From NCBI RefSeq assembly GCF_019890935.1, contig NZ_CP082333.1, positions 1,142,001 to 1,206,000 on the forward strand: DNA of 64,000 nt. Direction: 5' to 3'. A program made the position numbers and the translations under genes. Below the pieces are notes generated by a model, which did no database searches, was not told the DNA's origin, and worked only from the letters and a program-made list of their open reading frames with translations. This DNA is from Exiguobacterium acetylicum (GTDB lineage: Bacteria; Bacillota; Bacilli; Exiguobacteriales; Exiguobacteriaceae). How positions within the stretch are numbered: the first letter of the stretch is position 1; each line of letters begins with the position of its first letter. Positions 1 to 64,000 of the stretch are shown here, piece by piece.

Positions 1-1
1 A

Positions 2-442
2 TTCCGCTCGACCCTTGAGGAAGTGCTGGAAGCCGACTTGATCCTCCACGTCGTTGATGCGTCGAGTGAGCATTACTTGAATCAGATGCAGACGACGAAC
101 GATGTTCTCGATGAACTCGGTGCCGGTGATATACCACAGCTCGAAGTCTACAACAAAAAGGATCAACTGAACCGCTTGTTCACAGGTGGGAAGCTGTTGA
201 TTTCTGCGCTAGATCCGCAGGACATCGAGCGCTTGATTGAAGAAATCGAACGTTCGATCAGTGAAATCCTCGAGTATCTCGAGATCCGCATTCCGGTTAA
301 TGCCTTTGCTCACTATAATCCAGCGAAGGAAGTCATGATGAACTTGAAGGAATCATTCGAAGAAGATGGTTCCGTCATTCTTAAAGGTTACTTGCGGAAA
401 GATACGCGTCTATACGCGACATTGAAACAATACGAGGTGTAA
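2..442 (+). CDS. hflX: GTPase HflX, C-terminal part (truncated by window start)
   Basis: The reading frame is open from base 2 and is cut at the left edge, so the N-terminal domain and the first G motifs lie outside. The visible part begins within the G3/switch II region (FRSTLEEVLEADLILHVVDAS), followed by the G4 motif NKKD (about residue 51) and the G5-like SALD. HflX is a ribosome-associated GTPase that splits stalled or hibernating 70S ribosomes. The stop lies 2 bases before the next start, and the order hflX, PLP lyase, glnR, glnA is the one known from Bacillus (ynbA-ynbB-glnR-glnA), which supports the name. Confidence 0.9.
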   Translation, partial: FRSTLEEVLEADLILHVVDASSEHYLNQMQTTNDVLDELGAGDIPQLEVYNKKDQLNRLFTGGKLLISALDPQDIERLIEEIERSISEILEYLEIRIPVNAFAHYNPAKEVMMNLKESFEEDGSVILKGYLRKDTRLYATLKQYEV

Positions 443-444
443 AC

Positions 445-1722
445 ATGTTTTCAGAATTAACCCATTACGAAACGCTCCGTCCGCTCATTGATCGGGCGGA
501 GGAACAGATTGCCCCGTACGTTAAGAAAGCGCAAGAGGTCGCGGAATATAATCAATTCCGTGTCCTTGATGCGTTCCGACGTCACAAGGTCAGTGATTTT
601 CACTTCATGCCGTCAACAGGTTACGGCTATAACGATGAAGGACGCGATACGCTCGAACGGATCTATGCCGATGTCTTCGGTGCGGAAGCCGGTCTTTGTC
701 GTCCGCAAATCATCAGCGGAACCCACGCGATCGGTATCGCGTTGTTCGGTTTACTGTTGCCTGGCGATGAATTGCTTTATATCACAGGAAAACCGTACGA
801 TACGCTTGAAGAGATCGTCGGAATTCGTGGTGACGGACGCGGTTCATTAAAGGAACTGGGCGTCCAGTATGATGTCGTCGAGATGAAAAATGCCGAGACG
901 ATCGACGTACCGGCCGTTCTCGAACGGATCACACCACAGACGAAGGTCGTCGGGATTCAGCGTTCAAAAGGCTATGCGACACGACGCAGTCTGCCGGTCA
1001 ACGAGATCGGAGAAGCGATTGCTGCCATCAAAGCCGTTCATCCGCACGTACTGATCTTCGTCGATAACTGCTACGGTGAATTCGTCGAGATGATCGAGCC
1101 GACTCACGTCGGGGCAGACTTGATGGCAGGATCGTTGATTAAGAACCCGGGTGGTGGTCTTGCGAAGACTGGTGGTTATCTCGTCGGTCGAACGGACTTG
1201 ATTGAACGGGCATCGTTCCGGATGACGACACCAGGGATTGGCGCCGAAGCCGGCCCGTCGTTATCCGCACTTCCGGATATGTACCAAGGCTTCTACATGG
1301 CACCACATACGGTGAGCCAAGCGTTGATGGGCGCGATGTTCACGTCGAGTATGCTTGGTCAGTTCGGTTTTGACACGGCACCTCATCATACGGCAGAACG
1401 GACGGATTTGATTCAATCGGTCTCGTTTCATGAGCCGGAGCCGATGATTGCCTTCTGTCAGGCGATTCAAGCAGCTTCACCCGTCAATGCACATGCGTTA
1501 CCGATTCCGGATTATATGCCGGGCTATGCGGACGATGTCATCATGGCAGCAGGAACGTTCGTGCAAGGCTCATCGATCGAGTTGTCAGCGGATGGTCCGA
1601 TCCGTGCGCCCTATACCGCATACGTCCAAGGTGGTTTGACGTATAGCCACGTCAAGATTGCCATCATCTCAGCCGTCAATCACTTGATGGAAAAACAATT
1701 AATTCCAGAAAAAAACGTTTAA
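445..1722 (+). CDS. ynbB: PLP-dependent methionine gamma-lyase-like protein (YnbB family)
   Basis: A 425-residue fold-type I PLP enzyme of the family annotated as methionine gamma-lyase or aluminium-resistance protein. The PLP-binding aspartate is in VDNCYGEF and the Schiff-base lysine is most likely the first K of GSLIKNPGGGLAKTGGY. SGTHAI and STGYGYND are further family signatures. Length matches the full family. It starts 2 bases after the hflX stop, so the two are co-transcribed, and it precedes glnR as in Bacillus subtilis. The physiological substrate is not established for the family. I see no obvious intrinsic terminator after it; the glnRA promoter follows in a 140-base gap. Confidence 0.85.
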   Translation: MFSELTHYETLRPLIDRAEEQIAPYVKKAQEVAEYNQFRVLDAFRRHKVSDFHFMPSTGYGYNDEGRDTLERIYADVFGAEAGLCRPQIISGTHAIGIALFGLLLPGDELLYITGKPYDTLEEIVGIRGDGRGSLKELGVQYDVVEMKNAETIDVPAVLERITPQTKVVGIQRSKGYATRRSLPVNEIGEAIAAIKAVHPHVLIFVDNCYGEFVEMIEPTHVGADLMAGSLIKNPGGGLAKTGGYLVGRTDLIERASFRMTTPGIGAEAGPSLSALPDMYQGFYMAPHTVSQALMGAMFTSSMLGQFGFDTAPHHTAERTDLIQSVSFHEPEPMIAFCQAIQAASPVNAHALPIPDYMPGYADDVIMAAGTFVQGSSIELSADGPIRAPYTAYVQGGLTYSHVKIAIISAVNHLMEKQLIPEKNV

Positions 1723-1783
1723 TACTAGAATATCTCGTGAAAAGACCTCTGAACGACTTCATGTAAAGCGATTAAAAAAGTTG

Positions 1784-1800
1784 TGTTAACTTTTCTTACA
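1784..1800 (+). promoter_or_regulatory. GlnR/TnrA operator upstream of glnRA
   Basis: TGTTA-N7-TTACA is an exact match to the GlnR/TnrA consensus TGTNA-N7-TNACA. It sits just before the -35 of the glnRA promoter, as in Bacillus glnRA, and implies nitrogen-controlled autoregulation. A second, half-matching site (TGTAA at about 1772) lies next to it. Confidence 0.8.
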
Positions 1801-1804
1801 TCGC

Positions 1805-1834
1805 TTGACAAGTTGCCTGACAGAGGTTTATTCT
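1805..1834 (+). promoter_or_regulatory. Predicted sigma-A promoter of glnRA
   Basis: -35 TTGACA at 1805-1810 and -10 TATTCT at 1829-1834 with an 18-base spacer. It lies 29 bases upstream of the glnR start and directly downstream of the GlnR box. Confidence 0.55.
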
Positions 1835-1862
1835 CATGGAGTAAGGAAAAAGGAGGAACCAC

Positions 1863-2261
1863 ATGGCAGACTCATCACGCCAGTCCAAGCCACTATTTCC
1901 CATCGGAGTCGTTCAAGAGTTGACCGCGTTATCTGCCCGCCAGATCCGATACTACGAAGAACAAGGACTGATCAAACCGGAGCGGACAGAGACGAAGCGT
2001 CGCCTCTATTCGTTCAACGATGTCGATCGTCTGTTGTCGATCAAGGAATACCTGGATCAGGGACTGAATATCGCAGGGATCAAATTGATTTTTGAAAACG
2101 ATCTCGTCAAACGCGAACGCGTTGCGGAGAGCGTCGTCGAGACGCGCCCGGAACTATCTGACGGCGAATTGTATAAACTCCTGAAAAATGAATTGAAGGA
2201 AGCAGGACGACATGGAAAGACGTCGCTCATCCAAGGTGAGCTCGGGCGTTTCTTCAAGTAA
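1863..2261 (+). CDS. glnR: MerR-family nitrogen repressor GlnR
   Basis: 132 residues. The N-terminal winged helix (about residues 13-85) carries the MerR-family signature LSARQIRYYEEQGLIKPERT. The short C-terminal tail (about 90-132) is where feedback-inhibited glutamine synthetase acts on GlnR in Bacillus. GlnR represses glnRA and other nitrogen genes when glutamine is in excess. The start is preceded by AGGAGG with 6 bases spacing. glnA follows after 45 bases without a terminator, so this is the classical glnRA operon, and a consensus GlnR operator lies upstream. Confidence 0.93.
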   Translation: MADSSRQSKPLFPIGVVQELTALSARQIRYYEEQGLIKPERTETKRRLYSFNDVDRLLSIKEYLDQGLNIAGIKLIFENDLVKRERVAESVVETRPELSDGELYKLLKNELKEAGRHGKTSLIQGELGRFFK

Positions 2262-2306
2262 GGACCTGTAACCATATAAAAACGAATCGGAGAGGGGATT
2301 TGTCAC

Positions 2307-3653
2307 ATGACACGTCGCAACATTACACGAGAAGACATTTTGAAAATCGCTAAAGCTGAGGATGTACGCTTCATTCGCTTACAGTTCACAGATATCCTCG
2401 GAACGATCAAGAACGTTGAGATTCCAGTAAGCCAATTGGAAAAAGCACTTGATAACAAAATGATGTTCGATGGTTCATCGATCGAAGGATTCGTCCGGAT
2501 CGAAGAATCAGATATGTATCTCTTCCCAGACTTGAATACATGGGTCGTCTTCCCATGGACAGAAGATGGAACAGGGAAAGTTGCACGTTTAATCTGTGAC
2601 ATCCACAATCCGGATGGCACGCCGTTCGCAGGAGACCCACGTGGTCAGCTCAAACGGGTACTTAAAGAGATGGAAGAGCTCGGTTTCTCATCATTCAACG
2701 TTGGACCAGAGCCAGAATTCTTCCTCTTCAAGAAAGATGAAAAAGGTCGTCCGACACTTGAATTGAACGACCAAGGTGGATACTTCGACCTCGCACCAGT
2801 CGACCTCGGAGAAAACTGCCGTAAAGAAATCGTCATCGAGCTCGAGAACATGGGCTTTGAAATCGAAGCATCACACCACGAAGTTGCTCCAGGTCAGCAC
2901 GAAATCGACTTCAAATATGCGGATGCGATCACGACAGCGGATAACATCCAAACGTTCAAACTCGTCGTCAAGACGATTGCTGCGAAGCACAACTTGCACG
3001 CGACATTCATGCCAAAACCACTCTTCGGTGTCAACGGATCAGGAATGCACGCGAACATGTCGCTCTTCAAAGGCAACGAGAACGTCTTCTTCGATGAAGG
3101 CAACGAAGACATGCAATTGTCGGATGATGCACGTGCCTTCACGGCAGGTATCCTCAAACACGCTCGTGCGTTCACAGCGGTTTGTAACCCGACAGTCAAC
3201 TCATACAAACGTCTTGTTCCTGGCTACGAAGCACCTTGCTACGTCGCATGGTCAGCACGTAACCGTTCACCACTCGTCCGTGTTCCTGCAGCACGTGGAC
3301 TCTCGACTCGTATCGAAGTTCGTTCAGTCGACCCAGCAGCGAACCCGTACCTTGCGCTTGCAACATTGCTCGCTTCAGGTCTTGACGGAATCAAGAACAA
3401 CTTGAAAGCACCGGCTCCAATCGACCGTAACATCTACGTCATGGACAAACCGGAACGTGTTGCAAATGGCATTGATGATCTTCCATCAACACTCAGCCAC
3501 GCACTCGAAGTCTTGAAAGCGGATGACGTTGTCATGCACGCTCTCGGCGATCACATCGCAGAGCACTTCGTTGAATTGAAAGAAATCGAATGGGATATGT
3601 TCCGGACGCAAGTCACGGAATGGGAACGCGATCAATACATGGTCTTGTTCTAA
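2307..3653 (+). CDS. glnA: Type I glutamine synthetase
   Basis: 448 residues, the length of GSI-alpha enzymes. Makes glutamine from glutamate, ammonia and ATP as a dodecamer. Visible signatures are DGSSIEGF (about residues 54-61), the catalytic GPEPEFFLF block, [36 protein letters not shown] and [15 protein letters not shown]. The 25-residue insertion and adenylylation tyrosine of the beta type are absent, as expected for feedback rather than covalent control. The RBS is GAGAGGGG. A strong terminator follows the gene. Confidence 0.96.
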
Positions 3654-3661
3654 TCCAACTC

Positions 3662-3697
3662 AAGCACTTCTGGACTTCTGTCCGGAAGTGCTTTTTT
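3662..3697 (+). terminator. Intrinsic terminator of glnRA
   Basis: Stem AAGCACTTC-GGAC paired with GTCC-GAAGTGCTT (one mismatch), followed by a T run, starting 9 bases after the glnA stop. Confidence 0.9.
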
Positions 3698-3769
3698 CAT
3701 AGCGCCGACAGGGATTGAGTCAAGGATGTGGAAAGATACAAGAGTACAAAGAAAGGGAGACGATACATC

Positions 3770-4006
3770 ATGAAAAAAGGATATGAAGGCAAAGAGATTA
3801 CGGTCTATTTTGATTCGGAAGTCTGCATTCACTCTGGTCATTGTGTACAAAGTCTACCAACTGTCTTTGATGTCAAGCGGCGTCCATGGATTGAAGCGGA
3901 CGGGGCGCCGGTCGAAGACGTCATGCGTGTCGTCGACGGTTGTCCGAGCGGCGCCTTATCTTACGAACGGAGGGAAGCAAATGGAGCTGAAACGAGCGGA
4001 ACGTAA
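3770..4006 (+). CDS. yjdI: Single-cluster ferredoxin-like (4Fe-4S mono-cluster) protein, YjdI type
   Basis: 78 residues from the ATG preceded by GAAAGGGAG; an upstream in-frame ATG lacks a ribosome site. Four cysteine positions are visible: CIHSGHC (two), with the last one in DGCPSGAL, typical of the small iron-sulfur family represented by Bacillus YjdI. It overlaps the following acetyltransferase gene by 26 bases, reproducing the yjdI-yjdJ pair. The electron partner is unknown. Probably cytosolic, as there is no signal or membrane segment. Confidence 0.75.
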   Translation: MKKGYEGKEITVYFDSEVCIHSGHCVQSLPTVFDVKRRPWIEADGAPVEDVMRVVDGCPSGALSYERREANGAETSGT

Positions 4007-4256
4007 AATCGAAGCCCATCAGGAAGGTGAAGTGATTGGAGAAATCACTTACAGCGATACGAACAACGGCATGTGGATCATTGATCACACATACGTCGAT
4101 CCCGCGCACCGCAATCAACAGATTGGGGAACAACTCGTTGCCGAGATCGTCAACTGGGCACGAGAAGCAAACGTCAAGCTGTTACCGTTATGTCCGTTTG
4201 CGAAAAAAGAGTTTGAGCGTACTCCGGAATATGCTGAAATATCTGCAAATATGTAA
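3981..4256 (+). CDS. yjdJ: Small GNAT-type N-acetyltransferase (YjdJ-like)
   Basis: 91 residues from the ATG at 3981, which has AACGGAGG upstream inside yjdI. It has the compact acetyl-CoA-binding core of the minimal GNAT family: VDPAHRNQQIGEQLV is the P-loop-like Q/RxxGxG/A region and WAREANVKLLPLCPFAKKEFE is the conserved C-terminal helix-strand. The substrate is unknown. The overlap with the iron-sulfur gene implies translational coupling. A long hairpin terminator follows. Confidence 0.75.
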   Translation: MELKRAERKIEAHQEGEVIGEITYSDTNNGMWIIDHTYVDPAHRNQQIGEQLVAEIVNWAREANVKLLPLCPFAKKEFERTPEYAEISANM

Positions 4257-4298
4257 TTAGTTTCCACGGATGAATCTAAGTTGAGTGTCGAACTATTT

Positions 4299-4344
4299 AC
4301 GTCTCTTTCGTTAGACTAAGCGGTATGCGAAAGAGACGTCTTTT
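4299..4344 (+). terminator. Intrinsic terminator after yjdJ
   Basis: A perfect 12-bp inverted repeat, ACGTCTCTTTCG (4299-4310) and CGAAAGAGACGT (4328-4339), with a 17-base loop followed by CTTTT. Confidence 0.75.
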
Positions 4345-4346
4345 GA

Positions 4347-4601
4347 TGACTAAAAAGACTAAGCGATCTAAACGTTGTTACACTAATCATTAAATCAATT
4401 GTGCTATTTCGAAATAATCGTGAGATTGATGTCAATGAAGAGACGATAAAACTTCGAAAGAAGATGTTGGTTGTTTATATGAAATACCTTTGATATTTCA
4501 ATGTTCGACGCAATAAACTTTATCCAATCGTAACGATGATTAATGAAACGACATCACGTGTGTATATGGATGAAGATGAAAAAGTAAAAAGACGCTCGTA
4601 A
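4347..4601 (+). pseudogene. Possible decayed ORF fragment with an in-frame TGA
   Basis: One forward frame is open from 4347 to the TAA at 4599-4601 except for a single TGA at 4491-4493, and it looks protein-like on both sides: EIDVNEETIKLRKKM before the stop and MINETTSRVYMDEDEKVKRR after it. A TGG-to-TGA change would explain the break. There is no convincing start codon or RBS, and the AT-rich composition differs from the neighbours. I do not recognise the protein. The rest of the gap at 4257-4617 holds only the yjdJ terminator and the minus-strand terminator. Confidence 0.35.
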
Positions 4602-4606
4602 GCGCC
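4586..4606 (-). terminator. Intrinsic terminator for the minus-strand small gene
   Basis: On the minus strand GGCGCT-TACG-AGCGTC is followed by TTTTTAC, beginning 11 bases after the small gene stop. Confidence 0.6.
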
Positions 4607-4617
4607 TTTATATCGTA

Positions 4618-4812
4618 TCATTCTTCGATTAATTGAAAACTTAAGATAACTAGTGAATCTGAAATAGGTTCTTGAGGTGAGGCGAGGTTACTTCTCAACA
4701 AGGTGAGAGTATCGTGGTCTACAACTTTACGTGGTGTTTTTACTACGGTAGATCCAAAGTTAACTCTATCTGTAGCACTTCTAAATGTAAAAGATACAAA
4801 ATAGTTATACAC
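4618..4812 (-). CDS. Small hypothetical protein (phage-like)
   Basis: 64 residues from a GTG start that has a strong site, GGAGGGACTATA-GTG; the longer upstream ATG has none. The protein starts MYNYFVSFTFRSATDRVNFG, which resembles short hypothetical proteins often found in Bacillus-group phages and islands (inference from general likeness). Its own terminator lies immediately downstream. No transmembrane segment or known domain is seen. Confidence 0.55.
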   Translation of the reverse strand: MYNYFVSFTFRSATDRVNFGSTVVKTPRKVVDHDTLTLLRSNLASPQEPISDSLVILSFQLIEE

Positions 4813-4949
4813 TATAGTCCCTCCAATATTGTTATGTATTAGCATGATAAGAATAACTGATTACATTATATCTCAAAAATGTAAAAATAAAAACTTTTTG
4901 TGATTGTTTCATTCTCAGAATAAATATATGGATTTGCATATTTGTGATA

Positions 4950-5111
4950 TCAGACTTTCTTTTTCTGAGAAACAACCATCACGCCAAAATAGATTACAAC
5001 GTACAATATGACCAGTCCTTGTTTTAACATGTAGGATACGTCTATTTGATTCACAAGTAGAAAACTAGCGCACAATAAAATCAGAAAGGATAACGGCCAC
5101 TTTTTAGGCAT
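4950..5111 (-). CDS. Small two-helix membrane protein, unknown function
   Basis: 53 residues from the ATG with AAAGGAGG 7 bases upstream; a farther in-frame ATG is less well placed. Two hydrophobic segments (about residues 5-20 and 28-46) are joined by a short loop, with a basic C-terminus (SQKKKV). No known family recognised. It lies alone in an AT-rich patch between the phage-like small gene and azlD. Confidence 0.55.
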   Translation of the reverse strand: MPKKWPLSFLILLCASFLLVNQIDVSYMLKQGLVILYVVIYFGVMVVSQKKKV

Positions 5112-5207
5112 ATTAGAACCTCCTTTACTATTCATTTATTTCCATTTCAAAAATAGCACAAGATGGATATCAAATCGTACTACATAAAAAAAGGAATAGT
5201 AGATTAG

Positions 5208-5534
5208 TTACAGATACAATCGTAGAAACGCCATCGTAACAACACCAGTCACGACCGTCCAGGATAAACTTTTACTGAAAATCGCGACCGCCATGGTCGG
5301 GAGGGCGGCGAAGACATGAAGCGTCGAAACCGTCGGAAATGCCTCATCTTGAGCGATGAGGAGATTCTGAAAAAAGAGGGCACCAAGCAGGCAGACCGGA
5401 ATGAACGAGAGCCATTCTGTTACGAGGCGCGGTAACGTCAGTCCATGAAGGACGAGAAACGGTAAGACGCGTGGAATCCATGTGACGAGTCCACAAGCTA
5501 AAAAAAGAGCAATTAATTCCGGGCGGATTTCCAT
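5208..5534 (-). CDS. azlD: Branched-chain amino acid exporter small subunit AzlD
   Basis: 108 residues with about four hydrophobic segments and the family motif TWIPRVLPF near the N-terminus. Acts with AzlC as a two-component exporter of branched-chain amino acids or their analogues. The chosen start (MEIRPEL) overlaps the end of azlC by 22 bases, so translation is probably coupled. An AGGAG lies upstream at slightly long spacing. The two-gene set lacks azlB and other azl genes here. Confidence 0.85.
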   Translation of the reverse strand: MEIRPELIALFLACGLVTWIPRVLPFLVLHGLTLPRLVTEWLSFIPVCLLGALFFQNLLIAQDEAFPTVSTLHVFAALPTMAVAIFSKSLSWTVVTGVVTMAFLRLYL

Positions 5535-6214
5535 CGTGTGATCACGACTCCTATACTTGCACCACCGAGCGTCGCGCAAAGAACGGCGACTTCTGGAGAA
5601 AAGTAGCGCATGGTTATGTAAAGCAATAGTAAGACAATCAGTAGGAGGCAACTATTCACGGCAATACGGGAACGTTCCCCTTCAAACTGTAAGTACAATA
5701 AACCGATGAACATCGCTGTCAGGGCAAAATCGAGACCGAAGCGCTCGGGATCAGGGAACCAGCTACCGACAAGGGCGCCGAGAACGGTTGCGACGATCCA
5801 GCTGAAGTAAGCAGTCAGATTCAAGCCATGCATGAAAGACGGAGAGAGCTTCCCTTTTTGGGCAGTGTTCATCGCGACAGCGAACGACTCATCCGTCAGT
5901 AGCGTTCCGGTACCGAGACGGTCGCGGAGATGCCGTGTCTCAACATGTGGCGCAAGCGTCAGACTCATTAACAAGTGCCTGAGATTGACGATGAACGTCG
6001 TCAGAATGATGGCAGAAGCAGGACTATTTAATAGTAAGAGACTCGTGATGATGAACTGAGCGGCACCGGCATAGATGAAGACGGACATGAATCCGACTTC
6101 AAGAGGGGATAAGCCGGAGGCACGACCGACGATCCCAGCTGAAAAACCGATGCCGATATATCCGAGGACAGTGGGTAGACAGGCACGGACACCTGCTTGA
6201 AAGGCTGATGACAT
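5513..6214 (-). CDS. azlC: Branched-chain amino acid exporter large subunit AzlC
   Basis: 233 residues, the usual AzlC/YgaZ length. The start MSSAFQAG has AGGAGG 6 bases upstream; in-frame codons farther upstream lack a site. FQAGVRACLPTVLGYIGIGFSAG and the later NLRHLLMSLTLAPH are family hallmarks, with about six membrane helices. It works with the overlapping azlD. No terminator is seen between the genes, and the azlC promoter region faces dhaK. Confidence 0.88.
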   Translation of the reverse strand: MSSAFQAGVRACLPTVLGYIGIGFSAGIVGRASGLSPLEVGFMSVFIYAGAAQFIITSLLLLNSPASAIILTTFIVNLRHLLMSLTLAPHVETRHLRDRLGTGTLLTDESFAVAMNTAQKGKLSPSFMHGLNLTAYFSWIVATVLGALVGSWFPDPERFGLDFALTAMFIGLLYLQFEGERSRIAVNSCLLLIVLLLLYITMRYFSPEVAVLCATLGGASIGVVITRWKSARN

Positions 6215-6368
6215 TCGATTCCTCCTCTTTTTTAAGAGCATAGCACTCATGCGGAATATCGTCACCAACTGGTCAATATTTTCATCATTTTTTTCGACAT
6301 ATTCGACTTGATTTGGTGGTAAAGACTAAGTGGTACGGCAAAATCAGTTAGGTAAAGGAGCGTTTTTC

Positions 6369-7337
6369 ATGCACAAATTAATGAAAGATTCAAACCGGTT
6401 CGTTTCAGACATGGTCGACGGACTCGTACTAGCTCACCCTGATTTGTATAAAAAGGTCGAAGGTGTTAATGTCGTCGCACGGAAAGTGCCGCTTGATGGA
6501 AAAGTCGGACTCGTTTCTGGTGGGGGAAGTGGGCATGAACCCGCGCACGCTGGATTCGTTGGGGACGGTATGCTTGCTGCGGCTGTTTGTGGGGAAGTCT
6601 TCACGTCACCGACACCGGATATGGTGCTTGAAGGTATCAAGGCAGCCCATGGTGGAAAAGGTGTCTTACTCGTCGTCAAGAATTACTCGGGTGATGTCAT
6701 GAACTTCGATATGGCGAAGGAACTCGCTGAACTCGAGGACATCGAAGTCGACACGGTTGTTGTCAATGATGACATCGCGATCAAAAAGGAAGAGGATCGT
6801 CGTGGTGTCGCGGGAACGGTCTTCGTCCATAAGATTGCCGGAGCTGCAGCTGCAGAAGGGAAATCATTGAGTGAAGTCAAGGCAGTTGCTGAAAAAGTAA
6901 TCAAGGGCGTTCGTTCGATCGGAATGGCACTCTCGCCATGTTATATGCCGGAGAGTGGCAAACCAGGCTTTGAGTTGCATGATGACGAGATGGAAATTGG
7001 AATCGGGATTCATGGCGAAAAAGGACTCGAACGAAAAGCAGTCGCTTCCGTTGATGCAATCGTTAAAGAGTTGCTCGATCGCCTGACGAAAGAAGTGCCA
7101 GATAAAAAAGTCGCCGTCATGGTGAATGGGATGGGTGGAACACCAGAATCCGAACTGTATATCACGTATAAATACGTCGCGGAAGAACTTCAGGCGCATG
7201 GGTATGAGATTGCCCGCTCGTTCGTCGGAAACTATATGACGTCGCTCGAGATGCACGGATTCTCAATCACGCTCTTACCAGTGGATGATGAACTGCTTGG
7301 TTATCTCGATGCAGAAACGAAAGCGATTGGATTCTAA
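6369..7337 (+). CDS. dhaK: PTS-dependent dihydroxyacetone kinase, DhaK subunit
   Basis: 322 residues from the ATG with AAAGGAG upstream. Binds dihydroxyacetone covalently as a hemiaminal: the substrate loop GGGSGHEPAHAG (residues 51-62) and catalytic His215 in IGIGIHGEKG are present. DhaK transfers the phosphate from DhaL-ADP to dihydroxyacetone, giving dihydroxyacetone phosphate. It is the first gene of dhaKLM and lies beside glpK-glpF, which fits glycerol/DHA catabolism. I see no clear cre site or dedicated regulator next to it. Confidence 0.95.
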   Translation: MHKLMKDSNRFVSDMVDGLVLAHPDLYKKVEGVNVVARKVPLDGKVGLVSGGGSGHEPAHAGFVGDGMLAAAVCGEVFTSPTPDMVLEGIKAAHGGKGVLLVVKNYSGDVMNFDMAKELAELEDIEVDTVVVNDDIAIKKEEDRRGVAGTVFVHKIAGAAAAEGKSLSEVKAVAEKVIKGVRSIGMALSPCYMPESGKPGFELHDDEMEIGIGIHGEKGLERKAVASVDAIVKELLDRLTKEVPDKKVAVMVNGMGGTPESELYITYKYVAEELQAHGYEIARSFVGNYMTSLEMHGFSITLLPVDDELLGYLDAETKAIGF

Positions 7338-7361
7338 TTCAGATAAACGGGGTGTACAAAG

Positions 7362-7964
7362 ATGAAGTTGACGACGGAACAGTTGCGAAGCGCGCTTATC
7401 AAAGCCGCGGAACAGATTGAACAGCACAAGGATGAATTGACGGACCTCGACCGGGAAATCGGCGACGGAGACCACGGAATCAATATGTCACGCGGCTTCC
7501 AAGCAGTCCAAAAGACGTTAGAAGAACACGGCGAGTATGAGGATTTAGGAGCTTTATCGAAAGAGGTCGGGATGACGCTGATCAAGACGGTCGGTGGGGC
7601 ATCCGGTCCTTTGTACGGTACGGCATTCGTTAAGTTCGCTGGTGCGTTCAAAGGGAAAACAGAAGTCGAAGGTGCAGAACTCGCAGATGCTTTCCATGAA
7701 GCGACGGAAGGCATCAAATCGCGTGGGAAATCGGAATTCGGTCAAAAGACGATGGTCGATATCTGGACACCGTTCCAAGAGGCGCTCTCGCAAGAAGGGG
7801 ATTTGAAAGCGGCAATCGATCAAGCGCTTGCTGATACGAAAGCGCGCATCGCAACGAAAGGGCGTGCGTCTTACTTCGGTGAAGCGACAGAAGGCGTCCA
7901 GGACCCAGGTAGTCTATCGAGTGCGTTGTTGCTCGGCGAAATCGCGGAGGTGCTTCATGGTTAA
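7362..7964 (+). CDS. dhaL: Dihydroxyacetone kinase, ADP-binding subunit DhaL
   Basis: 200 residues. The two-magnesium ADP site DREIGDGDHGINM (about residues 28-40) and the GGASGPLYGT loop are intact. DhaL holds a tightly bound ADP that is phosphorylated by DhaM and passes the phosphate to DhaK-bound dihydroxyacetone. It starts 24 bases after dhaK and overlaps dhaM by 8 bases, so the three subunits are one operon. Confidence 0.95.
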   Translation: MKLTTEQLRSALIKAAEQIEQHKDELTDLDREIGDGDHGINMSRGFQAVQKTLEEHGEYEDLGALSKEVGMTLIKTVGGASGPLYGTAFVKFAGAFKGKTEVEGAELADAFHEATEGIKSRGKSEFGQKTMVDIWTPFQEALSQEGDLKAAIDQALADTKARIATKGRASYFGEATEGVQDPGSLSSALLLGEIAEVLHG

Positions 7965-8325
7965 TCTTGTACTCGTTTCCCATAGTGAAAAGCTCGCGAC
8001 TGGACTAAAGGAACTGTTAGCAGAGATGGCACCGGATACGCCAGTCTTAATAGCGGCAGGTCTTGAGGATGGTAGCATTGGAACGGACGCGACGCGAATC
8101 GAAGAAACATTAAATACACTGGACGACGATGGAATCGTCTTAACGGATATCGGTTCTGCGACGATGAACACGGAATTGGCACTTGAACTATACAGTGGCG
8201 AACGGACGGTTCGGTTTATCGATGCACCCCTCGTCGAAGGGGCGTTTTTGGCGGCAGTCCTAAGCGGTCAGTCTAAATCCGTTGATGAGATTGAAGATGG
8301 ATTGAAAAAAGAGTTTGGCAAATAA
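7957..8325 (+). CDS. dhaM: Dihydroxyacetone kinase phosphotransferase subunit DhaM (EIIA-man type)
   Basis: 122 residues, a single EIIA-mannose-like domain. The active histidine is His9 in VLVSHSEKLA, phosphorylated by HPr. It lacks the extra HPr and EI-like domains seen in some DhaM proteins, so phosphate must come from the general PTS encoded elsewhere. The ATG inside the end of dhaL has GGAGG at 7946-7950. A hairpin terminator closes the operon. Confidence 0.93.
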   Translation: MVNLVLVSHSEKLATGLKELLAEMAPDTPVLIAAGLEDGSIGTDATRIEETLNTLDDDGIVLTDIGSATMNTELALELYSGERTVRFIDAPLVEGAFLAAVLSGQSKSVDEIEDGLKKEFGK

Positions 8326-8330
8326 GTAAT

Positions 8331-8370
8331 AAATCCTCCTTTGCGAGCAGGCGAAGGGGGATTTATTTCA
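8331..8370 (+). terminator. Intrinsic terminator of dhaKLM
   Basis: Stem AAATCCTCCTTTGC paired with GCGAAGGGGGATTT (GT pairs and one small mismatch), followed by a T-rich tract. Confidence 0.75.
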
Positions 8371-8413
8371 ATTTCTTTTATTCGTATTAAAACTTAGATG
8401 AGTGTTTCATGAA

Positions 8414-8734
8414 TCAAAACGACTGGAGCCATTTTTCTAACCACTCTCTAGGCAAATGAATTGTAGCTAAATCAATGGTCTGTAATTCATTTAGAGTATA
8501 ACTGTTAGCAAGATACATATCCCATTGTGCATCGATATCGTTTGCTACCTCAGTCGCTTGCTCACTTAACGGATAGCTCTCACGTCCGTCGGTTGCGATA
8601 TGGTAATAATCGTTATGGTACACGTCTGTCATGTAGCAATAACACCAATCTGCTAGTTCTTCATGTGTGATGTTGCCATCTAGTGCGGCCTGAATGTGCT
8701 CTTTTAGCTGTTGATCCGAATAAGTAGGATTCAT
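8414..8734 (-). CDS. Hypothetical protein, acidic, about 106 residues
   Basis: The start MNPTYSDQQ is preceded by GAGAGG. A soluble, acidic protein rich in aromatic residues (WCYCYMTDVYHNDYYH), without signal peptide or membrane segment. I do not recognise the family. The size and charge resemble small immunity or stress proteins, but nothing in the neighbourhood (dhaKLM and glpK) indicates a role. It is separated from glpK by the glpK terminator. Confidence 0.6.
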   Translation of the reverse strand: MNPTYSDQQLKEHIQAALDGNITHEELADWCYCYMTDVYHNDYYHIATDGRESYPLSEQATEVANDIDAQWDMYLANSYTLNELQTIDLATIHLPREWLEKWLQSF

Positions 8735-8767
8735 GATACACCTCTCGCTATATTTTCTATAAGATAT

Positions 8768-8801
8768 CAAAAACCCGGTCCCTCTGCAAAAGGGACCGGG
8801 T
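8768..8801 (-). terminator. Intrinsic terminator of glpFK
   Basis: A perfect 11-bp stem ACCCGGTCCCT / AGGGACCGGGT with a TTTTT tail on the minus strand, directly after the glpK stop. Confidence 0.9.
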
Positions 8802-8809
8802 CAATTGTT

Positions 8810-10339
<1,530 letters not shown>

Positions 10340-10355
10340 TTAGTGAGACGTGATC

Positions 10356-11057
10356 TTAGTAAATCAATTGATAGATGAACACAGCAATTGCCCCACCGAT
10401 GATTGGACCAACGACAGGAATCCATGAATAGCCCCAGTCAGATGAACCTTTATTCGGAATCGGTAGGATAGCGTGCGCGATACGCGGTCCAAGGTCACGA
10501 GCCGGGTTGATGGCATACCCTGTTGTACCACCGAGCGAGAGACCGATGACGACGACGAGTAAACCGACGATGAGTGGTTTTAAGCCATCTCCGAACGTCG
10601 ATAAACCGAGTGCTAAGATACCGAAGACGAGAACGAATGTCCCGATGATCTCAGAAATCAAGTTCGACGGCGTATGACGAATCGCTGGACCTGTTGCGAA
10701 CACACCGAGTTTTGCAGCTTGATCATCAGTCGCTTCAAAATGTTTCATGTAATGAAGCCAAACGAGAATGGCGCCGATGAAAGCTCCGACAAGTTGTCCG
10801 GCAATGTAGATCGGAACGTCTGCCCACGGTAGGTCAGAGTTCAAAGCAAGTGCAATCGTCAATGCGGGGTTCAAGTGTGCTCCACTTTCAGCAGCGACGA
10901 ATGCTGCTGTCATGACGGCAAGACCCCAAGCGAACGTGATGACGATCCATCCGCTGTTTTCCGATTTCGTCTTTTTCAAGACGACACCGGCGACGACTCC
11001 ATCCCCGAGCAGGATAAGAATCATCGTACCGATCATTTCTAGTACAAAGTTATTCAT
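10356..11057 (-). CDS. glpF: Glycerol uptake facilitator (aquaglyceroporin)
   Basis: 233 residues with six membrane helices. Both NPA half-helix motifs are present: [13 protein letters not shown] and [11 protein letters not shown]; the Asp after the second NPAR is the glycerol-selective signature. It admits glycerol, which the downstream kinase traps. No glpP antiterminator gene is adjacent and I see no obvious GlpP-type leader terminator in the 150 bases upstream, but a cre-like site is there, so catabolite repression is the visible control. Confidence 0.94.
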
Positions 11058-11118
11058 GCAAAAACCCTCCCTTTGGATTAAAGCAGATAATGGCCTTTCT
11101 ACTTTAAATTACTCCGAT

Positions 11119-11134
11119 TTGAGAACGTTTTCAA
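11119..11134 (-). promoter_or_regulatory. Putative cre (CcpA) site upstream of glpF
   Basis: On the minus strand TTGAAAACGTTCTCAA matches the cre consensus WTGNAARCGNWWWCA with one mismatch. It lies about 65 bases upstream of the glpF start, within the promoter region. Confidence 0.6.
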
Positions 11135-11203
11135 TACATATAATTGAAATATAGGAATGGAAATTTTTTATTTTGATGTTTAAAGATACGAAAAAGTGGA
11201 TAA

Positions 11204-11243
11204 GAAAACACCTCTTCCTGCCTGCGAGCAAGCAAAAGAGATG
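11204..11243 (-). terminator. Terminator-like hairpin after the DUF2227 gene
   Basis: CATCTCTT / AAGAGGTG stem with a GC-rich interior and TTTTC tail on the minus strand, beginning immediately at the stop codon of the DUF2227 gene. Confidence 0.65.
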
Positions 11244-11714
11244 TTACCGACGACGTTTTTTTCTTTTTTTAGGTCGAAACCAACTGCTGGAATAATCTAG
11301 TAGGATATGAATCGTACTCGCCACCATGATCCCGACGACGAATGCAGGCAGGGAAGCGAACCACGAATCAATCGTAGCAGAATCAAGAACCTGAAAATAG
11401 AGACTTAAAAATAGTAGCGGAATCAGAATCGCAGCACTATAAAGAAGCCGGATGATGTCTCCGATGATCAATCCGTGTGACCAGATTGAGCGGTGGGGCA
11501 TGATCTTGACATAAGGCATCCAAAGGACTCGGAACGGTCCAAAGCGATAATACGGTTCTGATTTTAAATCGAGGTCGGGTGACAACCAAAGGGTACCGAC
11601 AGCGATACCGATGGCGGTTGGTAACCAATCGGTTTGTTGCGTTGCGACCGAATACGCAACGTAACCCGTCAGTGCGACGGTATTGACGGTATCATGTACA
11701 TTTCCTGATGGCAT
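11244..11714 (-). CDS. DUF2227 putative metal-binding membrane protein
   Basis: 156 residues. Starts MPSGNVHDTVN as typical for this family and has the later H-rich pattern DLDLKSEPYYRFGP and PHRSIWSHGLIIGD, with about three hydrophobic segments and a strongly basic tail (RPKKRKKRRR). Related to metal-dependent hydrolase-like membrane proteins of unknown role. Its ATG lies 31 bases after the lexA stop. The Shine-Dalgarno GGAGG is separated from it by a stable hairpin (separate entry), so its translation may depend on that structure, or it may be expressed only on read-through from lexA. Confidence 0.75.
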   Translation of the reverse strand: MPSGNVHDTVNTVALTGYVAYSVATQQTDWLPTAIGIAVGTLWLSPDLDLKSEPYYRFGPFRVLWMPYVKIMPHRSIWSHGLIIGDIIRLLYSAAILIPLLFLSLYFQVLDSATIDSWFASLPAFVVGIMVASTIHILLDYSSSWFRPKKRKKRRR

Positions 11715-11715
11715 G

Positions 11716-11744
11716 AAAAAAGACCAGTCGTAACTGGTCCCTCC
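11716..11744 (-). promoter_or_regulatory. Hairpin between Shine-Dalgarno and start codon (also a terminator-like structure for lexA)
   Basis: Minus strand order after the lexA TGA: GGAGG, then GACCAGT-TACG-ACTGGTC, then TTTTTTC and the ATG of the DUF2227 gene. The stem has 7 perfect pairs closed by a UACG (UNCG-type) tetraloop. It looks like an intrinsic terminator of lexA. If the stem forms without termination, GGAGG ends up 7 bases from the ATG, the ideal distance. Confidence 0.65.
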
Positions 11745-11745
11745 G

Positions 11746-12360
11746 TCAATGAATCGTCCGATACACGCCGATTACCTTACCAAGAATGGAGACATTATCG
11801 AAATACATCGGATCCATCGAGTCATTTTCTGGTTGTAGACGTACCTGTTGATCTTCTAAGAAGAACCGTTTCACCGTCGCTTCGCTATCTTCGGTCATAG
11901 CTACGACGATTTCTCCGTTTTCTGCTGTGTTTTGTTGGCGCACGATGACACGATCGCCGTCAAGAATACCTGCGTTAATCATCGATTCACCATCGATCGT
12001 CAACATGAAGACCGTTTCATTTCCTACATAATGTGCAGGGAGTGGGAACTGTTCCTCGATGTTTTCAATCGCTGTAATCGGAAGACCCGCTGTGACTTTC
12101 CCGATGACGGGAACATGGACGATGGCTTCCGTGATTTCTTCAGGCTTATCAAGCAATATCTCAATCGCACGTGGTTTCGTCGGGTCACGGCGAATCATTC
12201 CCCGTTTCTCGAGTCGATCCAAATGACCGTGTACCGTCGAGCTAGACGCGAGTCCGACTGCTTCTCCGATTTCACGAACTGATGGTGGATACCCCTTCAG
12301 TTTCACTTCAGAGACGATGTAGTCGAGAATCTCTTGTTGGCGCTTAGACATTTTCCGCAT
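11746..12360 (-). CDS. lexA: SOS repressor LexA
   Basis: 204 residues. The N-terminal winged helix (about 1-66, [26 protein letters not shown]) binds SOS boxes. The C-terminal S24 autoprotease has the Ala91-Gly92 cleavage site and the catalytic Ser126 (DGESM) and Lys164 (ATVKRF). RecA-stimulated self-cleavage derepresses the SOS genes. The start MRKMSKRQQ is used because AGAGGTGG precedes it; the long upstream extension is the promoter region. Divergent from yneA-yneB across three SOS boxes, as in Bacillus. Confidence 0.96.
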
Positions 12361-12421
12361 ACGAATTGCCACCTCTTTCTGGATTGAAGTTTGAAATGTA
12401 AGAATATATGTTTCTAGATTC

Positions 12422-12450
12422 ACTATAACATAGAACAAATGAGCGTACAA
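12422..12450 (-). promoter_or_regulatory. Predicted lexA promoter
   Basis: On the minus strand, -35 TTGTAC (12445-12450) and -10 TATAGT (12422-12427) with a 17-base spacer. SOS box 1 overlaps the -35. Confidence 0.6.
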
Positions 12451-12461
12451 ACAATTGTTCG
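12448..12461. promoter_or_regulatory. SOS box 1 (LexA operator)
   Basis: CAAACAATTGTTCG, reading CGAACAATTGTTTG on the other strand, fits the Bacillus consensus CGAAC-N4-GTTYG. It overlaps the lexA -35. Confidence 0.8.
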
Positions 12462-12471
12462 ACATTTTGTG

Positions 12472-12501
12472 TTGACCGAACACGGGTTCTGTGTTTATTA
12501 T
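12472..12501 (+). promoter_or_regulatory. Predicted yneA-yneB promoter
   Basis: -35 TTGACC at 12472-12477, 18-base spacer, -10 TATTAT at 12496-12501. The spacer holds SOS box 2. Confidence 0.6.
12477..12490. promoter_or_regulatory. SOS box 2 (LexA operator)
   Basis: CGAACACGGGTTCT fits CGAAC-N4-GTTCK. It lies in the spacer of the yneA promoter. Confidence 0.75.
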
Positions 12502-12509
12502 GAGTTATG

Positions 12510-12523
12510 CGAACAATTGTTCC
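12510..12523. promoter_or_regulatory. SOS box 3 (LexA operator)
   Basis: CGAACAATTGTTCC, a near-perfect LexA palindrome, sits just downstream of the yneA -10. A weaker half site (GCGAACATT) follows. Confidence 0.78.
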
Positions 12524-12568
12524 GCGAACATTTATTCTAACTCATTCATTTCATATTTGGAGGGATTC

Positions 12569-12859
12569 ATGATGATTCATACGATTCGTACTCATGCTTT
12601 TTCAATTCTCTTCTATGCCTTAAGTATTGCCTTCGTGATCTTTTTACTCACACCGCGCCCGGATGAAAAAGTGGCGCAACTGATGACTGCTTCCGTTACG
12701 GTCGATGAGAACGCCACAGTCGAACAAATTGCTGAAGTCTACAATGATGGTTCGATGTCAGATGAAGAATACGTCAACTGGTTGATTAAAAATAATGATG
12801 TCGAGACAAAACACGTCATCTCAAAAAGCAAAATCGTTGTACCAATCGCACAACAATGA
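12569..12859 (+). CDS. yneA: SOS-induced cell division suppressor YneA
   Basis: 96 residues starting MMIHTIRTH with GGAGGG upstream. An N-terminal membrane helix (about residues 8-25) is followed by a small LysM-like extracytoplasmic domain (ASVTVDENATVEQIAEVYND to the end). In Bacillus, YneA delays septation during the SOS response. The gene is divergent from lexA, controlled by the boxes above, and followed by the resolvase yneB. Sequence conservation in this family is low, so context carries much of the call. Confidence 0.82.
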   Translation: MMIHTIRTHAFSILFYALSIAFVIFLLTPRPDEKVAQLMTASVTVDENATVEQIAEVYNDGSMSDEEYVNWLIKNNDVETKHVISKSKIVVPIAQQ

Positions 12860-12898
12860 CAAAATGGAAAAGTTGTGAAAGAACGAACAGGGATGTGA

Positions 12899-13558
<660 letters not shown>

Positions 13559-13559
13559 G

Positions 13560-13601
13560 AAGCAAGTAACCCGTCGACTGACGCGGTTAACTTGCTTTTT
13601 T
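13560..13601 (+). terminator. Intrinsic terminator of the yneAB operon
   Basis: AAGCAAGTAACCC pairs with GGTTAACTTGCTT around a GC-containing loop, followed by a T run. Confidence 0.85.
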
Positions 13602-13671
13602 TAGTAAGCTCTTTTACAGTAAGAATACAATTGAACTACTCAAGTTTGAGTCATAGAGAAAGAGGGATTTC

Positions 13672-13908
13672 ATGTTATCACAAGAACAATTAGATCGAAT
13701 CAATGCATTAGCGAATAAATCAAAAGTCGAGCCGTTATCGGAAGCAGAAACAGCAGAACAAAAAGAGCTACGTGCAGCGTATCTCGCAGCATTCCGTGGA
13801 TCGTTCAAAAACCAACTCATGGGCATGAAAATCGTCGATGAAGAGGGCACAGACGTAACACCTGAGAAATTAAAACAAGCACAAGAAGAAGAACGGAATA
13901 AACAATAA
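13672..13908 (+). CDS. ynzC: DUF896 family protein YnzC
   Basis: 78 residues. The two-helix bundle begins MLSQEQLDRINALANKSK and continues LSEAETAEQKELRAAYLAAFRGSFKNQL, the DUF896 signature; the tail is disordered. Role unknown; in B. subtilis it lies in the same lexA-tkt interval. Here it has its own terminator on both sides, so it is a separate transcript from yneAB. The RBS AGAGGG lies 7 bases upstream. Confidence 0.88.
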   Translation: MLSQEQLDRINALANKSKVEPLSEAETAEQKELRAAYLAAFRGSFKNQLMGMKIVDEEGTDVTPEKLKQAQEEERNKQ

Positions 13909-13929
13909 TCGTTTGTTCCTTCTATAGAA

Positions 13930-13964
13930 GAAAGAGGTTTCGCGTTAAGCGGACCTCTTTTTTG
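13930..13964 (+). terminator. Intrinsic terminator of ynzC
   Basis: AAAGAGGT-CGC / GCG-ACCTCTTT hairpin with a T run. Confidence 0.8.
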
Positions 13965-14107
13965 TTTAGCGCTGTTAGATGAGGAAACATTGCACGATAG
14001 CAATACATCTTAATAACGATCTTTCATCAATTCATGCATCCTGTATGAGTCGATAGAACGGCTATAGATAGCGCATTCATTTTAATGTGACATACTATTT
14101 AGAAAAG

Positions 14108-14136
14108 TTGTATCACATTTAAGAGTGTGCTAAAAT
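14108..14136 (+). promoter_or_regulatory. Predicted tkt promoter
   Basis: -35 TTGTAT at 14108-14113, 17-base spacer, -10 TAAAAT at 14131-14136. Confidence 0.6.
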
Positions 14137-14173
14137 GAGTAGGAATTTGTGAAAAAGAGAGAGGATGATTGTT

Positions 14174-16153
14174 TTGACGAACATGACGACAGTAGAACAA
14201 TTAGCAATTAATACGATTCGTACCTTATCGATTGATGCCGTACAAAAGGCGAATTCGGGTCACCCAGGTATGCCAATGGGAGCAGCGCCGATGGCATTCT
14301 CGCTTTGGGCGGATCATATGAACCACAACCCTAAAAATCCAGAATGGTTCAACCGCGACCGTTTTGTACTTTCAGCCGGACACGGTTCGATGCTTCTCTA
14401 CTCACTCCTCCACCTATCGGGATATGATCTATCAATGGATGATCTTAAATCATTCCGTCAATGGGGATCAAAAACACCAGGTCACCCGGAATACCGTCAC
14501 ACGGCTGGTGTAGATGCGACAACAGGTCCACTTGGTCAAGGGATTGCAATGGCAGTTGGTATGGCGATGGCAGAACGTCATCTTGAAGCAAAATACAACC
14601 GTGACGATCTCAACGTCGTCGATCACTTCACATACGGAATTTGTGGAGATGGAGACTTAATGGAAGGTGTCTCAGCTGAGGCGGCTTCACTCGCAGGTCA
14701 CCTTGGTCTTGGTAAATTGGTCGTATTGTACGATTCAAACGATATCTCACTTGACGGCGATCTCGATAAATCATTCTCTGAAAACGTCCAGAAGCGCTTC
14801 GAAGCGTACAACTGGCAAGTCATTCGCGTAGAAGACGGAACGGATATCGATTCGATTTCGAAAGCGATCGCGGCGGCACAAGCAGAGACGACAAAACCAA
14901 CGTTGATCGAAGTCAAGACAGTCATCGGCTTCGGTTCACCGAACAAGTCAGGGAAATCGGCTTCTCACGGTGCACCACTCGGTGAAGCGGAAATCAAATT
15001 AACGAAAGCAAGCTACGTTTGGGATCACGAAGAGTTCTACGTGCCTGAAGAAGTTAAGTCATTGTTTGACGAGCGGATCGTCCAACGTGGTGCTTCTGCA
15101 GAAGACGCATGGAACGAGACGATGAAACAATACGAAGCAGCGCATCCAGAATTGCATGCTGAACTCGTTCGCGCAATCGCAAACGAATTGCCAAGCAACT
15201 GGGAAGCAGATCTTCCGACGTACGACTTGTCATCGAAAAAAGCGACACGCCAAACGAGTGGTGAAGTCTTGAACGGTCTTGCGAAGAACGTTCCGACATT
15301 GTTCGGTGGTTCAGCTGACCTTGCAGGATCGAACAACACGATGCTCAAAGGCGAAGCAGACTTCGATATCGACCCAAGCGGTCGTAACATCTGGTTCGGA
15401 GTACGTGAATTCGCAATGGCTGCGGCTGTCAACGGTATGGCGCTTCACGGTGGCGTCATTCCTTACGGCGCGACATTCTTCGTCTTCTCGGATTACCTCC
15501 GTCCAGCGGTTCGTTTAGCAGCATTAATGGGACTTCCATCAATCTTCGTCTTGACGCACGACTCGATCGCTGTCGGAGAAGATGGTCCAACACACGAGCC
15601 AGTCGAGCACTTGATGAGCTTCCGTGCAATGCCGAACGTCACGATCTACCGTCCAGCAGACGGAAAAGAGACGATCGCAGCATGGAAAACAGCGGTTCAA
15701 GCAAAAGACAAACCGACACTTCTCGTCTTGACGCGTCAAGGTCTTCCTGAACTTGAAGGTACGACGACAGAGGGCGCTGAAAAAGGTGGTTATGTCATCG
15801 CTGGTGACGTCACGAAAGCTGATACGCTCTTGATCGGTACGGGTTCAGAAGTTCACCTTCTTGTCGAAGCACAAAAAGAACTTGGTGAATCAGCAGCTGT
15901 CGTTTCGCTTCCATCATGGGAAGTATTCGAAGCACAGTCAGCAGAGTACAAAGAATCAGTTCTTCCGAAACACATCACGAAACGTGTCGCGATCGAAGCA
16001 GGCGCTTCGCTTGGTTGGTACAAATATGTAGGAACAGAAGGACAAGTCATCGGAATCGATCGTTTCGGCGCATCTGCTCCTGGAGACTTCCTCTTGAAAG
16101 AATACGGCATGTCTGTTGAGAACGTTTTAGCGACAGTCAAACAACTCGGATAA
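14174..16153 (+). CDS. tkt: Transketolase
   Basis: 659 residues with a TTG start chosen because GAGAGG is 9 bases upstream; the ATG at 14165 would abut the site, and an ATG at 14183 is the other option. Thiamine diphosphate enzyme of the non-oxidative pentose phosphate pathway moving two-carbon units. [17 protein letters not shown], the diphosphate-binding GDGDLMEG motif, the central pyrimidine-domain [13 protein letters not shown] and [20 protein letters not shown] are visible. Full length. yneF follows after a terminator; rpiA of the same pathway is also in this window. Confidence 0.96.
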
Positions 16154-16163
16154 TCTTTTCCGG

Positions 16164-16198
16164 AAAAACGGGTCCGATCTTACGTCGGGCTCGTTTTT
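16164..16198 (+). terminator. Intrinsic terminator of tkt
   Basis: ACGGGTCCGAT / GTCGGGCTCGT stem (GT pairs) with a TTTTT tail. Confidence 0.8.
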
Positions 16199-16276
16199 CA
16201 TCTATTATCATCTATGCAAACAATTGGAATTATAGTATAGTAAAAAGCGACGTTTTAAGTTAGAGGAGGAAGCAAC

Positions 16277-16507
16277 TTGGCTACATGGATTTGGATTTTA
16301 ATTGCCCTTCTTTGCTTGGTAGCAGGTGTCGCCCTTGGTTTCTATATCGCTCGTCGATACATGATGAACTACTTGGAGCAAAACCCACCAATCAACGAAG
16401 ATATGATTAAGACATTGATGATGCAAATGGGTCAAAAGCCATCACAAAAGAAAGTCAACCAAGTGATGCGTTCAATGAGTGGTTCAATGAAATCACCTAA
16501 AAAATAA
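16277..16507 (+). CDS. yneF: UPF0154 membrane protein YneF
   Basis: 76 residues from a TTG start with AGGAGG upstream. One N-terminal membrane helix (about 4-24), then [36 protein letters not shown], characteristic of UPF0154. Role unknown. It follows tkt as in Bacillus, but yneE (sirA, the sporulation replication inhibitor) is absent between them. Confidence 0.9.
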
Positions 16508-16512
16508 GCTGT

Positions 16513-16546
16513 ACGAAAGGGGACCAAATGGTCTCCTTTTTGTTTG
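16513..16546 (+). terminator. Intrinsic terminator of yneF
   Basis: GGGGACC-AAAT-GGTCTCC with a TTTTT tail. Confidence 0.8.
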
Positions 16547-16627
16547 CTATTTTTTAGAAAGAGCACTAATCTAAAATGTGAGACTATTTCAAATAATCAT
16601 AGGATTTAAAAAAGGGGGGAGACTTGA

Positions 16628-18379
16628 ATGGGAGTCTTCAGGAAACTCGGTTGGTTTTTCCGACGAGAATGGAAAGCGTATAGTCTTGGGGTCGTCTGCT
16701 TGATTTTTGTAGCAGCGTTAGAACTCATTCCACCGAAGATCATCGGGACGACAGTCAATGGTCTAAGCGAGGGGAGCTTGACGAAGAATGATTTGATTCG
16801 TCTCGCAGGTACATTGTTGCTCATCGGGGTCGCGACATATATCATTCGTTATTTTTGGCGCTTTTATATCTTTGGGGCATCGATTCGTCTCGGTCGATTA
16901 TTGCGCAGCCAACTGTATGGACATTTTTCAGATTTGGATCAATCGTTCTATAAGAAATATCGGAGCGGGGATTTGATGGCGCATGCGACGAACGACGTAC
17001 AGGCGGTATCGATGACAGCAGGTGCCGGTATTCTAACGCTCGTCGACTCGGTGACGATGGGGAGCTTCGTCATCATCACGATGGTCACGACGATCAGTTG
17101 GAAATTGACGCTCGTATCACTTCTACCGATGCCGCTGATGGTCTACTTGACGTCACGTTACGGGAAAATGTTACATTCGCGTTTTCATGACGCACAGGAA
17201 GCCTTCTCCGATTTAAATGACAAGGTCGCGGAAAGCATTAGTGGTGTCCGTGTCTTAAAAGCAACAGGAGAAGTGGAGTCTGATGTACAGACGTTTACGG
17301 ATCTATCGGATGACGTCGTCCAAAAGAACCGTCGTGTCGCAAAAATCGACGCGCTGTTTGACCCGACGATTTTTGGATTAGTCGGTCTATCGTACATCAT
17401 CGCTGTCGGATATGGTGCGTATCTGTTACAACAAGGTGAAATCCGAATCGGTGACATCGTCTCATTCACTACATATCTTGGTTTATTGACATGGCCGATG
17501 CTCGCCTTCGGTTGGTTGTTCAACATCGTCGAACGTGGTCGTGCTTCTTACGATCGGATCGAGCGGATGCTTGCGATTGAACCGGAAATTAAAGACGCAA
17601 AAGAAGCAGCAACGAGTGTTTCCTCACCAGAACTCCACGTTGGGATTGAGCGTTTCATCTATGATACACAACCGGTCTTACAAGACATCGATGTGACGTT
17701 GAAGCCCGGTAAATCACTCGGAATCGTCGGGAAGACGGGTGCCGGTAAATCGACGTTCGTTCGCTTATTGTCTCGCGAATACGACGTCAAACAAGGCGCC
17801 ATCACGATTGGTGGACGAGACATCAAACAATTGACGCGTGACACTGTCCGTCGTCAAGTAGCGATCGTTCCACAGGATCATTTCTTATTCTCCGCGTCGA
17901 TTGCTGACAATATTGCCTTTGCACAACCGGATGCATCAATGGAAGACATCATGGAAGCAGCGCGGATCGCAGCAGTCCATGATGATATTCTCGGGTTTAA
18001 GGAAGGGTACGCGACGATGGTCGGGGAGCGTGGGGTGACGTTATCCGGCGGTCAAAAACAACGGATCTCGATTGCCCGGGCATTACTAGCAGACTGTCCG
18101 ATTTTAGTGCTCGATGATGCCTTGTCTGCAGTCGATGCTAAAACCGAGGAAGCGATCATCCATCACTTCCGCACGGCGGATCACGATCAGGCACAAATCA
18201 TCGTTGCCCATCGCCTGTCGGCTGTGTCGCATACCGATGAGATCATCGTCCTTGAAGACGGTCGAATCATCGAACGGGGCACGCATGAGCAGTTACTCGC
18301 TCATGACGGTTGGTATAAAGAGACGTACGATCGCCAGCAACTAGAATCACTTGTTGAACAAGGAGGGCGTTCCGAATGA
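16628..18379 (+). CDS. bmrC: Heterodimeric multidrug ABC exporter, subunit with degenerate ATP site (BmrC/YheI-like)
   Basis: 583 residues: six-helix exporter domain (about 1-320) plus nucleotide-binding domain. Walker A is GKTGAGKST and the signature LSGGQ is canonical, but Walker B ends ILVLDDA, with Asp in place of the catalytic glutamate. The start resembles BmrC (LGWFFRREWKAYSLG). The gene overlaps the next by 4 bases (ATGA). Unlike bmrCD of B. subtilis, no leader-peptide attenuator is seen upstream. Drug substrates are inferred from the family. Confidence 0.87.
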   Translation: MGVFRKLGWFFRREWKAYSLGVVCLIFVAALELIPPKIIGTTVNGLSEGSLTKNDLIRLAGTLLLIGVATYIIRYFWRFYIFGASIRLGRLLRSQLYGHFSDLDQSFYKKYRSGDLMAHATNDVQAVSMTAGAGILTLVDSVTMGSFVIITMVTTISWKLTLVSLLPMPLMVYLTSRYGKMLHSRFHDAQEAFSDLNDKVAESISGVRVLKATGEVESDVQTFTDLSDDVVQKNRRVAKIDALFDPTIFGLVGLSYIIAVGYGAYLLQQGEIRIGDIVSFTTYLGLLTWPMLAFGWLFNIVERGRASYDRIERMLAIEPEIKDAKEAATSVSSPELHVGIERFIYDTQPVLQDIDVTLKPGKSLGIVGKTGAGKSTFVRLLSREYDVKQGAITIGGRDIKQLTRDTVRRQVAIVPQDHFLFSASIADNIAFAQPDASMEDIMEAARIAAVHDDILGFKEGYATMVGERGVTLSGGQKQRISIARALLADCPILVLDDALSAVDAKTEEAIIHHFRTADHDQAQIIVAHRLSAVSHTDEIIVLEDGRIIERGTHEQLLAHDGWYKETYDRQQLESLVEQGGRSE

Positions 18380-20139
18380 ATCATGATATCAATGAAAAAG
18401 CCGTCCTGAAACGATTGCTTGATTTCGTCAAACCGTTCAAAAAGCAGGTCAGCATCGCCTTCATCCTGCTGTTCATTACGACAGCGGCAAAACTCGGGGG
18501 ACCGTATCTCGTCAAGATTTTCATTGATGAATACGTCGCACCGGGTACGTATCCGGTACAGGAAGTCGCACTTTTGTTTACAGCGTACTTATTACTGCAT
18601 ACGACAGGGATCATCGTCGATTACTTGCAGGCGTTCGAATTCCAAAAGATTGCCTTGCAAGTCATTCAACGCTTACGCATTGATGTATTCCGGCACGTCA
18701 TGCACTTACGGCTTGCCTATTTTGACCGGACGCCTGCTGGAGTGCTCGTATCCCGGATCACGAACGATACGGAAGCGATCAAGGAGCTCTACATCGGTGT
18801 CCTGTCGACATTCGTGCAAAGCGGCGTTCAGTTGATTGGAACATATATCTTCCTTTATCTACTAGAGCCGCGACTCGCGACGATTGCGTTACTATTGTTA
18901 CCGCTGTTTTATTTCATCATTTGGATTTACCGGAAGTATTCGACGAAGTATTACGCGGAAGTCCGCGATTTATTGTCGAAAATCAATGCCCAACTGAACG
19001 AATCCATCAACGGGATGGCAATCATTCAACAATTCCGCCAAGAAAAACGCTTGATGGCAGAGTTCGAGGAGACGAACGTCGCCCACCAGAATGGACGTTA
19101 TAAGAACTTGAAGCTCGATAGTTGGTTGCTGCGACCAATCATTGAATTGTTACTCGCCATTTCAATTGCGACACTCGTAACGTATTTCGGTGTCCTATCG
19201 TTCTCGCAAACGGTCCAAGTCGGTGTCGTCTATGCCTTCATCAGCTACATGGAGCGGATTTTCCAACCGGTACAGCAAATCATGCAACGGTTGTCCGAGT
19301 TCCAACAAGCCGTCGTCTCAGCAGACCGTGTATTCAAGGTCCTCGATACAGATGAGCCGGAACCAACGAAACAACTCGAAGGGGATGCGCGAGTATCGGA
19401 AGGACATATCGTCTTTGAAGACGTGCGCTTTAGTTATGACGGAGAGAAGGATGTCTTGAAAGGGATTTCGTTCGAGGCGAAAAAAGGACAGACGATTGCG
19501 CTCGTTGGTCATACGGGAAGTGGAAAAAGTTCAATCATCAATATCTTGATGCGTTTTTACGCGTACCAATCGGGTCGGATCTTGATCGATGGTCAACCGC
19601 TTGAGCAGTTATCAGAAGAAGAACTACGACAGCATGTCGGACTCGTGTTGCAGGATTCATTCTTGTTCACGGGAACGGTCGCGGATAACATTCGATTATT
19701 CGATAGTTCGATTTCCTTTGATCGTGTCGAAGCGGCTGCTAAATTCGTACAAGCGGACGGATTCATCAATCAACTCGACCAACAATATGACAGTCCCGTT
19801 GCGGAACGGGGGGCGACGTTCTCGGCAGGGGAACGTCAGTTGATCTCCTTCGCACGCACGATGGCGCGGGATCCGAAAATCCTGATCCTCGATGAAGCGA
19901 CGAGTTCGATTGATACGGAGACAGAGGAGAAAGTGCAAGTCGCACTTGAACGGATGCGTCAAGGGCGGACGACGATTGCCATTGCCCACCGTCTATCGAC
20001 GATTCAAGATGCAGATTTGATTCTTGTACTGCATCAAGGGGAAGTGATCGAGCAAGGAAATCACCAAGAATTGATCGCACAAGATGGTCTGTATAAGAAG
20101 ATGTATCAGTTGCAATCCGGTCATGTCACGGTTTCTTAA
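18376..20139 (+). CDS. bmrD: Heterodimeric multidrug ABC exporter, catalytic subunit (BmrD/YheH-like)
   Basis: 587 residues with the same exporter architecture. Walker A is GHTGSGKSS and Walker B ILILDEA keeps the catalytic glutamate, but the signature motif is FSAGE rather than LSGGQ. Together with the partner's Asp in Walker B this gives one consensus and one degenerate ATP site, as in BmrCD and TM287/288-type exporters. Translationally coupled to the upstream subunit. A bidirectional terminator follows. Confidence 0.87.
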   Translation: MNHDINEKAVLKRLLDFVKPFKKQVSIAFILLFITTAAKLGGPYLVKIFIDEYVAPGTYPVQEVALLFTAYLLLHTTGIIVDYLQAFEFQKIALQVIQRLRIDVFRHVMHLRLAYFDRTPAGVLVSRITNDTEAIKELYIGVLSTFVQSGVQLIGTYIFLYLLEPRLATIALLLLPLFYFIIWIYRKYSTKYYAEVRDLLSKINAQLNESINGMAIIQQFRQEKRLMAEFEETNVAHQNGRYKNLKLDSWLLRPIIELLLAISIATLVTYFGVLSFSQTVQVGVVYAFISYMERIFQPVQQIMQRLSEFQQAVVSADRVFKVLDTDEPEPTKQLEGDARVSEGHIVFEDVRFSYDGEKDVLKGISFEAKKGQTIALVGHTGSGKSSIINILMRFYAYQSGRILIDGQPLEQLSEEELRQHVGLVLQDSFLFTGTVADNIRLFDSSISFDRVEAAAKFVQADGFINQLDQQYDSPVAERGATFSAGERQLISFARTMARDPKILILDEATSSIDTETEEKVQVALERMRQGRTTIAIAHRLSTIQDADLILVLHQGEVIEQGNHQELIAQDGLYKKMYQLQSGHVTVS

Positions 20140-20146
20140 AAAATAG

Positions 20147-20190
20147 ACAAAAAAAGCCTGCCAGGCGGTCTCGCCCGGCAGGTTGTTTGT
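20147..20190. terminator. Bidirectional terminator between the ABC exporter and the 3D-domain gene
   Basis: GCCTGCC-GGCG / CGCC-GGCAGG stem with A-rich and T-rich flanks on both sides, between two convergent genes. Confidence 0.85.
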
Positions 20191-20195
20191 TTTGA

Positions 20196-21092
20196 TTAGT
20201 AGACTGTAACTGTAACGTTTTGGCGTCCCCAGTTGAGTGCTTCTTGTTGTGAACCAACGAGAAGGTCAAGTTTGTTACCTTGGATTGCGCCACCACGGTC
20301 GAGTACGATTGCTTCACCAATGCCTTCGATGTGCATACGTGTACCGATTGGGTATTGTGAAGAAGCTGCTACGATACGCATACCATTGTACGTGATCGTA
20401 TTCGTAACGTCATAACCGCTTGCTGTCAACGCACGACCGTTGTAAAGTTGGCTACCGTTGTTAGATGGGTCGTTCGTGTAAGCAGTGACGTTCATTGTCA
20501 CTTTCGTACCTGATTTTGCAGGTGTTGATTGTTTTGTTGCAGTTGCTGGTTTAGCAGCTGCTTTTGGTGCTGGCTTCGCAGCTGGTTTAGCAGCAGGTTG
20601 TGCTTGTGCTGCTGGTGCTTTTGATACGCCAGCAAGTGAAGTATAGTCGCTGTGTACGTAGCGCGTTTTACCATTGATTGTTGTTTTGATCCATGCACCA
20701 ACTTTAGCTTCTACGTTGACTTTTTCGCCTTTGTAGAGGTTACCGACATCTTTCGAGCTTGTCGTTGGTTGTGTGCGGACGTTTAGTACTGCCGTAGTAA
20801 CTGTCGCTTTTTTAAAGTCGAATGAGCCTGCTGCAGACGTATACGCACCATGGACATAACGTTTTTGACCGTTAACTGTTGTTTTGATCCATGCGCCAGA
20901 ACGTCCTTCGACATTTAATGTTTGACCTTTATATACATTTCCTACGTCTGCTGATGCAGTTGTAGGTGCTGTGCGTACGTTGAGTACTGGTGTATTTACT
21001 GTTACCGTTTCTGAGGCAGCCTCTGTCTCTTGGGCAAATCCTACTGATAGAGCTGTTGCTGCAAGACCGGCAGCGAAAACTGCTTTTTTCAT
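20196..21092 (-). CDS. Secreted cell-wall protein with two SH3b domains and a 3D domain (YocH-like)
   Basis: 298 residues. The signal peptide MKKAVFAAGLAATALSVGFA is followed by two bacterial SH3 repeats (about 30-88 and 96-155; both carry VLNVRT and VGAWIKTT-like motifs), an Ala/Pro/Lys linker (about 160-195), and a C-terminal 3D domain (TAYTNDPSNNG, GTRMHIEG, VLDRGGAIQGNKLDLL) with the Asp residues of the RlpA/MltA-type barrel. Probably a lytic transglycosylase-like wall protein. The closest relative in architecture is YocH, a WalR target, although YocH has LysM rather than SH3b repeats. The RBS is AGGAGG. Confidence 0.85.
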   Translation of the reverse strand: MKKAVFAAGLAATALSVGFAQETEAASETVTVNTPVLNVRTAPTTASADVGNVYKGQTLNVEGRSGAWIKTTVNGQKRYVHGAYTSAAGSFDFKKATVTTAVLNVRTQPTTSSKDVGNLYKGEKVNVEAKVGAWIKTTINGKTRYVHSDYTSLAGVSKAPAAQAQPAAKPAAKPAPKAAAKPATATKQSTPAKSGTKVTMNVTAYTNDPSNNGSQLYNGRALTASGYDVTNTITYNGMRIVAASSQYPIGTRMHIEGIGEAIVLDRGGAIQGNKLDLLVGSQQEALNWGRQNVTVTVY

Positions 21093-21150
21093 TATTGATG
21101 TCCTCCTGACATATGCTGTGTTTACTGTTCCTACTTTACACGGCAAATCT

Positions 21151-21188
21151 GACCTGTGCGTTTACAGGTCAATGTCATTCGAGTTACA
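21151..21188 (-). promoter_or_regulatory. Inverted repeat and WalR-like half-sites upstream of the 3D-domain gene
   Basis: GACCTGT-N6-ACAGGTC (21151-21170) is a perfect 7-bp inverted repeat. Just upstream, on the minus strand, TGTAAC-N5-TGACAT (21172-21188) partly fits the WalR direct repeat TGTWAH-N5-TGTWAH. The rest of the 304-base gap 21093-21396 is AT-rich and shows nothing else I can support. Confidence 0.35.
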
Positions 21189-21396
21189 AACCGAGCTTTT
21201 GTGACAACAAGATTGCAAAAGAGCGGTTTTTGTCATCGATAGGACATACTGATTATGAAAAACGGACGTTTATAGGTCTTTTGGCTTACTGAATATAAAA
21301 AAATCGCACAATTCAACAGAAAAAAGCCTTAAAAATAGAAAGTGTTAAATCCTTCGATCGTCTGATGATGAAAAAGTGGAACGGATGATACGTAGA

Positions 21397-21816
21397 TCAA
21401 TACTTGACGATCGTCGTCACGCCGAACGCTGTCAGGTAAGAACGATGATACAATTCCTGCATCCAATCGTTAGCGGAAAGTTGAAACGTGCCGTGAATCG
21501 TTTGATACGTTCGCTGGCGAATATTGATTTCGATTGGCTCTAGTAGCGGAGTGGACGGTAGATGGTCATGCATGCTGTCATTTTGATTTTCGATATAGAG
21601 CAGCTCGTGGACATCTCCTTCTTCCATATAACGCTGTAGATAAATCATGAACTCCCATTGATCAGCACCTTCGATCGTATACAAGTAAGGCATCGTGAAT
21701 CTTCCTCGCTTCAATGAGACATATTCAAGCGGTTCGACCTCATGTACGTATAGTTGAGGGAGATCGTCAGGTATATAGAGGGGACGAGAACTAGCAATGA
21801 ATGTAAGAGCGGACAT
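21397..21816 (-). CDS. Hypothetical protein, 139 residues
   Basis: A soluble, acidic protein beginning MSALTFIASSRPLYIPDDLP with mixed alpha/beta character and no signal peptide or membrane helix. The upstream GGAGGTGC supports the start. I do not recognise a family. It is preceded in the same direction by the Spo0E-like gene 64 bases upstream. Confidence 0.65.
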   Translation of the reverse strand: MSALTFIASSRPLYIPDDLPQLYVHEVEPLEYVSLKRGRFTMPYLYTIEGADQWEFMIYLQRYMEEGDVHELLYIENQNDSMHDHLPSTPLLEPIEINIRQRTYQTIHGTFQLSANDWMQELYHRSYLTAFGVTTIVKY

Positions 21817-21880
21817 GAAGCACCTCCATCAGAAATAAAAAAAGTCAGCATTCACACTCGAATGCTGACCAAATCGTGCA

Positions 21881-22075
21881 TTAAGATAAGAGCGGTTCGC
21901 TCGAACCGTGAATGGTGTAGTTTTGGACTGTCCGTGAATATTCTAAAAGTAGGACGTCAAGTTCATGGCTAAGTTGTAAAACACGCGGGGAGGTAAAGCT
22001 GGACTGGTCAGCTTGATGATATAGTTCGCTACGTTTGGCTTCGATGGCTAACGTCAATAGTTGTTGTGTCGTCAT
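21881..22075 (-). CDS. Spo0E-like aspartyl-phosphate phosphatase
   Basis: 64 residues from an ATG with GGGAG upstream. A two-helix hairpin protein: helix 1 is LLTLAIEAKRSELYHQA and helix 2 carries LSHELDVLLLEYSR, matching the Spo0E family SQELDxLI motif with His for Gln. Spo0E-type proteins dephosphorylate response regulators such as Spo0A. No sporulation gene is in this window, so the target may be another regulator. Likely one transcript with the downstream hypothetical gene. Confidence 0.72.
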   Translation of the reverse strand: MTTQQLLTLAIEAKRSELYHQADQSSFTSPRVLQLSHELDVLLLEYSRTVQNYTIHGSSEPLLS

Positions 22076-22296
22076 AGCAGTCTCCCTTACATTGGTGTCG
22101 TATCCATATTCTAGCAAGTCCATTTACGAGGCGCAACGAGATTTCAGTAAAATCGACGAAATGTAATTTTTTTGTAATTTTGGCGGACACGAATCTTTTG
22201 CAACTTTCTGTGAGATAATAGGTGCTAAATGCAGAGGAGTTTGGCAAAATAGAGGAGGAACTTCTTCTATAGTAGTAAAGGAAAGGGGATGCTCAT

Positions 22297-22995
22297 ATGG
22301 AGCTCTCGTTATGGTTAGCGTTTGGAGCAGGATTATTATCTTTTGTCTCTCCATGTACGCTACCACTGTATCCTGTGTTTCTCTCATACATCACAGGCGT
22401 GTCGGTAACGGATTTAAAAGAACGGGGCGTACGAGAAAAGCGATCCTTGTTTCATACGTTAGCGTTCCTCGTTGGTTTTGCGATGGTATTCGTTGTACTC
22501 GGTTTATCGACATCGTTGTTCGCAGATGTCTTTATCACATATCGGGATACGTTACGGATGGTTGGGGCACTCGTCATCTTCGTATTTGGGATTGTTCTCG
22601 TCGGATTATGGCAACCAACATTCTTGATGCGTGAAAAGAAACTGAATCTCGGGGAACGAAAAGGAGGATACGTCGGGACGGTACTCGTCGGAATCGGTTT
22701 TGCAGCCGGTTGGACACCATGTACAGGTCCGATTCTCGCAGGAGTCATCGGATTAGCTGCGACCAATCCGAGTCAAGGTATGTTCTACATGCTGGCGTAT
22801 GTCCTTGGCTTCTCGATTCCGTTCTTATTGATGGCGTTCTTCGTCGGTCGTTCGCGCTTGTTCGTGCAGTATAGTCTGAAATTAACGAAATTCGGGGGAG
22901 CCTTGATGATGGTGTTCGGAGTCATGCTGTATTTTGATGGCTTGAGTAAATTCGCAGCATGGATGAGTGACATCGTCGGATTCACTGGATTTTAA
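22297..22995 (+). CDS. ccdA: Thiol-disulfide transmembrane protein CcdA (cytochrome c biogenesis)
   Basis: 232 residues with six membrane helices. The two essential cysteines lie in the paired motifs FVSPCTLPLYP (helix 1) and GWTPCTGPIL (helix 4), as in CcdA/DsbD-beta. It shuttles electrons from cytosolic thioredoxin to extracytoplasmic thiol proteins needed for cytochrome c maturation. The RBS is GGAAAGGGG. ccdC follows 16 bases later; the response-regulator-like ccdB found between them in B. subtilis is absent. Confidence 0.94.
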   Translation: MELSLWLAFGAGLLSFVSPCTLPLYPVFLSYITGVSVTDLKERGVREKRSLFHTLAFLVGFAMVFVVLGLSTSLFADVFITYRDTLRMVGALVIFVFGIVLVGLWQPTFLMREKKLNLGERKGGYVGTVLVGIGFAAGWTPCTGPILAGVIGLAATNPSQGMFYMLAYVLGFSIPFLLMAFFVGRSRLFVQYSLKLTKFGGALMMVFGVMLYFDGLSKFAAWMSDIVGFTGF

Positions 22996-23011
22996 TCAAG
23001 GAAGTGATCGG

Positions 23012-23491
23012 ATGATTTGGATATCAACTGGGGTAGCGCTCGTCATGGGATTGCTGATCAGCTTCATTCGTGTGAAGGCATCAGCAAAACCGACGAATGC
23101 TAAAAAAATCTTGATCCCGCCTTTTGCGATGTCGACGGGGATGCTGCAGTTTTTATACCCAGCATCCCGTCTGACATGGACGGAAGTGGCAGAAGCATTG
23201 CTCGTTGGAGCCATCTTCAGTATCTTTTTGATCAAGACATCCAATTTTTATGAAGCGGAAGGGCAAATCTATTTGCAACGTTCGAAAGCATTTTTCATCG
23301 TCTTATTCGGCATCTTACTCGTTCGGACGGTTGCGAAATTTTTCATCGGCGGACAGATCGATATCTTCGAAACGGGTGGGATTTTTTATCTCGTTGCCTT
23401 TGGAATGATTGCACCGTGGCGCTTCGCGATGTATATGAAATACAAACGAGTCAAGTCGGGCACTGTGCCGGTTGCGCACTTACCTCACTAA
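23012..23491 (+). CDS. ccdC: CcdC family membrane protein
   Basis: 159 residues starting MIWISTGVALVMG with GGAAG upstream. Four to five hydrophobic helices and the conserved ILIPPFAMSTGMLQFLYP and RTVAKFF segments identify the CcdC family. It is linked to ccdA in Bacilli but is not essential for cytochrome c assembly in B. subtilis. A hairpin terminator follows directly. Confidence 0.85.
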   Translation: MIWISTGVALVMGLLISFIRVKASAKPTNAKKILIPPFAMSTGMLQFLYPASRLTWTEVAEALLVGAIFSIFLIKTSNFYEAEGQIYLQRSKAFFIVLFGILLVRTVAKFFIGGQIDIFETGGIFYLVAFGMIAPWRFAMYMKYKRVKSGTVPVAHLPH

Positions 23492-23524
23492 AAAAACCGC
23501 TGAAGGCGACTTCGGCGGTTTTTC
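23490..23524. terminator. Bidirectional terminator between ccdC and yneK
   Basis: AAACCGC-GAAG / CTTC-GCGGTTT stem with T runs on both strands, between convergent genes. Confidence 0.85.
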
Positions 23525-23533
23525 GTGCATCCT

Positions 23534-23959
23534 TCAATTTTGGAAGTATAATGCGTAGTCTCGCCAGTCGATGGCGTGCTCCGTTAGTGCTTTTTTCAAG
23601 AATTTATGATCGCGTTTCGGTGTCGCAGAAATATATCCTTTGACGACCAGTTCGGATGTCATCTCTGTCGCCCGTTCTTCAAGTGCGAACTGTCCGATCC
23701 GCCCGGCAATCTTGCGGCGTGCGACATCACGAAATGCCGATGGAACCGGCATGACGAGAGCGTTCAACAATTCCATCGTCTCATCCGTCCAAAGATGTCG
23801 TGTTTGGTCGATGTACTCATCTTCCCAGTCCATCATCGATTTACCGTCTTCTTTCGGTAACTTCTTGAGGAACTTCCGGAACATGAAAAACCCGCCAATT
23901 GCCATGAGTGTGATCATGATAAAGCCCCAGAGCAGAATCCCGTTCATGAACCATTCCAT
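23534..23959 (-). CDS. yneK: DUF2621 membrane protein YneK
   Basis: 141 residues: one N-terminal membrane helix (about 7-28), then a cytosolic domain with WEDEYIDQTRHLWTDETMELLNALVMPVPSAFRDVARRKIAGRIG, the DUF2621 signature. Role unknown. In B. subtilis yneK also follows the ccd genes, so the neighbourhood supports the name. AAGGGGG lies upstream of the ATG at longer than usual spacing. Confidence 0.85.
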   Translation of the reverse strand: MEWFMNGILLWGFIMITLMAIGGFFMFRKFLKKLPKEDGKSMMDWEDEYIDQTRHLWTDETMELLNALVMPVPSAFRDVARRKIAGRIGQFALEERATEMTSELVVKGYISATPKRDHKFLKKALTEHAIDWRDYALYFQN

Positions 23960-24050
23960 GCGCGACTCATCCCCCTTTCACATCAAATATAGATTAGCAT
24001 AAATCAGGTGGACGTGCTATGATGAATGACGGAGAAAGTGAGGCGAAACA

Positions 24051-24374
24051 ATGCTGCAACCATACGTACAATTGGACGAGACCGGACAGCCCCGTAAAGG
24101 TGTTTTACCTGAAACAGCGGACGGTCGGATCGTTGAATTCTATTATGATACGAAGGGCGAAGAGATCACGGTGATCTTCGTCACCGTTCCGGCAGAAGAT
24201 GCGAGCCGGAAGCGTGCGTTTACGGTCGGGAAAACGTTCAAGACGGTCTCGACACTCGAAGACTTCACGTTACTTCACTATGAATGGGCAAATGACCAGA
24301 TTTTCGCAACACTTGAGATGTTCGCGGATGGGTCGAAACGTCAAATCGACGCTTCGAGATTGCTCGACTATTAA
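24051..24374 (+). CDS. Hypothetical protein, 107 residues
   Basis: A soluble beta-rich protein (GRIVEFYYDTKGEEITVIFVTVP, TLLHYEWANDQIFATLEM). GAAAGTGAGG lies upstream of the ATG. No family recognised. A single-gene transcript between yneK (divergent) and its own strong terminator. Confidence 0.65.
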   Translation: MLQPYVQLDETGQPRKGVLPETADGRIVEFYYDTKGEEITVIFVTVPAEDASRKRAFTVGKTFKTVSTLEDFTLLHYEWANDQIFATLEMFADGSKRQIDASRLLDY

Positions 24375-24413
24375 AAAAGAAGGAGATGCGGATTGCCGCG
24401 TCTCCTTCTTTTG
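24374..24413. terminator. Bidirectional terminator
   Basis: AGAAGGAGA-GCGG / CCGCG-TCTCCTTCTTTT, a strong GC-rich stem with T runs in both directions, between convergent genes. Confidence 0.88.
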
Positions 24414-24417
24414 ATAT

Positions 24418-25722
24418 TCAAGAAATATGAAGTCGGATGACCTCGTCATGCAGTTCCACCTGACCACCAATCGGGAACGTGAACAAAGGACTCGTATGTC
24501 CGAAGTCGACATTCGCAAGAACCGGTACGTGCTCTAGGAATGGATAGAGTGAGATCAGATATCGCAGATGCTCTTCCGTCATCTTCGTTGTGAGTTGGAA
24601 ACGTCCAAAGACGATCCCACGAATCGTTTCCGCGCCTGGTTGTGCCATCAAAGAGGCGAAATCACGGGCGAACGTCGCTGGATGGACTTCGTAATCATCT
24701 TCAAGGAATAAAATCGTATCCCGTAAATCAGGGAAGTGCGGTGTGCCTTGCAGGAGATTTAACGTACAAAGATTCCCACCGAGCAGACGACCACTCGCTT
24801 GCCCAGCGGATAAAAGAATCGGTCCTTTGTTTGGTAACGTGATGACGTGTCCGCGATCGGTATCGCGCCAATGCACCGAAGGCTTGATCGTAACGGGATC
24901 CGTTCCAAACAACACTTGCTTGAAGTAATCAATCGTATAGGCGTCGCGATCACGGAAAGCCCGTAACATTGGTCCAGAGTAAGTGATTAATCCAGTATTC
25001 GTTAGAATAGCGTGACTGAGTGCTGTGATATCGGAGAAGCCACACAGGATTTTCGGATGTGTCCGAATCAATTCGTAGTCGAGTAAGTCGACGAGTTCAT
25101 TCGTACTGAATCCACCGCGAACGCACAGAATCGCATCAACGTTCGGATCAGCGAACGCAGCATGGAGGTCTGCAACCCGTAATTCAGGATCACTGGAACC
25201 GAACGGATTGACGGCACGCGCATGTTGGCTGATCGAGACACGTAATCCGAGTGATTCGAGGGTTTGGATCGCACCATCGATGATCTTCATCTCGACCGTC
25301 GAGAGGCTGGAGGCTGGTGCGACTAAACGGACATGAGAACCATCCGTCAATTTCTTCGGTGTTAGCGTAGGCAGATGAGCAGCGATGATTTCTAACCGGT
25401 TACCGAAGGGATCAGCTGTGAAGAAACGACGACGGGGCGCAAGGCGTGTGTCATGCTCAACCGGATAACCGGCAGCTTGAAGAGCATCGCTCAACGCTTC
25501 GAACGCAGCGACGGTTAATCCAGGATGCGCTTTTTTAGCAGGGGAGAATGGCTCCTCGATACCGAGATGAAGTGCTGCACCATGGTCTTCGAACCAGACA
25601 CCACCACTAGCTTGAACGCCAGTCGGCTTTTCGACTTCCTTCATATGTAAAAGCCCGGCATAAAATGCACGGGCGCGATCTTCTTCGTTTTTCGGCATAG
25701 CGAGCTGGATATGATCTAACAT
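24418..25722 (-). CDS. Fusion: N-terminal VOC (glyoxalase-like) domain and C-terminal S66 (LD-carboxypeptidase/MccF-like) peptidase
   Basis: 434 residues in one uninterrupted frame. Residues 1-115 form a VOC domain with metal-ligand-like His4, His52 and Glu111. Residues 127-434 form a complete S66 serine peptidase with a probable triad of Ser230 (CGFSDITAL), Glu341 (FLEDDYE) and His409 (DFGHTSP), and the GGNLCTLNLLQGTP block typical of MccF-like members. S66 enzymes trim L,D-bonds of muropeptides or inactivate peptide-nucleotide antibiotics. The fusion is unusual. It lies 27 bases downstream of a helical-repeat protein gene. Confidence 0.82.
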   Translation of the reverse strand: MLDHIQLAMPKNEEDRARAFYAGLLHMKEVEKPTGVQASGGVWFEDHGAALHLGIEEPFSPAKKAHPGLTVAAFEALSDALQAAGYPVEHDTRLAPRRRFFTADPFGNRLEIIAAHLPTLTPKKLTDGSHVRLVAPASSLSTVEMKIIDGAIQTLESLGLRVSISQHARAVNPFGSSDPELRVADLHAAFADPNVDAILCVRGGFSTNELVDLLDYELIRTHPKILCGFSDITALSHAILTNTGLITYSGPMLRAFRDRDAYTIDYFKQVLFGTDPVTIKPSVHWRDTDRGHVITLPNKGPILLSAGQASGRLLGGNLCTLNLLQGTPHFPDLRDTILFLEDDYEVHPATFARDFASLMAQPGAETIRGIVFGRFQLTTKMTEEHLRYLISLYPFLEHVPVLANVDFGHTSPLFTFPIGGQVELHDEVIRLHIS

Positions 25723-25748
25723 GAAGACACTTCCTTTACGAATGAGAT

Positions 25749-26762
25749 TCAGGCAACGAACTGGGTGATTCGTTTTAGTTCACGTTCGACGAGGTTCAAG
25801 TAGAAGACACCTTCGATCCGGCGATCAAGAGATTGTGCAATCTCATAGAGATTCGTCCGAAGCGCTGCGAGATACGACGCTTCCTCACCAAGCGATTGAC
25901 GATGAGCAAAGGCATAGTGAGCGAGTAGGAACTGAAGATATCCACGATCAGTCAAGAACGGGATCAATTGTTTTTTCTCTTCCATCGACCAAGTATAGTT
26001 CGTATCATAATACATCTTCGCATACAGGTGATACGGTTCGTCACCGCCTGTAAAGAGGGTTTCACCCCGTTTGACTTCTTCGATCAAGCGTTCGCTCCAA
26101 TCGAAGCGTTCCTTTTTGCGACTGAGGAACAACGGTAGGATGTATGGATGAGCCTGATCTGGCATCCGCGAGCAACCGCGTTCATGCCGCAGAGCTGCAT
26201 AAAGTAGCAAGGCGCGATCTTCGAAGCCACGATCAATCGCATACGTCATCCGGCTGAATGCTTCACAGGACGGGCAATCACTGAGTTCGTCACTTGGCGC
26301 GTCAACCCATTCCGATAGATAATGATCGGCCTGTTCCTCGTCACCGAGTTTGCTGTAGACCATGAAGCTGATATAGTCACGTGTCCGAATAAAGCCATGC
26401 GCGTCACAGAAATCGATGAAGCGATCGAGGTCTTCTTCGAGAAGCGAGACCGTCACGTCTTCTTGTTCTGCCATATAGATCAAGTAGGACTTGTAGTTCC
26501 AGTACAAATCAAGTTCTTGTTTGGGAGTCAGTGTCATCTCATCTTTTCGGATCCATTCCATCAAGAGCGTGAAGGACACGAGAAACGATCGGAAGTGTCC
26601 TAAATCAAATTGATTTTGTGAAAATGCCCATAAGGAGAGGAAGCGGAGTGAATCATCAGCTGTTTCCTCAAAGATGGCCCATAAGGCCTCACCGCGTGCA
26701 ACGGAGGGTTCTTCTTCCTTTAAGCGAAGATATAAGAGATGGAGTTCTTCTTGAGGGTTCAT
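25749..26762 (-). CDS. Hypothetical alpha-helical (TPR-like) protein
   Basis: 337 residues from MNPQEEL with AAAGGAGGGG upstream; the longer ORF start lacks a site. Almost entirely helical, with repeated helix-pair spacing suggestive of TPR-like repeats, and a cysteine pair CPSC near the middle. No catalytic signature, signal peptide or membrane helix. Probably co-transcribed with the downstream VOC-S66 gene (27-base gap). Function unknown. Confidence 0.68.
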   Translation of the reverse strand: MNPQEELHLLYLRLKEEEPSVARGEALWAIFEETADDSLRFLSLWAFSQNQFDLGHFRSFLVSFTLLMEWIRKDEMTLTPKQELDLYWNYKSYLIYMAEQEDVTVSLLEEDLDRFIDFCDAHGFIRTRDYISFMVYSKLGDEEQADHYLSEWVDAPSDELSDCPSCEAFSRMTYAIDRGFEDRALLLYAALRHERGCSRMPDQAHPYILPLFLSRKKERFDWSERLIEEVKRGETLFTGGDEPYHLYAKMYYDTNYTWSMEEKKQLIPFLTDRGYLQFLLAHYAFAHRQSLGEEASYLAALRTNLYEIAQSLDRRIEGVFYLNLVERELKRITQFVA

Positions 26763-26833
26763 CTGTACCCCTCCTTTCTTATATAAGTATACCACGAGCG
26801 TTTTGAGAAATCGCAATTGAGCGAGGATGGAAT

Positions 26834-26873
26834 AAAAAAAGATTCCGAACCGGCTCAATCGCGGTTCGGAATC
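26834..26873 (-). terminator. Terminator overlapping the end of the Rrf2 gene
   Basis: GATTCCGAACCG / CGGTTCGGAATC (12-bp stem) followed by TTTTTTT on the minus strand. Its 5' arm contains the last codons of the Rrf2 gene. Confidence 0.88.
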
Positions 26874-27295
26874 ATTTCAAGTATTTGTGGATGAGTATCA
26901 GCTGTCGGATGTAGCAAATCATGTACCGTGTAACTATTGAGTACTTGATGGAACGCCGCAATGGCATCATCGAAGGCATCACGTGCCGGATTGAGCGAAG
27001 GGACCTCGTGAATGCCTTCTTGCGGATCGAGAAAATGAACGGTTGGTTCAAACAGTTGTACGACGTCACCGATATGAATTGCATCTGGAGGACCTGCTAA
27101 GCGGAACCCACCTCCACGACCACGGACAGAATCAATCAGACCACTCTGTCCTAAACGATAGACTACTTTCATTAAATGATTCTTAGAAATGTCGTAACAA
27201 TCCGCTACTTCCTGGATTCGGACTAAACGATCGGGATGGGCTGCTGCGAACAGCAGGGACCGAATCGCGTAATCCGTATAACGTGTCATGCGCAT
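26855..27295 (-). CDS. Rrf2-family regulator, NsrR-like but lacking the iron-sulfur cysteines
   Basis: 146 residues from MRMTRYTDYAIR (AGTAGGTG 6 bases upstream). The wing-helix region aligns closely with NsrR: YTDYAIRSLLFAA, ISKNHLMKVVYRLGQSG and RGRGGGFRLA. NsrR binds a 4Fe-4S cluster through three cysteines at about positions 92, 100 and 106. Here that segment (about 82-105, FEPTVHFLDPQEGIHEVPSL) has no cysteine, and Cys33 is the only one in the protein. So it cannot use the usual nitric oxide-sensing cluster. It is divergent from the flavohaemoglobin-like gene, which is the classical NsrR-hmp arrangement. Confidence 0.85.
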   Translation of the reverse strand: MRMTRYTDYAIRSLLFAAAHPDRLVRIQEVADCYDISKNHLMKVVYRLGQSGLIDSVRGRGGGFRLAGPPDAIHIGDVVQLFEPTVHFLDPQEGIHEVPSLNPARDAFDDAIAAFHQVLNSYTVHDLLHPTADTHPQILEMIPNRD

Positions 27296-27361
27296 TTTCA
27301 TCACCTACTTAACACACATACTAGGGGGGTACGCAAGCATTATCAACTCTCAATGTGCAAA

Positions 27362-27380
27362 AATTAAGATGCATTTTAGA
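27362..27380. promoter_or_regulatory. NsrR-like half operator between the divergent genes
   Basis: TTAAGATGCATTTTAG carries AAGATGCATTT, the half-site core of the known NsrR box, centred on the palindrome ATGCAT. The second half-site is poor. It is located in the 140-base gap between the Rrf2-type regulator and the flavohaemoglobin-like gene. Confidence 0.45.
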
Positions 27381-27435
27381 GATTGTTTTTGAGGGTGGAT
27401 TCACGCATAATGGACGGTGAAAGGTAGGTTAAATT

Positions 27436-28233
27436 ATGCATTTCGATCAGGCATTACACCTTTTGCAACAGCTCGGTCCATCGATGGAGCAAAAGGGATT
27501 GCGGATCGCGACGCGCTTCTATGACTCGCTTGAGGCGACGTACGAAGAAGAATTGCGCGCGCTTCGAGAAGCGGGGGCTCAGGACGGAACTCGCGCCTTG
27601 CGGATTTTACGCTTGAGTCAACTACTGAATCAGATTACCAATCAGCATGAATCGAGTGAACTGTTTAAATTGATTTTATTGAACGAAATCAATCAAACGA
27701 AATCGTTTCTGCTGACATACCCGGGCATCATCAGTCATGAAATTCTAAAAGCCATTCAGATCGAGTATGCATTAGAAGATGATGCACCGCTATTGCAAGC
27801 TTGGAGTATCGTCCATCATCAACTTGTTGATACGTGCCGACATTTTTGTAAATACCGCCGTGCTGAGAACTGGCGTCAACAAGATATTTTGTTGATTGCA
27901 GAAGAACATCATCTCGGAGCCGTCATTGACGAAGCCCGGCATGCGCTTCTGAGTGGTCGCAAAACGACCTTGTTACATGTCTCAGCTGAGGAACTGGCAG
28001 AACGAATGTTAGCGAATGTCCTATCCTTGACGACGAAAGGGATGATCGTTCATCACATTCGTCAAGAAGGATGGGAACAACAGATGCACGAATTCTTGAC
28101 GATGATCACGGCAAATGATCCGATCGTCTTCGTCAGTGGATCGACGAATTTCATTGAAGAAATCCAGCAACGACTTGATCCGTTACCGGTCCTGTTTGGT
28201 CCGTTCGTAGCGGCAAATCAATTACCCTCTTAA
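27436..28233 (+). CDS. Flavohaemoglobin-derived protein without haem ligands or FAD domain
   Basis: 265 residues against about 400 for Hmp. Residues 1-135 align without gaps to the Hmp globin domain (TRFYDSL at 26-32; TYPGIISHEILKAI from residue 94), so E. coli numbering carries over. The proximal haem ligand His85 is Ile85 and CD1 Phe43 is Leu43; Tyr29 and Tyr95 remain. The FAD domain is missing altogether, and residues 145-265 correspond to the NAD-binding half (ILLIAEEHHLGAVIDEARHAL; end DPIVFVSGSTNFIEEIQQRL then LFGPF, cf. CGPxxFM...FGP). Predicted not to bind haem or catalyse NO dioxygenation. Possibly a sensor or sequestering protein. It starts after AAGGTAGG and has a strong terminator. 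Confidence 0.75.
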   Translation: MHFDQALHLLQQLGPSMEQKGLRIATRFYDSLEATYEEELRALREAGAQDGTRALRILRLSQLLNQITNQHESSELFKLILLNEINQTKSFLLTYPGIISHEILKAIQIEYALEDDAPLLQAWSIVHHQLVDTCRHFCKYRRAENWRQQDILLIAEEHHLGAVIDEARHALLSGRKTTLLHVSAEELAERMLANVLSLTTKGMIVHHIRQEGWEQQMHEFLTMITANDPIVFVSGSTNFIEEIQQRLDPLPVLFGPFVAANQLPS

Positions 28234-28236
28234 CGA

Positions 28237-28292
28237 GAAAAGCGATGTGTAACGCTCTGACAAAAGTCGGAGCATGACACATCGCTTTTTTT
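28237..28292. terminator. Bidirectional terminator
   Basis: AAAGCGATGTGT-GCTC-GAC / GTC-GAGC-ACACATCGCTTT, a long stem with T runs both ways, between convergent genes. Confidence 0.88.
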
Positions 28293-29535
28293 AAGCTGAT
28301 TTCGTTAAGCGTTTTGCGCGTTGAATCGACCGGTCGAGTGCGAGATAGACCCCACCTGAGACACAACAGAGCAGTCCGACGAATCCGAGCGCAAAGTCAC
28401 CTTTTCCGGTATCAAGGAATAACGATCCGAGAAGAGGTGCGGTGACGCCGCCAATCAACCACTGGAGACTCGCAGCACCGTTGTACGTTCCGCGGAGGTG
28501 TTCCGGGGCGATCAAAGCGATGAACGTCATCTGGACAGGAGACATGATCATCTCACCGAGCGTATAGAACGCATAAATCGCAAGTAATACCGTCACGAGC
28601 ACGACATAACTCGTTCCGAGTGAGAACAGGTAGGACGGCACGAACGCGAGGAAAATCATGCCGATGCCGAAAATCGATGCCCCGAGCAACATGACTTTTC
28701 CGAATGCTTTGCCGGACAAGCGAGCAGCGATCGGGAACTGGAACAAGACGACCATGATCCCGTTCAGAGCCATCAGATAAGGGAACGGATTTTGTTTCGT
28801 TGGTAAGCCCGGTAGTGCTTCCTTCAAGAAGACCGGTAACATACTCTCGACGAGGGCAAATCCCATCGAGATGAAGACACCCGCCCCGATGAAGATTAAA
28901 AAGACATGATCCTTCCGCAATACAGTGAGCGGTGATACTTTGACTTCGTCCGTCTTTTCGATATACTCCGGTTTCGTTTCTTCGATGAAGAAGTAGAGAA
29001 CGAGTCCGTACAGGAAAAAGACGAAAGCGGCAGAGTAGAAGATGAGTGAACGGTCGACGAACAGGACGGCACTTCCGAGCAGTGGACCAAATGCGGCCCC
29101 GACGTTATGTCCCATCCGCAGCAGACCGAACGATTCGTTCAGGCGTTCTGGTGGCGTGACGTCCGCGACCATCGCGCTTGCCGCGGGATGGAACAGTGAA
29201 CTCGATAAACCGAGCAACGCGTTCAACGCGAGAAGTGGTCCGAATGAATCAGCGAACGAAAAACCGATTAAAGCAATGACGTCACCGATGATTGAGAGGA
29301 CCATCAGTGGTTTTCGACCGAATTTATCGGCGAAGTGACCACCGAGAACGGCGCCGACGAGCGACATGATCGGTCCGGTCGCCATGATGACACCGACCAA
29401 GAAGTAGGAATCGAGTCGATCCGCATAATAAAGAACTAAAAATGGTGCGATCATGAACATCATGATCCCCGTGATCGTTTCCCCGACGAACCGGATCCAG
29501 ATGTTGCGATCAAGCTGTTTGAGTGCGTTAAACAT
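28291..29535 (-). CDS. MFS transporter, probable multidrug efflux
   Basis: 414 residues, about 12 membrane helices. The MFS motif A is GGHFADKFGRKP (loop 2-3) and MGHNVGAAFGPLLGS in helix 5 resembles drug-antiporter motif C. Substrate is not evident. The gene is preceded by a long leader with its own promoter, a leader-peptide ORF and an intrinsic terminator, an arrangement typical of ribosome-targeting-antibiotic attenuation, so export of such a compound is a reasonable inference. The RBS is AAGGGG. Confidence 0.85.
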   Translation of the reverse strand: MFNALKQLDRNIWIRFVGETITGIMMFMIAPFLVLYYADRLDSYFLVGVIMATGPIMSLVGAVLGGHFADKFGRKPLMVLSIIGDVIALIGFSFADSFGPLLALNALLGLSSSLFHPAASAMVADVTPPERLNESFGLLRMGHNVGAAFGPLLGSAVLFVDRSLIFYSAAFVFFLYGLVLYFFIEETKPEYIEKTDEVKVSPLTVLRKDHVFLIFIGAGVFISMGFALVESMLPVFLKEALPGLPTKQNPFPYLMALNGIMVVLFQFPIAARLSGKAFGKVMLLGASIFGIGMIFLAFVPSYLFSLGTSYVVLVTVLLAIYAFYTLGEMIMSPVQMTFIALIAPEHLRGTYNGAASLQWLIGGVTAPLLGSLFLDTGKGDFALGFVGLLCCVSGGVYLALDRSIQRAKRLTKSA

Positions 29536-29567
29536 AGTGAAAACCCCTTATATTCCGTTTTTAGACA

Positions 29568-29608
29568 ATAGAAAAGACGGATACGCACAAATATGGGCAT
29601 ACCCGTCC
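29568..29608 (-). terminator. Leader terminator (attenuator) upstream of the MFS gene
   Basis: On the minus strand GACGGGTATGC pairs with GCGTATCCGTC (11 bp with GT pairs) followed by TTTTCT. It lies between the leader peptide and the MFS gene. Confidence 0.8.
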
Positions 29609-29629
29609 TAATATAAGAGGGCAGCATGT

Positions 29630-29654
29630 ACGTATACGCATACGCACACCCTGC
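29630..29654 (-). promoter_or_regulatory. Upstream hairpin of the attenuator
   Basis: GCAGG-GTGTGCGTA pairs with TACGTACAT-GCTGC, starting 12 bases after the leader-peptide stop. It shares the GCGTATGC-type sequence with the terminator arms, so alternative pairing is possible. Confidence 0.6.
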
Positions 29655-29665
29655 TTAATTAAAAA

Positions 29666-29743
29666 TTAAACGATTGGGTGACGTACAGTTGTAGCCGATA
29701 CAAAGACAGTGTGGACAGATGTCCGGGCTTGATGGAATACCAT
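29666..29743 (-). CDS. Leader peptide of the MFS attenuator (25 residues)
   Basis: ATG with an excellent site AAGGAGGAG 7 bases upstream, 25 codons, TAA stop. The peptide begins MVFHQARTSVHTVFVSATT and ends in VRHPIV. It lies between a good promoter and the two leader hairpins. Drug-stalled ribosomes on such leaders typically favour an antiterminator. The peptide does not match a leader I can name. Confidence 0.7.
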   Translation of the reverse strand: MVFHQARTSVHTVFVSATTVRHPIV

Positions 29744-29782
29744 TGTACGTCTCCTCCTTCTGTAATAGTGAACTTCCTAGTC

Positions 29783-29812
29783 ATCGTAAAGAAGATCGTG
29801 ATGAATTGTCAA
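29783..29812 (-). promoter_or_regulatory. Promoter of the MFS leader transcript
   Basis: On the minus strand -35 TTGACA (29807-29812), 18-base spacer, -10 TACGAT (29783-29788). Confidence 0.7.
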
Positions 29813-29937
29813 CTTTAAATCTGAAAATTGAGTCAATGAAGTGAAATGGACGAGACCTTGAAAATTCGGTATGATAGACTAGTTGCGAAAAAGATTGATC
29901 GGACTTTTGAATATATCGGTGAAAGGAACTACCATAC

Positions 29938-31518
29938 ATGACAAACATTCTACAAACGGAAGTCGAAAAGCGTCGGATTTTCGGCATCATTTCCCACCCG
30001 GATGCGGGTAAGACGACATTAACTGAAAAATTCCTCCTGCACGGAGGGGCAATCCGTGAGGCAGGTTCTGTCAAAGCACGGAAAAACTCGAAATTTGCGA
30101 AATCGGACTGGATGGAAATCGAAAAACAACGCGGAATCTCTGTTACGTCTTCGGTCATGCAATTCGAATACAACAAAAAGATTGTCTCGATCATGGATAC
30201 ACCGGGTCACTCGGACTTCGGTGAAGATACGTACCGGATCCTGACAGCGGTTGACTCAGCGATCATGGTCATCGATGCGGCGAAAGGGATCGAGTCGCAA
30301 ACGAAGAAACTGTTCCAAGTCTGTCGGATGCGCGGAATTCCAATCTTTACGTTCATCAACAAGATGGACCGTCAAGCACGTGACCCACTCGAATTGATGG
30401 AAGAACTCGAAGAAGTCCTCGGTATCCCGTCGGTTGCTGTGACGTGGCCAGCAGGTTCAGGGCAACAGTTCGAAGGGGTCTATGACCGCGTCAAAGGACA
30501 ATTCCATTGTTTCAAGAACGATCGTAAGTCGATCGAACTCGGTGAGGAAGGTCTCGCGAACGAAGAACTCGCGACGACAATCAACTCGGAAATGTATGAG
30601 ACGTTGATGGATGAAGTCGACTTACTCGACGGCGCAGGTAACGAATACGATGAAGAATTGATCGCAAAAGGTGAACTGACGCCGGTCTTCTTCGGATCAG
30701 CACTCGTCGATTTCGGTGTCACACCACTTCTTGAACATTACTTGAACTTGTCTCCTTCACCGACACCACGCGAGTCGAACAAAGGGAAAGTCGAGCCGGC
30801 ACAAGACTTCTTCAGCGGTTTCGTCTTCAAGATTCAAGCGAACATGAACCCGAACCACCGTGACCGGATTGCGTTCGTCCGGATTTGTACGGGTAAATTT
30901 GATCGTGGAATGGACGTCGTCCTGACACGGACAGGCAAGAAGATGAAGTTATCTCAATCGACACAATTCATGGCGGATGAGCGGGAAACGGTCAATGAAG
31001 CGTTCGCAGGAGACGTCATCGGATTGTACGATTCAGGCAACTATCAAATCGGTGATACGATCACGAACGGTGATCCATCATTGCAATATGAAGCACTCCC
31101 AACGTTCGCACCAGAACTCTTCTTGAAGGTCTACACGAAAAACGCCTTGAAGTCGAAACAGTTCCAAAAAGGTGTCGAACAGCTCGCGCAAGAAGGTGCG
31201 ATCCAGGTCTACAAGACGGAATACAACGAAATCATCCTCGGAGCGATCGGACAACTCCAATTCGAAGTCTTCGAGCACCGGCTCAAAGGCGAGTATGGCG
31301 TTGACATCTTGAAGGATGCTGCGAACTTCCAAGTCGCGAAATGGATCAAGCCAGCTGAAGTCGCTGCCGTCAAACAATTGACGGATTCTCGGACGGTTCT
31401 CGTCTACGACCGTTGGGATAATGCCGTGTTGTTATTCGCGAATGATTTCGTCTACGAGCGATTCGTTCAGAAAAACGAAGGAACGATCACATTGGTCGAT
31501 TCACCGCAACAACTCTAA
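29938..31518 (+). CDS. prfC: Peptide chain release factor 3
   Basis: 526 residues, full length. GTPase that recycles RF1/RF2 from the ribosome after termination. GTPase motifs: G1 SHPDAGKTTLTEK, G2 region QRGISVTSSV, G3 DTPGHSDFGEDT, G4 NKMDR. The RF3-specific C-terminal domains follow (KWIKPAEVAAVKQL). GGTGAAAGGA precedes the ATG. Divergent from the MFS leader and followed by its own terminator. Confidence 0.96.
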   Translation: MTNILQTEVEKRRIFGIISHPDAGKTTLTEKFLLHGGAIREAGSVKARKNSKFAKSDWMEIEKQRGISVTSSVMQFEYNKKIVSIMDTPGHSDFGEDTYRILTAVDSAIMVIDAAKGIESQTKKLFQVCRMRGIPIFTFINKMDRQARDPLELMEELEEVLGIPSVAVTWPAGSGQQFEGVYDRVKGQFHCFKNDRKSIELGEEGLANEELATTINSEMYETLMDEVDLLDGAGNEYDEELIAKGELTPVFFGSALVDFGVTPLLEHYLNLSPSPTPRESNKGKVEPAQDFFSGFVFKIQANMNPNHRDRIAFVRICTGKFDRGMDVVLTRTGKKMKLSQSTQFMADERETVNEAFAGDVIGLYDSGNYQIGDTITNGDPSLQYEALPTFAPELFLKVYTKNALKSKQFQKGVEQLAQEGAIQVYKTEYNEIILGAIGQLQFEVFEHRLKGEYGVDILKDAANFQVAKWIKPAEVAAVKQLTDSRTVLVYDRWDNAVLLFANDFVYERFVQKNEGTITLVDSPQQL

Positions 31519-31524
31519 GTTTTT

Positions 31525-31557
31525 GACGGATTACTTTTCGAAGTAGTCCGTTTTTTC
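31525..31557 (+). terminator. Intrinsic terminator of prfC
   Basis: GACGGATTACTT-TTCG-AAGTAGTCCGT with a T run. Confidence 0.88.
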
Positions 31558-31571
31558 GTTCCTGAAATCTC

Positions 31572-31597
31572 GTTTGATGGCAAGCGAACAAGGGTAA
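31572..31597 (+). promoter_or_regulatory. Sigma-B-type promoter of the YflT-like gene
   Basis: GTTTGA-N14-GGGTAA, close to the sigma-B consensus GTTTAA-N13/15-GGGTAT, 47 bases upstream of the start codon. Confidence 0.7.
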
Positions 31598-31643
31598 AAA
31601 CAGAGCGAGTTTGAATTCATATGAAAAAGGAAGGTGTCATGTG

Positions 31644-32111
31644 ATGGCGAAACGGTTTGTTGGAATCTATCAGGATCAATCGAGTTTGGAACGAAAAATC
31701 GAGGAATTGAAACAACAGGGGCATCATGATTCGGATTTTTCTGTCGTCGGTCGAGATGACGCGGCAGACGAAGCATCGGGTGCAAGTTGGATTGATCAGG
31801 TCAAATCAAAATTTTCTAAAGAACCACCGCTTCGCGAGACGTTAAAGCGTGTCGGACATTCAGACGATGAGGCAGAACGGCATTACGCAGAAGTCGAGCG
31901 TGGCGGTCTTGCATTGTTCGTCAAGGATCGAGATCACAACCACGACCACGACCATGAACACCATCATCACCATGACCACGATCATGATCATGACCATCGG
32001 CACGATGACAATAAAGTCGAAAATCCGGGGAACAATGCCTATGAATCCGATCACCGTGGGGACGGTGAGAAGAGCGACCGGGCGAAGTGGAAAGCGGACG
32101 ATCTCGACTAA
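31644..32111 (+). CDS. General stress protein of the YflT family with a His/Asp-rich tail
   Basis: 155 residues from the ATG at 31644 (GTG at 31641 possible), GGAAGGTG upstream. The N-terminal part (about 3-95) is the YflT heat-induced stress domain (FVGIYQDQSSLERKIEELKQQGH, FSVVGRDD). Residues about 97-125 form an alternating His/Asp stretch (HDHDHEHHHHHDHDHDH) likely to bind Zn, Ni or Cu. The acidic tail is disordered. A sigma-B-like promoter lies directly upstream, matching the stress role. Confidence 0.82.
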   Translation: MAKRFVGIYQDQSSLERKIEELKQQGHHDSDFSVVGRDDAADEASGASWIDQVKSKFSKEPPLRETLKRVGHSDDEAERHYAEVERGGLALFVKDRDHNHDHDHEHHHHHDHDHDHDHRHDDNKVENPGNNAYESDHRGDGEKSDRAKWKADDLD

Positions 32112-32116
32112 TACCT

Positions 32117-32154
32117 AGAAGTGAAGGCGCCATATCGGTGATCTTCACTTTTTT
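32117..32154 (+). terminator. Intrinsic terminator of the YflT-like gene
   Basis: AAGTGAAG-CGCC / GGTG-CTTCACTT with a T run. Confidence 0.8.
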
Positions 32155-32231
32155 CTCGCGTCCGGAGTCGCAAAGCGAGATGTGTGAGGAATCGAGGTGC
32201 TATACTGAGAGCATCGAAGAGGTGATAAGAC

Positions 32232-33320
32232 ATGAAAAAAATAGTGACAGCTTTAGCAGGAATTGGTCTTGCCAGTGCTTGGTTCATCAACCGATATCCA
32301 GTGTTCGGGAAACGACCAAGCCGTGCAGAGCAGCGGAGTTTCGAACGATCAGACCGTTTTGTCGACGGGAAGTTCAAAAATGAGATGGATTTCCAGTTGA
32401 AGATGGAATGGGACTCGATGAAAAGCATCTTAAAGGATTACGGACGAAACATTCCGAATCTGCGTCCTGTCAAAGCGTTACCGACGCTTCCGTATCAGCG
32501 ACGTCAAGACGATAGTGAAACACCACGTGTCACATGGTTCGGACATTCGGCATTTTTACTCGAACTCGATGGACAAACGATTTTCTTTGACCCGATGCTC
32601 GGGCGCGCACCATCACCGTTCCCGAAACTGGGGGGAGGACGTTTTCAAACGACGCAGACCGTCGATCTCGAACGCTTGCCGTTGATCGATGTCGTCGTCT
32701 ATTCGCACGACCATTATGATCACCTGGATTATCCATCCGTCCTCGCTTTGAAAAATCGAGTCGGTCGCTTCATCGTGCCACTCGGGGTCGGGAGTCGTCT
32801 CCGTGGATGGGGTGTCTCGGCGGAGCGAATCACGGAACTCGACTGGCATGAATCGACGCAAGTCGGTGGCATTAAGCTGACAGCGGCTCCGTCGCGCCAT
32901 TATTCAGGGCGAAATGGTCTTGATCAATTTTCAACGCTGTGGGCGTCATGGGTCATTGAAGGCTCGCAAAAAGTTTTCTTTAGTGGTGATAGTGGGTATG
33001 GTCCACATTTTAAAGCGATTGGCGAACAGTATGGTCCGTTTGATTTAACGATGATGGAATGTGGGCAGTATGATGTCCGGTGGTCCAATTCGCACATGTT
33101 ACCGGAACAAACAGTTCAAGCACATCGTGATGTCAAAGGTCGCGTCTTGATGCCGATTCACTGGTCTGCCTTCATCCTCGCGTTTCATGCCTGGTTCGAA
33201 CCGGTCGAACGGTTGCTCAAGGAAGCAAAACGCGATGAGATTCCAGTTTTGACACCAATGATCGGGGAGAGTGTGACACCCGAGAGCACGACACGAAAAT
33301 GGTGGCGTGAAGTGCGTTGA
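32232..33320 (+). CDS. Metallo-beta-lactamase-fold hydrolase (UlaG/NAPE-PLD-like), membrane-anchored
   Basis: 362 residues. An N-terminal hydrophobic segment (MKKIVTALAGIGLASAWFI) suggests a membrane anchor. The metal motif is SHDHYDHLD (about residue 158); further ligands lie in APSRHYSGR, FFSGDSGYGPHF and MPIHWSAF. The family includes phospholipase-D-like and lactonase enzymes; the substrate here is unknown. The RBS is GAGGTG. Single transcript ending in a bidirectional terminator. Confidence 0.85.
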   Translation: MKKIVTALAGIGLASAWFINRYPVFGKRPSRAEQRSFERSDRFVDGKFKNEMDFQLKMEWDSMKSILKDYGRNIPNLRPVKALPTLPYQRRQDDSETPRVTWFGHSAFLLELDGQTIFFDPMLGRAPSPFPKLGGGRFQTTQTVDLERLPLIDVVVYSHDHYDHLDYPSVLALKNRVGRFIVPLGVGSRLRGWGVSAERITELDWHESTQVGGIKLTAAPSRHYSGRNGLDQFSTLWASWVIEGSQKVFFSGDSGYGPHFKAIGEQYGPFDLTMMECGQYDVRWSNSHMLPEQTVQAHRDVKGRVLMPIHWSAFILAFHAWFEPVERLLKEAKRDEIPVLTPMIGESVTPESTTRKWWREVR

Positions 33321-33357
33321 GTAAGATAGATTTTTGATTTTAATTGAATGAAATGAG

Positions 33358-33402
33358 AAAAAAGTAGCCTTTTCGAATCACATCGAAAAGGCTACTTTTT
33401 TA
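33358..33402. terminator. Bidirectional terminator
   Basis: AAAAAGTAGCCTTTTCGA / TCGAAAAGGCTACTTTTT, a perfect stem with A/T flanks on both sides, between convergent genes. Confidence 0.9.
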
Positions 33403-33486
33403 GGTGAATAAACAGACGCGATGTCATCATCCTCGACCCTTACAGGAAAGCAAGGATGATGACATCGTCCGGTAGTACAATCTCAT

Positions 33487-34725
33487 TTAGCTCGCCAATC
33501 GATCCGCTTGTTTCGCGCGACGAGAACGTACTTTTTCGATGATCTCGAAACCGAGCACAAGCATCGTTCCGACGAGTAATCCGTTACTGAGGAACGGACG
33601 AAGCGTCAAAGGCAGGACTTCTGCGATGACGGTTGATTGTAACAAGATACTGATGCCGATGACGGCACTGATCGCAAACGCATGGCGGCGGCGACTGTTC
33701 TCCATGTTACTTTCAGCAGACTGCCAGGCAATCAGAAACATGTGCGGCAATGTCGCAAGCAACGCGGCACTCGCAACGCTACGCGGTAATGTCGCGATGA
33801 TCCCGATCAAGCTTGGGAAGAAACCAATCAGTGCGATGACGAGCGAGGCAATCAAGAACGGACGACGTTTCCGGCTTCCTGTTTGCGCGATGAACCCGCT
33901 CGTGATCGGTAACGGCACCGGTACAAGCGTCGAGAAAGTAGCGGCGAGTAAATGAATGACGCCTTCGATGGATAACCCTTGGTGCAGACGTCCTTGTTTT
34001 TGAAGCGTCGCTTCGACGGCGCTTAAAGCAGCAATTAAATTGACGACGAGCAAGATCGCGAACGGAATCGCGACAAGAAACGCGCTGCCGTCAAACTGCG
34101 GCCATCCGAACGGTAACGCTTGCGGTGGTGCGAACAAACTAGACGACGCAGGAAGCGACGGACGGCTGACGAGCCAACCAACGATGATTCCGATCATCAA
34201 GGCAAACGGACGTAAGCGACTCGGTCCGAATTGGCTGAGTCCGAGCACGAGCAAGAACGTGATGATACCGGCAAGACGTGTTGCTTCGACGGCAAGAACG
34301 GCACCGAGCATGACGCCTGTCAATTGAATACATAATAAGAGCAAAAACGTTCCGCTGACGAGCGGTGTGAAGACGGGTAATAAGTATTTCGTCCATCCTG
34401 TCAAACCGAGGATGATGAGGACGACGCCGGCAATGACGACGGCTGCCATAGCAATCGTAAAGGCCGTTTTTGAATCGACTGGTAGTGCAGCGATGACGAC
34501 GAAGATGCTGACCCATGATCCGGCAGGTCCCGATACGATCGGAAGCCGGTGGCCGAAGGCTCCATGTAGGAAACAGGCAATCCCGCCTACAAAGAACGAC
34601 CGTTGGACAAGGGCAGCTGTCTCGACTGAAGAGAGGTCGAACAGACTGGCGACGACGATTGGTAAGGCGATCGTGTTCGCGAGTAAAAAGACGATCCACT
34701 GGAAGGTAGAAGTCGTTTGTTTCAT
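33487..34725 (-). CDS. Nucleobase:cation symporter-2 type permease (xanthine/uracil family)
   Basis: 412 residues with about 12 membrane helices, in the NCS2 range. GPAGSWVSIFVVIAALP and LPITSGFIAQTGSRKRRPF, where the family conserves its QNxGxxxxT-type region, and the alternating small-residue helices support the call. The substrate could be a purine, xanthine or uracil. Divergent from a LysR-type regulator, which probably controls it. The RBS is AAAGGAG. Confidence 0.75.
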   Translation of the reverse strand: MKQTTSTFQWIVFLLANTIALPIVVASLFDLSSVETAALVQRSFFVGGIACFLHGAFGHRLPIVSGPAGSWVSIFVVIAALPVDSKTAFTIAMAAVVIAGVVLIILGLTGWTKYLLPVFTPLVSGTFLLLLCIQLTGVMLGAVLAVEATRLAGIITFLLVLGLSQFGPSRLRPFALMIGIIVGWLVSRPSLPASSSLFAPPQALPFGWPQFDGSAFLVAIPFAILLVVNLIAALSAVEATLQKQGRLHQGLSIEGVIHLLAATFSTLVPVPLPITSGFIAQTGSRKRRPFLIASLVIALIGFFPSLIGIIATLPRSVASAALLATLPHMFLIAWQSAESNMENSRRRHAFAISAVIGISILLQSTVIAEVLPLTLRPFLSNGLLVGTMLVLGFEIIEKVRSRRAKQADRLAS

Positions 34726-34761
34726 GAAAAAGCTCCTTTCTTAAACTTCAGATATTCCTGC

Positions 34762-34788
34762 ATCATAGCATATGATTGATGTTATGAT
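34762..34788. promoter_or_regulatory. Dyad in the permease/LysR intergenic region
   Basis: ATCATA-N15-TATGAT inverted repeat in an AT-rich 107-base divergent promoter region; position and form suit a LysR-type operator. Confidence 0.35.
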
Positions 34789-34832
34789 TCATATATATTT
34801 ATACATGAAAACATATGAAAGAGATGATGAAT

Positions 34833-35654
34833 ATGGATTTACGTCAGTACCGCTATTTTTGTGCGGTCGTCGAGGAACAATCCGTCACGCGGGCAGCGGA
34901 GCGCTTGCGGATGGCGCAACCTGCCTTGACGCAGCAAATTCGGCGAATGGAAGAAGAGCTAGGTGTTCGTCTGATTGAGCGGGCAGGGCGCGGGATTCGG
35001 ATTACCTCGAGCGGCAACCGCTTATATGAACGAGCAGTTTCTTTGCTGCAGTTCGAGCAGGAGACACGGATGGAAGTGAGCGATATCGAAGCCGGGCGAA
35101 CAGGGATTTTGCGAATTGGTGTCAACACCTTATCAGCCAGTCGGCTCGTCGAATGGATTGAACAGATGAAACGACGACATCCTGGCATTATCTTACAAGT
35201 CCACCAAGGAGAATCGAGTGCGCTCATCGAACGGTTGAAAGAGCGGTCGCTTGATGCAGCATTCGTCCGTCTGCCAATTGATGCGCAAGGGATCTCGATT
35301 GAATGGATGGAAGAAGAACCGTTTCATCAAGTCTGGCATCCGGATCACCCAACTGCGAACCTCATCATTCCGAGTCAAGAAGGACTCGGTGTCTTTCAGA
35401 CGTTAAGTCAACGGCTCGGCGTCGTATCGCAAGAGACGTGTTCCGATGTCTTGACGCTGATCGGTCTTGTCCGCAGTGGACAGGCGGTGACTGTATTGCC
35501 GGAGAGTACGTTGCGGGAACTGGATATGACAGGACTGCACCAGACATACTTATCCGGTGCTGCAAGTACAACAGCCTTCGTCTGGTTGACGGAGACGGGA
35601 CCGACGACACTGACAAAACAATTCATTGAAATCATGAAAGAAACAGCAGATTGA
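34833..35654 (+). CDS. LysR-family transcriptional regulator
   Basis: 273 residues from MDLRQYRYF. N-terminal helix-turn-helix (about 1-60) is canonical: VVEEQSVTRAAERLRMAQPALTQQIRRMEEELGVRLIER, followed by a linker helix and an effector domain (about 90-273). The divergent NCS2 permease is the probable target; the effector could be a nucleobase, but this is inference. rtcB follows 30 bases downstream on the same strand with no terminator, so read-through is possible. Confidence 0.88.
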   Translation: MDLRQYRYFCAVVEEQSVTRAAERLRMAQPALTQQIRRMEEELGVRLIERAGRGIRITSSGNRLYERAVSLLQFEQETRMEVSDIEAGRTGILRIGVNTLSASRLVEWIEQMKRRHPGIILQVHQGESSALIERLKERSLDAAFVRLPIDAQGISIEWMEEEPFHQVWHPDHPTANLIIPSQEGLGVFQTLSQRLGVVSQETCSDVLTLIGLVRSGQAVTVLPESTLRELDMTGLHQTYLSGAASTTAFVWLTETGPTTLTKQFIEIMKETAD

Positions 35655-35684
35655 TCAACAGACAGGAAAGAAAGGATAGATTGT

Positions 35685-36869
35685 ATGAAAACGATTCAAG
35701 GCACGTATGGGGAAGCGAAGATTTTCACAGATAACGTCGACGACCTGACGATTAAGCAGGTCGCAGCTATGTTAGAGGAACAATTTGCGACAGACAGTCG
35801 TGTCCGGATCATGCCGGATTGCCATGCTGGAAAAGGGTCTGTCATCGGAACGACGATGCATGTGACGGACGAGGTCGTACCGAATCTCGTCGGGGTCGAT
35901 ATCGGTTGCGGCATGTTATGTACACGACTTGCTGAACAAGAACCAATCGATTATGCGAAACTTGACGCGACGATTCAGCGTCTCGTCCCAAGTGGCATGT
36001 CGGTACGCCAGCAAGCCCATCCATTATCAGAACAGATACCGTTTGATCAAGTGCTTGCACCGTTCAATGAGACACGGGCACGATTATCGATTGGTACGCT
36101 TGGTGGAGGGAATCATTTCATCGAACTGAACCAAGATGCAGCAGGACAGCGCTATCTCGTCATTCATTCTGGTAGTCGCAATCTTGGAAAAACGATTGCC
36201 GAACATTATCAAGCAGAGGCGGAAACGGCACGCTTCCAATTTGACGCTGACCAAGTCATCGCCGAATTAAAACAAAAAGGGCGCGCGTCGGAGATTCAAG
36301 CCACCTTACAGCAATTGAAGGAAAAACGGTCTACGTTTAACAAAGATTTAGCATCTGTTTCCGGCGAAGCGATGGAACGTTACCTCTATGATCTTAAAAT
36401 CGCCCAACGATACGCGGCATTGAACCGTCAGGCGATGACCGAAGTTATTTTTGAAGCGATGGGGTGGACGATTGCGGATCAATTCGATACGATCCACAAC
36501 TACATCGATCTTGACGCGATGATTCTACGAAAAGGTGCCATCTCTGCAAAAGCAGGCGAGCGGGCAATCATTCCGATGAACATGCGTGATGGTTCCTTGA
36601 TCGTCGTCGGAAAAGGAAATCCCGATTGGAACTATTCGGCGCCACACGGAGCAGGACGCATCATGTCGCGGTCAAAAGCATTCAAAACGGTTGAACTGGA
36701 TGCGTTCGAAAAGACGATGACTGATGTCTGGTCAAGTTCAGTCGTCGCATCGACGCGTGACGAGTCGCCGTTCGTCTACAAACCGATGGACGAAATCATC
36801 CGTAACACGAAAGAAACTGTCGATGTCGTCGAGATCATTAAACCGCTGTACAATTTTAAGGCGAAGTGA
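35685..36869 (+). CDS. rtcB: RtcB-family RNA-splicing ligase
   Basis: 394 residues. The metal and guanylylation residues are in place: MPDCHAGKGSVIGTT (about 43-57), VGVDIGCGM with Cys75, LGGGNHFIE, HSGSRNLGK, and the guanylated His321 in SAPHGAGRIMSR. RtcB joins 2',3'-cyclic phosphate and 5'-hydroxyl RNA ends using GTP and Mn. Bacterial members serve RNA repair. No archease or RtcA is adjacent. GAAAGAAAGGA lies upstream. Confidence 0.93.
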   Translation: MKTIQGTYGEAKIFTDNVDDLTIKQVAAMLEEQFATDSRVRIMPDCHAGKGSVIGTTMHVTDEVVPNLVGVDIGCGMLCTRLAEQEPIDYAKLDATIQRLVPSGMSVRQQAHPLSEQIPFDQVLAPFNETRARLSIGTLGGGNHFIELNQDAAGQRYLVIHSGSRNLGKTIAEHYQAEAETARFQFDADQVIAELKQKGRASEIQATLQQLKEKRSTFNKDLASVSGEAMERYLYDLKIAQRYAALNRQAMTEVIFEAMGWTIADQFDTIHNYIDLDAMILRKGAISAKAGERAIIPMNMRDGSLIVVGKGNPDWNYSAPHGAGRIMSRSKAFKTVELDAFEKTMTDVWSSSVVASTRDESPFVYKPMDEIIRNTKETVDVVEIIKPLYNFKAK

Positions 36870-36902
36870 TAGAAGGATATCAACAATGGGGGAGGATGTT
36901 CT

Positions 36903-37472
36903 ATGAATTATAAGGGGACTATGTTGATTCTGTTTTCAAGTGTGTTTTTAATCGCTGGATGCACGGATGAGGCGGCTATGACGGAACAGAAAAAAGTAGA
37001 AGTCAAAACTACTACGCATACGAATCAAACGAAACACCCCATCTTAAATCCAGTTCAGTATGAAAAGCTGTTCAAGCATATGAATGAACACTTGAAGATG
37101 AATCAGTTTCAGTTGAAGGGAAGTACGATCGGTGCAGACTTCACGGCTGTCGACCAATCCTTGAGTTTTGGGAAAAGACGATGGTTAACGGTTGACGGAA
37201 CGATTGACACGCCATCGACCCAGGAGACACTTTATTTTGAAAACCAAAAACAAGATACGCGGTTAGCGATTCATTTTGCGTATACGGATCGATACATAGG
37301 CAATGATTTGGTTCAGTATCAATCAAACGGTGATTACGGCGAGCTCCTTATCATCAGCTACAAAAATATCCTCATAACCGTGCAACACAATTCTATACAG
37401 AAAGTCGATCCTGAAACGACGCAGGAAGCAGCAAAACAGGTGATCCAGGAATTAAAAAACGTTCCCGTCTAA
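36903..37472 (+). CDS. Lipoprotein, unknown function
   Basis: 189 residues with a type II signal: hydrophobic MLILFSSVFLIAGC and lipobox LIAGC, Cys20 lipidated. The mature part is a mixed alpha/beta domain (about 45-189) without a family I recognise. The RBS is GGGGGAGG. It is 33 bases downstream of rtcB and may be in its transcript. The stop overlaps the terminator serving the convergent gene. Confidence 0.7.
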   Translation: MNYKGTMLILFSSVFLIAGCTDEAAMTEQKKVEVKTTTHTNQTKHPILNPVQYEKLFKHMNEHLKMNQFQLKGSTIGADFTAVDQSLSFGKRRWLTVDGTIDTPSTQETLYFENQKQDTRLAIHFAYTDRYIGNDLVQYQSNGDYGELLIISYKNILITVQHNSIQKVDPETTQEAAKQVIQELKNVPV

Positions 37473-37483
37473 AACGAGAACGT
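37455..37483 (-). terminator. Terminator of the DUF1269-type gene
   Basis: ACGTTCTCGTTTTAGACGGGAACGT region: ACGTTC / GAACGT stem with GC core and TTTTTT tail on the minus strand. Confidence 0.7.
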
Positions 37484-37505
37484 AAAGAAGACAACTTTGA
37501 TTTGA

Positions 37506-38000
37506 TTAGACTGCACCATCCGGTAATGTCTCACCTGTCCGGCGAATCGTCGCTCCGAGTTCAGCGGCGATCGCATTGACAGCTTCTGAATCTTCGTTGA
37601 CTTCACTGATCAAGATGACACCGTAATGGTCGGGATCAATCTGATTCAGCGTCCGGTTGAAAAGATCAAACGATTCCCGTTCATTCTTTTCATCCCGGTT
37701 CGCACCGATCAAATAACCAGCAACGGAACCGACGAGCATACCGAACGGACCTCCGACGACACCGATCGCCATGCCGATCAATGAGCCTTTGAAGGATTGG
37801 TCCTGTTGCGTGAAGTCGATGGCATCAATGAAAGAGAAGCCCTCTGCTTCGTCACGTTTTGCGAGAACCATCTGATCCATCTCGATTTCCTTGATTGCCT
37901 CGAGATCCTTAATCATCGCAAAGCCTGTTTTTGCTTTTTCTAAATCACTAAAAATGATTGTCGTAATAACGTGCGTTGCATCGCTTTTATATTTCGCCAT
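37506..38000 (-). CDS. DUF1269-like putative stress protein with glycine-zipper segment
   Basis: 164 residues from MAKYKSD with GGAGGC upstream. A ferredoxin-like fold frames a hydrophobic Gly-rich stretch (LIGMAIGVVGGPFGMLVGSVAGYLIGA, residues about 77-103) that could insert into a membrane. Resembles DUF1269 proteins. A sigma-B-like promoter is upstream, suggesting stress induction. Function unknown. Confidence 0.7.
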   Translation of the reverse strand: MAKYKSDATHVITTIIFSDLEKAKTGFAMIKDLEAIKEIEMDQMVLAKRDEAEGFSFIDAIDFTQQDQSFKGSLIGMAIGVVGGPFGMLVGSVAGYLIGANRDEKNERESFDLFNRTLNQIDPDHYGVILISEVNEDSEAVNAIAAELGATIRRTGETLPDGAV

Positions 38001-38045
38001 AATAAACGCCTCCACAAGAATCGGATATCGTACTACACTTTTTAA

Positions 38046-38071
38046 GTACCCTGAACATTCTAAATGGAAAC
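38046..38071 (-). promoter_or_regulatory. Sigma-B-like promoter of the DUF1269-type gene
   Basis: On the minus strand GTTTCC-N14-GGGTAC, fitting GTTTAA-N14-GGGTAT at 9 of 12 positions, 46 bases upstream of the start. Confidence 0.5.
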
Positions 38072-38257
38072 GCGAGACTGGAAATATGAGAAAAACAGGA
38101 CAACAGAATAATTTTCTAATATCAGCAATAAGTAAAACTTATCGAAAGTCTTTTGTTCTTTCAAATTGTAACGGAATCCATATTATACTATGATAGAACT
38201 GTACAAGTAAGCGGTATCAGGGGCTTGATGTCGTGAACACTTAAAGGGGGAATCACC

Positions 38258-40984
38258 ATGAAGCAAACAGATGTGTCGCAAGATGTCTTTGGCGCACGCC
38301 GTTCGTTTGAAGCAAACGGTAAGAATTATCAGTACTATAGTCTTGAAAAATTGGAAGAACTCGGATTGACGGAAGTCAAACGTCTTCCATACTCGATTCG
38401 TGTCCTACTCGAGTCAGTACTTCGTCAACAAGATGGTCGTTCGATCACACGTGAACACGTCGAGAACTTGGCGAAATGGGGAACAGCTCAAGTTTCGAAC
38501 GATGTCGATGTTCCGTTCAAACCGTCACGCGTTATCCTTCAGGATTTCACAGGTGTTCCAACGGTCGTTGACCTCGCGTCACTTCGTAAAGCCATGCAAG
38601 ATCTCGGTGGAGACCCATCGGTCATCAACCCAGAAGTACCAGTCGACCTCGTCGTTGACCACTCGGTTCAAGTCGATGCTTACGGTTTTGCTGGAGCACT
38701 TGCAGAAAACATGGATCTCGAATTCGAACGTAACGAAGAGCGTTACAAACTGCTTCGCTGGGCGACTTCGGCATTCGATAACTACCGTGCCGTACCACCC
38801 GCAACAGGGATCGTCCACCAAGTTAACCTCGAGTACTTGGCATCTGTCGTCCTTGAAAAGGAAACAGCAGACGGTACAGTTGATGTGTACCCGGATACAC
38901 TCGTCGGAACAGACTCACACACGACGATGATCAACGGTCTCGGCGTCCTCGGTTGGGGAGTCGGTGGGATCGAAGCGGAAGCGGGCATGCTCGGACAGCC
39001 GTCATTCTTCCCAGTACCTGAAGTCATCGGTGTACGCATCACAGGTGAGATGCACCCAGGAACGACAGCAACAGACGTTGCCCTTCGTGTAACGGAAATG
39101 CTCCGTCAAGAGAACGTCGTCGGTAAGTTCGTCGAGTTCTTCGGTCCATCACTCCACTTGATGTCTCTTTCTGACCGGGCAACAATCGCGAACATGGCGC
39201 CAGAATACGGTGCAACATGTGGATTCTTCCCAGTCGACACAGAAACATTGACGTACCTTCGTCTGACAGGTCGCGATGAAGAATTGATCGAAAAAGTCGA
39301 GAACTACTCGAAAGCAAACGGTTTGTTCTACACGCCACAAAACGAAGATCCAACATTCACGAAAACAGTCGAACTTGATCTTTCAACGATCGTTCCTGCC
39401 CTTGCTGGACCAAAACGTCCACAAGACCGGATCGATTTAACGGATGTTCATACATCATTCAAAAAAGCGTTGACGGCTCCACAAGGAAACGCTGGATTCG
39501 GCTTAGCGGAAGAAGAAGCGAACAAAGTCGCTGTCGTTCAGTTCGAAGACGAAGCTGTTGAAATGCGTACGGGTGACGTTGCAATCGCTGCGATCACGAG
39601 CTGTACGAACACATCAAACCCATACGTCATGATCGGTGCGGGACTCGTCGCGAAAAAAGCGATCGAACTCGGTCTTTCGGTTCCAAAATACGTCAAGACA
39701 TCACTTGCGCCAGGATCGAAGGTCGTTACGGATTACCTCGAGAAATCAGGACTCCAAACGTACCTTGACGAACTCGGCTTCAACACGGTCGGTTACGGCT
39801 GTACGACATGTATCGGGAACTCTGGTCCACTCGATCGCGCTGTCGAAGACGCGATCCTCGGTTCAGACTTACTCGTTTCGTCTGTCCTCTCCGGTAACCG
39901 TAACTTCGAAGGTCGTGTCCACCCGCTCGTCAAAGCGAACTACTTGGCTTCACCGCCACTCGTCGTCGCGTATGCACTTGCAGGAACAGTCGACGTCGAT
40001 ATCATGAACGCGTCACTCGGAACAGGCAAAGACGGACAAGAAGTCTTCTTCGCTGACATCTGGCCTTCACGTGATGAGATCCAAACGATCATCAACACGG
40101 TCGTCACACCAGAAAGCTTCCGTGCAGAATACGATTCAGTCTTCACAGGAAACGAACGTTGGAACAACCTTGATGTGCCAACAGGGGATCAGTACGACTT
40201 CGACGGTGAGTCGACGTACATCCAAAACCCACCGTTCTTCGAGAACTTGGCGAAGGAAGCTGGTCAAGTCGAAGCGCTCAACGGACTCCGTGTCTTCGGT
40301 AAGTTTGCTGATTCGGTTACGACGGACCACATCTCACCAGCGGGTTCATTCTCGAAAACGACACCAGCCGGTCAATACCTCGTCAACAAAGGGGTTGCAC
40401 CAAAAGACTTCAACTCATACGGTTCACGTCGTGGTAACCACGAAATCATGATGCGCGGAACGTTCGCGAACATCCGCATCCGTAACCAAGTCGCACCAGG
40501 TACAGAAGGTGGCTTCACGACGTACTGGCCAACAGGCGAAACGATGGCGATGTACGATGCTGCGATGAAGTATAAAGAAGATGGCACAGGTCTCGTCATC
40601 CTCGCTGGTAAAGATTACGGAATGGGTTCTTCACGTGACTGGGCAGCAAAAGGAACGAACTTGCTCGGCGTCAAAGCCGTCATCGCGGAAAGCTTCGAGC
40701 GGATTCACCGTTCAAACCTCGTCATGATGGGTGTTCTTCCACTGCAATACGTGGCAGGCACGACAGCTGAAACACTTGGTTTAACAGGTGAAGAAGCGAT
40801 CAGCATCGCAATCGATGAGTCTGTTCGTCCACGTGACATCGTTAAAGTCACAGCGACAGCGGCAGACGGAAAAGTCACTGAATTCGAAGCGATCGCTCGT
40901 TTCGACTCAGAAGTCGACATCGATTACTACCGTCACGGCGGGATCCTTCCAATGGTCCTTCGTGAGCGTCTCCAACAAGCATAA
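38258..40984 (+). CDS. acnA: Aconitate hydratase A
   Basis: 908 residues, full length for AcnA/CitB. Interconverts citrate and isocitrate in the TCA cycle; Bacillus CitB is also an RNA-binding protein. The three cluster cysteines are in [10 protein letters not shown] and [10 protein letters not shown]. Substrate-binding segments [35 protein letters not shown] and [18 protein letters not shown] are present. The RBS is AAGGGGG. In the 257-base gap upstream an AT-rich stretch around 38181-38195 could hold the promoter, but I cannot assign it or a CcpC/CodY site with confidence. Confidence 0.96.
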
Positions 40985-40995
40985 GTTGTCTAATC

Positions 40996-41023
40996 AAAGG
41001 TGGGGGAAACCCCACCTTTTTTT
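40996..41023 (+). terminator. Intrinsic terminator of acnA
   Basis: AAAGGTGGGG-GAAA-CCCCACCTTTTTTT, perfect stem with a GAAA loop. Confidence 0.93.
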
Positions 41024-41041
41024 GACGAGAGGAGGAAAAAG

Positions 41042-41506
41042 GTGAACCGATTCAAGAAGTGGTTTCAACCGAAGGAAGACCAGCCGTTGCCGATGCGTGA
41101 CGTGACGCTTGATGAAGTCAAACAAGCGACACATGCCTTTGAATCCGAACTACCGAAAGGGACGAATCGGACAGTGCTTCTAGATAATGAGCAACGCATT
41201 GACTTAAAGCAGCTGGAGCCGTATTTGAAAGCACGTTCGACACAAGTGTTTTACATGTCGCGTGAGACATTCACCATCATGGAGGCAAAAGACCGGGAAC
41301 TCGTCTATGAGATGGATCATGTCCAGGTTGCCGTCGATCGCTATTTTGACCGGGTGAAGAAACTCCCGTTGAAACCGTATAGTAAGACGTTCCAAGTCGA
41401 CTGCGCGATGTTGTTTCAGGATGGCTATTTACGTGAAATGCCGCATCATAGCTATTACTTGGTCGATGAGTCGATGATCGTCTCGCTGACGCCGAAGGAA
41501 GCATAA
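41042..41506 (+). CDS. DUF3939-like hypothetical protein
   Basis: 154 residues from a GTG with GAGGAGG 6 bases upstream. Soluble; LDLKQLEPYLKARSTQVFYMSRETFTIMEAKDREL-type sequence resembles the DUF3939 family of Bacilli (tentative). No signal or membrane segment. Single gene ending in a terminator. Confidence 0.65.
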   Translation: MNRFKKWFQPKEDQPLPMRDVTLDEVKQATHAFESELPKGTNRTVLLDNEQRIDLKQLEPYLKARSTQVFYMSRETFTIMEAKDRELVYEMDHVQVAVDRYFDRVKKLPLKPYSKTFQVDCAMLFQDGYLREMPHHSYYLVDESMIVSLTPKEA

Positions 41507-41511
41507 ACGTA

Positions 41512-41550
41512 AGCAAGGGTGGACCGAATTGATTCGGTTCGCCTTTTTTT
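41512..41550 (+). terminator. Intrinsic terminator
   Basis: AGGGTG-ACCGAAT / ATTCGGT-CGCCTTTTTTT hairpin. Confidence 0.85.
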
Positions 41551-41696
41551 GTCGTCCTGACCGTTTTCTGATTTGTTCAAAAGTCTGACGAATTTAGTCA
41601 GAAATCGTGAAATCTCGGACAAACCCTTTGTATTCTCCTTATAAAACCGATACGATGATAAGGAATAGAGACTTGAGCTAGGAAGGTGTACATGGC

Positions 41697-42404
41697 ATGA
41701 CGAAACGAACGAGCACGTGGATTGCAGTAGCAATCGTGGCAATGGCGATCCTCCTTGCCTACAATTTTTATCTCTTGAACAAGACGCAGACCGCAAGCGA
41801 TGAAAAAGCCGCGACGGTCAAACCGTTTTATACGATGACACGCATTCAATATGTTGAGAAGAAGCTCGCGACGAAAAAAGATGAACTTGAATCACGCACG
41901 TATGAAGTCGTCTTTAATGACAAAGGTCATTTCCGGACAGAAGTCGTAGACGGTCCGTCAAAAGGATCGCTTGCGATCTGGAACGGGACGATGTTCCGTG
42001 AGTATGATGCGACAGGGAAGTTAGTCAATGAGACGAAAGCGGGCAAAAGTGTCAGCGCGCCGCGCCCATTCCTCTCACGTGGCTTCAACGAACAGATCCT
42101 CGCCTTCATCAATAAAGGTGACTTCGGACAAGTCGAGGGAGAAGCGGACATCGCCGGAATGGCAGCAGACGTGTACGTGAAAAAAGAACCATCAAGCACG
42201 GTACCAGAAGACTGGATCAAACAATATCCATCAATCTTCGATAAAGAAAACAACCAGGAACAAGCAACGTATTATGTCGCTTCCGACCGTTCGAAAGTAC
42301 TCGGTGCGGAGTCACGCAATAACGGTAAACTGTTCTACTCTGTCAAGATGAAGAGTTTTGAAACGATCGATACGTTCGATCCGGATTGGTTAAAAGCAAA
42401 ATAA
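41697..42404 (+). CDS. Membrane-anchored extracytoplasmic protein, unknown function
   Basis: 235 residues. One N-terminal membrane helix (about 7-28) and a beta-rich outer domain (RTYEVVFNDKGHFRTEVVDG, SLAIWNGTMFREYDATGKLV) that resembles the LolA/LppX-type lipoprotein-carrier fold seen in sporulation and stress lipoproteins of Bacilli (inference). The RBS is AGGAAGGTG. It precedes the tandem AAA gene, from which it is separated by a terminator. Confidence 0.65.
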   Translation: MTKRTSTWIAVAIVAMAILLAYNFYLLNKTQTASDEKAATVKPFYTMTRIQYVEKKLATKKDELESRTYEVVFNDKGHFRTEVVDGPSKGSLAIWNGTMFREYDATGKLVNETKAGKSVSAPRPFLSRGFNEQILAFINKGDFGQVEGEADIAGMAADVYVKKEPSSTVPEDWIKQYPSIFDKENNQEQATYYVASDRSKVLGAESRNNGKLFYSVKMKSFETIDTFDPDWLKAK

Positions 42405-42412
42405 ACAAGAAA

Positions 42413-42461
42413 CGACCGGCGATGACGCTACGAAACGGTAGCGGACAAAGTCGGTTTTTTC
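42413..42461 (+). terminator. Intrinsic terminator
   Basis: GACCG outer pairs and CGCTAC-GAAAC-GGTAGCG inner stem, ending in CGGTTTTTT. Confidence 0.65.
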
Positions 42462-42480
42462 GAGACGCAGGAGGTTCAAC

Positions 42481-44724
42481 ATGGAAGCATTCTCGAAAGA
42501 GGAGATGTTCAATCAAATCAAAGCGTGGGAAGAGGGCGCGAAGGTCGAGGAGGTGCTCGCCTTACGGTATGCTCAAAGTAGCCGGTTGCTTGGAGAGACG
42601 GAAGCACTCGTCCGGATATTGGCGTTACTCGTCGAACATCGCTATATCATGACGGGACGACTGGATGCCTTAGCTGAGAGTTGGATGCAAGAAATCCGTC
42701 AGCATGGTCGTTTGCCAGCCCGTCTTGAGCAGTTGTTGACGGAACAACAATTACAAAGTACGTATCAGCGCCTTGTTGCGCATACGTTTCCGACGATTCG
42801 CGAGACGGACAATGCGAACGCCAAACGATCAGCGACGAAAGAACTGATTCTCCAAGCAAGTCAAATCGTCGAGGAGACGGAACAAATCGTCGAACTGACG
42901 GAACGACTGCGTCGGTTGGATGCCGGACGCTGGACGGAACTGTTCGAGGCTGGAACGGCATTACTGCGTTCGAGTGCCACGCTTGAACAGACAGCACAGA
43001 CATTCGTCGACAGCCTACAAGAGCGCTTCTATTCCCGGGAAGCATTCCGCGAGATGACGGAACTGAAAGCGACGACGATCCAGGATCTCAAACGTGTCGT
43101 CGCTTTGCTCCCTGTCGAAAGCAAACAAGTCGAACGCTCAGCACTCGAGGAACTCGACGCGATGATTGGTCTCGAAGACATCAAACAACGGGTCCATCAT
43201 ATGTATCGCTTCTTGAAGTATCAACAAAAACGATCGGAAGATGGTTACCGTTCGAGCGATCAACCATCGCTACACATGATTTTCATGGGAAACCCCGGAA
43301 CCGGGAAAACGACCCTTGCCCGTCTGATGGCAAAAATCTATCACGAGCTCGGACTTCTCGAACGACCGGAAGTCGTCGAGACGGATCGTTCATCGCTTGT
43401 CGGTGCGTTCGTCGGTCAGACGGAAGAACAGGTCATGAGTAAAGTCCGCGAAGCCGTCGGAGGGGTGCTCTTCATCGATGAAGCCTATGCCTTAAAACGT
43501 GCCGGACAAAGTGGGAACGATTATGGTCAGGCAGCGATTGATACGCTCGTCGCAGCAATGACGAGTGGGGAATATGCAGGGCGATTTGCGGTCGTGCTTG
43601 CTGGATACCCAGAAGAGATGCGTGATTTCCTGAAGGCGAATCCTGGACTCCGGAGTCGTTTCCCGGAATCAAATCATTATCTACTCGCCGACTATACGGA
43701 TCAGGAGCTGCTCGCCATCGGACGGTCGATCGCGACCGCGAACGATTACGTCTTGACGGAACAAGCAGAGCGGGCGTTGCTAGGTCGTCTGGAACGAGAA
43801 CGGGTTGACGCCAGTTTCGGAAATGGACGCGCCGTCCGTAATATCGTTCTTGATGCGATCTTCAAAAAGGGATCAAGCCTTGGAGAGAGTGCCAGTCACG
43901 AAGACTTTGCCTTACTCGAACAAGAAGATTTCGAGATGGTACAAGAACCGGACGCAACCGTTGAGGAGCGGATTGCTTCGCTCGTCGGATTGTCTGATCT
44001 CAAAGATGAACTCAAACAGATTGAAGCTCTGTTGTCGATGCAAAAACGTCGCCGGGAAGCCGGTTATAAAGTCTTACCGGTCGAATTACATGCGGTCTTT
44101 AGCGGCAATAGCGGAACCGGAAAGACAACCGTCGCGCAGCTCTATGCCGATGTCTTACGACAATGCGGTTATTTAAAACGCGGACACTTGAAAGTCGTCA
44201 GCCGGGCGGATCTCGTCTCCGGTTACGTCGGACAAACGGCGCAAAAGACGCGAGACGCAATTCGCGACGCGCTGGGTGGTGTCTTATTCATCGATGAAGC
44301 GTATGCGTTAAACGGTGGAGCGAACGACTTTGGAAAGGAAGCGATTGATACGCTTGTGGATGAGATGACGAAACATCAAGACAATCTCGTCGTCGTCCTT
44401 GCGGGTTACGAGCAACAGATGAACGCTTTGCTTGCGAGTAACCCAGGATTGAAATCACGCTTCAAACGGTCATTCCACTTCCCAAATTATTCGCCAGACG
44501 AGTTGATTCAAATCATTGAAGGATACGCAGCGCGGTTCGGATACGAGCTGACGGAGGACGCACGATCGACGCTTACCGAGAAGATTGATGTCGTTCCGAA
44601 CGGAAACGCACGAGCGGCGATCACAATCGTCGAACAGGCGATCGCGAAGCAGTCGATGCGATTAATTGACAAAGTTAGCTTATCCGGTTCAGAATGGTCC
44701 TATCTTGAAAAAGAGGATTTTTAA
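42481..44724 (+). CDS. Tandem AAA+ ATPase of the CbxX/CfxQ (SpoVK-like) family
   Basis: 747 residues. The N-terminal 220 residues are helical and unassigned. Two complete CbxX-type AAA modules follow: Walker A GNPGTGKTT (270-278) and GNSGTGKTT (542-550), each with Walker B GGVLFIDEAYAL, a conserved VGQT pore-side segment and LAGY sensor-1 region (VVLAGYPEEM; VVLAGYEQQM). Relatives are Rubisco activase CbbX and sporulation SpoVK, usually with one module. The client is unknown. The RBS is GCAGGAGG. A thioesterase gene follows 12 bases later. Confidence 0.85.
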   Translation: MEAFSKEEMFNQIKAWEEGAKVEEVLALRYAQSSRLLGETEALVRILALLVEHRYIMTGRLDALAESWMQEIRQHGRLPARLEQLLTEQQLQSTYQRLVAHTFPTIRETDNANAKRSATKELILQASQIVEETEQIVELTERLRRLDAGRWTELFEAGTALLRSSATLEQTAQTFVDSLQERFYSREAFREMTELKATTIQDLKRVVALLPVESKQVERSALEELDAMIGLEDIKQRVHHMYRFLKYQQKRSEDGYRSSDQPSLHMIFMGNPGTGKTTLARLMAKIYHELGLLERPEVVETDRSSLVGAFVGQTEEQVMSKVREAVGGVLFIDEAYALKRAGQSGNDYGQAAIDTLVAAMTSGEYAGRFAVVLAGYPEEMRDFLKANPGLRSRFPESNHYLLADYTDQELLAIGRSIATANDYVLTEQAERALLGRLERERVDASFGNGRAVRNIVLDAIFKKGSSLGESASHEDFALLEQEDFEMVQEPDATVEERIASLVGLSDLKDELKQIEALLSMQKRRREAGYKVLPVELHAVFSGNSGTGKTTVAQLYADVLRQCGYLKRGHLKVVSRADLVSGYVGQTAQKTRDAIRDALGGVLFIDEAYALNGGANDFGKEAIDTLVDEMTKHQDNLVVVLAGYEQQMNALLASNPGLKSRFKRSFHFPNYSPDELIQIIEGYAARFGYELTEDARSTLTEKIDVVPNGNARAAITIVEQAIAKQSMRLIDKVSLSGSEWSYLEKEDF

Positions 44725-44736
44725 GGGGGAAGCTAC

Positions 44737-45174
44737 ATGCACACGATTGAAATACCTGTCCGGTACGCCGAGACGGACATGATGGGCATCGTCTATCATT
44801 CGAACTATCTCGTCTACCTGGAACTCGCACGGACAGAATTAATCCAGTCCTTAGGTCTTGATTACAAGGAGATGGAAGATGCGGGATATGTCTCCCCGGT
44901 CACGAATGTCAATCTCGATTACAAACGCTCGTTGACGTATGGTGATACAGCGGTCGTCACGGTCTGGATTGATCATTACGATGGATTACGGACAATTTAT
45001 GGCTATACAGTCAAACATCCGGACGGGAAGCTTGCAGTATCTGCGAAGACGACACATGTCGTCGTCAAGAAGGAAAACTTCCGACCGATTCGCTTGCCGA
45101 AGGTATTCCCGAACTGGCACGAAATTTATGAGAAGATGAGTGAGACGGACGCAGCACTCTTAACGGAAGCGTGA
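44737..45174 (+). CDS. Acyl-CoA thioesterase, 4-hydroxybenzoyl-CoA thioesterase (YbgC) family
   Basis: 145 residues, a single hot-dog domain. The catalytic aspartate-containing motif is RYAETDMMGIVYHSNYLVYLELAR (catalytic Asp at YAETDMMG, followed by YHSNY), typical of YbgC/FadM enzymes. It hydrolyses acyl-CoA; substrate length is unknown. Closely follows the tandem AAA gene (12 bases), so the two are likely co-transcribed. Confidence 0.87.
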   Translation: MHTIEIPVRYAETDMMGIVYHSNYLVYLELARTELIQSLGLDYKEMEDAGYVSPVTNVNLDYKRSLTYGDTAVVTVWIDHYDGLRTIYGYTVKHPDGKLAVSAKTTHVVVKKENFRPIRLPKVFPNWHEIYEKMSETDAALLTEA

Positions 45175-45186
45175 AGAAATACATCA

Positions 45187-45224
45187 CAGCGGGATCGATT
45201 TTTGAATCGGTTCCGCTTTTTTTC
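45187..45224 (+). terminator. Intrinsic terminator
   Basis: AGCGGGA-CGATT / AATCG-TTCCGCT with a long T run. Confidence 0.85.
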
Positions 45225-45403
45225 AGTCTGAACAGTAAAATTTAGCACTTGGTACTAACGACCGATGACAAAGTCAGGATCATTTGCGAAAATAAAGAAG
45301 CTGAAGTAAGGTAGGGACTTACTCTATCTGTCGGAAGTAGACTCGACGGATGGAACGATTAGCGGTAACATAGAGAAGCATAAAAAGAAGAGGGGTCTTA
45401 CTC

Positions 45404-46435
45404 ATGAAAAAAATCGTAACCGTCAGTACGTTAGCGCTTCTCCTTGCAGGATGTAATCCTGGGGATCAACAAGCGGATGATACAACGAAAACGGAACAGA
45501 AATCAGATGAGACAAAACAATCAAACGACGAAACGAAAAAAGAAGACACAGCAAAAGACACGAACAAAGAAGAAACAAACAAAACAGACGAAACAGCAAA
45601 AGACGATACGTCAGAAGAAGCAAAACAAGAAGACAATTCGTCTGATACGGCAACGCAAGAAGATCAAGAATCTTCAGATGAGACGAAAAAAGAAGAAGAA
45701 CAAAAAGACGATACACCAGCTTCAGAGAACAAAACAGAAGACAAAAAAGACGAATCGACGGATAAACCGGATAGTTCATCTCAGGATCCAGAACAAGAGA
45801 AACCGTCGAAGCCAGAAGATGAGACACCAGATGTCGATAAATCAGCAGATGCCAAAGCAGATCTATCACTTGGTAATCTCGTCGTCGTCAATAAGAAATA
45901 CGGCTTACCAATCGACTACAAACCATCGGATCTCGTCGTTCCAGACGTCAGCTTCTCATATTCGGGCGTGCTCGAGCAAAGCTACATGCGGGCGCCAGCT
46001 GCGAAACAGATGGAGAAGATGTTCGCCGCTGCTAAAAAAGAAGGCGTGACATTGAACGCTGTCAGCGGATTCCGTTCAGGCGAACGTCAAAAAGTATTGT
46101 ATAATAATTATGTCGCACGTGATGGCAAGGCAGCTGCTGATCAATATTCAGCGCGCCCTGGTAACAGTGAGCACCAAACAGGTCTTGCTTTTGATATTTC
46201 GGCACCAAGTGTTGGTAACGGATTGACGGCTGCCCTTGGTGATACGAAAGAAGGAAAATGGATTGCGAATAACGCAGCAAAATATGGTTTCATCGTGCGC
46301 TACGATCGTGGCTTCCAATCACGGACAGGCTATACGTATGAGCCATGGCACATTCGTTATGTCGGTGTCGATGCCGCGACACAAATTAAAAATAACGGAC
46401 AGACTCTTGAGGAATATATGAAAGTCGGTCACTAA
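45404..46435 (+). CDS. Lipoprotein D-Ala-D-Ala carboxypeptidase, VanY/M15B family, with long charged linker
   Basis: 343 residues. Type II signal [17 protein letters not shown] (lipobox LLAGC, Cys17). Residues about 25-150 are low-complexity K/D/E/T/S/Q, a flexible spacer across the wall. The catalytic domain (about 160-340) has the M15 zinc ligands in [12 protein letters not shown] (SxHxxGxAxD) and EPWHIRYVG, plus the GFRSGERQ loop. It trims the terminal D-Ala of peptidoglycan stems. No vanR/S or ligase genes are near, so it is a housekeeping enzyme rather than a glycopeptide resistance cassette. Confidence 0.88.
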
Positions 46436-46452
46436 GAGGTTGGAGGTTGACT

Positions 46453-47067
46453 ATGATTGAAATCATAGGGATTTTAGTTCTTGGCTATCTGCTTGGTTCG
46501 ATACCGTTTGCACTTCTTGTCGGGAAGTGGGGACATGGGATGGATATTCGCCAACATGGTAGCGGGAATCTCGGAACGACGAATACGTTCCGTGTCTTGG
46601 GAAAAAAGGCGGGAATCATCGTCTTGATCGGTGATTTCGGAAAAGGAGCCGTCGCAAGCCTCGTTCCCATCTTGATGGGAGCAGATATACATCCGTTGTT
46701 TGCTGGACTAGCAGCTGTCATCGGTCACATCTATCCGATCTTCGCGAAGTTTAAAGGCGGAAAGGCAGTTGCAACGTCCGGAGGGATGTTGCTCGTGACG
46801 AGCCCTGTTCTGTTCATCTTCCTGCTTGTCTCCTTTTTGACGACACTCCGTCTGAGCCGGATGGTGTCGCTCAGTTCAATCGTGGCGGCAAGTGTTGGAA
46901 TCGTTGTTTCCATCACGATTGGCGTCTTGACGAACGACTGGATCGTTCCGACGTTCTTTACGGTTCTTGCCTTGTTCGTCATCTTCAAGCACCGTGAGAA
47001 CATCCAACGGATTCGCCAAGGAACAGAGTCTAAGATTCCACTCTTTGCAAAGAAACCGTCTGAATGA
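46453..47067 (+). CDS. plsY: Acyl-phosphate:glycerol-3-phosphate acyltransferase PlsY
   Basis: 204 residues from the ATG with GGAGG 6 bases upstream. Five-helix membrane enzyme making lysophosphatidate from acyl-phosphate. The three active-site loops are visible: [22 protein letters not shown] and [21 protein letters not shown]. It starts 17 bases after the VanY-type gene. Full length with the family's basic C-terminus. Confidence 0.94.
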
Positions 47068-47074
47068 GTCGTTA

Positions 47075-47119
47075 AGACGCATCTACATCTCGTTCATTGA
47101 GATGCGGATGCGTCTTTTG
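47075..47119 (+). terminator. Intrinsic terminator of plsY
   Basis: GACGCATC-CATCTC / GAGATG-GATGCGTC with a TTTT tail. Confidence 0.85.
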
Positions 47120-47258
47120 TTTGTGGAAAAAGTCGGATAACGGACGAATTCAACGACATTTCATAGGAACTACACGTTTATTTACATCGGATTTACAAGA
47201 CCTTTACAGACGTTCGATACACTAGAACTAGAACTTGTCTGTGAAGGGGGAAGCGCAC

Positions 47259-48023
47259 GTGTCGTTGTTAGGAGAAGAGCGGAAATCACGCATCATGGAA
47301 TGGCTGGAAGAGGAAGGGAAAGTCATGACGAAGGATTTGATCGAACGTCTCGATGTCTCGGGAGAAACGGTACGACGCTACTTAGAGGAGCTAGAACGGG
47401 AACGTCAGCTAAAACGCGTGTATGGGGGAGCGATTTATCAAGGAGGAAAACGAGAGACACCGATCTCACGTCGGACGGATCAATTGTCTCGCCGTTTAGC
47501 GCGTTATGCGAAAGGATGGCTCAGCGATTATTCCTGTATCTTTCTTGGTCGAGGTGAGCCGGTCGAGCATCTGTTGCCGTATTTAACGGGGAACGCGACG
47601 ATCGTCACGAACTCACTGATGGTCGCCAGTCACTTGGAGCAGTGCCGTAAGACGGGACCGTTCAAAGGTGAAATTCGATTACTCGGTGGGACAGTCGATG
47701 CTTACGGGCAGACGGTCGGAGTCGAAGTCTTGCAGGCGCTCGATGCTTACGCTTTTGATGCTTGTTTTCTATCGTTTGACGGTGCCGAAATCGAGCGTGG
47801 CTTCGTCAGCGATGATATTGAATCCTCACTGATTCAAAAAGCCGTCATCAGCTGTACGAAGGACGTCTATGCCTTTTTGGCAAATGATGAATTCCAAGGC
47901 AATCGTAAATATAAGGTGGCAGAGTTCCGCCGTGCGAAGATCGTTCTCAGTCCAGCCTCCTATCCACCATCGTGGGAGATGAAACTGTTCAACGAACGCG
48001 TGAACTGGATGGTCGTCTCATGA
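47259..48023 (+). CDS. DeoR-family transcriptional regulator
   Basis: 254 residues from GTG with AAGGGGG upstream. N-terminal helix-turn-helix of the DeoR type (EERKSRIMEWLEEEGKVMTKDLIERLDVSGETVRRYLEELE); C-terminal sugar-phosphate sensor domain with YGG at the family's hinge (RVYGGAI). The usual effector-site motif around TNS (IVTNSLMVASHL) is present. Such proteins control sugar operons; here only cutC follows, so the target is open. Confidence 0.85.
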   Translation: MSLLGEERKSRIMEWLEEEGKVMTKDLIERLDVSGETVRRYLEELERERQLKRVYGGAIYQGGKRETPISRRTDQLSRRLARYAKGWLSDYSCIFLGRGEPVEHLLPYLTGNATIVTNSLMVASHLEQCRKTGPFKGEIRLLGGTVDAYGQTVGVEVLQALDAYAFDACFLSFDGAEIERGFVSDDIESSLIQKAVISCTKDVYAFLANDEFQGNRKYKVAEFRRAKIVLSPASYPPSWEMKLFNERVNWMVVS

Positions 48024-48048
48024 TACACTGATGCGGGAGGGATGCATC

Positions 48049-48711
48049 ATGTTAGAAATCATCGCATCGACCGTAGAAGAAGCGGTCGCAGCAGAACAAG
48101 CCGGAGCGGACCGGATCGAGCTCGTTTCCGCATTATCCGAAGGTGGGTTGACGCCGAGCTATGGACTGATTCGTCAAGTCGTCTCGACGGTCGAGATTCC
48201 AGTTCACGTCCTCGTGCGACCGCATAGTAAGTCGTTCGTCTATTCGAAATCAGACGAAGAGACGATCATCACGGATATCGACTTAATCCGTGAACTCGGT
48301 GCTGCCGGGATCGTCGTCGGCTCATTGACCGCAGACGGTCGTGTCGACGAAGGCTTCCTTGGTCGAATCATCAAACATAAAGGGGAACTGTCATTGACGT
48401 TCCACCGGGCGATCGACAGTAGTCGCGATATTCTCGAAGCGGCAGAAGTGCTCGCTGATTTTCCAGAAGTCGACCGGATCTTGACGTCGGGTGGTCAAGC
48501 GACGGCACTAGAAGGTAAAGAGACAATCGCGCGCTTGATCGAGGACCATCCGGACTTGATCATCTTACCAGGTTCCGGGATTACGCTTGAGAATGCGGAA
48601 ACGCTTCTTGAAGCGACGAAGGCATCGGAACTACATGTGGGATCCGCGGTCTTACAAGACGGTATCATTCAAAAAGAACGTGTTGAAGCATTGACGCGAC
48701 TTCTCGGCTAA
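48049..48711 (+). CDS. cutC: CutC family TIM-barrel protein
   Basis: 220 residues from MLEIIAS with GGGAGGG upstream. EIIASTVEEAVAAEQAGADRIELVSALSEGGLTPSYG at the N-terminus, HVLVRP, TFHRAID and ILTSGG strands define CutC (PF03932). Historically linked to copper homeostasis, though this is disputed and its reaction is unknown. Immediately downstream of the DeoR-type regulator (25 bases), suggesting a shared transcript. No copper genes adjoin. Confidence 0.9.
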   Translation: MLEIIASTVEEAVAAEQAGADRIELVSALSEGGLTPSYGLIRQVVSTVEIPVHVLVRPHSKSFVYSKSDEETIITDIDLIRELGAAGIVVGSLTADGRVDEGFLGRIIKHKGELSLTFHRAIDSSRDILEAAEVLADFPEVDRILTSGGQATALEGKETIARLIEDHPDLIILPGSGITLENAETLLEATKASELHVGSAVLQDGIIQKERVEALTRLLG

Positions 48712-48897
48712 TCCTATACCGCACGAATCCATTTTTCGAATCCGATGAGATGAGAGAAATGGATTTTTTTGTATGTCTTCGTGACGGATTTTCGACGATT
48801 CCGTGACGCGCTTGAAAAGCAGAGCGGGATAACTAGGTTTTTCAACGGGACTACGCTAGAATCAAAGATGGAAATAGTGGAAATGAAGGAGTACGAC

Positions 48898-49533
48898 ATG
48901 ATACCAAAACAATTAAAACAAGACGCCCTGGGTACACTAAAAGGACGCTGGCTGGTCGGGCTAAGCATCTCGATCATCTACTTCCTTATCTTTGCGCTTG
49001 CAGCGAGCCGGATGTCCTTTGACCAAGATGACATCGACAGCATGGTCCGTTTCATCGGACTGAACATGGTCGTAACGATCGTCCTTGCTCCGGTGACGGT
49101 CGGACGAACGATTGCTTACTTACGCTTCACACGCGGGGAGTCTGCCGGCATCGGAACGTTATTTGAAGGTTTCTCTTCGTTTCGACGTGCTTTCCGGACG
49201 ATTGCCGCTTACGCGATCGTGACGGTATTGGTCTATGTCGGATCATTTTTGATTTTACCGGCATTGTACTTTTATCTAGCGTATCGCCTCGTTCCGTACA
49301 TTTTGGTCGACCGACCGGAATTGTCGTTTTGGCAAGTACTCGGTGAGAGTCGTCGGATGATGAAAGGGCATAAGCGTGAACTGATCATGCTTTACCTGAG
49401 TTTCATCGGCTGGGGTATCCTCGCACTACTTAGTACTGTGGGGGTCATCTTCTTGACGCCGTATTTCGATACGACGATGGCACACTTCTATGAACGCTTG
49501 AAACCAACACGTCAATCATCCGTCGAGGGATGA
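48898..49533 (+). CDS. DUF975 family membrane protein
   Basis: 211 residues from MIPKQLKQDALGTLKGRW with AAGGAG upstream. Five to six membrane helices and the DUF975 features: a cytosolic N-terminal KGRW helix, GLNMVVTIVLAPVTVGRTIAYLRFTRGE, and SRRMMKGHKRELIMLYLSFIGW near the end. Function unknown. Single gene ending at a bidirectional terminator. Confidence 0.82.
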   Translation: MIPKQLKQDALGTLKGRWLVGLSISIIYFLIFALAASRMSFDQDDIDSMVRFIGLNMVVTIVLAPVTVGRTIAYLRFTRGESAGIGTLFEGFSSFRRAFRTIAAYAIVTVLVYVGSFLILPALYFYLAYRLVPYILVDRPELSFWQVLGESRRMMKGHKRELIMLYLSFIGWGILALLSTVGVIFLTPYFDTTMAHFYERLKPTRQSSVEG

Positions 49534-49536
49534 ACG

Positions 49537-49584
49537 AAAAAAGCCTGTACATTACGTCAGTAGACGTAGCGTGCAGGCTTTTGC
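49537..49584. terminator. Bidirectional terminator
   Basis: AAAAGCCTG-AC-TACGT / ACGTA-GT-CAGGCTTTT with T runs on both strands, between convergent genes. Confidence 0.85.
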
Positions 49585-50466
49585 TCATTCTACCGAAGCG
49601 CGTGAACGTTCGGCGAGCAACAGATAAAGCGCTTGTGTACCGGAATCAGCATGACCCAGCTCAGCAAGTTGTTCATATAAATCCTTCGTCAGTGCAAGAC
49701 CAGGTGTCGCGATGCCCATCTCAGCGCCGCGTTCGAGAGCAAGACGCATATCCTTGATGAAGTGCTTGACGAAGAAACCAGGTGAGTAGTTTTCAGCGAT
49801 GACGCGTGGAATCAAGTTCTCAAGACTCCAGCTACCGGCAGAACCAGATTTGATCGTCTCGATGAACTGCGTCGGATCAATCCCGGACCGCGTGACGAAC
49901 AACAGCATCTCCGCTGTTCCGATCATCGAGCCGGCAATCGCGATTTGGTTCGCGAGTTTCGCTGATTGTCCTTTACCAGGACCACCGAAGAGTGAAATCG
50001 ATTTTCCCATCGCCTCGAATAATGGCTTCGCTTGTACGAAAGCCGCTTCTTCACCACCGACGAGAATAGCGAGTGTCCCGTTCTTCGCGCCGAGGTCACC
50101 ACCTGTGACAGGTGCATCCAGTGCCTGAAGACCGCGTGCTGCCGCTTCCTGCGCGATGCGTTCTGCAAGAGCCGGACTGGATGTCGTCATATCGACCAGG
50201 ATCGTTCCGGGTGACGCATGATCGAGAATTCCGTCTTCAAAGTAGATTTGCTCGACGTCTTGCGGATAACCGACGATTGAGATGACGACGTCGACATCCG
50301 TGACGACGTCTTGAATCGTATCGACGATTTCGACACCATCCGCTTCAAGGACAAGTCCTTTTTCTTTCGTACGATTGTATCCTTTGACTGTAAAACCTGC
50401 CTTGCGCAGATTGCGGACCATGCCTTGTCCCATGACACCTAATCCGATGAAACCGACTGTCTTCAT
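49585..50466 (-). CDS. NAD-dependent beta-hydroxyacid dehydrogenase (YkwC/GarR/MmsB family)
   Basis: 293 residues. The Rossmann start VGFIGLGVMGQGM, the substrate motif DAPVTGGDLGAKNGTLAI, GPGKGQSAKLANQ with the catalytic lysine, and KDMRLAL near the C-terminus define the family. The sequence follows B. subtilis YkwC closely. Substrate may be tartronate semialdehyde, 3-hydroxyisobutyrate or similar. The ATG overlaps the stop of the upstream ABC exporter (ATGA), so they are co-translated. Confidence 0.88.
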   Translation of the reverse strand: MKTVGFIGLGVMGQGMVRNLRKAGFTVKGYNRTKEKGLVLEADGVEIVDTIQDVVTDVDVVISIVGYPQDVEQIYFEDGILDHASPGTILVDMTTSSPALAERIAQEAAARGLQALDAPVTGGDLGAKNGTLAILVGGEEAAFVQAKPLFEAMGKSISLFGGPGKGQSAKLANQIAIAGSMIGTAEMLLFVTRSGIDPTQFIETIKSGSAGSWSLENLIPRVIAENYSPGFFVKHFIKDMRLALERGAEMGIATPGLALTKDLYEQLAELGHADSGTQALYLLLAERSRASVE

Positions 50467-52208
50467 ACGTGATTCCCCCTTGCACGTTCCGTGCCGATGA
50501 ATTGTTGCGTTACGAGCTTATTATACAATGGATTGTCGACGACAAGACGATCATGTGTCCCAATGCCGGAAATCCGACCATCTTCAAGGACGATGATTTG
50601 ATCGGCATGACGAACTGTCGCGAGACGATGGGCGATGACGAACGTCGTCCGTCCGACCATCAATCGTTCGAGTGCTTCCTGAACGACCCGCTCAGACTCA
50701 GAGTCGAGGCTTGACGTGGCTTCATCCAGCAATAGAATTTCCGGGTCTCGGAGGAGTGCACGTGCGATCGCAATCCGTTGGCGTTGACCACCAGACAACT
50801 TGACGCCCCGTTCTCCGATTTCAGTTGCATACCCTTCCGGAAAACGTTCAATGAACGTATCGGCATTCGCCATCCGTGCAGCCTCACGGATTTTGTCTTC
50901 ACTGACGTCTTCTGCAAGACCATAAACGAGATTGTCACGGATCGTTCCTGATAAAACAGGGGAGTCTTGGGCGACATAACCAATCGCTTGGCGCCAAGAC
51001 GATAGCGTCAAATTAGCGATGGATTGATCTCCGAGTCGAATCTGCCCGGACGTCGGTTGATAGAATCGCTCCAGTATCGCGAATAATGTCGTCTTCCCGG
51101 ATCCACTCGGACCGACGATTGCTGTCGTCTTGCCGCGTGGTAACGTAAAGCTGACATCCTGGAGGATCGGTGTTTCATTGTATCCGAATGATAGGTGATC
51201 GACCGTGACGTCCGTAAACGGACGCGGCGCAACAAGCGCTCCGGGTGCTTCCGGTGTCTCATCGAGAAGCTCGATGATTCGCTCTGTCGCCCCGCGAGCC
51301 TTCTGTAACTTCGTGATGAATTCAGTCATCGTCACGAGCGGCGTCATGATTTGGAACAAATAGAGTGAGAAGGCGACGAGTTCCCCCGCCGTGATCTGGT
51401 TCGTCGCGACGCGATAGGCACCAAAGCCGATGATCAAGATCAACATCGTCGTCAAGGTGACGTTAAAGATCGGCAACAAGAGGGCTTGGATTCGTCCTTC
51501 CTTGACGCCATAGCCATAAAGATTCTCGATGCGAGTTTTCCCACGGTCAAGCTCATAGGGTTCTGTTGCCTGTGATTTGACGAGTCGGACTTCGCCGAGC
51601 ATCTCGGCGAAAAAACCAGATAATCCTGCGAGTTCCTTCTGAGTCTCACGGGATATCTTATGCAGCTTCCGCACGAGCGGGATGATGATTAGTAACGTCA
51701 CGGGTACAGCGATGACCATGACGAGTGTCATCTGCCAGTCGAGGAAGAACAGAATCGTGATCGCTCCGATGATCGAGACGAGTGATGTCAGCAGGCGGAC
51801 GAGTTGCTCCGACAGCAATTGCTGGAGTGTCGTAGCGTCACTATTGAGTCGCGAGACGAGCTCACCTGATTTCGTCTCATCATAGAACGGAATCGATAAG
51901 GTCAACAGGTGTTTCCATAGGAGTGTCCGTAAATTAGCGACGATCCGTTGACCGACGATCTGTAACCAATAGATCGATAAGGCATTCGCGACGACTTGGA
52001 CGACGAAGACGATCACGAACAAACTGATCAGCTGCGGAGTCAGTCGATCGACTGTAAAACCGTCAATCAACGTCTTTAAGAACCAAGGAATGGCGAGGGC
52101 AGCCAGCGCTTGGATGACGGAGACGGAAACGGCAGCGGATAATAATCCGACCGGGGGTTTCGTTTTTTTCAATAACAGGTAAAAAGATTGGAACGTCGCA
52201 GCGTTCAT
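50463..52208 (-). CDS. Homodimeric-type ABC multidrug exporter (BmrA/LmrA-like)
   Basis: 581 residues from MNAATFQSF. Six-helix exporter domain (about 1-320) and NBD with Walker A GPSGSGKTT, signature LSGGQRQR and Walker B LLLDEATSSLDSES, all canonical, so one gene suffices for a homodimer. Likely exports drugs or lipids. It is translationally coupled to the downstream dehydrogenase by a 4-base overlap, an uncommon pairing. The longer upstream ORF extension lacks a start signal. Confidence 0.87.
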   Translation of the reverse strand: MNAATFQSFYLLLKKTKPPVGLLSAAVSVSVIQALAALAIPWFLKTLIDGFTVDRLTPQLISLFVIVFVVQVVANALSIYWLQIVGQRIVANLRTLLWKHLLTLSIPFYDETKSGELVSRLNSDATTLQQLLSEQLVRLLTSLVSIIGAITILFFLDWQMTLVMVIAVPVTLLIIIPLVRKLHKISRETQKELAGLSGFFAEMLGEVRLVKSQATEPYELDRGKTRIENLYGYGVKEGRIQALLLPIFNVTLTTMLILIIGFGAYRVATNQITAGELVAFSLYLFQIMTPLVTMTEFITKLQKARGATERIIELLDETPEAPGALVAPRPFTDVTVDHLSFGYNETPILQDVSFTLPRGKTTAIVGPSGSGKTTLFAILERFYQPTSGQIRLGDQSIANLTLSSWRQAIGYVAQDSPVLSGTIRDNLVYGLAEDVSEDKIREAARMANADTFIERFPEGYATEIGERGVKLSGGQRQRIAIARALLRDPEILLLDEATSSLDSESERVVQEALERLMVGRTTFVIAHRLATVRHADQIIVLEDGRISGIGTHDRLVVDNPLYNKLVTQQFIGTERARGNHV

Positions 52209-52332
52209 TTCAACACATCCTCTCTTTTCCATTGTCCGAAAGAACGAAGAAACGGTCAAATGGGAAACGCGACTTGACAAGAAATCTTTTGGTTTGTGAC
52301 ACTGATAGTGGAACCAACAAGGGAGGATGCAG

Positions 52333-52764
52333 ATGTCTATTTTCGTAGATGCGGACGGATGTCCCGTTGTCGACCTCGTCATTCGACACCGACAGGGACG
52401 TGACGTCTTTTTAGTTTGTGATACAGCACACCAGATGATGCGGGAGGGGGCGACGACAATCACGGTCGGACAAGGACCAGATGCCGTCGATTACGCGATC
52501 GTCAATCGGATGAAACGCGGCGATCTCGTCGTGACGCAAGACTACGGTCTAGCAGCACTCGTCTTAGCACGAGGAGGACTCGCGATCGACCAAAACGGTC
52601 GTCAGTTCACGAACGAGAATATCGATCTATTGCTTCATACACGCCATGTCGGACAACAAATCCGACGAGCGGGTGGACGGACGAAAGGACCGAAAAAACG
52701 GACGCGCGATGCGGACCGGGCATTTGAAGAGGCATTTCGTGCATTAGTGCAAACCAGCATATAA
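52333..52764 (+). CDS. UPF0178 (YaiI/YqxD) family protein
   Basis: 143 residues from the ATG at 52333, with GGGAGG 6 bases upstream. Begins MSIFVDADGCPVVDLV and continues VTQDYGLAALVLARGG and NENIDLLLHTRHVGQQIRRAGGR, the UPF0178 signature; PIN-like fold with conserved aspartates, possibly a nuclease. Substrate unknown. Divergent from the ABC exporter. Confidence 0.9.
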   Translation: MSIFVDADGCPVVDLVIRHRQGRDVFLVCDTAHQMMREGATTITVGQGPDAVDYAIVNRMKRGDLVVTQDYGLAALVLARGGLAIDQNGRQFTNENIDLLLHTRHVGQQIRRAGGRTKGPKKRTRDADRAFEEAFRALVQTSI

Positions 52765-52847
52765 GGAAGACAGTACTCGAACTGTCGATCAAATAGGGAC
52801 CATGCTATAATTTGTAACAGGAATGCATTCAGAAAGGAGGATACACG

Positions 52848-54482
52848 TTGAAACGAATCTTACGCGACCACTCGAAGGACCGTCCTTACCGATTGCGCCA
52901 AGGAACGGTTCCGGCATCAGCTGATGCACGACTCACATCACTCGATCAACGTGAAATCAATCGATTACAACAGAATTTACGAGAAGTCGAACTGAAATTG
53001 AAGCAACGCAATGAAATCATGGAAGCGTTAGCGACACAAAATGTCGAAGCGGCCTGTGAGACCGTCCTGACGATCTTGTTGCAACTGCTCGATGTAAAAG
53101 AAGGTGCTATCCTCTTGTACCGTCGCGAACAGTTGAATCATTTCGTCGCGCAAGGCATCGACGAGATGGAGTTGATTGAAAAAGATCTCGATCAATATTC
53201 AGTCTTACGTCGGGCGTTCGTCATGCGTAAATCAGTTCAATTACCGATTGGCGATCAGTTCGAATCGGCGATCCCCGTCCAATCTCCAAGTAATGGACAA
53301 GTCGTCGGGTTACTTTATATTCGTCATGCTTTTCCTCAGTTCAATCTAGAGCAAGTCGGGGACTTACTTGATCTATCACGAAAACTCGGAATGACGCTTG
53401 AGCGCCATCTCCTGTTTCATCAGATGGAGCATGAAAAAATCAAGACGTATCAGCTACTCGACTCGATTCGGGAAGCTGTCCTATACATCGAGAGTAGTGG
53501 GGAACAAATCTATGCGAACCAAGCCTTGTTGAACATGTTTCCACCGAAGCTCGTCAATCAGGCGCAAGGATTCCGCCACGCCTACGAACGGGCGACGTCG
53601 CTGTTTGAACATGTCGATCAGCCAGACGCACTCCATGACTACATCGGTCAACTGATGAATGGAGATATTCCGGGAGAAACGATCGAACTATCAGCGTTTC
53701 GGGGGAACTTGCTCCTCAGTGCTTACGCCGAGCGGATTGCGATCGCAAACGTCGAGTGGGGTATGATGCTCGTCTTACGTGACGTGACGAAAGATAAGGA
53801 ACTTGATCTCAAGCAGGCAGAATTCGTCTCGATCGTGTCGCACGAGTTGCGGACACCGCTCTCTTCCATCATGGGCTTCACGGAATTATTGATGAAACGA
53901 GAAGTCGATCCGAAGCGGCAAAAGCGGTATTTGCAGACGATTCATTCCGAAACCGTTCGTTTGGCGGAATTGATCAATGACATCCTGGAAATTCAAAAAG
54001 GGGAAGATTCGACGCACGGCACGCAAAAAGAACCGCTTGATGTGAAACAATTGATATTCGAGATGAAACCGATGTTTGAACTCGCGAGTCGCGCGCATCG
54101 CATCAGCGTCCAGTTCGATCCAGGCTCCTATACGATTTCAGCAAGCAGTGAAAAGATGAAACAGCTGTTCACGAACTTAATCATGAACGCGATTAAATAT
54201 TCGCCTGAAGGTGGGGCAATCCGGATCAAAGGGTCAAACCAGTCGGATCAATTACGAATTGAGATATCGGACGAAGGGCTGGGGATTCCAGAAAAAGCGC
54301 TCCCTTACATCTTTGATAAGTTTTACCGAGCAGATAACTCAGATACACGTAAAATCGGTGGAACCGGCTTAGGGCTCGCGATTTGTCGGATGATCGTGCT
54401 CGATCATGGGGGAGCGATTTCCGTCCAATCGACGGAAGGAGAGGGCAGTACTTTCATCATTCAACTCCCGCTCGACACATGA
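52848..54482 (+). CDS. Orphan sensor histidine kinase (coiled coil, GAF-like, PAS-like, HisKA, HATPase)
   Basis: 544 residues from TTG with AAAGGAGG 7 bases upstream. No membrane segment, so a cytosolic sensor. Coiled coil (about 25-60), GAF-like (60-190), PAS-like (200-310), HisKA with His332 in SIVSHELRTPLSSIMGFTE, then ATPase boxes N (LFTNLIMNAIKYSPEGG), G1 (DEGLGIP), F (IFDKFYRAD) and G2 (GGTGLGLAI). No response regulator is next to it. Instead a GAF-GGDEF-EAL protein starts 32 bases downstream, so the two probably act together. Confidence 0.87.
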   Translation: MKRILRDHSKDRPYRLRQGTVPASADARLTSLDQREINRLQQNLREVELKLKQRNEIMEALATQNVEAACETVLTILLQLLDVKEGAILLYRREQLNHFVAQGIDEMELIEKDLDQYSVLRRAFVMRKSVQLPIGDQFESAIPVQSPSNGQVVGLLYIRHAFPQFNLEQVGDLLDLSRKLGMTLERHLLFHQMEHEKIKTYQLLDSIREAVLYIESSGEQIYANQALLNMFPPKLVNQAQGFRHAYERATSLFEHVDQPDALHDYIGQLMNGDIPGETIELSAFRGNLLLSAYAERIAIANVEWGMMLVLRDVTKDKELDLKQAEFVSIVSHELRTPLSSIMGFTELLMKREVDPKRQKRYLQTIHSETVRLAELINDILEIQKGEDSTHGTQKEPLDVKQLIFEMKPMFELASRAHRISVQFDPGSYTISASSEKMKQLFTNLIMNAIKYSPEGGAIRIKGSNQSDQLRIEISDEGLGIPEKALPYIFDKFYRADNSDTRKIGGTGLGLAICRMIVLDHGGAISVQSTEGEGSTFIIQLPLDT

Positions 54483-54514
54483 CCGACAATCGACTGAGAA
54501 AGGAGGAAGACACG

Positions 54515-56269
54515 GTGAATAACTCACACATTCGTTATGAAGCATTGCATCCGCTTGTCGAAGAGATTCTTGAAAAACTGAGTGAACGAATCGGCGTCAA
54601 TACGTTATTTTTTGCATTGAACGACTCCTACAGCAATTTCGTCGTCAAGGCGATCAATCAAGAACGACAATTGATTGAAGAAGGCTCGACCCATGTCTTC
54701 CAACATGTCCTCTGTAAGTTGGTCGTCGATGAGACGGACGGGAAGGTCTCGATCAATGAATTGCTCAATGACCCGTTGACGGTCAATCATCCGGTCACGA
54801 AAGCCCTTGGAAACGGTAGCTTTTTAGGGGTGGCGATCAAAAACGCGGAGAACGAAAAAATCGGAACGTTATGTGCCTTCGATGATCAACCATTTGACTT
54901 CAAGGAACAGGACATCGCGCTTGTCGAACGATATGCAGATATCATTAGTAAATCAATCAATGTTGAAACGTATGTCATCAAAGACGCTTTGACAGATGTC
55001 TATAACGAACGCTATATGAATCGACTGATTTCGAGTGTGACGATTCATCCAGCTTTCTTGATGGTACTAAACCTCGATCGTTTCCATGCGATCAATGCGA
55101 CGCATGGGTACCGATCCGGGAACGAAGTATTGCGCGAAATTGCAAACCGGCTGAAATATGTCCCATTACCGAATCATGTTGTCGGACGAATGGATGGTAA
55201 TGAATTCGTCGTCTTATCGGCACTGGAGCAGGAACAGGAATTCGAACAGCATGCAGAAGAGTATGCTCGCATCGTCACGGAAGCGATTGAACAACCGATC
55301 GTTGGTGTCGCGGACGAACCGATTCACGTGACGGCATCGTCTGGGGTCAGTCTCCTGACCGGTGACATGGCGAGTCGTCAGACGCAGATTTATGCAGCGG
55401 AAGCCTTGATGCAACAAGTGAAACACGACGGGAAACGTCGAACCTCGTTCGTCAATCCGAACCGACATGCGGAGCAACACCCGTTTGCGTCAGTCCTTGA
55501 ATCAGAGCTGTCGCATGCACTGGAACGGGGGCAGTTCGAACTTTATTATCAATGGATTGTCGATGCGAAACAAGAACATTATGTCGCGGTAGAAGCACTT
55601 CTACGCTGGAATCATCCAGTGCTTGGCTTTGTCAGTCCGACGGATTTCATTCCGATTGCTGAGAAGATGGAGATTTTTCCGGACATCGGTCGATTTACGA
55701 TTTGTCAGGCCATCTTGGACCAACGCCGGCTAGAAGAAACGTTTGGTCGCAAGATTTCCGTTGCCGTCAATCTATCGGCAAGTCAGTTCGAGTCGGATCA
55801 ACTCTTTTCAGAATTACTCCGACTGACGGAAGAATCGTACTTTCCGGGTGAACGACTTATTCTTGAAATCCGGGAGGAAGTCTTGCAGACGCGTCGTCGT
55901 TTTGCGATCAAACGCTTGGAACAGTTACGCCAAGCAGGCTATCGTCTGACCGTCGATCATTTCGGTAGTCATTATGCGTCACTCAATTCGTTGTTACGCT
56001 TGCCTGTTCAAGCGGTCAAACTCGATCCAATCTTTACGCGTCGACTCGTTCAAAATCAGCTGGAGCGCTCGATGATTCGCTCTGTCCATTCCTTGACGTC
56101 GACGTTGAACATCGCGCTCGTGATTCAGGAAGTCGAAACACCGTCACAGTTGCAGCACATTCAAACGTTAGATGAGTTGTTGTATGTGCAAGGATACGAG
56201 GTCCATCATCCTCAACCGATCGATCAACTGCTCGTCGAAGACATCATACGAGGACGTGCTGAGGTTTAA
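54515..56269 (+). CDS. GAF-GGDEF-EAL protein, both enzymatic domains probably degenerate
   Basis: 584 residues from GTG with AAAGGAGG upstream; the longer ORF overlaps the kinase and lacks a site. GAF (about 5-145), GGDEF-like (155-305) with MDGNEF at 226-231 in place of GG[DE]EF, and EAL (330-580). The EAL motif itself (Glu360) and Asn in VAVNLS are present, but DDFGTGYS is VDHFGSHYA, so Asp482 is His, and the loop-6 glutamate region reads IQEVET. Likely a c-di-GMP sensor or inactive regulator rather than a cyclase. Paired with the kinase. Confidence 0.85.
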   Translation: MNNSHIRYEALHPLVEEILEKLSERIGVNTLFFALNDSYSNFVVKAINQERQLIEEGSTHVFQHVLCKLVVDETDGKVSINELLNDPLTVNHPVTKALGNGSFLGVAIKNAENEKIGTLCAFDDQPFDFKEQDIALVERYADIISKSINVETYVIKDALTDVYNERYMNRLISSVTIHPAFLMVLNLDRFHAINATHGYRSGNEVLREIANRLKYVPLPNHVVGRMDGNEFVVLSALEQEQEFEQHAEEYARIVTEAIEQPIVGVADEPIHVTASSGVSLLTGDMASRQTQIYAAEALMQQVKHDGKRRTSFVNPNRHAEQHPFASVLESELSHALERGQFELYYQWIVDAKQEHYVAVEALLRWNHPVLGFVSPTDFIPIAEKMEIFPDIGRFTICQAILDQRRLEETFGRKISVAVNLSASQFESDQLFSELLRLTEESYFPGERLILEIREEVLQTRRRFAIKRLEQLRQAGYRLTVDHFGSHYASLNSLLRLPVQAVKLDPIFTRRLVQNQLERSMIRSVHSLTSTLNIALVIQEVETPSQLQHIQTLDELLYVQGYEVHHPQPIDQLLVEDIIRGRAEV

Positions 56270-56288
56270 CCGTTCTTCAGTCGGGAAT
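56264..56288 (+). promoter_or_regulatory. Sigma-B-like promoter overlapping the EAL gene stop
   Basis: GTTTAA exact -35, 13-base spacer, GGGAAT -10 (consensus GGGTAT), 42 bases before the next start codon. Confidence 0.6.
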
Positions 56289-56330
56289 ACCTTAAAAGGT
56301 AGAACAAGTACATTTTAAGGGGGATGCCAA

Positions 56331-56597
56331 ATGGCTGATCAACACGATAAAGAAACGGATCCGATTACTTCAGGTAACCGAATGACGAAGGATGAAATTG
56401 CGGGGCGTGACCCGCAAGACCATGCGGAGGTTCCGAAAAAATCGAAGGATGAAAAAGAATCGAAGCATCCAGATCAAGAAGCAGATACATCAAGTGAAGA
56501 AGCTTCAAGTGAAGAGGCTCCCGATTTGTCCCATGCTTCAGATGAAGATGGCGATGTCCAGCCGTCTGATGATGACAACCAACAAGAAAAGGAATAA
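56331..56597 (+). CDS. Small acidic disordered protein
   Basis: 88 residues, nearly all charged or Ser, with repeated SSEEASSEEAP and DDDNQQ segments; no hydrophobic core. AAGGGGG lies upstream. Probably a hydrophilin-like stress protein, which agrees with the sigma-B-like promoter just upstream, but no family is recognised. A terminator follows. Confidence 0.6.
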   Translation: MADQHDKETDPITSGNRMTKDEIAGRDPQDHAEVPKKSKDEKESKHPDQEADTSSEEASSEEAPDLSHASDEDGDVQPSDDDNQQEKE

Positions 56598-56605
56598 CTA
56601 AAATG

Positions 56606-56655
56606 AAAGGCAATCGATGTCCAGCAGAAATGCCGGATACCGATTGCCTTTTTTT
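56606..56655. terminator. Intrinsic terminator (probably bidirectional)
   Basis: AAAGGCAATCG / CGATTGCCTTT arms around a GC-containing loop with a T run downstream and an A-rich flank upstream. Confidence 0.75.
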
Positions 56656-56669
56656 GATGGAGTAAACGG

Positions 56670-57635
56670 TTACTCGCCACCCCCACCGCCGTCACCACCA
56701 CCATCAAATCCTCCGTCGATCCCGCCGTCTGTCGCATGAGACGTGTCGGTCAAATCAACAGGGAAGAGTAAGAACGGAATCGCGTCGGCACCATCCGGCG
56801 GGAGAATCGAAGATGGGAAGAGCTGTTGCAGGATCGTTTGTTGACTTAAATACAATCGGATTGCTGTCAAATAGACTAAGTCCTTCCGGTATTTAAAATG
56901 TAAATCAGAGCGTAACGCCTCTGCCATTTGTTCGAGTGACGAAGCGTGAACGCTTGGATCACCGAGTAACGCAAGCATGCCGTGGAATGACAGCGGAACA
57001 TGGTGTTTACGATGTATCTTACGGGATGCCTCCACTTGTGCGATATAGCGATCCCAATCGTCTTCAGGCAATAAAGCGAATATCAAGGCGACGACATACG
57101 TCTGTTGAGCGCGTCCGAATCGTCGTTTGAGTCGTTGATAAACCATCTCGATACGCGAGGCGAGTTCGTCTAACTCACCGCGTGTCGTAGCGTGAAAGTA
57201 GACGAAAGAGATCAATAGCGGTGACACGATGAACCGATGTTGTTTTTTGAGGCGTGTAAATAATTGTACCGTTCGGTCAAGTACCGCGTCCTGTGGAGTT
57301 AGACGGCTGATGAACAGGGCAGTAGAGTAGGCATTCAAGGGATGCGACAAGCGATGCGATTTAAAATAGCCATGAATCGACATCATCTCAGCAATCCGAC
57401 TCGGTGTGTGGGCGTCAAAGGCATGAATCTTCGAAGCAAGCAATAATGCCTGGGTGGTTTGTGTACGCAAGCGTATTTTCAAATCGTCTGCTGTCTCAAG
57501 CAACACACTTGCGGAAACCTGCTCCGTTCCGATCGTCCGGTCGAATGCCAGTTCGATGAGAATGCCATCCTGATAGGTTCTGAATTCTGGTCCGATGTGA
57601 TCCAGCTGTCGCAAGAAAGTCGTCGCGATCTCCAT
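56670..57635 (-). CDS. DUF4003 family protein with Gly/Asp-rich tail
   Basis: 321 residues from an ATG with AGAGGAGG upstream. A helical body (about 5-285) resembling DUF4003 (LLLASKIHAFDAHTPSRI, YFKSHRLSHPLNAYSTALFI, RFGRAQQTYVVALIFALL) ends in a glycine/aspartate tail (GGFDGGGDGGGGGE). Role unknown. The DUF1836 gene lies upstream on the same strand with a 54-base gap. Confidence 0.75.
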   Translation of the reverse strand: MEIATTFLRQLDHIGPEFRTYQDGILIELAFDRTIGTEQVSASVLLETADDLKIRLRTQTTQALLLASKIHAFDAHTPSRIAEMMSIHGYFKSHRLSHPLNAYSTALFISRLTPQDAVLDRTVQLFTRLKKQHRFIVSPLLISFVYFHATTRGELDELASRIEMVYQRLKRRFGRAQQTYVVALIFALLPEDDWDRYIAQVEASRKIHRKHHVPLSFHGMLALLGDPSVHASSLEQMAEALRSDLHFKYRKDLVYLTAIRLYLSQQTILQQLFPSSILPPDGADAIPFLLFPVDLTDTSHATDGGIDGGFDGGGDGGGGGE

Positions 57636-57689
57636 GACTGTTCCTCCTCTGCCTTTTCGTATAGTGTATCACGCAGCGAAAGCGTTATC

Positions 57690-58205
57690 TTATTTTTTCA
57701 GTTGGGTGTCTATCAAGTGTTCTGCTGCGCGTCGGTACAAGTTACTCATATGAGCCATCGCTAAGATCTGTTCCAGTGGGTCGGTCGTCGAGGCGGTCAA
57801 AGCCTCTTGTTCCGTTACGAAGCGGGCTGTATTTTGCTCTGCTAACATGAGATAGTCACGGTAAAATCCTTCAAGGTCGAGTTGATCCTGTTCGATCCCT
57901 TCGTTCAAGGGCGCGAGAATTGTTTTAATATCATTGATCGAAAACGAACTTTTCAATTGATATATCAAGCTGATCAGAATCAAGTGCTCCTTCGTGTACT
58001 TTTTATTCGTGACCGGAAAGAATAATTTCTTTTTGGCATAATTGTTGATCATCGTCTTCGTCAAAATCGTCTCGTCTGCACTTCGCGTCGTTTCCTCGAA
58101 TGTCCGCTCGAACAGTTGGATGACTTGATCCATATAGAGATCGATATTCGGGATATCTTCGAGCTGTAATTGACGATCGTGTCTCGTGTCGTCAGCATGT
58201 GTCAT
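57690..58205 (-). CDS. DUF1836 putative DNA-binding regulator
   Basis: 171 residues. IPNIDLYMDQVIQLFE, LTKTMINNYAKKKLFFPVTNKKYTKEHLILISLIYQLKSSFSINDI is the DUF1836 signature, which has a MerR-like winged helix. GGAGG lies 8 bases upstream of the ATG. Divergent from the hemolysin III gene with a 21-bp dyad between them, so it may autoregulate and control that gene. Upstream of DUF4003 on the same strand. Confidence 0.83.
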   Translation of the reverse strand: MTHADDTRHDRQLQLEDIPNIDLYMDQVIQLFERTFEETTRSADETILTKTMINNYAKKKLFFPVTNKKYTKEHLILISLIYQLKSSFSINDIKTILAPLNEGIEQDQLDLEGFYRDYLMLAEQNTARFVTEQEALTASTTDPLEQILAMAHMSNLYRRAAEHLIDTQLKK

Positions 58206-58278
58206 AAAAAAACCTCCAAAATCGCTAAAATAGGACTTTCTACTTCTCCATCATATGATAGAATACGTATATAACGCC

Positions 58279-58299
58279 ATGTAGTATTCAAAACTACAT
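58279..58299. promoter_or_regulatory. Putative operator between DUF1836 and hemolysin III genes
   Basis: ATGTAGT-ATTCAAA-ACTACAT, a perfect 7-bp inverted repeat with a 7-base spacer, between the divergent genes and 19 bases before the hemolysin III start. Confidence 0.55.
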
Positions 58300-58317
58300 A
58301 TCAGGGGAGGAACGAAA

Positions 58318-58965
58318 GTGAAAGCTTATATGAGAGAACCGATTAATGGATTAACGCACCTTGGAGGGGCTGTCTTTGCTTTTGTCGGGTTACTGGCACT
58401 TGTCATCAAGGCATCGTTAGAACGGGGGGCATCACTTGCGATTGTTGCAGCGATTATTTTTGGGGTCAGTATGATGGCGCTCTATGCCGTCTCAGCGACC
58501 TACCATATGGTGCTTGCGAGTGACCGGGCGATCGCGATCTGGCGTCGGTTGGATCATTCGATGATTTATTTGTTGATTGCCGGGTCTTACGCACCGTTTT
58601 GTCTCGTCAGTCTGAACGGTCCGACCGGTTGGGTCTTGTTCAGCATCGTCATGTTGATTGCAGTCTCTGGAATCACCTTTAAATTGGTTTGGTTCAACAG
58701 TCCACGTTGGTTATCAACGACGCTATACATCGGAATGGGTTGGATCATGGTATTTGCGATCACACCACTCGCGCAAGTCTTATCACCGCTTGGTATCGGA
58801 TTATTGTTCCTTGGTGGTATCTTCTATACGATCGGTGGCATCATCTATGGGCTGAAGCCACGTATCTTATCGTTCAAACATCTTGGATTCCATGAAATCT
58901 TCCATATTTTCGTACTACTTGGTAGCCTAGCGCATTTCCTATGTGTCTACTTCTTCGTCTTATGA
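58318..58965 (+). CDS. Hemolysin III / PAQR-family membrane protein (YqfA-like)
   Basis: 215 residues from GTG with AGGGGAGG upstream. Seven membrane helices; PAQR conserved residues are visible: EPINGLTHLGGAVFA, SATYHM with the His ligand, LDHSMIYLLIAGSYAPFCL, GGIIYGLKP and GFHEIFHIFVLLGSLAHFL (metal His residues). Metal-dependent hydrolase-like fold; the bacterial role is unclear, membrane lipid homeostasis being suggested. Own terminator downstream. Confidence 0.9.
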   Translation: MKAYMREPINGLTHLGGAVFAFVGLLALVIKASLERGASLAIVAAIIFGVSMMALYAVSATYHMVLASDRAIAIWRRLDHSMIYLLIAGSYAPFCLVSLNGPTGWVLFSIVMLIAVSGITFKLVWFNSPRWLSTTLYIGMGWIMVFAITPLAQVLSPLGIGLLFLGGIFYTIGGIIYGLKPRILSFKHLGFHEIFHIFVLLGSLAHFLCVYFFVL

Positions 58966-58969
58966 GGAT

Positions 58970-59005
58970 GTCCTCCTTCAGTCAATAGCTGAAGGAGTTT
59001 TTTTG
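58970..59005 (+). terminator. Intrinsic terminator
   Basis: CTCCTTCAG / CTGAAGGAG perfect stem with TTTTTTT tail. Confidence 0.9.
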
Positions 59006-59083
59006 TGTCTGATGGAAAATACAGGAGAAGTCGAGTGTCCTCACGAATGAAAGAACGAATAGATCACGCATAGGAGGAAAAGC

Positions 59084-60808
59084 ATGAAACATACACGATG
59101 GCAATTAGAAAAACTCTACACGATGGATGACGTCAAAGCAGGAATTACTACGATACAAGCGGCGTTGACGAAACGTCCGGCAAATGTGGCAGAACAGGTC
59201 GAGCGTTATCAGCAAGTCGCGCGCGACGTCGAGGAATGGAGCGACTTCATTTATTGTCTGTACGCTGAAGATGTCACGCGCTCAGAAGTCCATTCATTGC
59301 TCGAAGAGATTGAAATCGTACAAGCGATGGTGCGCAGTGAGGCAGCAGCACTCGATACGAAGATCGCTGCACTGTCACAAGAAGAGTGGGAGGAGCTCGT
59401 CACGGGTTCACCATACGCCTTTTTCTTGAACGAACGCCGTGACATCCAGTCGCGTCGTGCACCACTGGTTCAGGAACAATTGTTGCAGGATCTCGGTGTG
59501 GATGGGTTCCAAGGCTGGGGGCAGCTTTACAAACAGCGTTTCATGGCATTACGCGTCGACTTGGATAATAAGCAGGTCACGATCGGTCAAGGGCTACACG
59601 AAGCGATGTTCGCACCTGACCGTTCGGCTCGTTTAGCGGCAGCGACAGCAGTTGACACCGCGTGTGCACAAGAAGCTGACCTGTTTGCGACGATTCTGAA
59701 CCGGATTGCCGGCTTCAGATTGCAATCCTACAAGATGCGGAACTGGAATCAACCATTGACCGAGTTGCTTGAGCAGAACCGAATCTCGGAAGCGAGCCTA
59801 ACAGCGATGATGGAAGCACTTGATCAACACCGCGATCTCTTTCACGCCTATTACGCTCGCAAGATTGCCCAGGCAGAGCGGGTGACGGGAGAATGGCATG
59901 ATTTTGAGACGAACACCTATCGGTCCGCGCGTCACGTTCCGTTTGAGATGGCAGAGACCATCGTCACGACACAATTCAAACGATTGAATCCGCAGCTCGG
60001 CGCCTTCGCGGAAAACGTGTTTAGTGAGGGATGGGTCGATGCAGAGAATCGTCCTGGAAAAGCAGAGGGCGGATTCTGCGCTGCCTTTCCGATTGCCAAG
60101 GAGAGCCGGATCTTCATGACGTACCGCGACAGTTATCCGGACGTCGCGACGCTCGCTCATGAATTTGGTCATGCCTATCATAATTATTTACTGCAAGACG
60201 AACCGTATTTAAATCAAGTCAAAGGAACGAGCATCGCGGAGACGGCTTCGACGTTCATGGAGAATCTCGTCCTCGATGCTGCCATCAAAGAGACGACGGA
60301 ACGGGAGGAAGTGCTCGCTCTCCTAGAGGTCAAAATCCGAGAAGGGTTAAAATATGCCAGCATCGTTCCCGGCATGTTCCGGTTCGAGCAACGTTTTTAT
60401 GCGGAACGTCAGCAAGGGACGGTCAGTGCCGAACGGTTAAGTGAACTCCTGCAAGAGGAAGAACGGTTAGCCTATGGTCCAGTATTGCCTGAACCGGCGC
60501 GCTATAAATGGATGTACATCAGTCATCTGTTCAATCCGAATCTTGCGTTCTACAACATTCCCTACACGATCGGTTATCTGCTCAGCAATAGTCTGTATCA
60601 GACGGTTCAAGCGGATCCGAGTCAATTTTCGGCAGTCTTTGAAGCCGTCATGCATGATTCCGGTCAAGCGACGATTGATGAGATCGTTACACGTCATCTC
60701 GATGCTGATCCGACATCTGTCGCGTTTTGGATGGAAGCTCAGCAACCGCTCGTCCAGGCAATTGAGCAGTACCTGACGTTAACGGAATCCTCTCTCTCCG
60801 TCGATTGA
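59084..60808 (+). CDS. M3-family oligoendopeptidase (PepF-like)
   Basis: 574 residues, cytosolic. Zinc motif HEFGH at 359-363 in LAHEFGHAYHN, with the third ligand Glu in the downstream SIAETASTFMENL helix. Cleaves small peptides. GGAGG lies 11 bases upstream of the ATG. rpiA follows 42 bases later and may be read through, although the functions are not related. Confidence 0.9.
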   Translation: MKHTRWQLEKLYTMDDVKAGITTIQAALTKRPANVAEQVERYQQVARDVEEWSDFIYCLYAEDVTRSEVHSLLEEIEIVQAMVRSEAAALDTKIAALSQEEWEELVTGSPYAFFLNERRDIQSRRAPLVQEQLLQDLGVDGFQGWGQLYKQRFMALRVDLDNKQVTIGQGLHEAMFAPDRSARLAAATAVDTACAQEADLFATILNRIAGFRLQSYKMRNWNQPLTELLEQNRISEASLTAMMEALDQHRDLFHAYYARKIAQAERVTGEWHDFETNTYRSARHVPFEMAETIVTTQFKRLNPQLGAFAENVFSEGWVDAENRPGKAEGGFCAAFPIAKESRIFMTYRDSYPDVATLAHEFGHAYHNYLLQDEPYLNQVKGTSIAETASTFMENLVLDAAIKETTEREEVLALLEVKIREGLKYASIVPGMFRFEQRFYAERQQGTVSAERLSELLQEEERLAYGPVLPEPARYKWMYISHLFNPNLAFYNIPYTIGYLLSNSLYQTVQADPSQFSAVFEAVMHDSGQATIDEIVTRHLDADPTSVAFWMEAQQPLVQAIEQYLTLTESSLSVD

Positions 60809-60850
60809 AGACGAATCGAAACGGGAACAGAAATGTAGGGAGGGATGCGG

Positions 60851-61549
60851 ATGTATGAACAGGAGAAACGATTAGTCGCTGAGGCAGCACTAACTTACGT
60901 GAAAGATGGGATGATAGTGGGTCTTGGGACGGGTTCGACGACGGAACGGTTCATCGAGGCGCTTGGTCCACTTGTGCAGGCGGGACTACAGATTCAAGGC
61001 GTGGCGACGTCACTTGCGACGGTCCGACTCGCGGAACAGTTACACATTCCGTTGATCGACTTGGAAGAGGGAATGGAAATCGATGTGACGATCGATGGGA
61101 TCGATCAGATTGACGGACGATTTCAAACGATCAAAGGTGGTGGCGGTGCACTATTTCGCGAGAAAATTGTCGCACTGATGAGTCGAGAATTGCTCTATCT
61201 GACCGATTCCTCGAAGTTCGTCCATCATTTAAGCGGACCGTTACCGGTTGAACTGGATCCGTTTGCCTTACCGTATGTACGACAACGGTTGCGTGATAAG
61301 CATGTCACCGCAACGTTGCGGCTGAAAGACGATCGTCCCTTCGTTACAGATGGAGGTCACGTGATTCTTGACGTGGACTTATCAGCCATCTCGGACGTCC
61401 GAGTATTCGCAAAAGAAGTGAAGAGTTGGTCGGGTGTACTCGAGACCGGTTACTTCGAGCGGCAGCCCGATCATGTCCTGACGGTCGAAGAGGGAAAGGT
61501 CAAACGCATCGCGCATCCACGACTGCGTGACGGTGGTGGATTGGTTTAA
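60851..61549 (+). CDS. rpiA: Ribose-5-phosphate isomerase A
   Basis: 232 residues from the ATG at 60851 (the one at 60845 abuts the site GGGAGGG). Interconverts ribose-5-phosphate and ribulose-5-phosphate. Family motifs: [29 protein letters not shown] and the catalytic [13 protein letters not shown] with conserved Glu. Works with the transketolase also found in this window. A small gene follows 20 bases downstream. Confidence 0.93.
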
Positions 61550-61569
61550 GAAAGAAAGAAGGAAACCGT

Positions 61570-61830
61570 ATGGGCTTGAAAAAACGGTATTTATTCGGAG
61601 CAGGTGTCATTGCCGGTACGAGTCTACTGTTGTTCAGGAAGCGGGAACAGGGCACACAGACCGATGCGCTACGTGATTATTTAGCGCATCTCGATCAGGA
61701 TCCGAGTCCCGATGCTGCGAAAGACCCGGATGAAGTCGGATTGACGAAACTGGATTCGATCTATCGGTCGGAGTGGCAAGCGAATGGTTTTCCACGTTCG
61801 CGGACGGAGCTAGAGGAGCTTGAAAAATAG
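61570..61830 (+). CDS. Small membrane-anchored protein, unknown function
   Basis: 86 residues: short N-terminal hydrophobic helix (YLFGAGVIAGTSLLLF) and an acidic soluble tail. AAGAAAGAAGGA lies upstream of the ATG. No family recognised. Likely the last gene of the rpiA transcript; I see no terminator until the large palindrome at 61917. Confidence 0.55.
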   Translation: MGLKKRYLFGAGVIAGTSLLLFRKREQGTQTDALRDYLAHLDQDPSPDAAKDPDEVGLTKLDSIYRSEWQANGFPRSRTELEELEK

Positions 61831-61916
61831 TAAAAATCAGCTATGAGATACTTGAACGGCTTGATTTAATGGACTTTAGCATTGAAAATTAAATATAGAC
61901 AGCAGGATGCGTTTAG

Positions 61917-61972
61917 ACACCAATATTAAAAAACTTCGTCGGCATGCCGACGAAGTTTTTTAATATTGGTGT
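61917..61972. terminator. Perfect 56-bp palindrome acting as bidirectional terminator
   Basis: Both arms are identical in reverse complement across 56 bases, with core AAAAAACTTCGTCGGCATGC and its mirror. T runs follow the GC-rich core on both strands. The right arm contains the last codons and stop of the GH32 gene. Confidence 0.85.
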
Positions 61973-63249
61973 AGTATTGGATTGATGATGTTACCTGATA
62001 GTCGATGTTTAAAAGACTGTTGACCGTACACTCTGCTTGAGAATACAAACTCGCCTTCATTGATGAATACTTCAATAGAGGAGCGATCTACAAAGATTCG
62101 GAAGGATATCCCCTCAGCCTCTAAACGTCGGATATCTAGAGGTGAGTGAGAGCGATACAACTTCAATATCTGTCCTGTTTTAGAGAAAATAGCGTTCTCT
62201 CCGAAACATTCAAACTGAAAATCACCATCTGTCTCAAATGAAAGTTCAAATGCATCACCGAAAAAATCTCGATTGTCTAATATTCGACTTGTTTTCCGTA
62301 GTTTATTTACTTCTTCAATTGGTGTCATGTAAAGATGTCCTTCCCGTAGTGTCAGCTCACGAGGAAGCGTCATCTGGTTCGCCCATCCTTCGGTTTGCTC
62401 TGGGCATGCGCTCTCCCACATCGCGTTCCATCCAATCAAAATCCGTCGTCCGCGCTCATCACAAAATGTCTGCGCAGCATAGAAATCATGTCCATAGTCG
62501 AGCTCAGTGAATGCGCCATGATTGAAACGAGGTGCATCGAGATCAAGCGTCCCTACGAAATATCCACATTGATGAAGGTTATGATATCGGTCATCGTCAG
62601 GCTCCATGCCTTGCGGTGAGAGCAACAAGATATCTTGACCGTCGAGCGAGAATATGTCAGGACACTCCCACATCCAACCGTGACGTCCAGTTTCACCGGC
62701 GATGACGCCGCGTTCGATCCAGTGTAGGGCATCATCGGACTCATACAGGATGACCTTTCCGTCAGCTTCATCCCGTGTGCCGAGTATCATATAGAAGCGT
62801 TCATCCTTCTCCCATACCTTCGGATCCCGGACATGCGCACTTCCACGTCGTGGGATTTCGGAGATGAGAGGATTCCTGTCATCTTTTTTGAACACCTTTC
62901 CATCCATGGATGTCGCGAGGCACTGCACTTGATGTAGCGCCTCTTTCTTCTCATCAAGCCAAGTGTTGCCCGTATAGAAGAGATGTAGGACACCGTCTTT
63001 CACCAACGCACTCCCGGAGAAGACACCGTCGCGGTCATAGTCCTGATCCGGACGCAAAGCGATCGGTTTGTTCTCCCAATGGATGAGATCGGTCGATGTA
63101 GCATGTCCCCAGTGCATGTCATCCCATTCGACACCGAACGGATGATACTGATAGAACAAATGATAGACGCCGTCCAATTGACATAGCCCATTCGGATCGT
63201 TCATCCAACCGAATGGCGGGGCGAAATGATAGTGCGGACGGTAGCTCAT
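61960..63249 (-). CDS. GH32 beta-fructosidase (sucrose/sucrose-6-phosphate hydrolase type)
   Basis: 429 residues, a complete five-bladed propeller plus beta-sandwich. The catalytic motifs are all present: nucleophile Asp18 in WMNDPNG, the transition-state Asp142 in RDP, and acid/base Glu195 in ECPD. The protein is cytosolic (no signal). The ATG overlaps the stop of the GH65 gene by 4 bases, so the two are co-translated. The substrate is sucrose, its phosphate or another fructoside; context suggests disaccharide catabolism. The stop lies in the palindrome. Confidence 0.9.
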   Translation of the reverse strand: MSYRPHYHFAPPFGWMNDPNGLCQLDGVYHLFYQYHPFGVEWDDMHWGHATSTDLIHWENKPIALRPDQDYDRDGVFSGSALVKDGVLHLFYTGNTWLDEKKEALHQVQCLATSMDGKVFKKDDRNPLISEIPRRGSAHVRDPKVWEKDERFYMILGTRDEADGKVILYESDDALHWIERGVIAGETGRHGWMWECPDIFSLDGQDILLLSPQGMEPDDDRYHNLHQCGYFVGTLDLDAPRFNHGAFTELDYGHDFYAAQTFCDERGRRILIGWNAMWESACPEQTEGWANQMTLPRELTLREGHLYMTPIEEVNKLRKTSRILDNRDFFGDAFELSFETDGDFQFECFGENAIFSKTGQILKLYRSHSPLDIRRLEAEGISFRIFVDRSSIEVFINEGEFVFSSRVYGQQSFKHRLSGNIINPILHQY

Positions 63250-64000
63250 ACGGACAATACTTCACTCGTGAACGTCTCTTCGATTTCACGGGATTCTCCG
63301 TAGACCTCGATGACGAGTGGCTCGAGCGTAGGTGTCCGTCGCGTGATGATGACTTGATTTCGGGATGCATGGACGTCGAGCGTCTCATTTTTCCAGTTTA
63401 TCGAAAAGTTGAGACTACTCCATGCCTTCGGTAACATCGGTGAGATACGCAACTTGCCACCTGTCATTCGGACACCACCGAAACCATTGACGACTGCTTG
63501 CCAGATGCCACCAAGCGATGCCGCGTGGATCCCGGCGTCCGACGTCTTCATGTTCGGTCCGAGGTCGATCTCCGATGCGCGGCGGAACAAGTCGTACGCA
63601 AGTTCTTGATCACCGAGATCCGATGCAAGTACGCTGTGCGTCGAAAGGGAGAGTGACGAATCGTGTAAGGTCTTTGGCTCATAATACTCCCAGTTGGCAC
63701 GCTTGACGTCAGCCGTGAACAGGTCCTCGAGTAAATACATCAAAATCATGACGTCAGCTTGTTTCGAGACTTGGATCTCGTTCACTTGTTCCAGGTTGTA
63801 GTCATAGAACATCGAACCGACATTCTGCTGATTCTTATACTTCGTCAGGTCGATGATCTCTTTCTCCAGATACGTATCGTCCTGTGGCAAGACGCCATCC
63901 TCACGGACTTGTGGCAAGTAGATTAAATCGAGCACGTGGCGGAAACGCTCCTCAGCCTTCCCTAGATCAAGCTTTTCGTCCAACTGCTCATACAGTTCAG
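63246..64000 (-). CDS. GH65 glycosyl hydrolase/phosphorylase, C-terminal part (truncated by window end)
   Basis: 251 codons are visible; the 5' part lies beyond the right edge, and the frame is open to base 64000. KQADVMILMYLL, YYEPKTLHDSSLSLSTHSVLASDLGD and KTSDAGIHAASLGGIWQAVVNGFGGVR are GH65 hallmarks, near the phosphate-binding region of maltose/trehalose/kojibiose phosphorylases. The catalytic acid lies outside. Coupled to GH32 by a 4-base overlap. The substrate cannot be read from this part. Confidence 0.85.
   Translation of the reverse strand, partial: ELYEQLDEKLDLGKAEERFRHVLDLIYLPQVREDGVLPQDDTYLEKEIIDLTKYKNQQNVGSMFYDYNLEQVNEIQVSKQADVMILMYLLEDLFTADVKRANWEYYEPKTLHDSSLSLSTHSVLASDLGDQELAYDLFRRASEIDLGPNMKTSDAGIHAASLGGIWQAVVNGFGGVRMTGGKLRISPMLPKAWSSLNFSINWKNETLDVHASRNQVIITRRTPTLEPLVIEVYGESREIEETFTSEVLSV

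Follow-up and report, generated by a model that had tools for sequence, protein, structure and literature searches.

In the window, i.e., the whole stretch of 64,000 nucleotides of Exiguobacterium acetylicum that was analyzed, one open reading frame combines two known protein families, which raises the question whether they truly form one enzyme and, if so, what this enzyme acts on. An earlier note had described a glyoxalase-like (VOC) domain followed, in a single frame, by a complete S66 peptidase with Ser230, Glu341, and His409 in place. The same arrangement was recovered by Pfam and in all 19 fusions compared here:

24418..25722, minus strand: VOC-S66 fusion gene, 434 amino acids (P0001), stop codon within the coordinates
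25375..25722, minus strand: VOC (glyoxalase-fold) domain, residues about 1-116
25366..25383, minus strand: linker, residues 114-119, six residues, of equal length in 19/19 fusions
24439..25365, minus strand: S66 peptidase domain, residues 120-428, with the triad Ser230, Glu341, and His409
25730..25737, minus strand: AAAGGAAG, a ribosome-binding-type sequence ahead of the fusion ATG, read from the sequence

On the minus strand, which the earlier note had not specified, an uninterrupted frame runs from 25722 to 24418, and a plus-strand reading of the stretch meets many stops. Pfam assigned residues 4-112 to Glyoxalase (PF00903; 27.1 bits, gathering score 20.6), residues 131-250 to Peptidase_S66 (PF02016; 123.3 bits, gathering score 25) and residues 310-424 to Peptidase_S66C (PF17676; 92.3 bits, gathering score 23.7). 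Two separate frames in related genomes, or an error near codon 310, had been named beforehand as signs of a false join. Both were found to be absent: each of the 19 genomes searched in the genus-level group of the host carries one unbroken frame that matches residues 1 to 427-434. Furthermore, the alignment of the 19 fusions is gapless from residue 1 to past residue 275, the VOC/S66 junction included, and thus the linker length is constant. In each of them a purine-rich ribosome-binding-type sequence lies just 5' of the VOC start. In none of the 19 do codons 101-145 contain an in-frame start accompanied by a Shine-Dalgarno-like motif, and a separate S66 protein made by internal restart was rejected on this ground.

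Selection was compared within two groups, each comprising nine genomes and thus 36 pairs, with L019 left out. The dN/dS ratios (Nei-Gojobori, ratio of means) were 0.088 and 0.095 for the VOC half and 0.037 and 0.073 for the S66 half, with two VOC pairs and eight S66 pairs of the second group dropped for synonymous saturation. These low values indicate that both halves are kept under purifying selection, while the VOC half evolves faster than the S66 half. An assembly or frameshift artefact that fused two genes is therefore a practically negligible explanation: no point in its favor was found, and both the purifying selection and the identical junction in 19/19 species genomes stand against it. 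The latter likewise rules out a sequencing error or a split gene. The join of VOC and S66 is genuine, forms one polypeptide and is old. A structure model of the fusion (11 sequences) is of middling confidence, with a mean pLDDT of 73.7 and a pTM of 0.64.

How far does this architecture reach? The fusion is present in 19/19 genomes of the host's genus, where the other 18 copies are 56-97% identical to that of the window; the copies from ten named loci belong to Exiguobacterium indicum, undae, sibiricum, antarcticum, and flavidum and to strains without a species name. In the sister genus it was found in 0/19 genomes (E 1e-60), and the best S66 proteins there are just 23-36% identical. A sample of 398 genomes of the class gave 68 with a match at E 1e-62, namely the 19 full-length matches of the host's genus and 49 others that start from about residue 101. 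In 398 genomes of the phylum ten had a match, which was of full length in the host alone. Thus no fusion was detected outside the host genus in either sample by a search that fusions with an unrelated VOC domain would escape. Two non-fused S66 frames of at least 400 amino acids were inspected as well: L099 has no VOC domain by Pfam, and L098 comprises 342 amino acids from its first start codon and has no VOC match. Among plasmid records 148/72,556 matched, among phage records 5/50,697, in both cases with none covering 80% of the query, and a scan of viral contigs delivered just two distant S66 relatives (28-31% identical). On these grounds a mobile origin of the fusion was rejected.

For phylogenetic placement, 82 fetched S66 sequences, which are not a random sample, were reduced to 75 different ones, and the domain tree was calculated with the loop columns left out. 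In this quick tree, which contains some long branches, the 19 fusions form one branch (SH-aLRT 100) nested among non-fused S66 proteins of Bacilli. Judged by this tree, the fused S66 half is of single origin within the MccF-like clade of Lmo1638 and BA_5613. An ancestral operon of adjoining VOC and S66 genes was considered and rejected: in 0/10 Bacilli genomes listed with both positions were the two genes adjacent by eye, five pairs being at least 160 kb apart on one contig and five on different contigs, for which the result is less certain since the assemblies are drafts. Six non-fused S66 genes inspected by eye shared no neighbor. A literature survey by title and start of the abstract found no paper on a VOC-S66 fusion, which does not by itself establish absence from print. 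As far as searched, the architecture is new, a lineage-restricted combination of two known families within these collections.

The S66 half allows a closer look at the likely chemistry. Ser230, Glu341, and His409 are invariant in 19/19 fusions, and the counterpart of Ser230 in the alignment is the Ala of 4inj, the S111A entry of a Listeria MccF-clade protein. In a PDB sequence search Lmo1638 (4h1h, 4inj) and BA_5613 (4e5s) came ahead of MccF and LdcA, and in the fold comparison of the model (residues 118-434) 4inj, 4h1h, and 4e5s reached Z scores of about 32. The most conspicuous change concerns one loop:

24829..24870, minus strand: shortened active-site loop, residues 285-298, lacking the Trp equivalent to MccF W180

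After Trp285 this loop comprises 12 residues in 18/19 fusions and 8 in L019. In 23/23 of the nearest non-fused S66 proteins 16 residues and one Trp follow the residue aligned with Trp285. The active-site-loop Trp is found in 0/19 fusions versus 56/56 non-fused S66 proteins (23 near relatives, 12 encoded by another S66 gene in the host genus, 11 from the sister genus, and 10 from a divergent group). It corresponds to residue 180 of B. anthracis MccF if a three-residue tag is counted, a numbering supported by the fact that the same count puts the nucleophile at its known position 112. PDB titles describe W180A as an active-site loop mutant (3sr3) and name an E. coli MccF mutant, W186F, together with AMP (3tlz); we take W186 to be the equivalent of W180. 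The loop Trp of MccF stacks on the nucleobase. In addition, several positions that hardly vary among the 23 nearest free relatives are fixed for another residue in all 19 fusions, among others S178D, F253L, S254R, F295T, and L355F (given as the residue of the free proteins, the position in P0001, and the residue of the fusions). The alignments thus place both the shortening of the loop and the loss of its Trp on the branch of the fusions. Since the triad is untouched while the loop and otherwise fixed sites are altered, the hydrolase machinery appears to be kept and the substrate side changed. As none of the 19 fusions retains the Trp, microcin C would be a less likely substrate than some other small amide. 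In the alignment, a divergent S66 group (L111-L119, L143) shows Phe in the Glu341 column, probably through misalignment.

The VOC half is conserved in its own way. His4, His52, and Glu111 occur in 19/19 fusions and His66 in 18/19, with L018 carrying Pro at residue 66, which might be a natural loss of the metal site. All four residues are kept in 23/23 related VOC domains that lack an S66 partner, which were fetched as best matches rather than at random and include five methyltransferase fusions. Gln6, Lys64, Arg99, Asp104, and Arg109 are invariant as well. His4, His66, and Glu111 occupy the positions at which VOC enzymes bind their metal and are thus putative metal ligands. The only credible match of this half in the PDB sequence search was 2qqz, an uncharacterized protein of Bacillus anthracis, which also reached a Z score of 14.8 against residues 1-116 of the model. 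Kinship with the VOC enzymes of bleomycin and fosfomycin resistance, which the earlier note had mentioned, is consequently not borne out, and FosA-type proteins match by fold alone. What does hold of that interpretation is a single VOC-S66 polypeptide in which the two active sites both seem to be intact. In five further genomes of the class, members of this VOC subfamily are fused to SAM-dependent methyltransferases, with the VOC domain N-terminal in four cases and C-terminal in one:

L082, 2940-4121: VOC-methyltransferase fusion
L083, 1946-3115: VOC-methyltransferase fusion
L084, 2953-4122: VOC-methyltransferase fusion
L085, 2160-3329: VOC-methyltransferase fusion
L086, 3000-4142: VOC-methyltransferase fusion

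Fusion of this domain to an enzyme has thus occurred on more than one occasion.

The neighborhood of the fusion gene comprises the following features:

24051..24374, plus strand: orf107, convergent with the fusion gene, position kept in 10/10 loci
24379..24408, no strand assigned: inverted repeat that separates the fusion gene from orf107 and has T-tracts on either strand, read from the sequence
25749..26858, minus strand: orf369, a protein without a known family, upstream of the fusion gene and separated from it by 26 bases
26855..27304, minus strand: NsrR/RirA-like regulator of the Rrf2 family, whose gene opens the apparent operon
27436..28233, plus strand: orf265, divergent, with a globin-like N half and a flavohemoglobin-reductase-like C half (weak matches)
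28291..29535, minus strand: MFS transporter (Pfam MFS_1)

Based on the spacing, the fusion gene is the apparent last gene of an operon led by the Rrf2-type regulator. The inverted repeat is likely a bidirectional terminator, although the terminator scan did not list it. Two promoter-like sites were found versus 3.5 expected by chance, which leaves the spacing as the ground for co-regulation. The true start of orf369 is probably nearer 26765, and outside the genus this protein has remote matches alone. The MFS transporter stayed below the cut-off of every NCBIfam efflux model. The gene order rrf2-orf369-fusion, flanked by orf107 and orf265, is kept in 10/10 named loci and the MFS gene in 9/10, as a contig end truncates the tenth locus. 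In the host group a six-gene block lies between DUF2621 and prfC. In the sister genus, these two genes are 142-178 bases apart without any gene of the block in 4/4 loci examined (L135, L136, L137, L139), which points either to a lineage-specific insertion or to a loss in the sister genus.

Some further observations were made at this locus. The product of orf265 (265 amino acids) resembles a flavohemoglobin cut down to a globin-like half and a NAD-domain-like half, with a weak match both by sequence (E 0.027) and by fold (5.5e-5, rmsd 17); flavohemoglobins are about 400 amino acids long. The NsrR-like regulator seems to lack the usual cysteine cluster, as far as its sequence can be read. A role of the fusion in anti-phage defense was considered and dropped, as PADLOC gave no hit for it.

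What, then, might the fusion protein do? Our best explanation, offered tentatively and with somewhat less than even confidence, is an amidase that would process or detoxify small molecules with the help of a live VOC domain. We favor it because the fusion is unbroken in 19/19 genomes, both halves are under purifying selection, the S66 triad is kept in 19/19 and the putative metal triad in 18/19 fusions, and the folds are those of the MccF clade and of 2qqz, and further because of the lost loop Trp, the single origin and the conservation of a gene block that also includes the Rrf2 regulator and the MFS transporter. The S66 half would use the Ser230/His409/Glu341 mechanism of MccF-clade enzymes and hydrolyze an amide bond or an aminoacyl bond in a small conjugate other than a peptidyl nucleotide like that of microcin C. 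The VOC half, holding a divalent metal at His4/His66/Glu111, would bind or chemically alter the same molecule or its product. Fusion enzyme and orf369 would be made under control of the Rrf2-type regulator, and the neighboring MFS transporter might export the compound or its product. One may speculate further, at the price of an improbable scenario, that the VOC domain, once fused, came to cover the substrate in place of the lost Trp loop and that the metal and serine-hydrolase sites act in turn; this would amount to a two-site detoxification of an unrecognized class of amide conjugates, unique to one Exiguobacterium lineage.

The plainest rival of an amidase with a live VOC domain, somewhat unlikely yet deserving attention, holds that the VOC half is a non-catalytic module for binding or dimerization, with the S66 half as sole enzyme. 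The live reading is weakened because the VOC half evolves faster than the S66 half, as a plain binding module would, and the live metal site in particular because L018 carries Pro at the His66 position. The recurrence of this subfamily next to methyltransferases, in both orders, is also what a portable module would show. However, the putative metal triad persists in 18/19 fusions and 23/23 relatives not fused to S66, and the five further invariant residues are kept along with it.

The other rivals concern the S66 half, and both roles had been put forward in the earlier note. Peptidoglycan recycling by an L,D-carboxypeptidase with an accessory domain is unlikely, even though LdcA belongs to the S66 family, LdcA folds match the model with Z scores of about 22 and the sole NCBIfam hit of the fusion is the muramoyltetrapeptide carboxypeptidase model (PRK11253). 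This role is weakened by the score on this LdcA equivalog model (NF008424; 127 bits, cut-off of 378 not reached), and solved MccF-clade structures match far better than E. coli LdcA (best E 6.6e-83 versus 8.5e-22). The host possesses two more S66 genes (L142, 1468-2553; L143, 1510-2520), neither of which reaches the LdcA model, so that they do not establish redundancy or a separate LdcA in the host; L143, its member of the divergent group, scores 64.5 bits. Distinctly improbable is a role in immunity or resistance of the MccF type, with cleavage of peptidyl- or aminoacyl-nucleotides. The nearest solved relatives are MccF-clade proteins, the catalytic triad is conserved, and standalone MccF-like enzymes are suggested as self-immunity genes in one published study (PMC9239234). 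Nevertheless, immunity to microcin C is weakened because the active-site-loop Trp is missing in all 19 fusions. Moreover, no microcin C biosynthesis gene is among the nine region proteins searched with Pfam, and the true MccF of B. anthracis is just about 28% identical.

The amidase with a live VOC domain thus kept as our tentative reading, the locus offers a clean natural case in which a single branch shows both the gain of a second domain and the loss of the substrate loop of a clade known for antibiotic inactivation, a coincidence that points to a change of substrate. Regulator, orf369, fusion enzyme, and transporter provide a defined gene set for a substrate hunt. If a substrate were found, it would inform the uncharacterized S66 proteins of the Lmo1638/BA_5613 type and the VOC proteins of the 2qqz type in Bacilli.

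Compared with known systems, the S66 half is closest to Lmo1638 (4h1h/4inj) and BA_5613 (4e5s), with 42-44% identity, Z scores of about 32 and the same Ser/Glu/His triad. In contrast to the fusion, both lack a VOC domain, and their active-site loop is four residues longer (eight compared with L019) and bears a Trp/aromatic pair that the fusion lacks. MccF (3gjz, 3tlc), the self-immunity peptidase of microcin C, has fold and triad in common with the fusion. However, it is about 24-28% identical, and the Trp mutated in 3sr3 (W180A) and 3tlz (W186F) is without counterpart in the fusion. The VOC half resembles 2qqz, a putative glyoxalase-family protein, with 38% identity over 114 columns and the same His/His/Glu positions, whereas 2qqz is a stand-alone protein. 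FosA, FosB, and VOC proteins of the bleomycin-resistance type are alike in fold (Z about 11-12) but give no sequence match, and no NCBIfam resistance model is reached by the fusion. Finally, the VOC-methyltransferase fusions of other Bacilli also join the same VOC subfamily to another enzyme, yet their partner is a SAM-dependent methyltransferase and their VOC domain may stand at either end, unlike in the S66 fusion.
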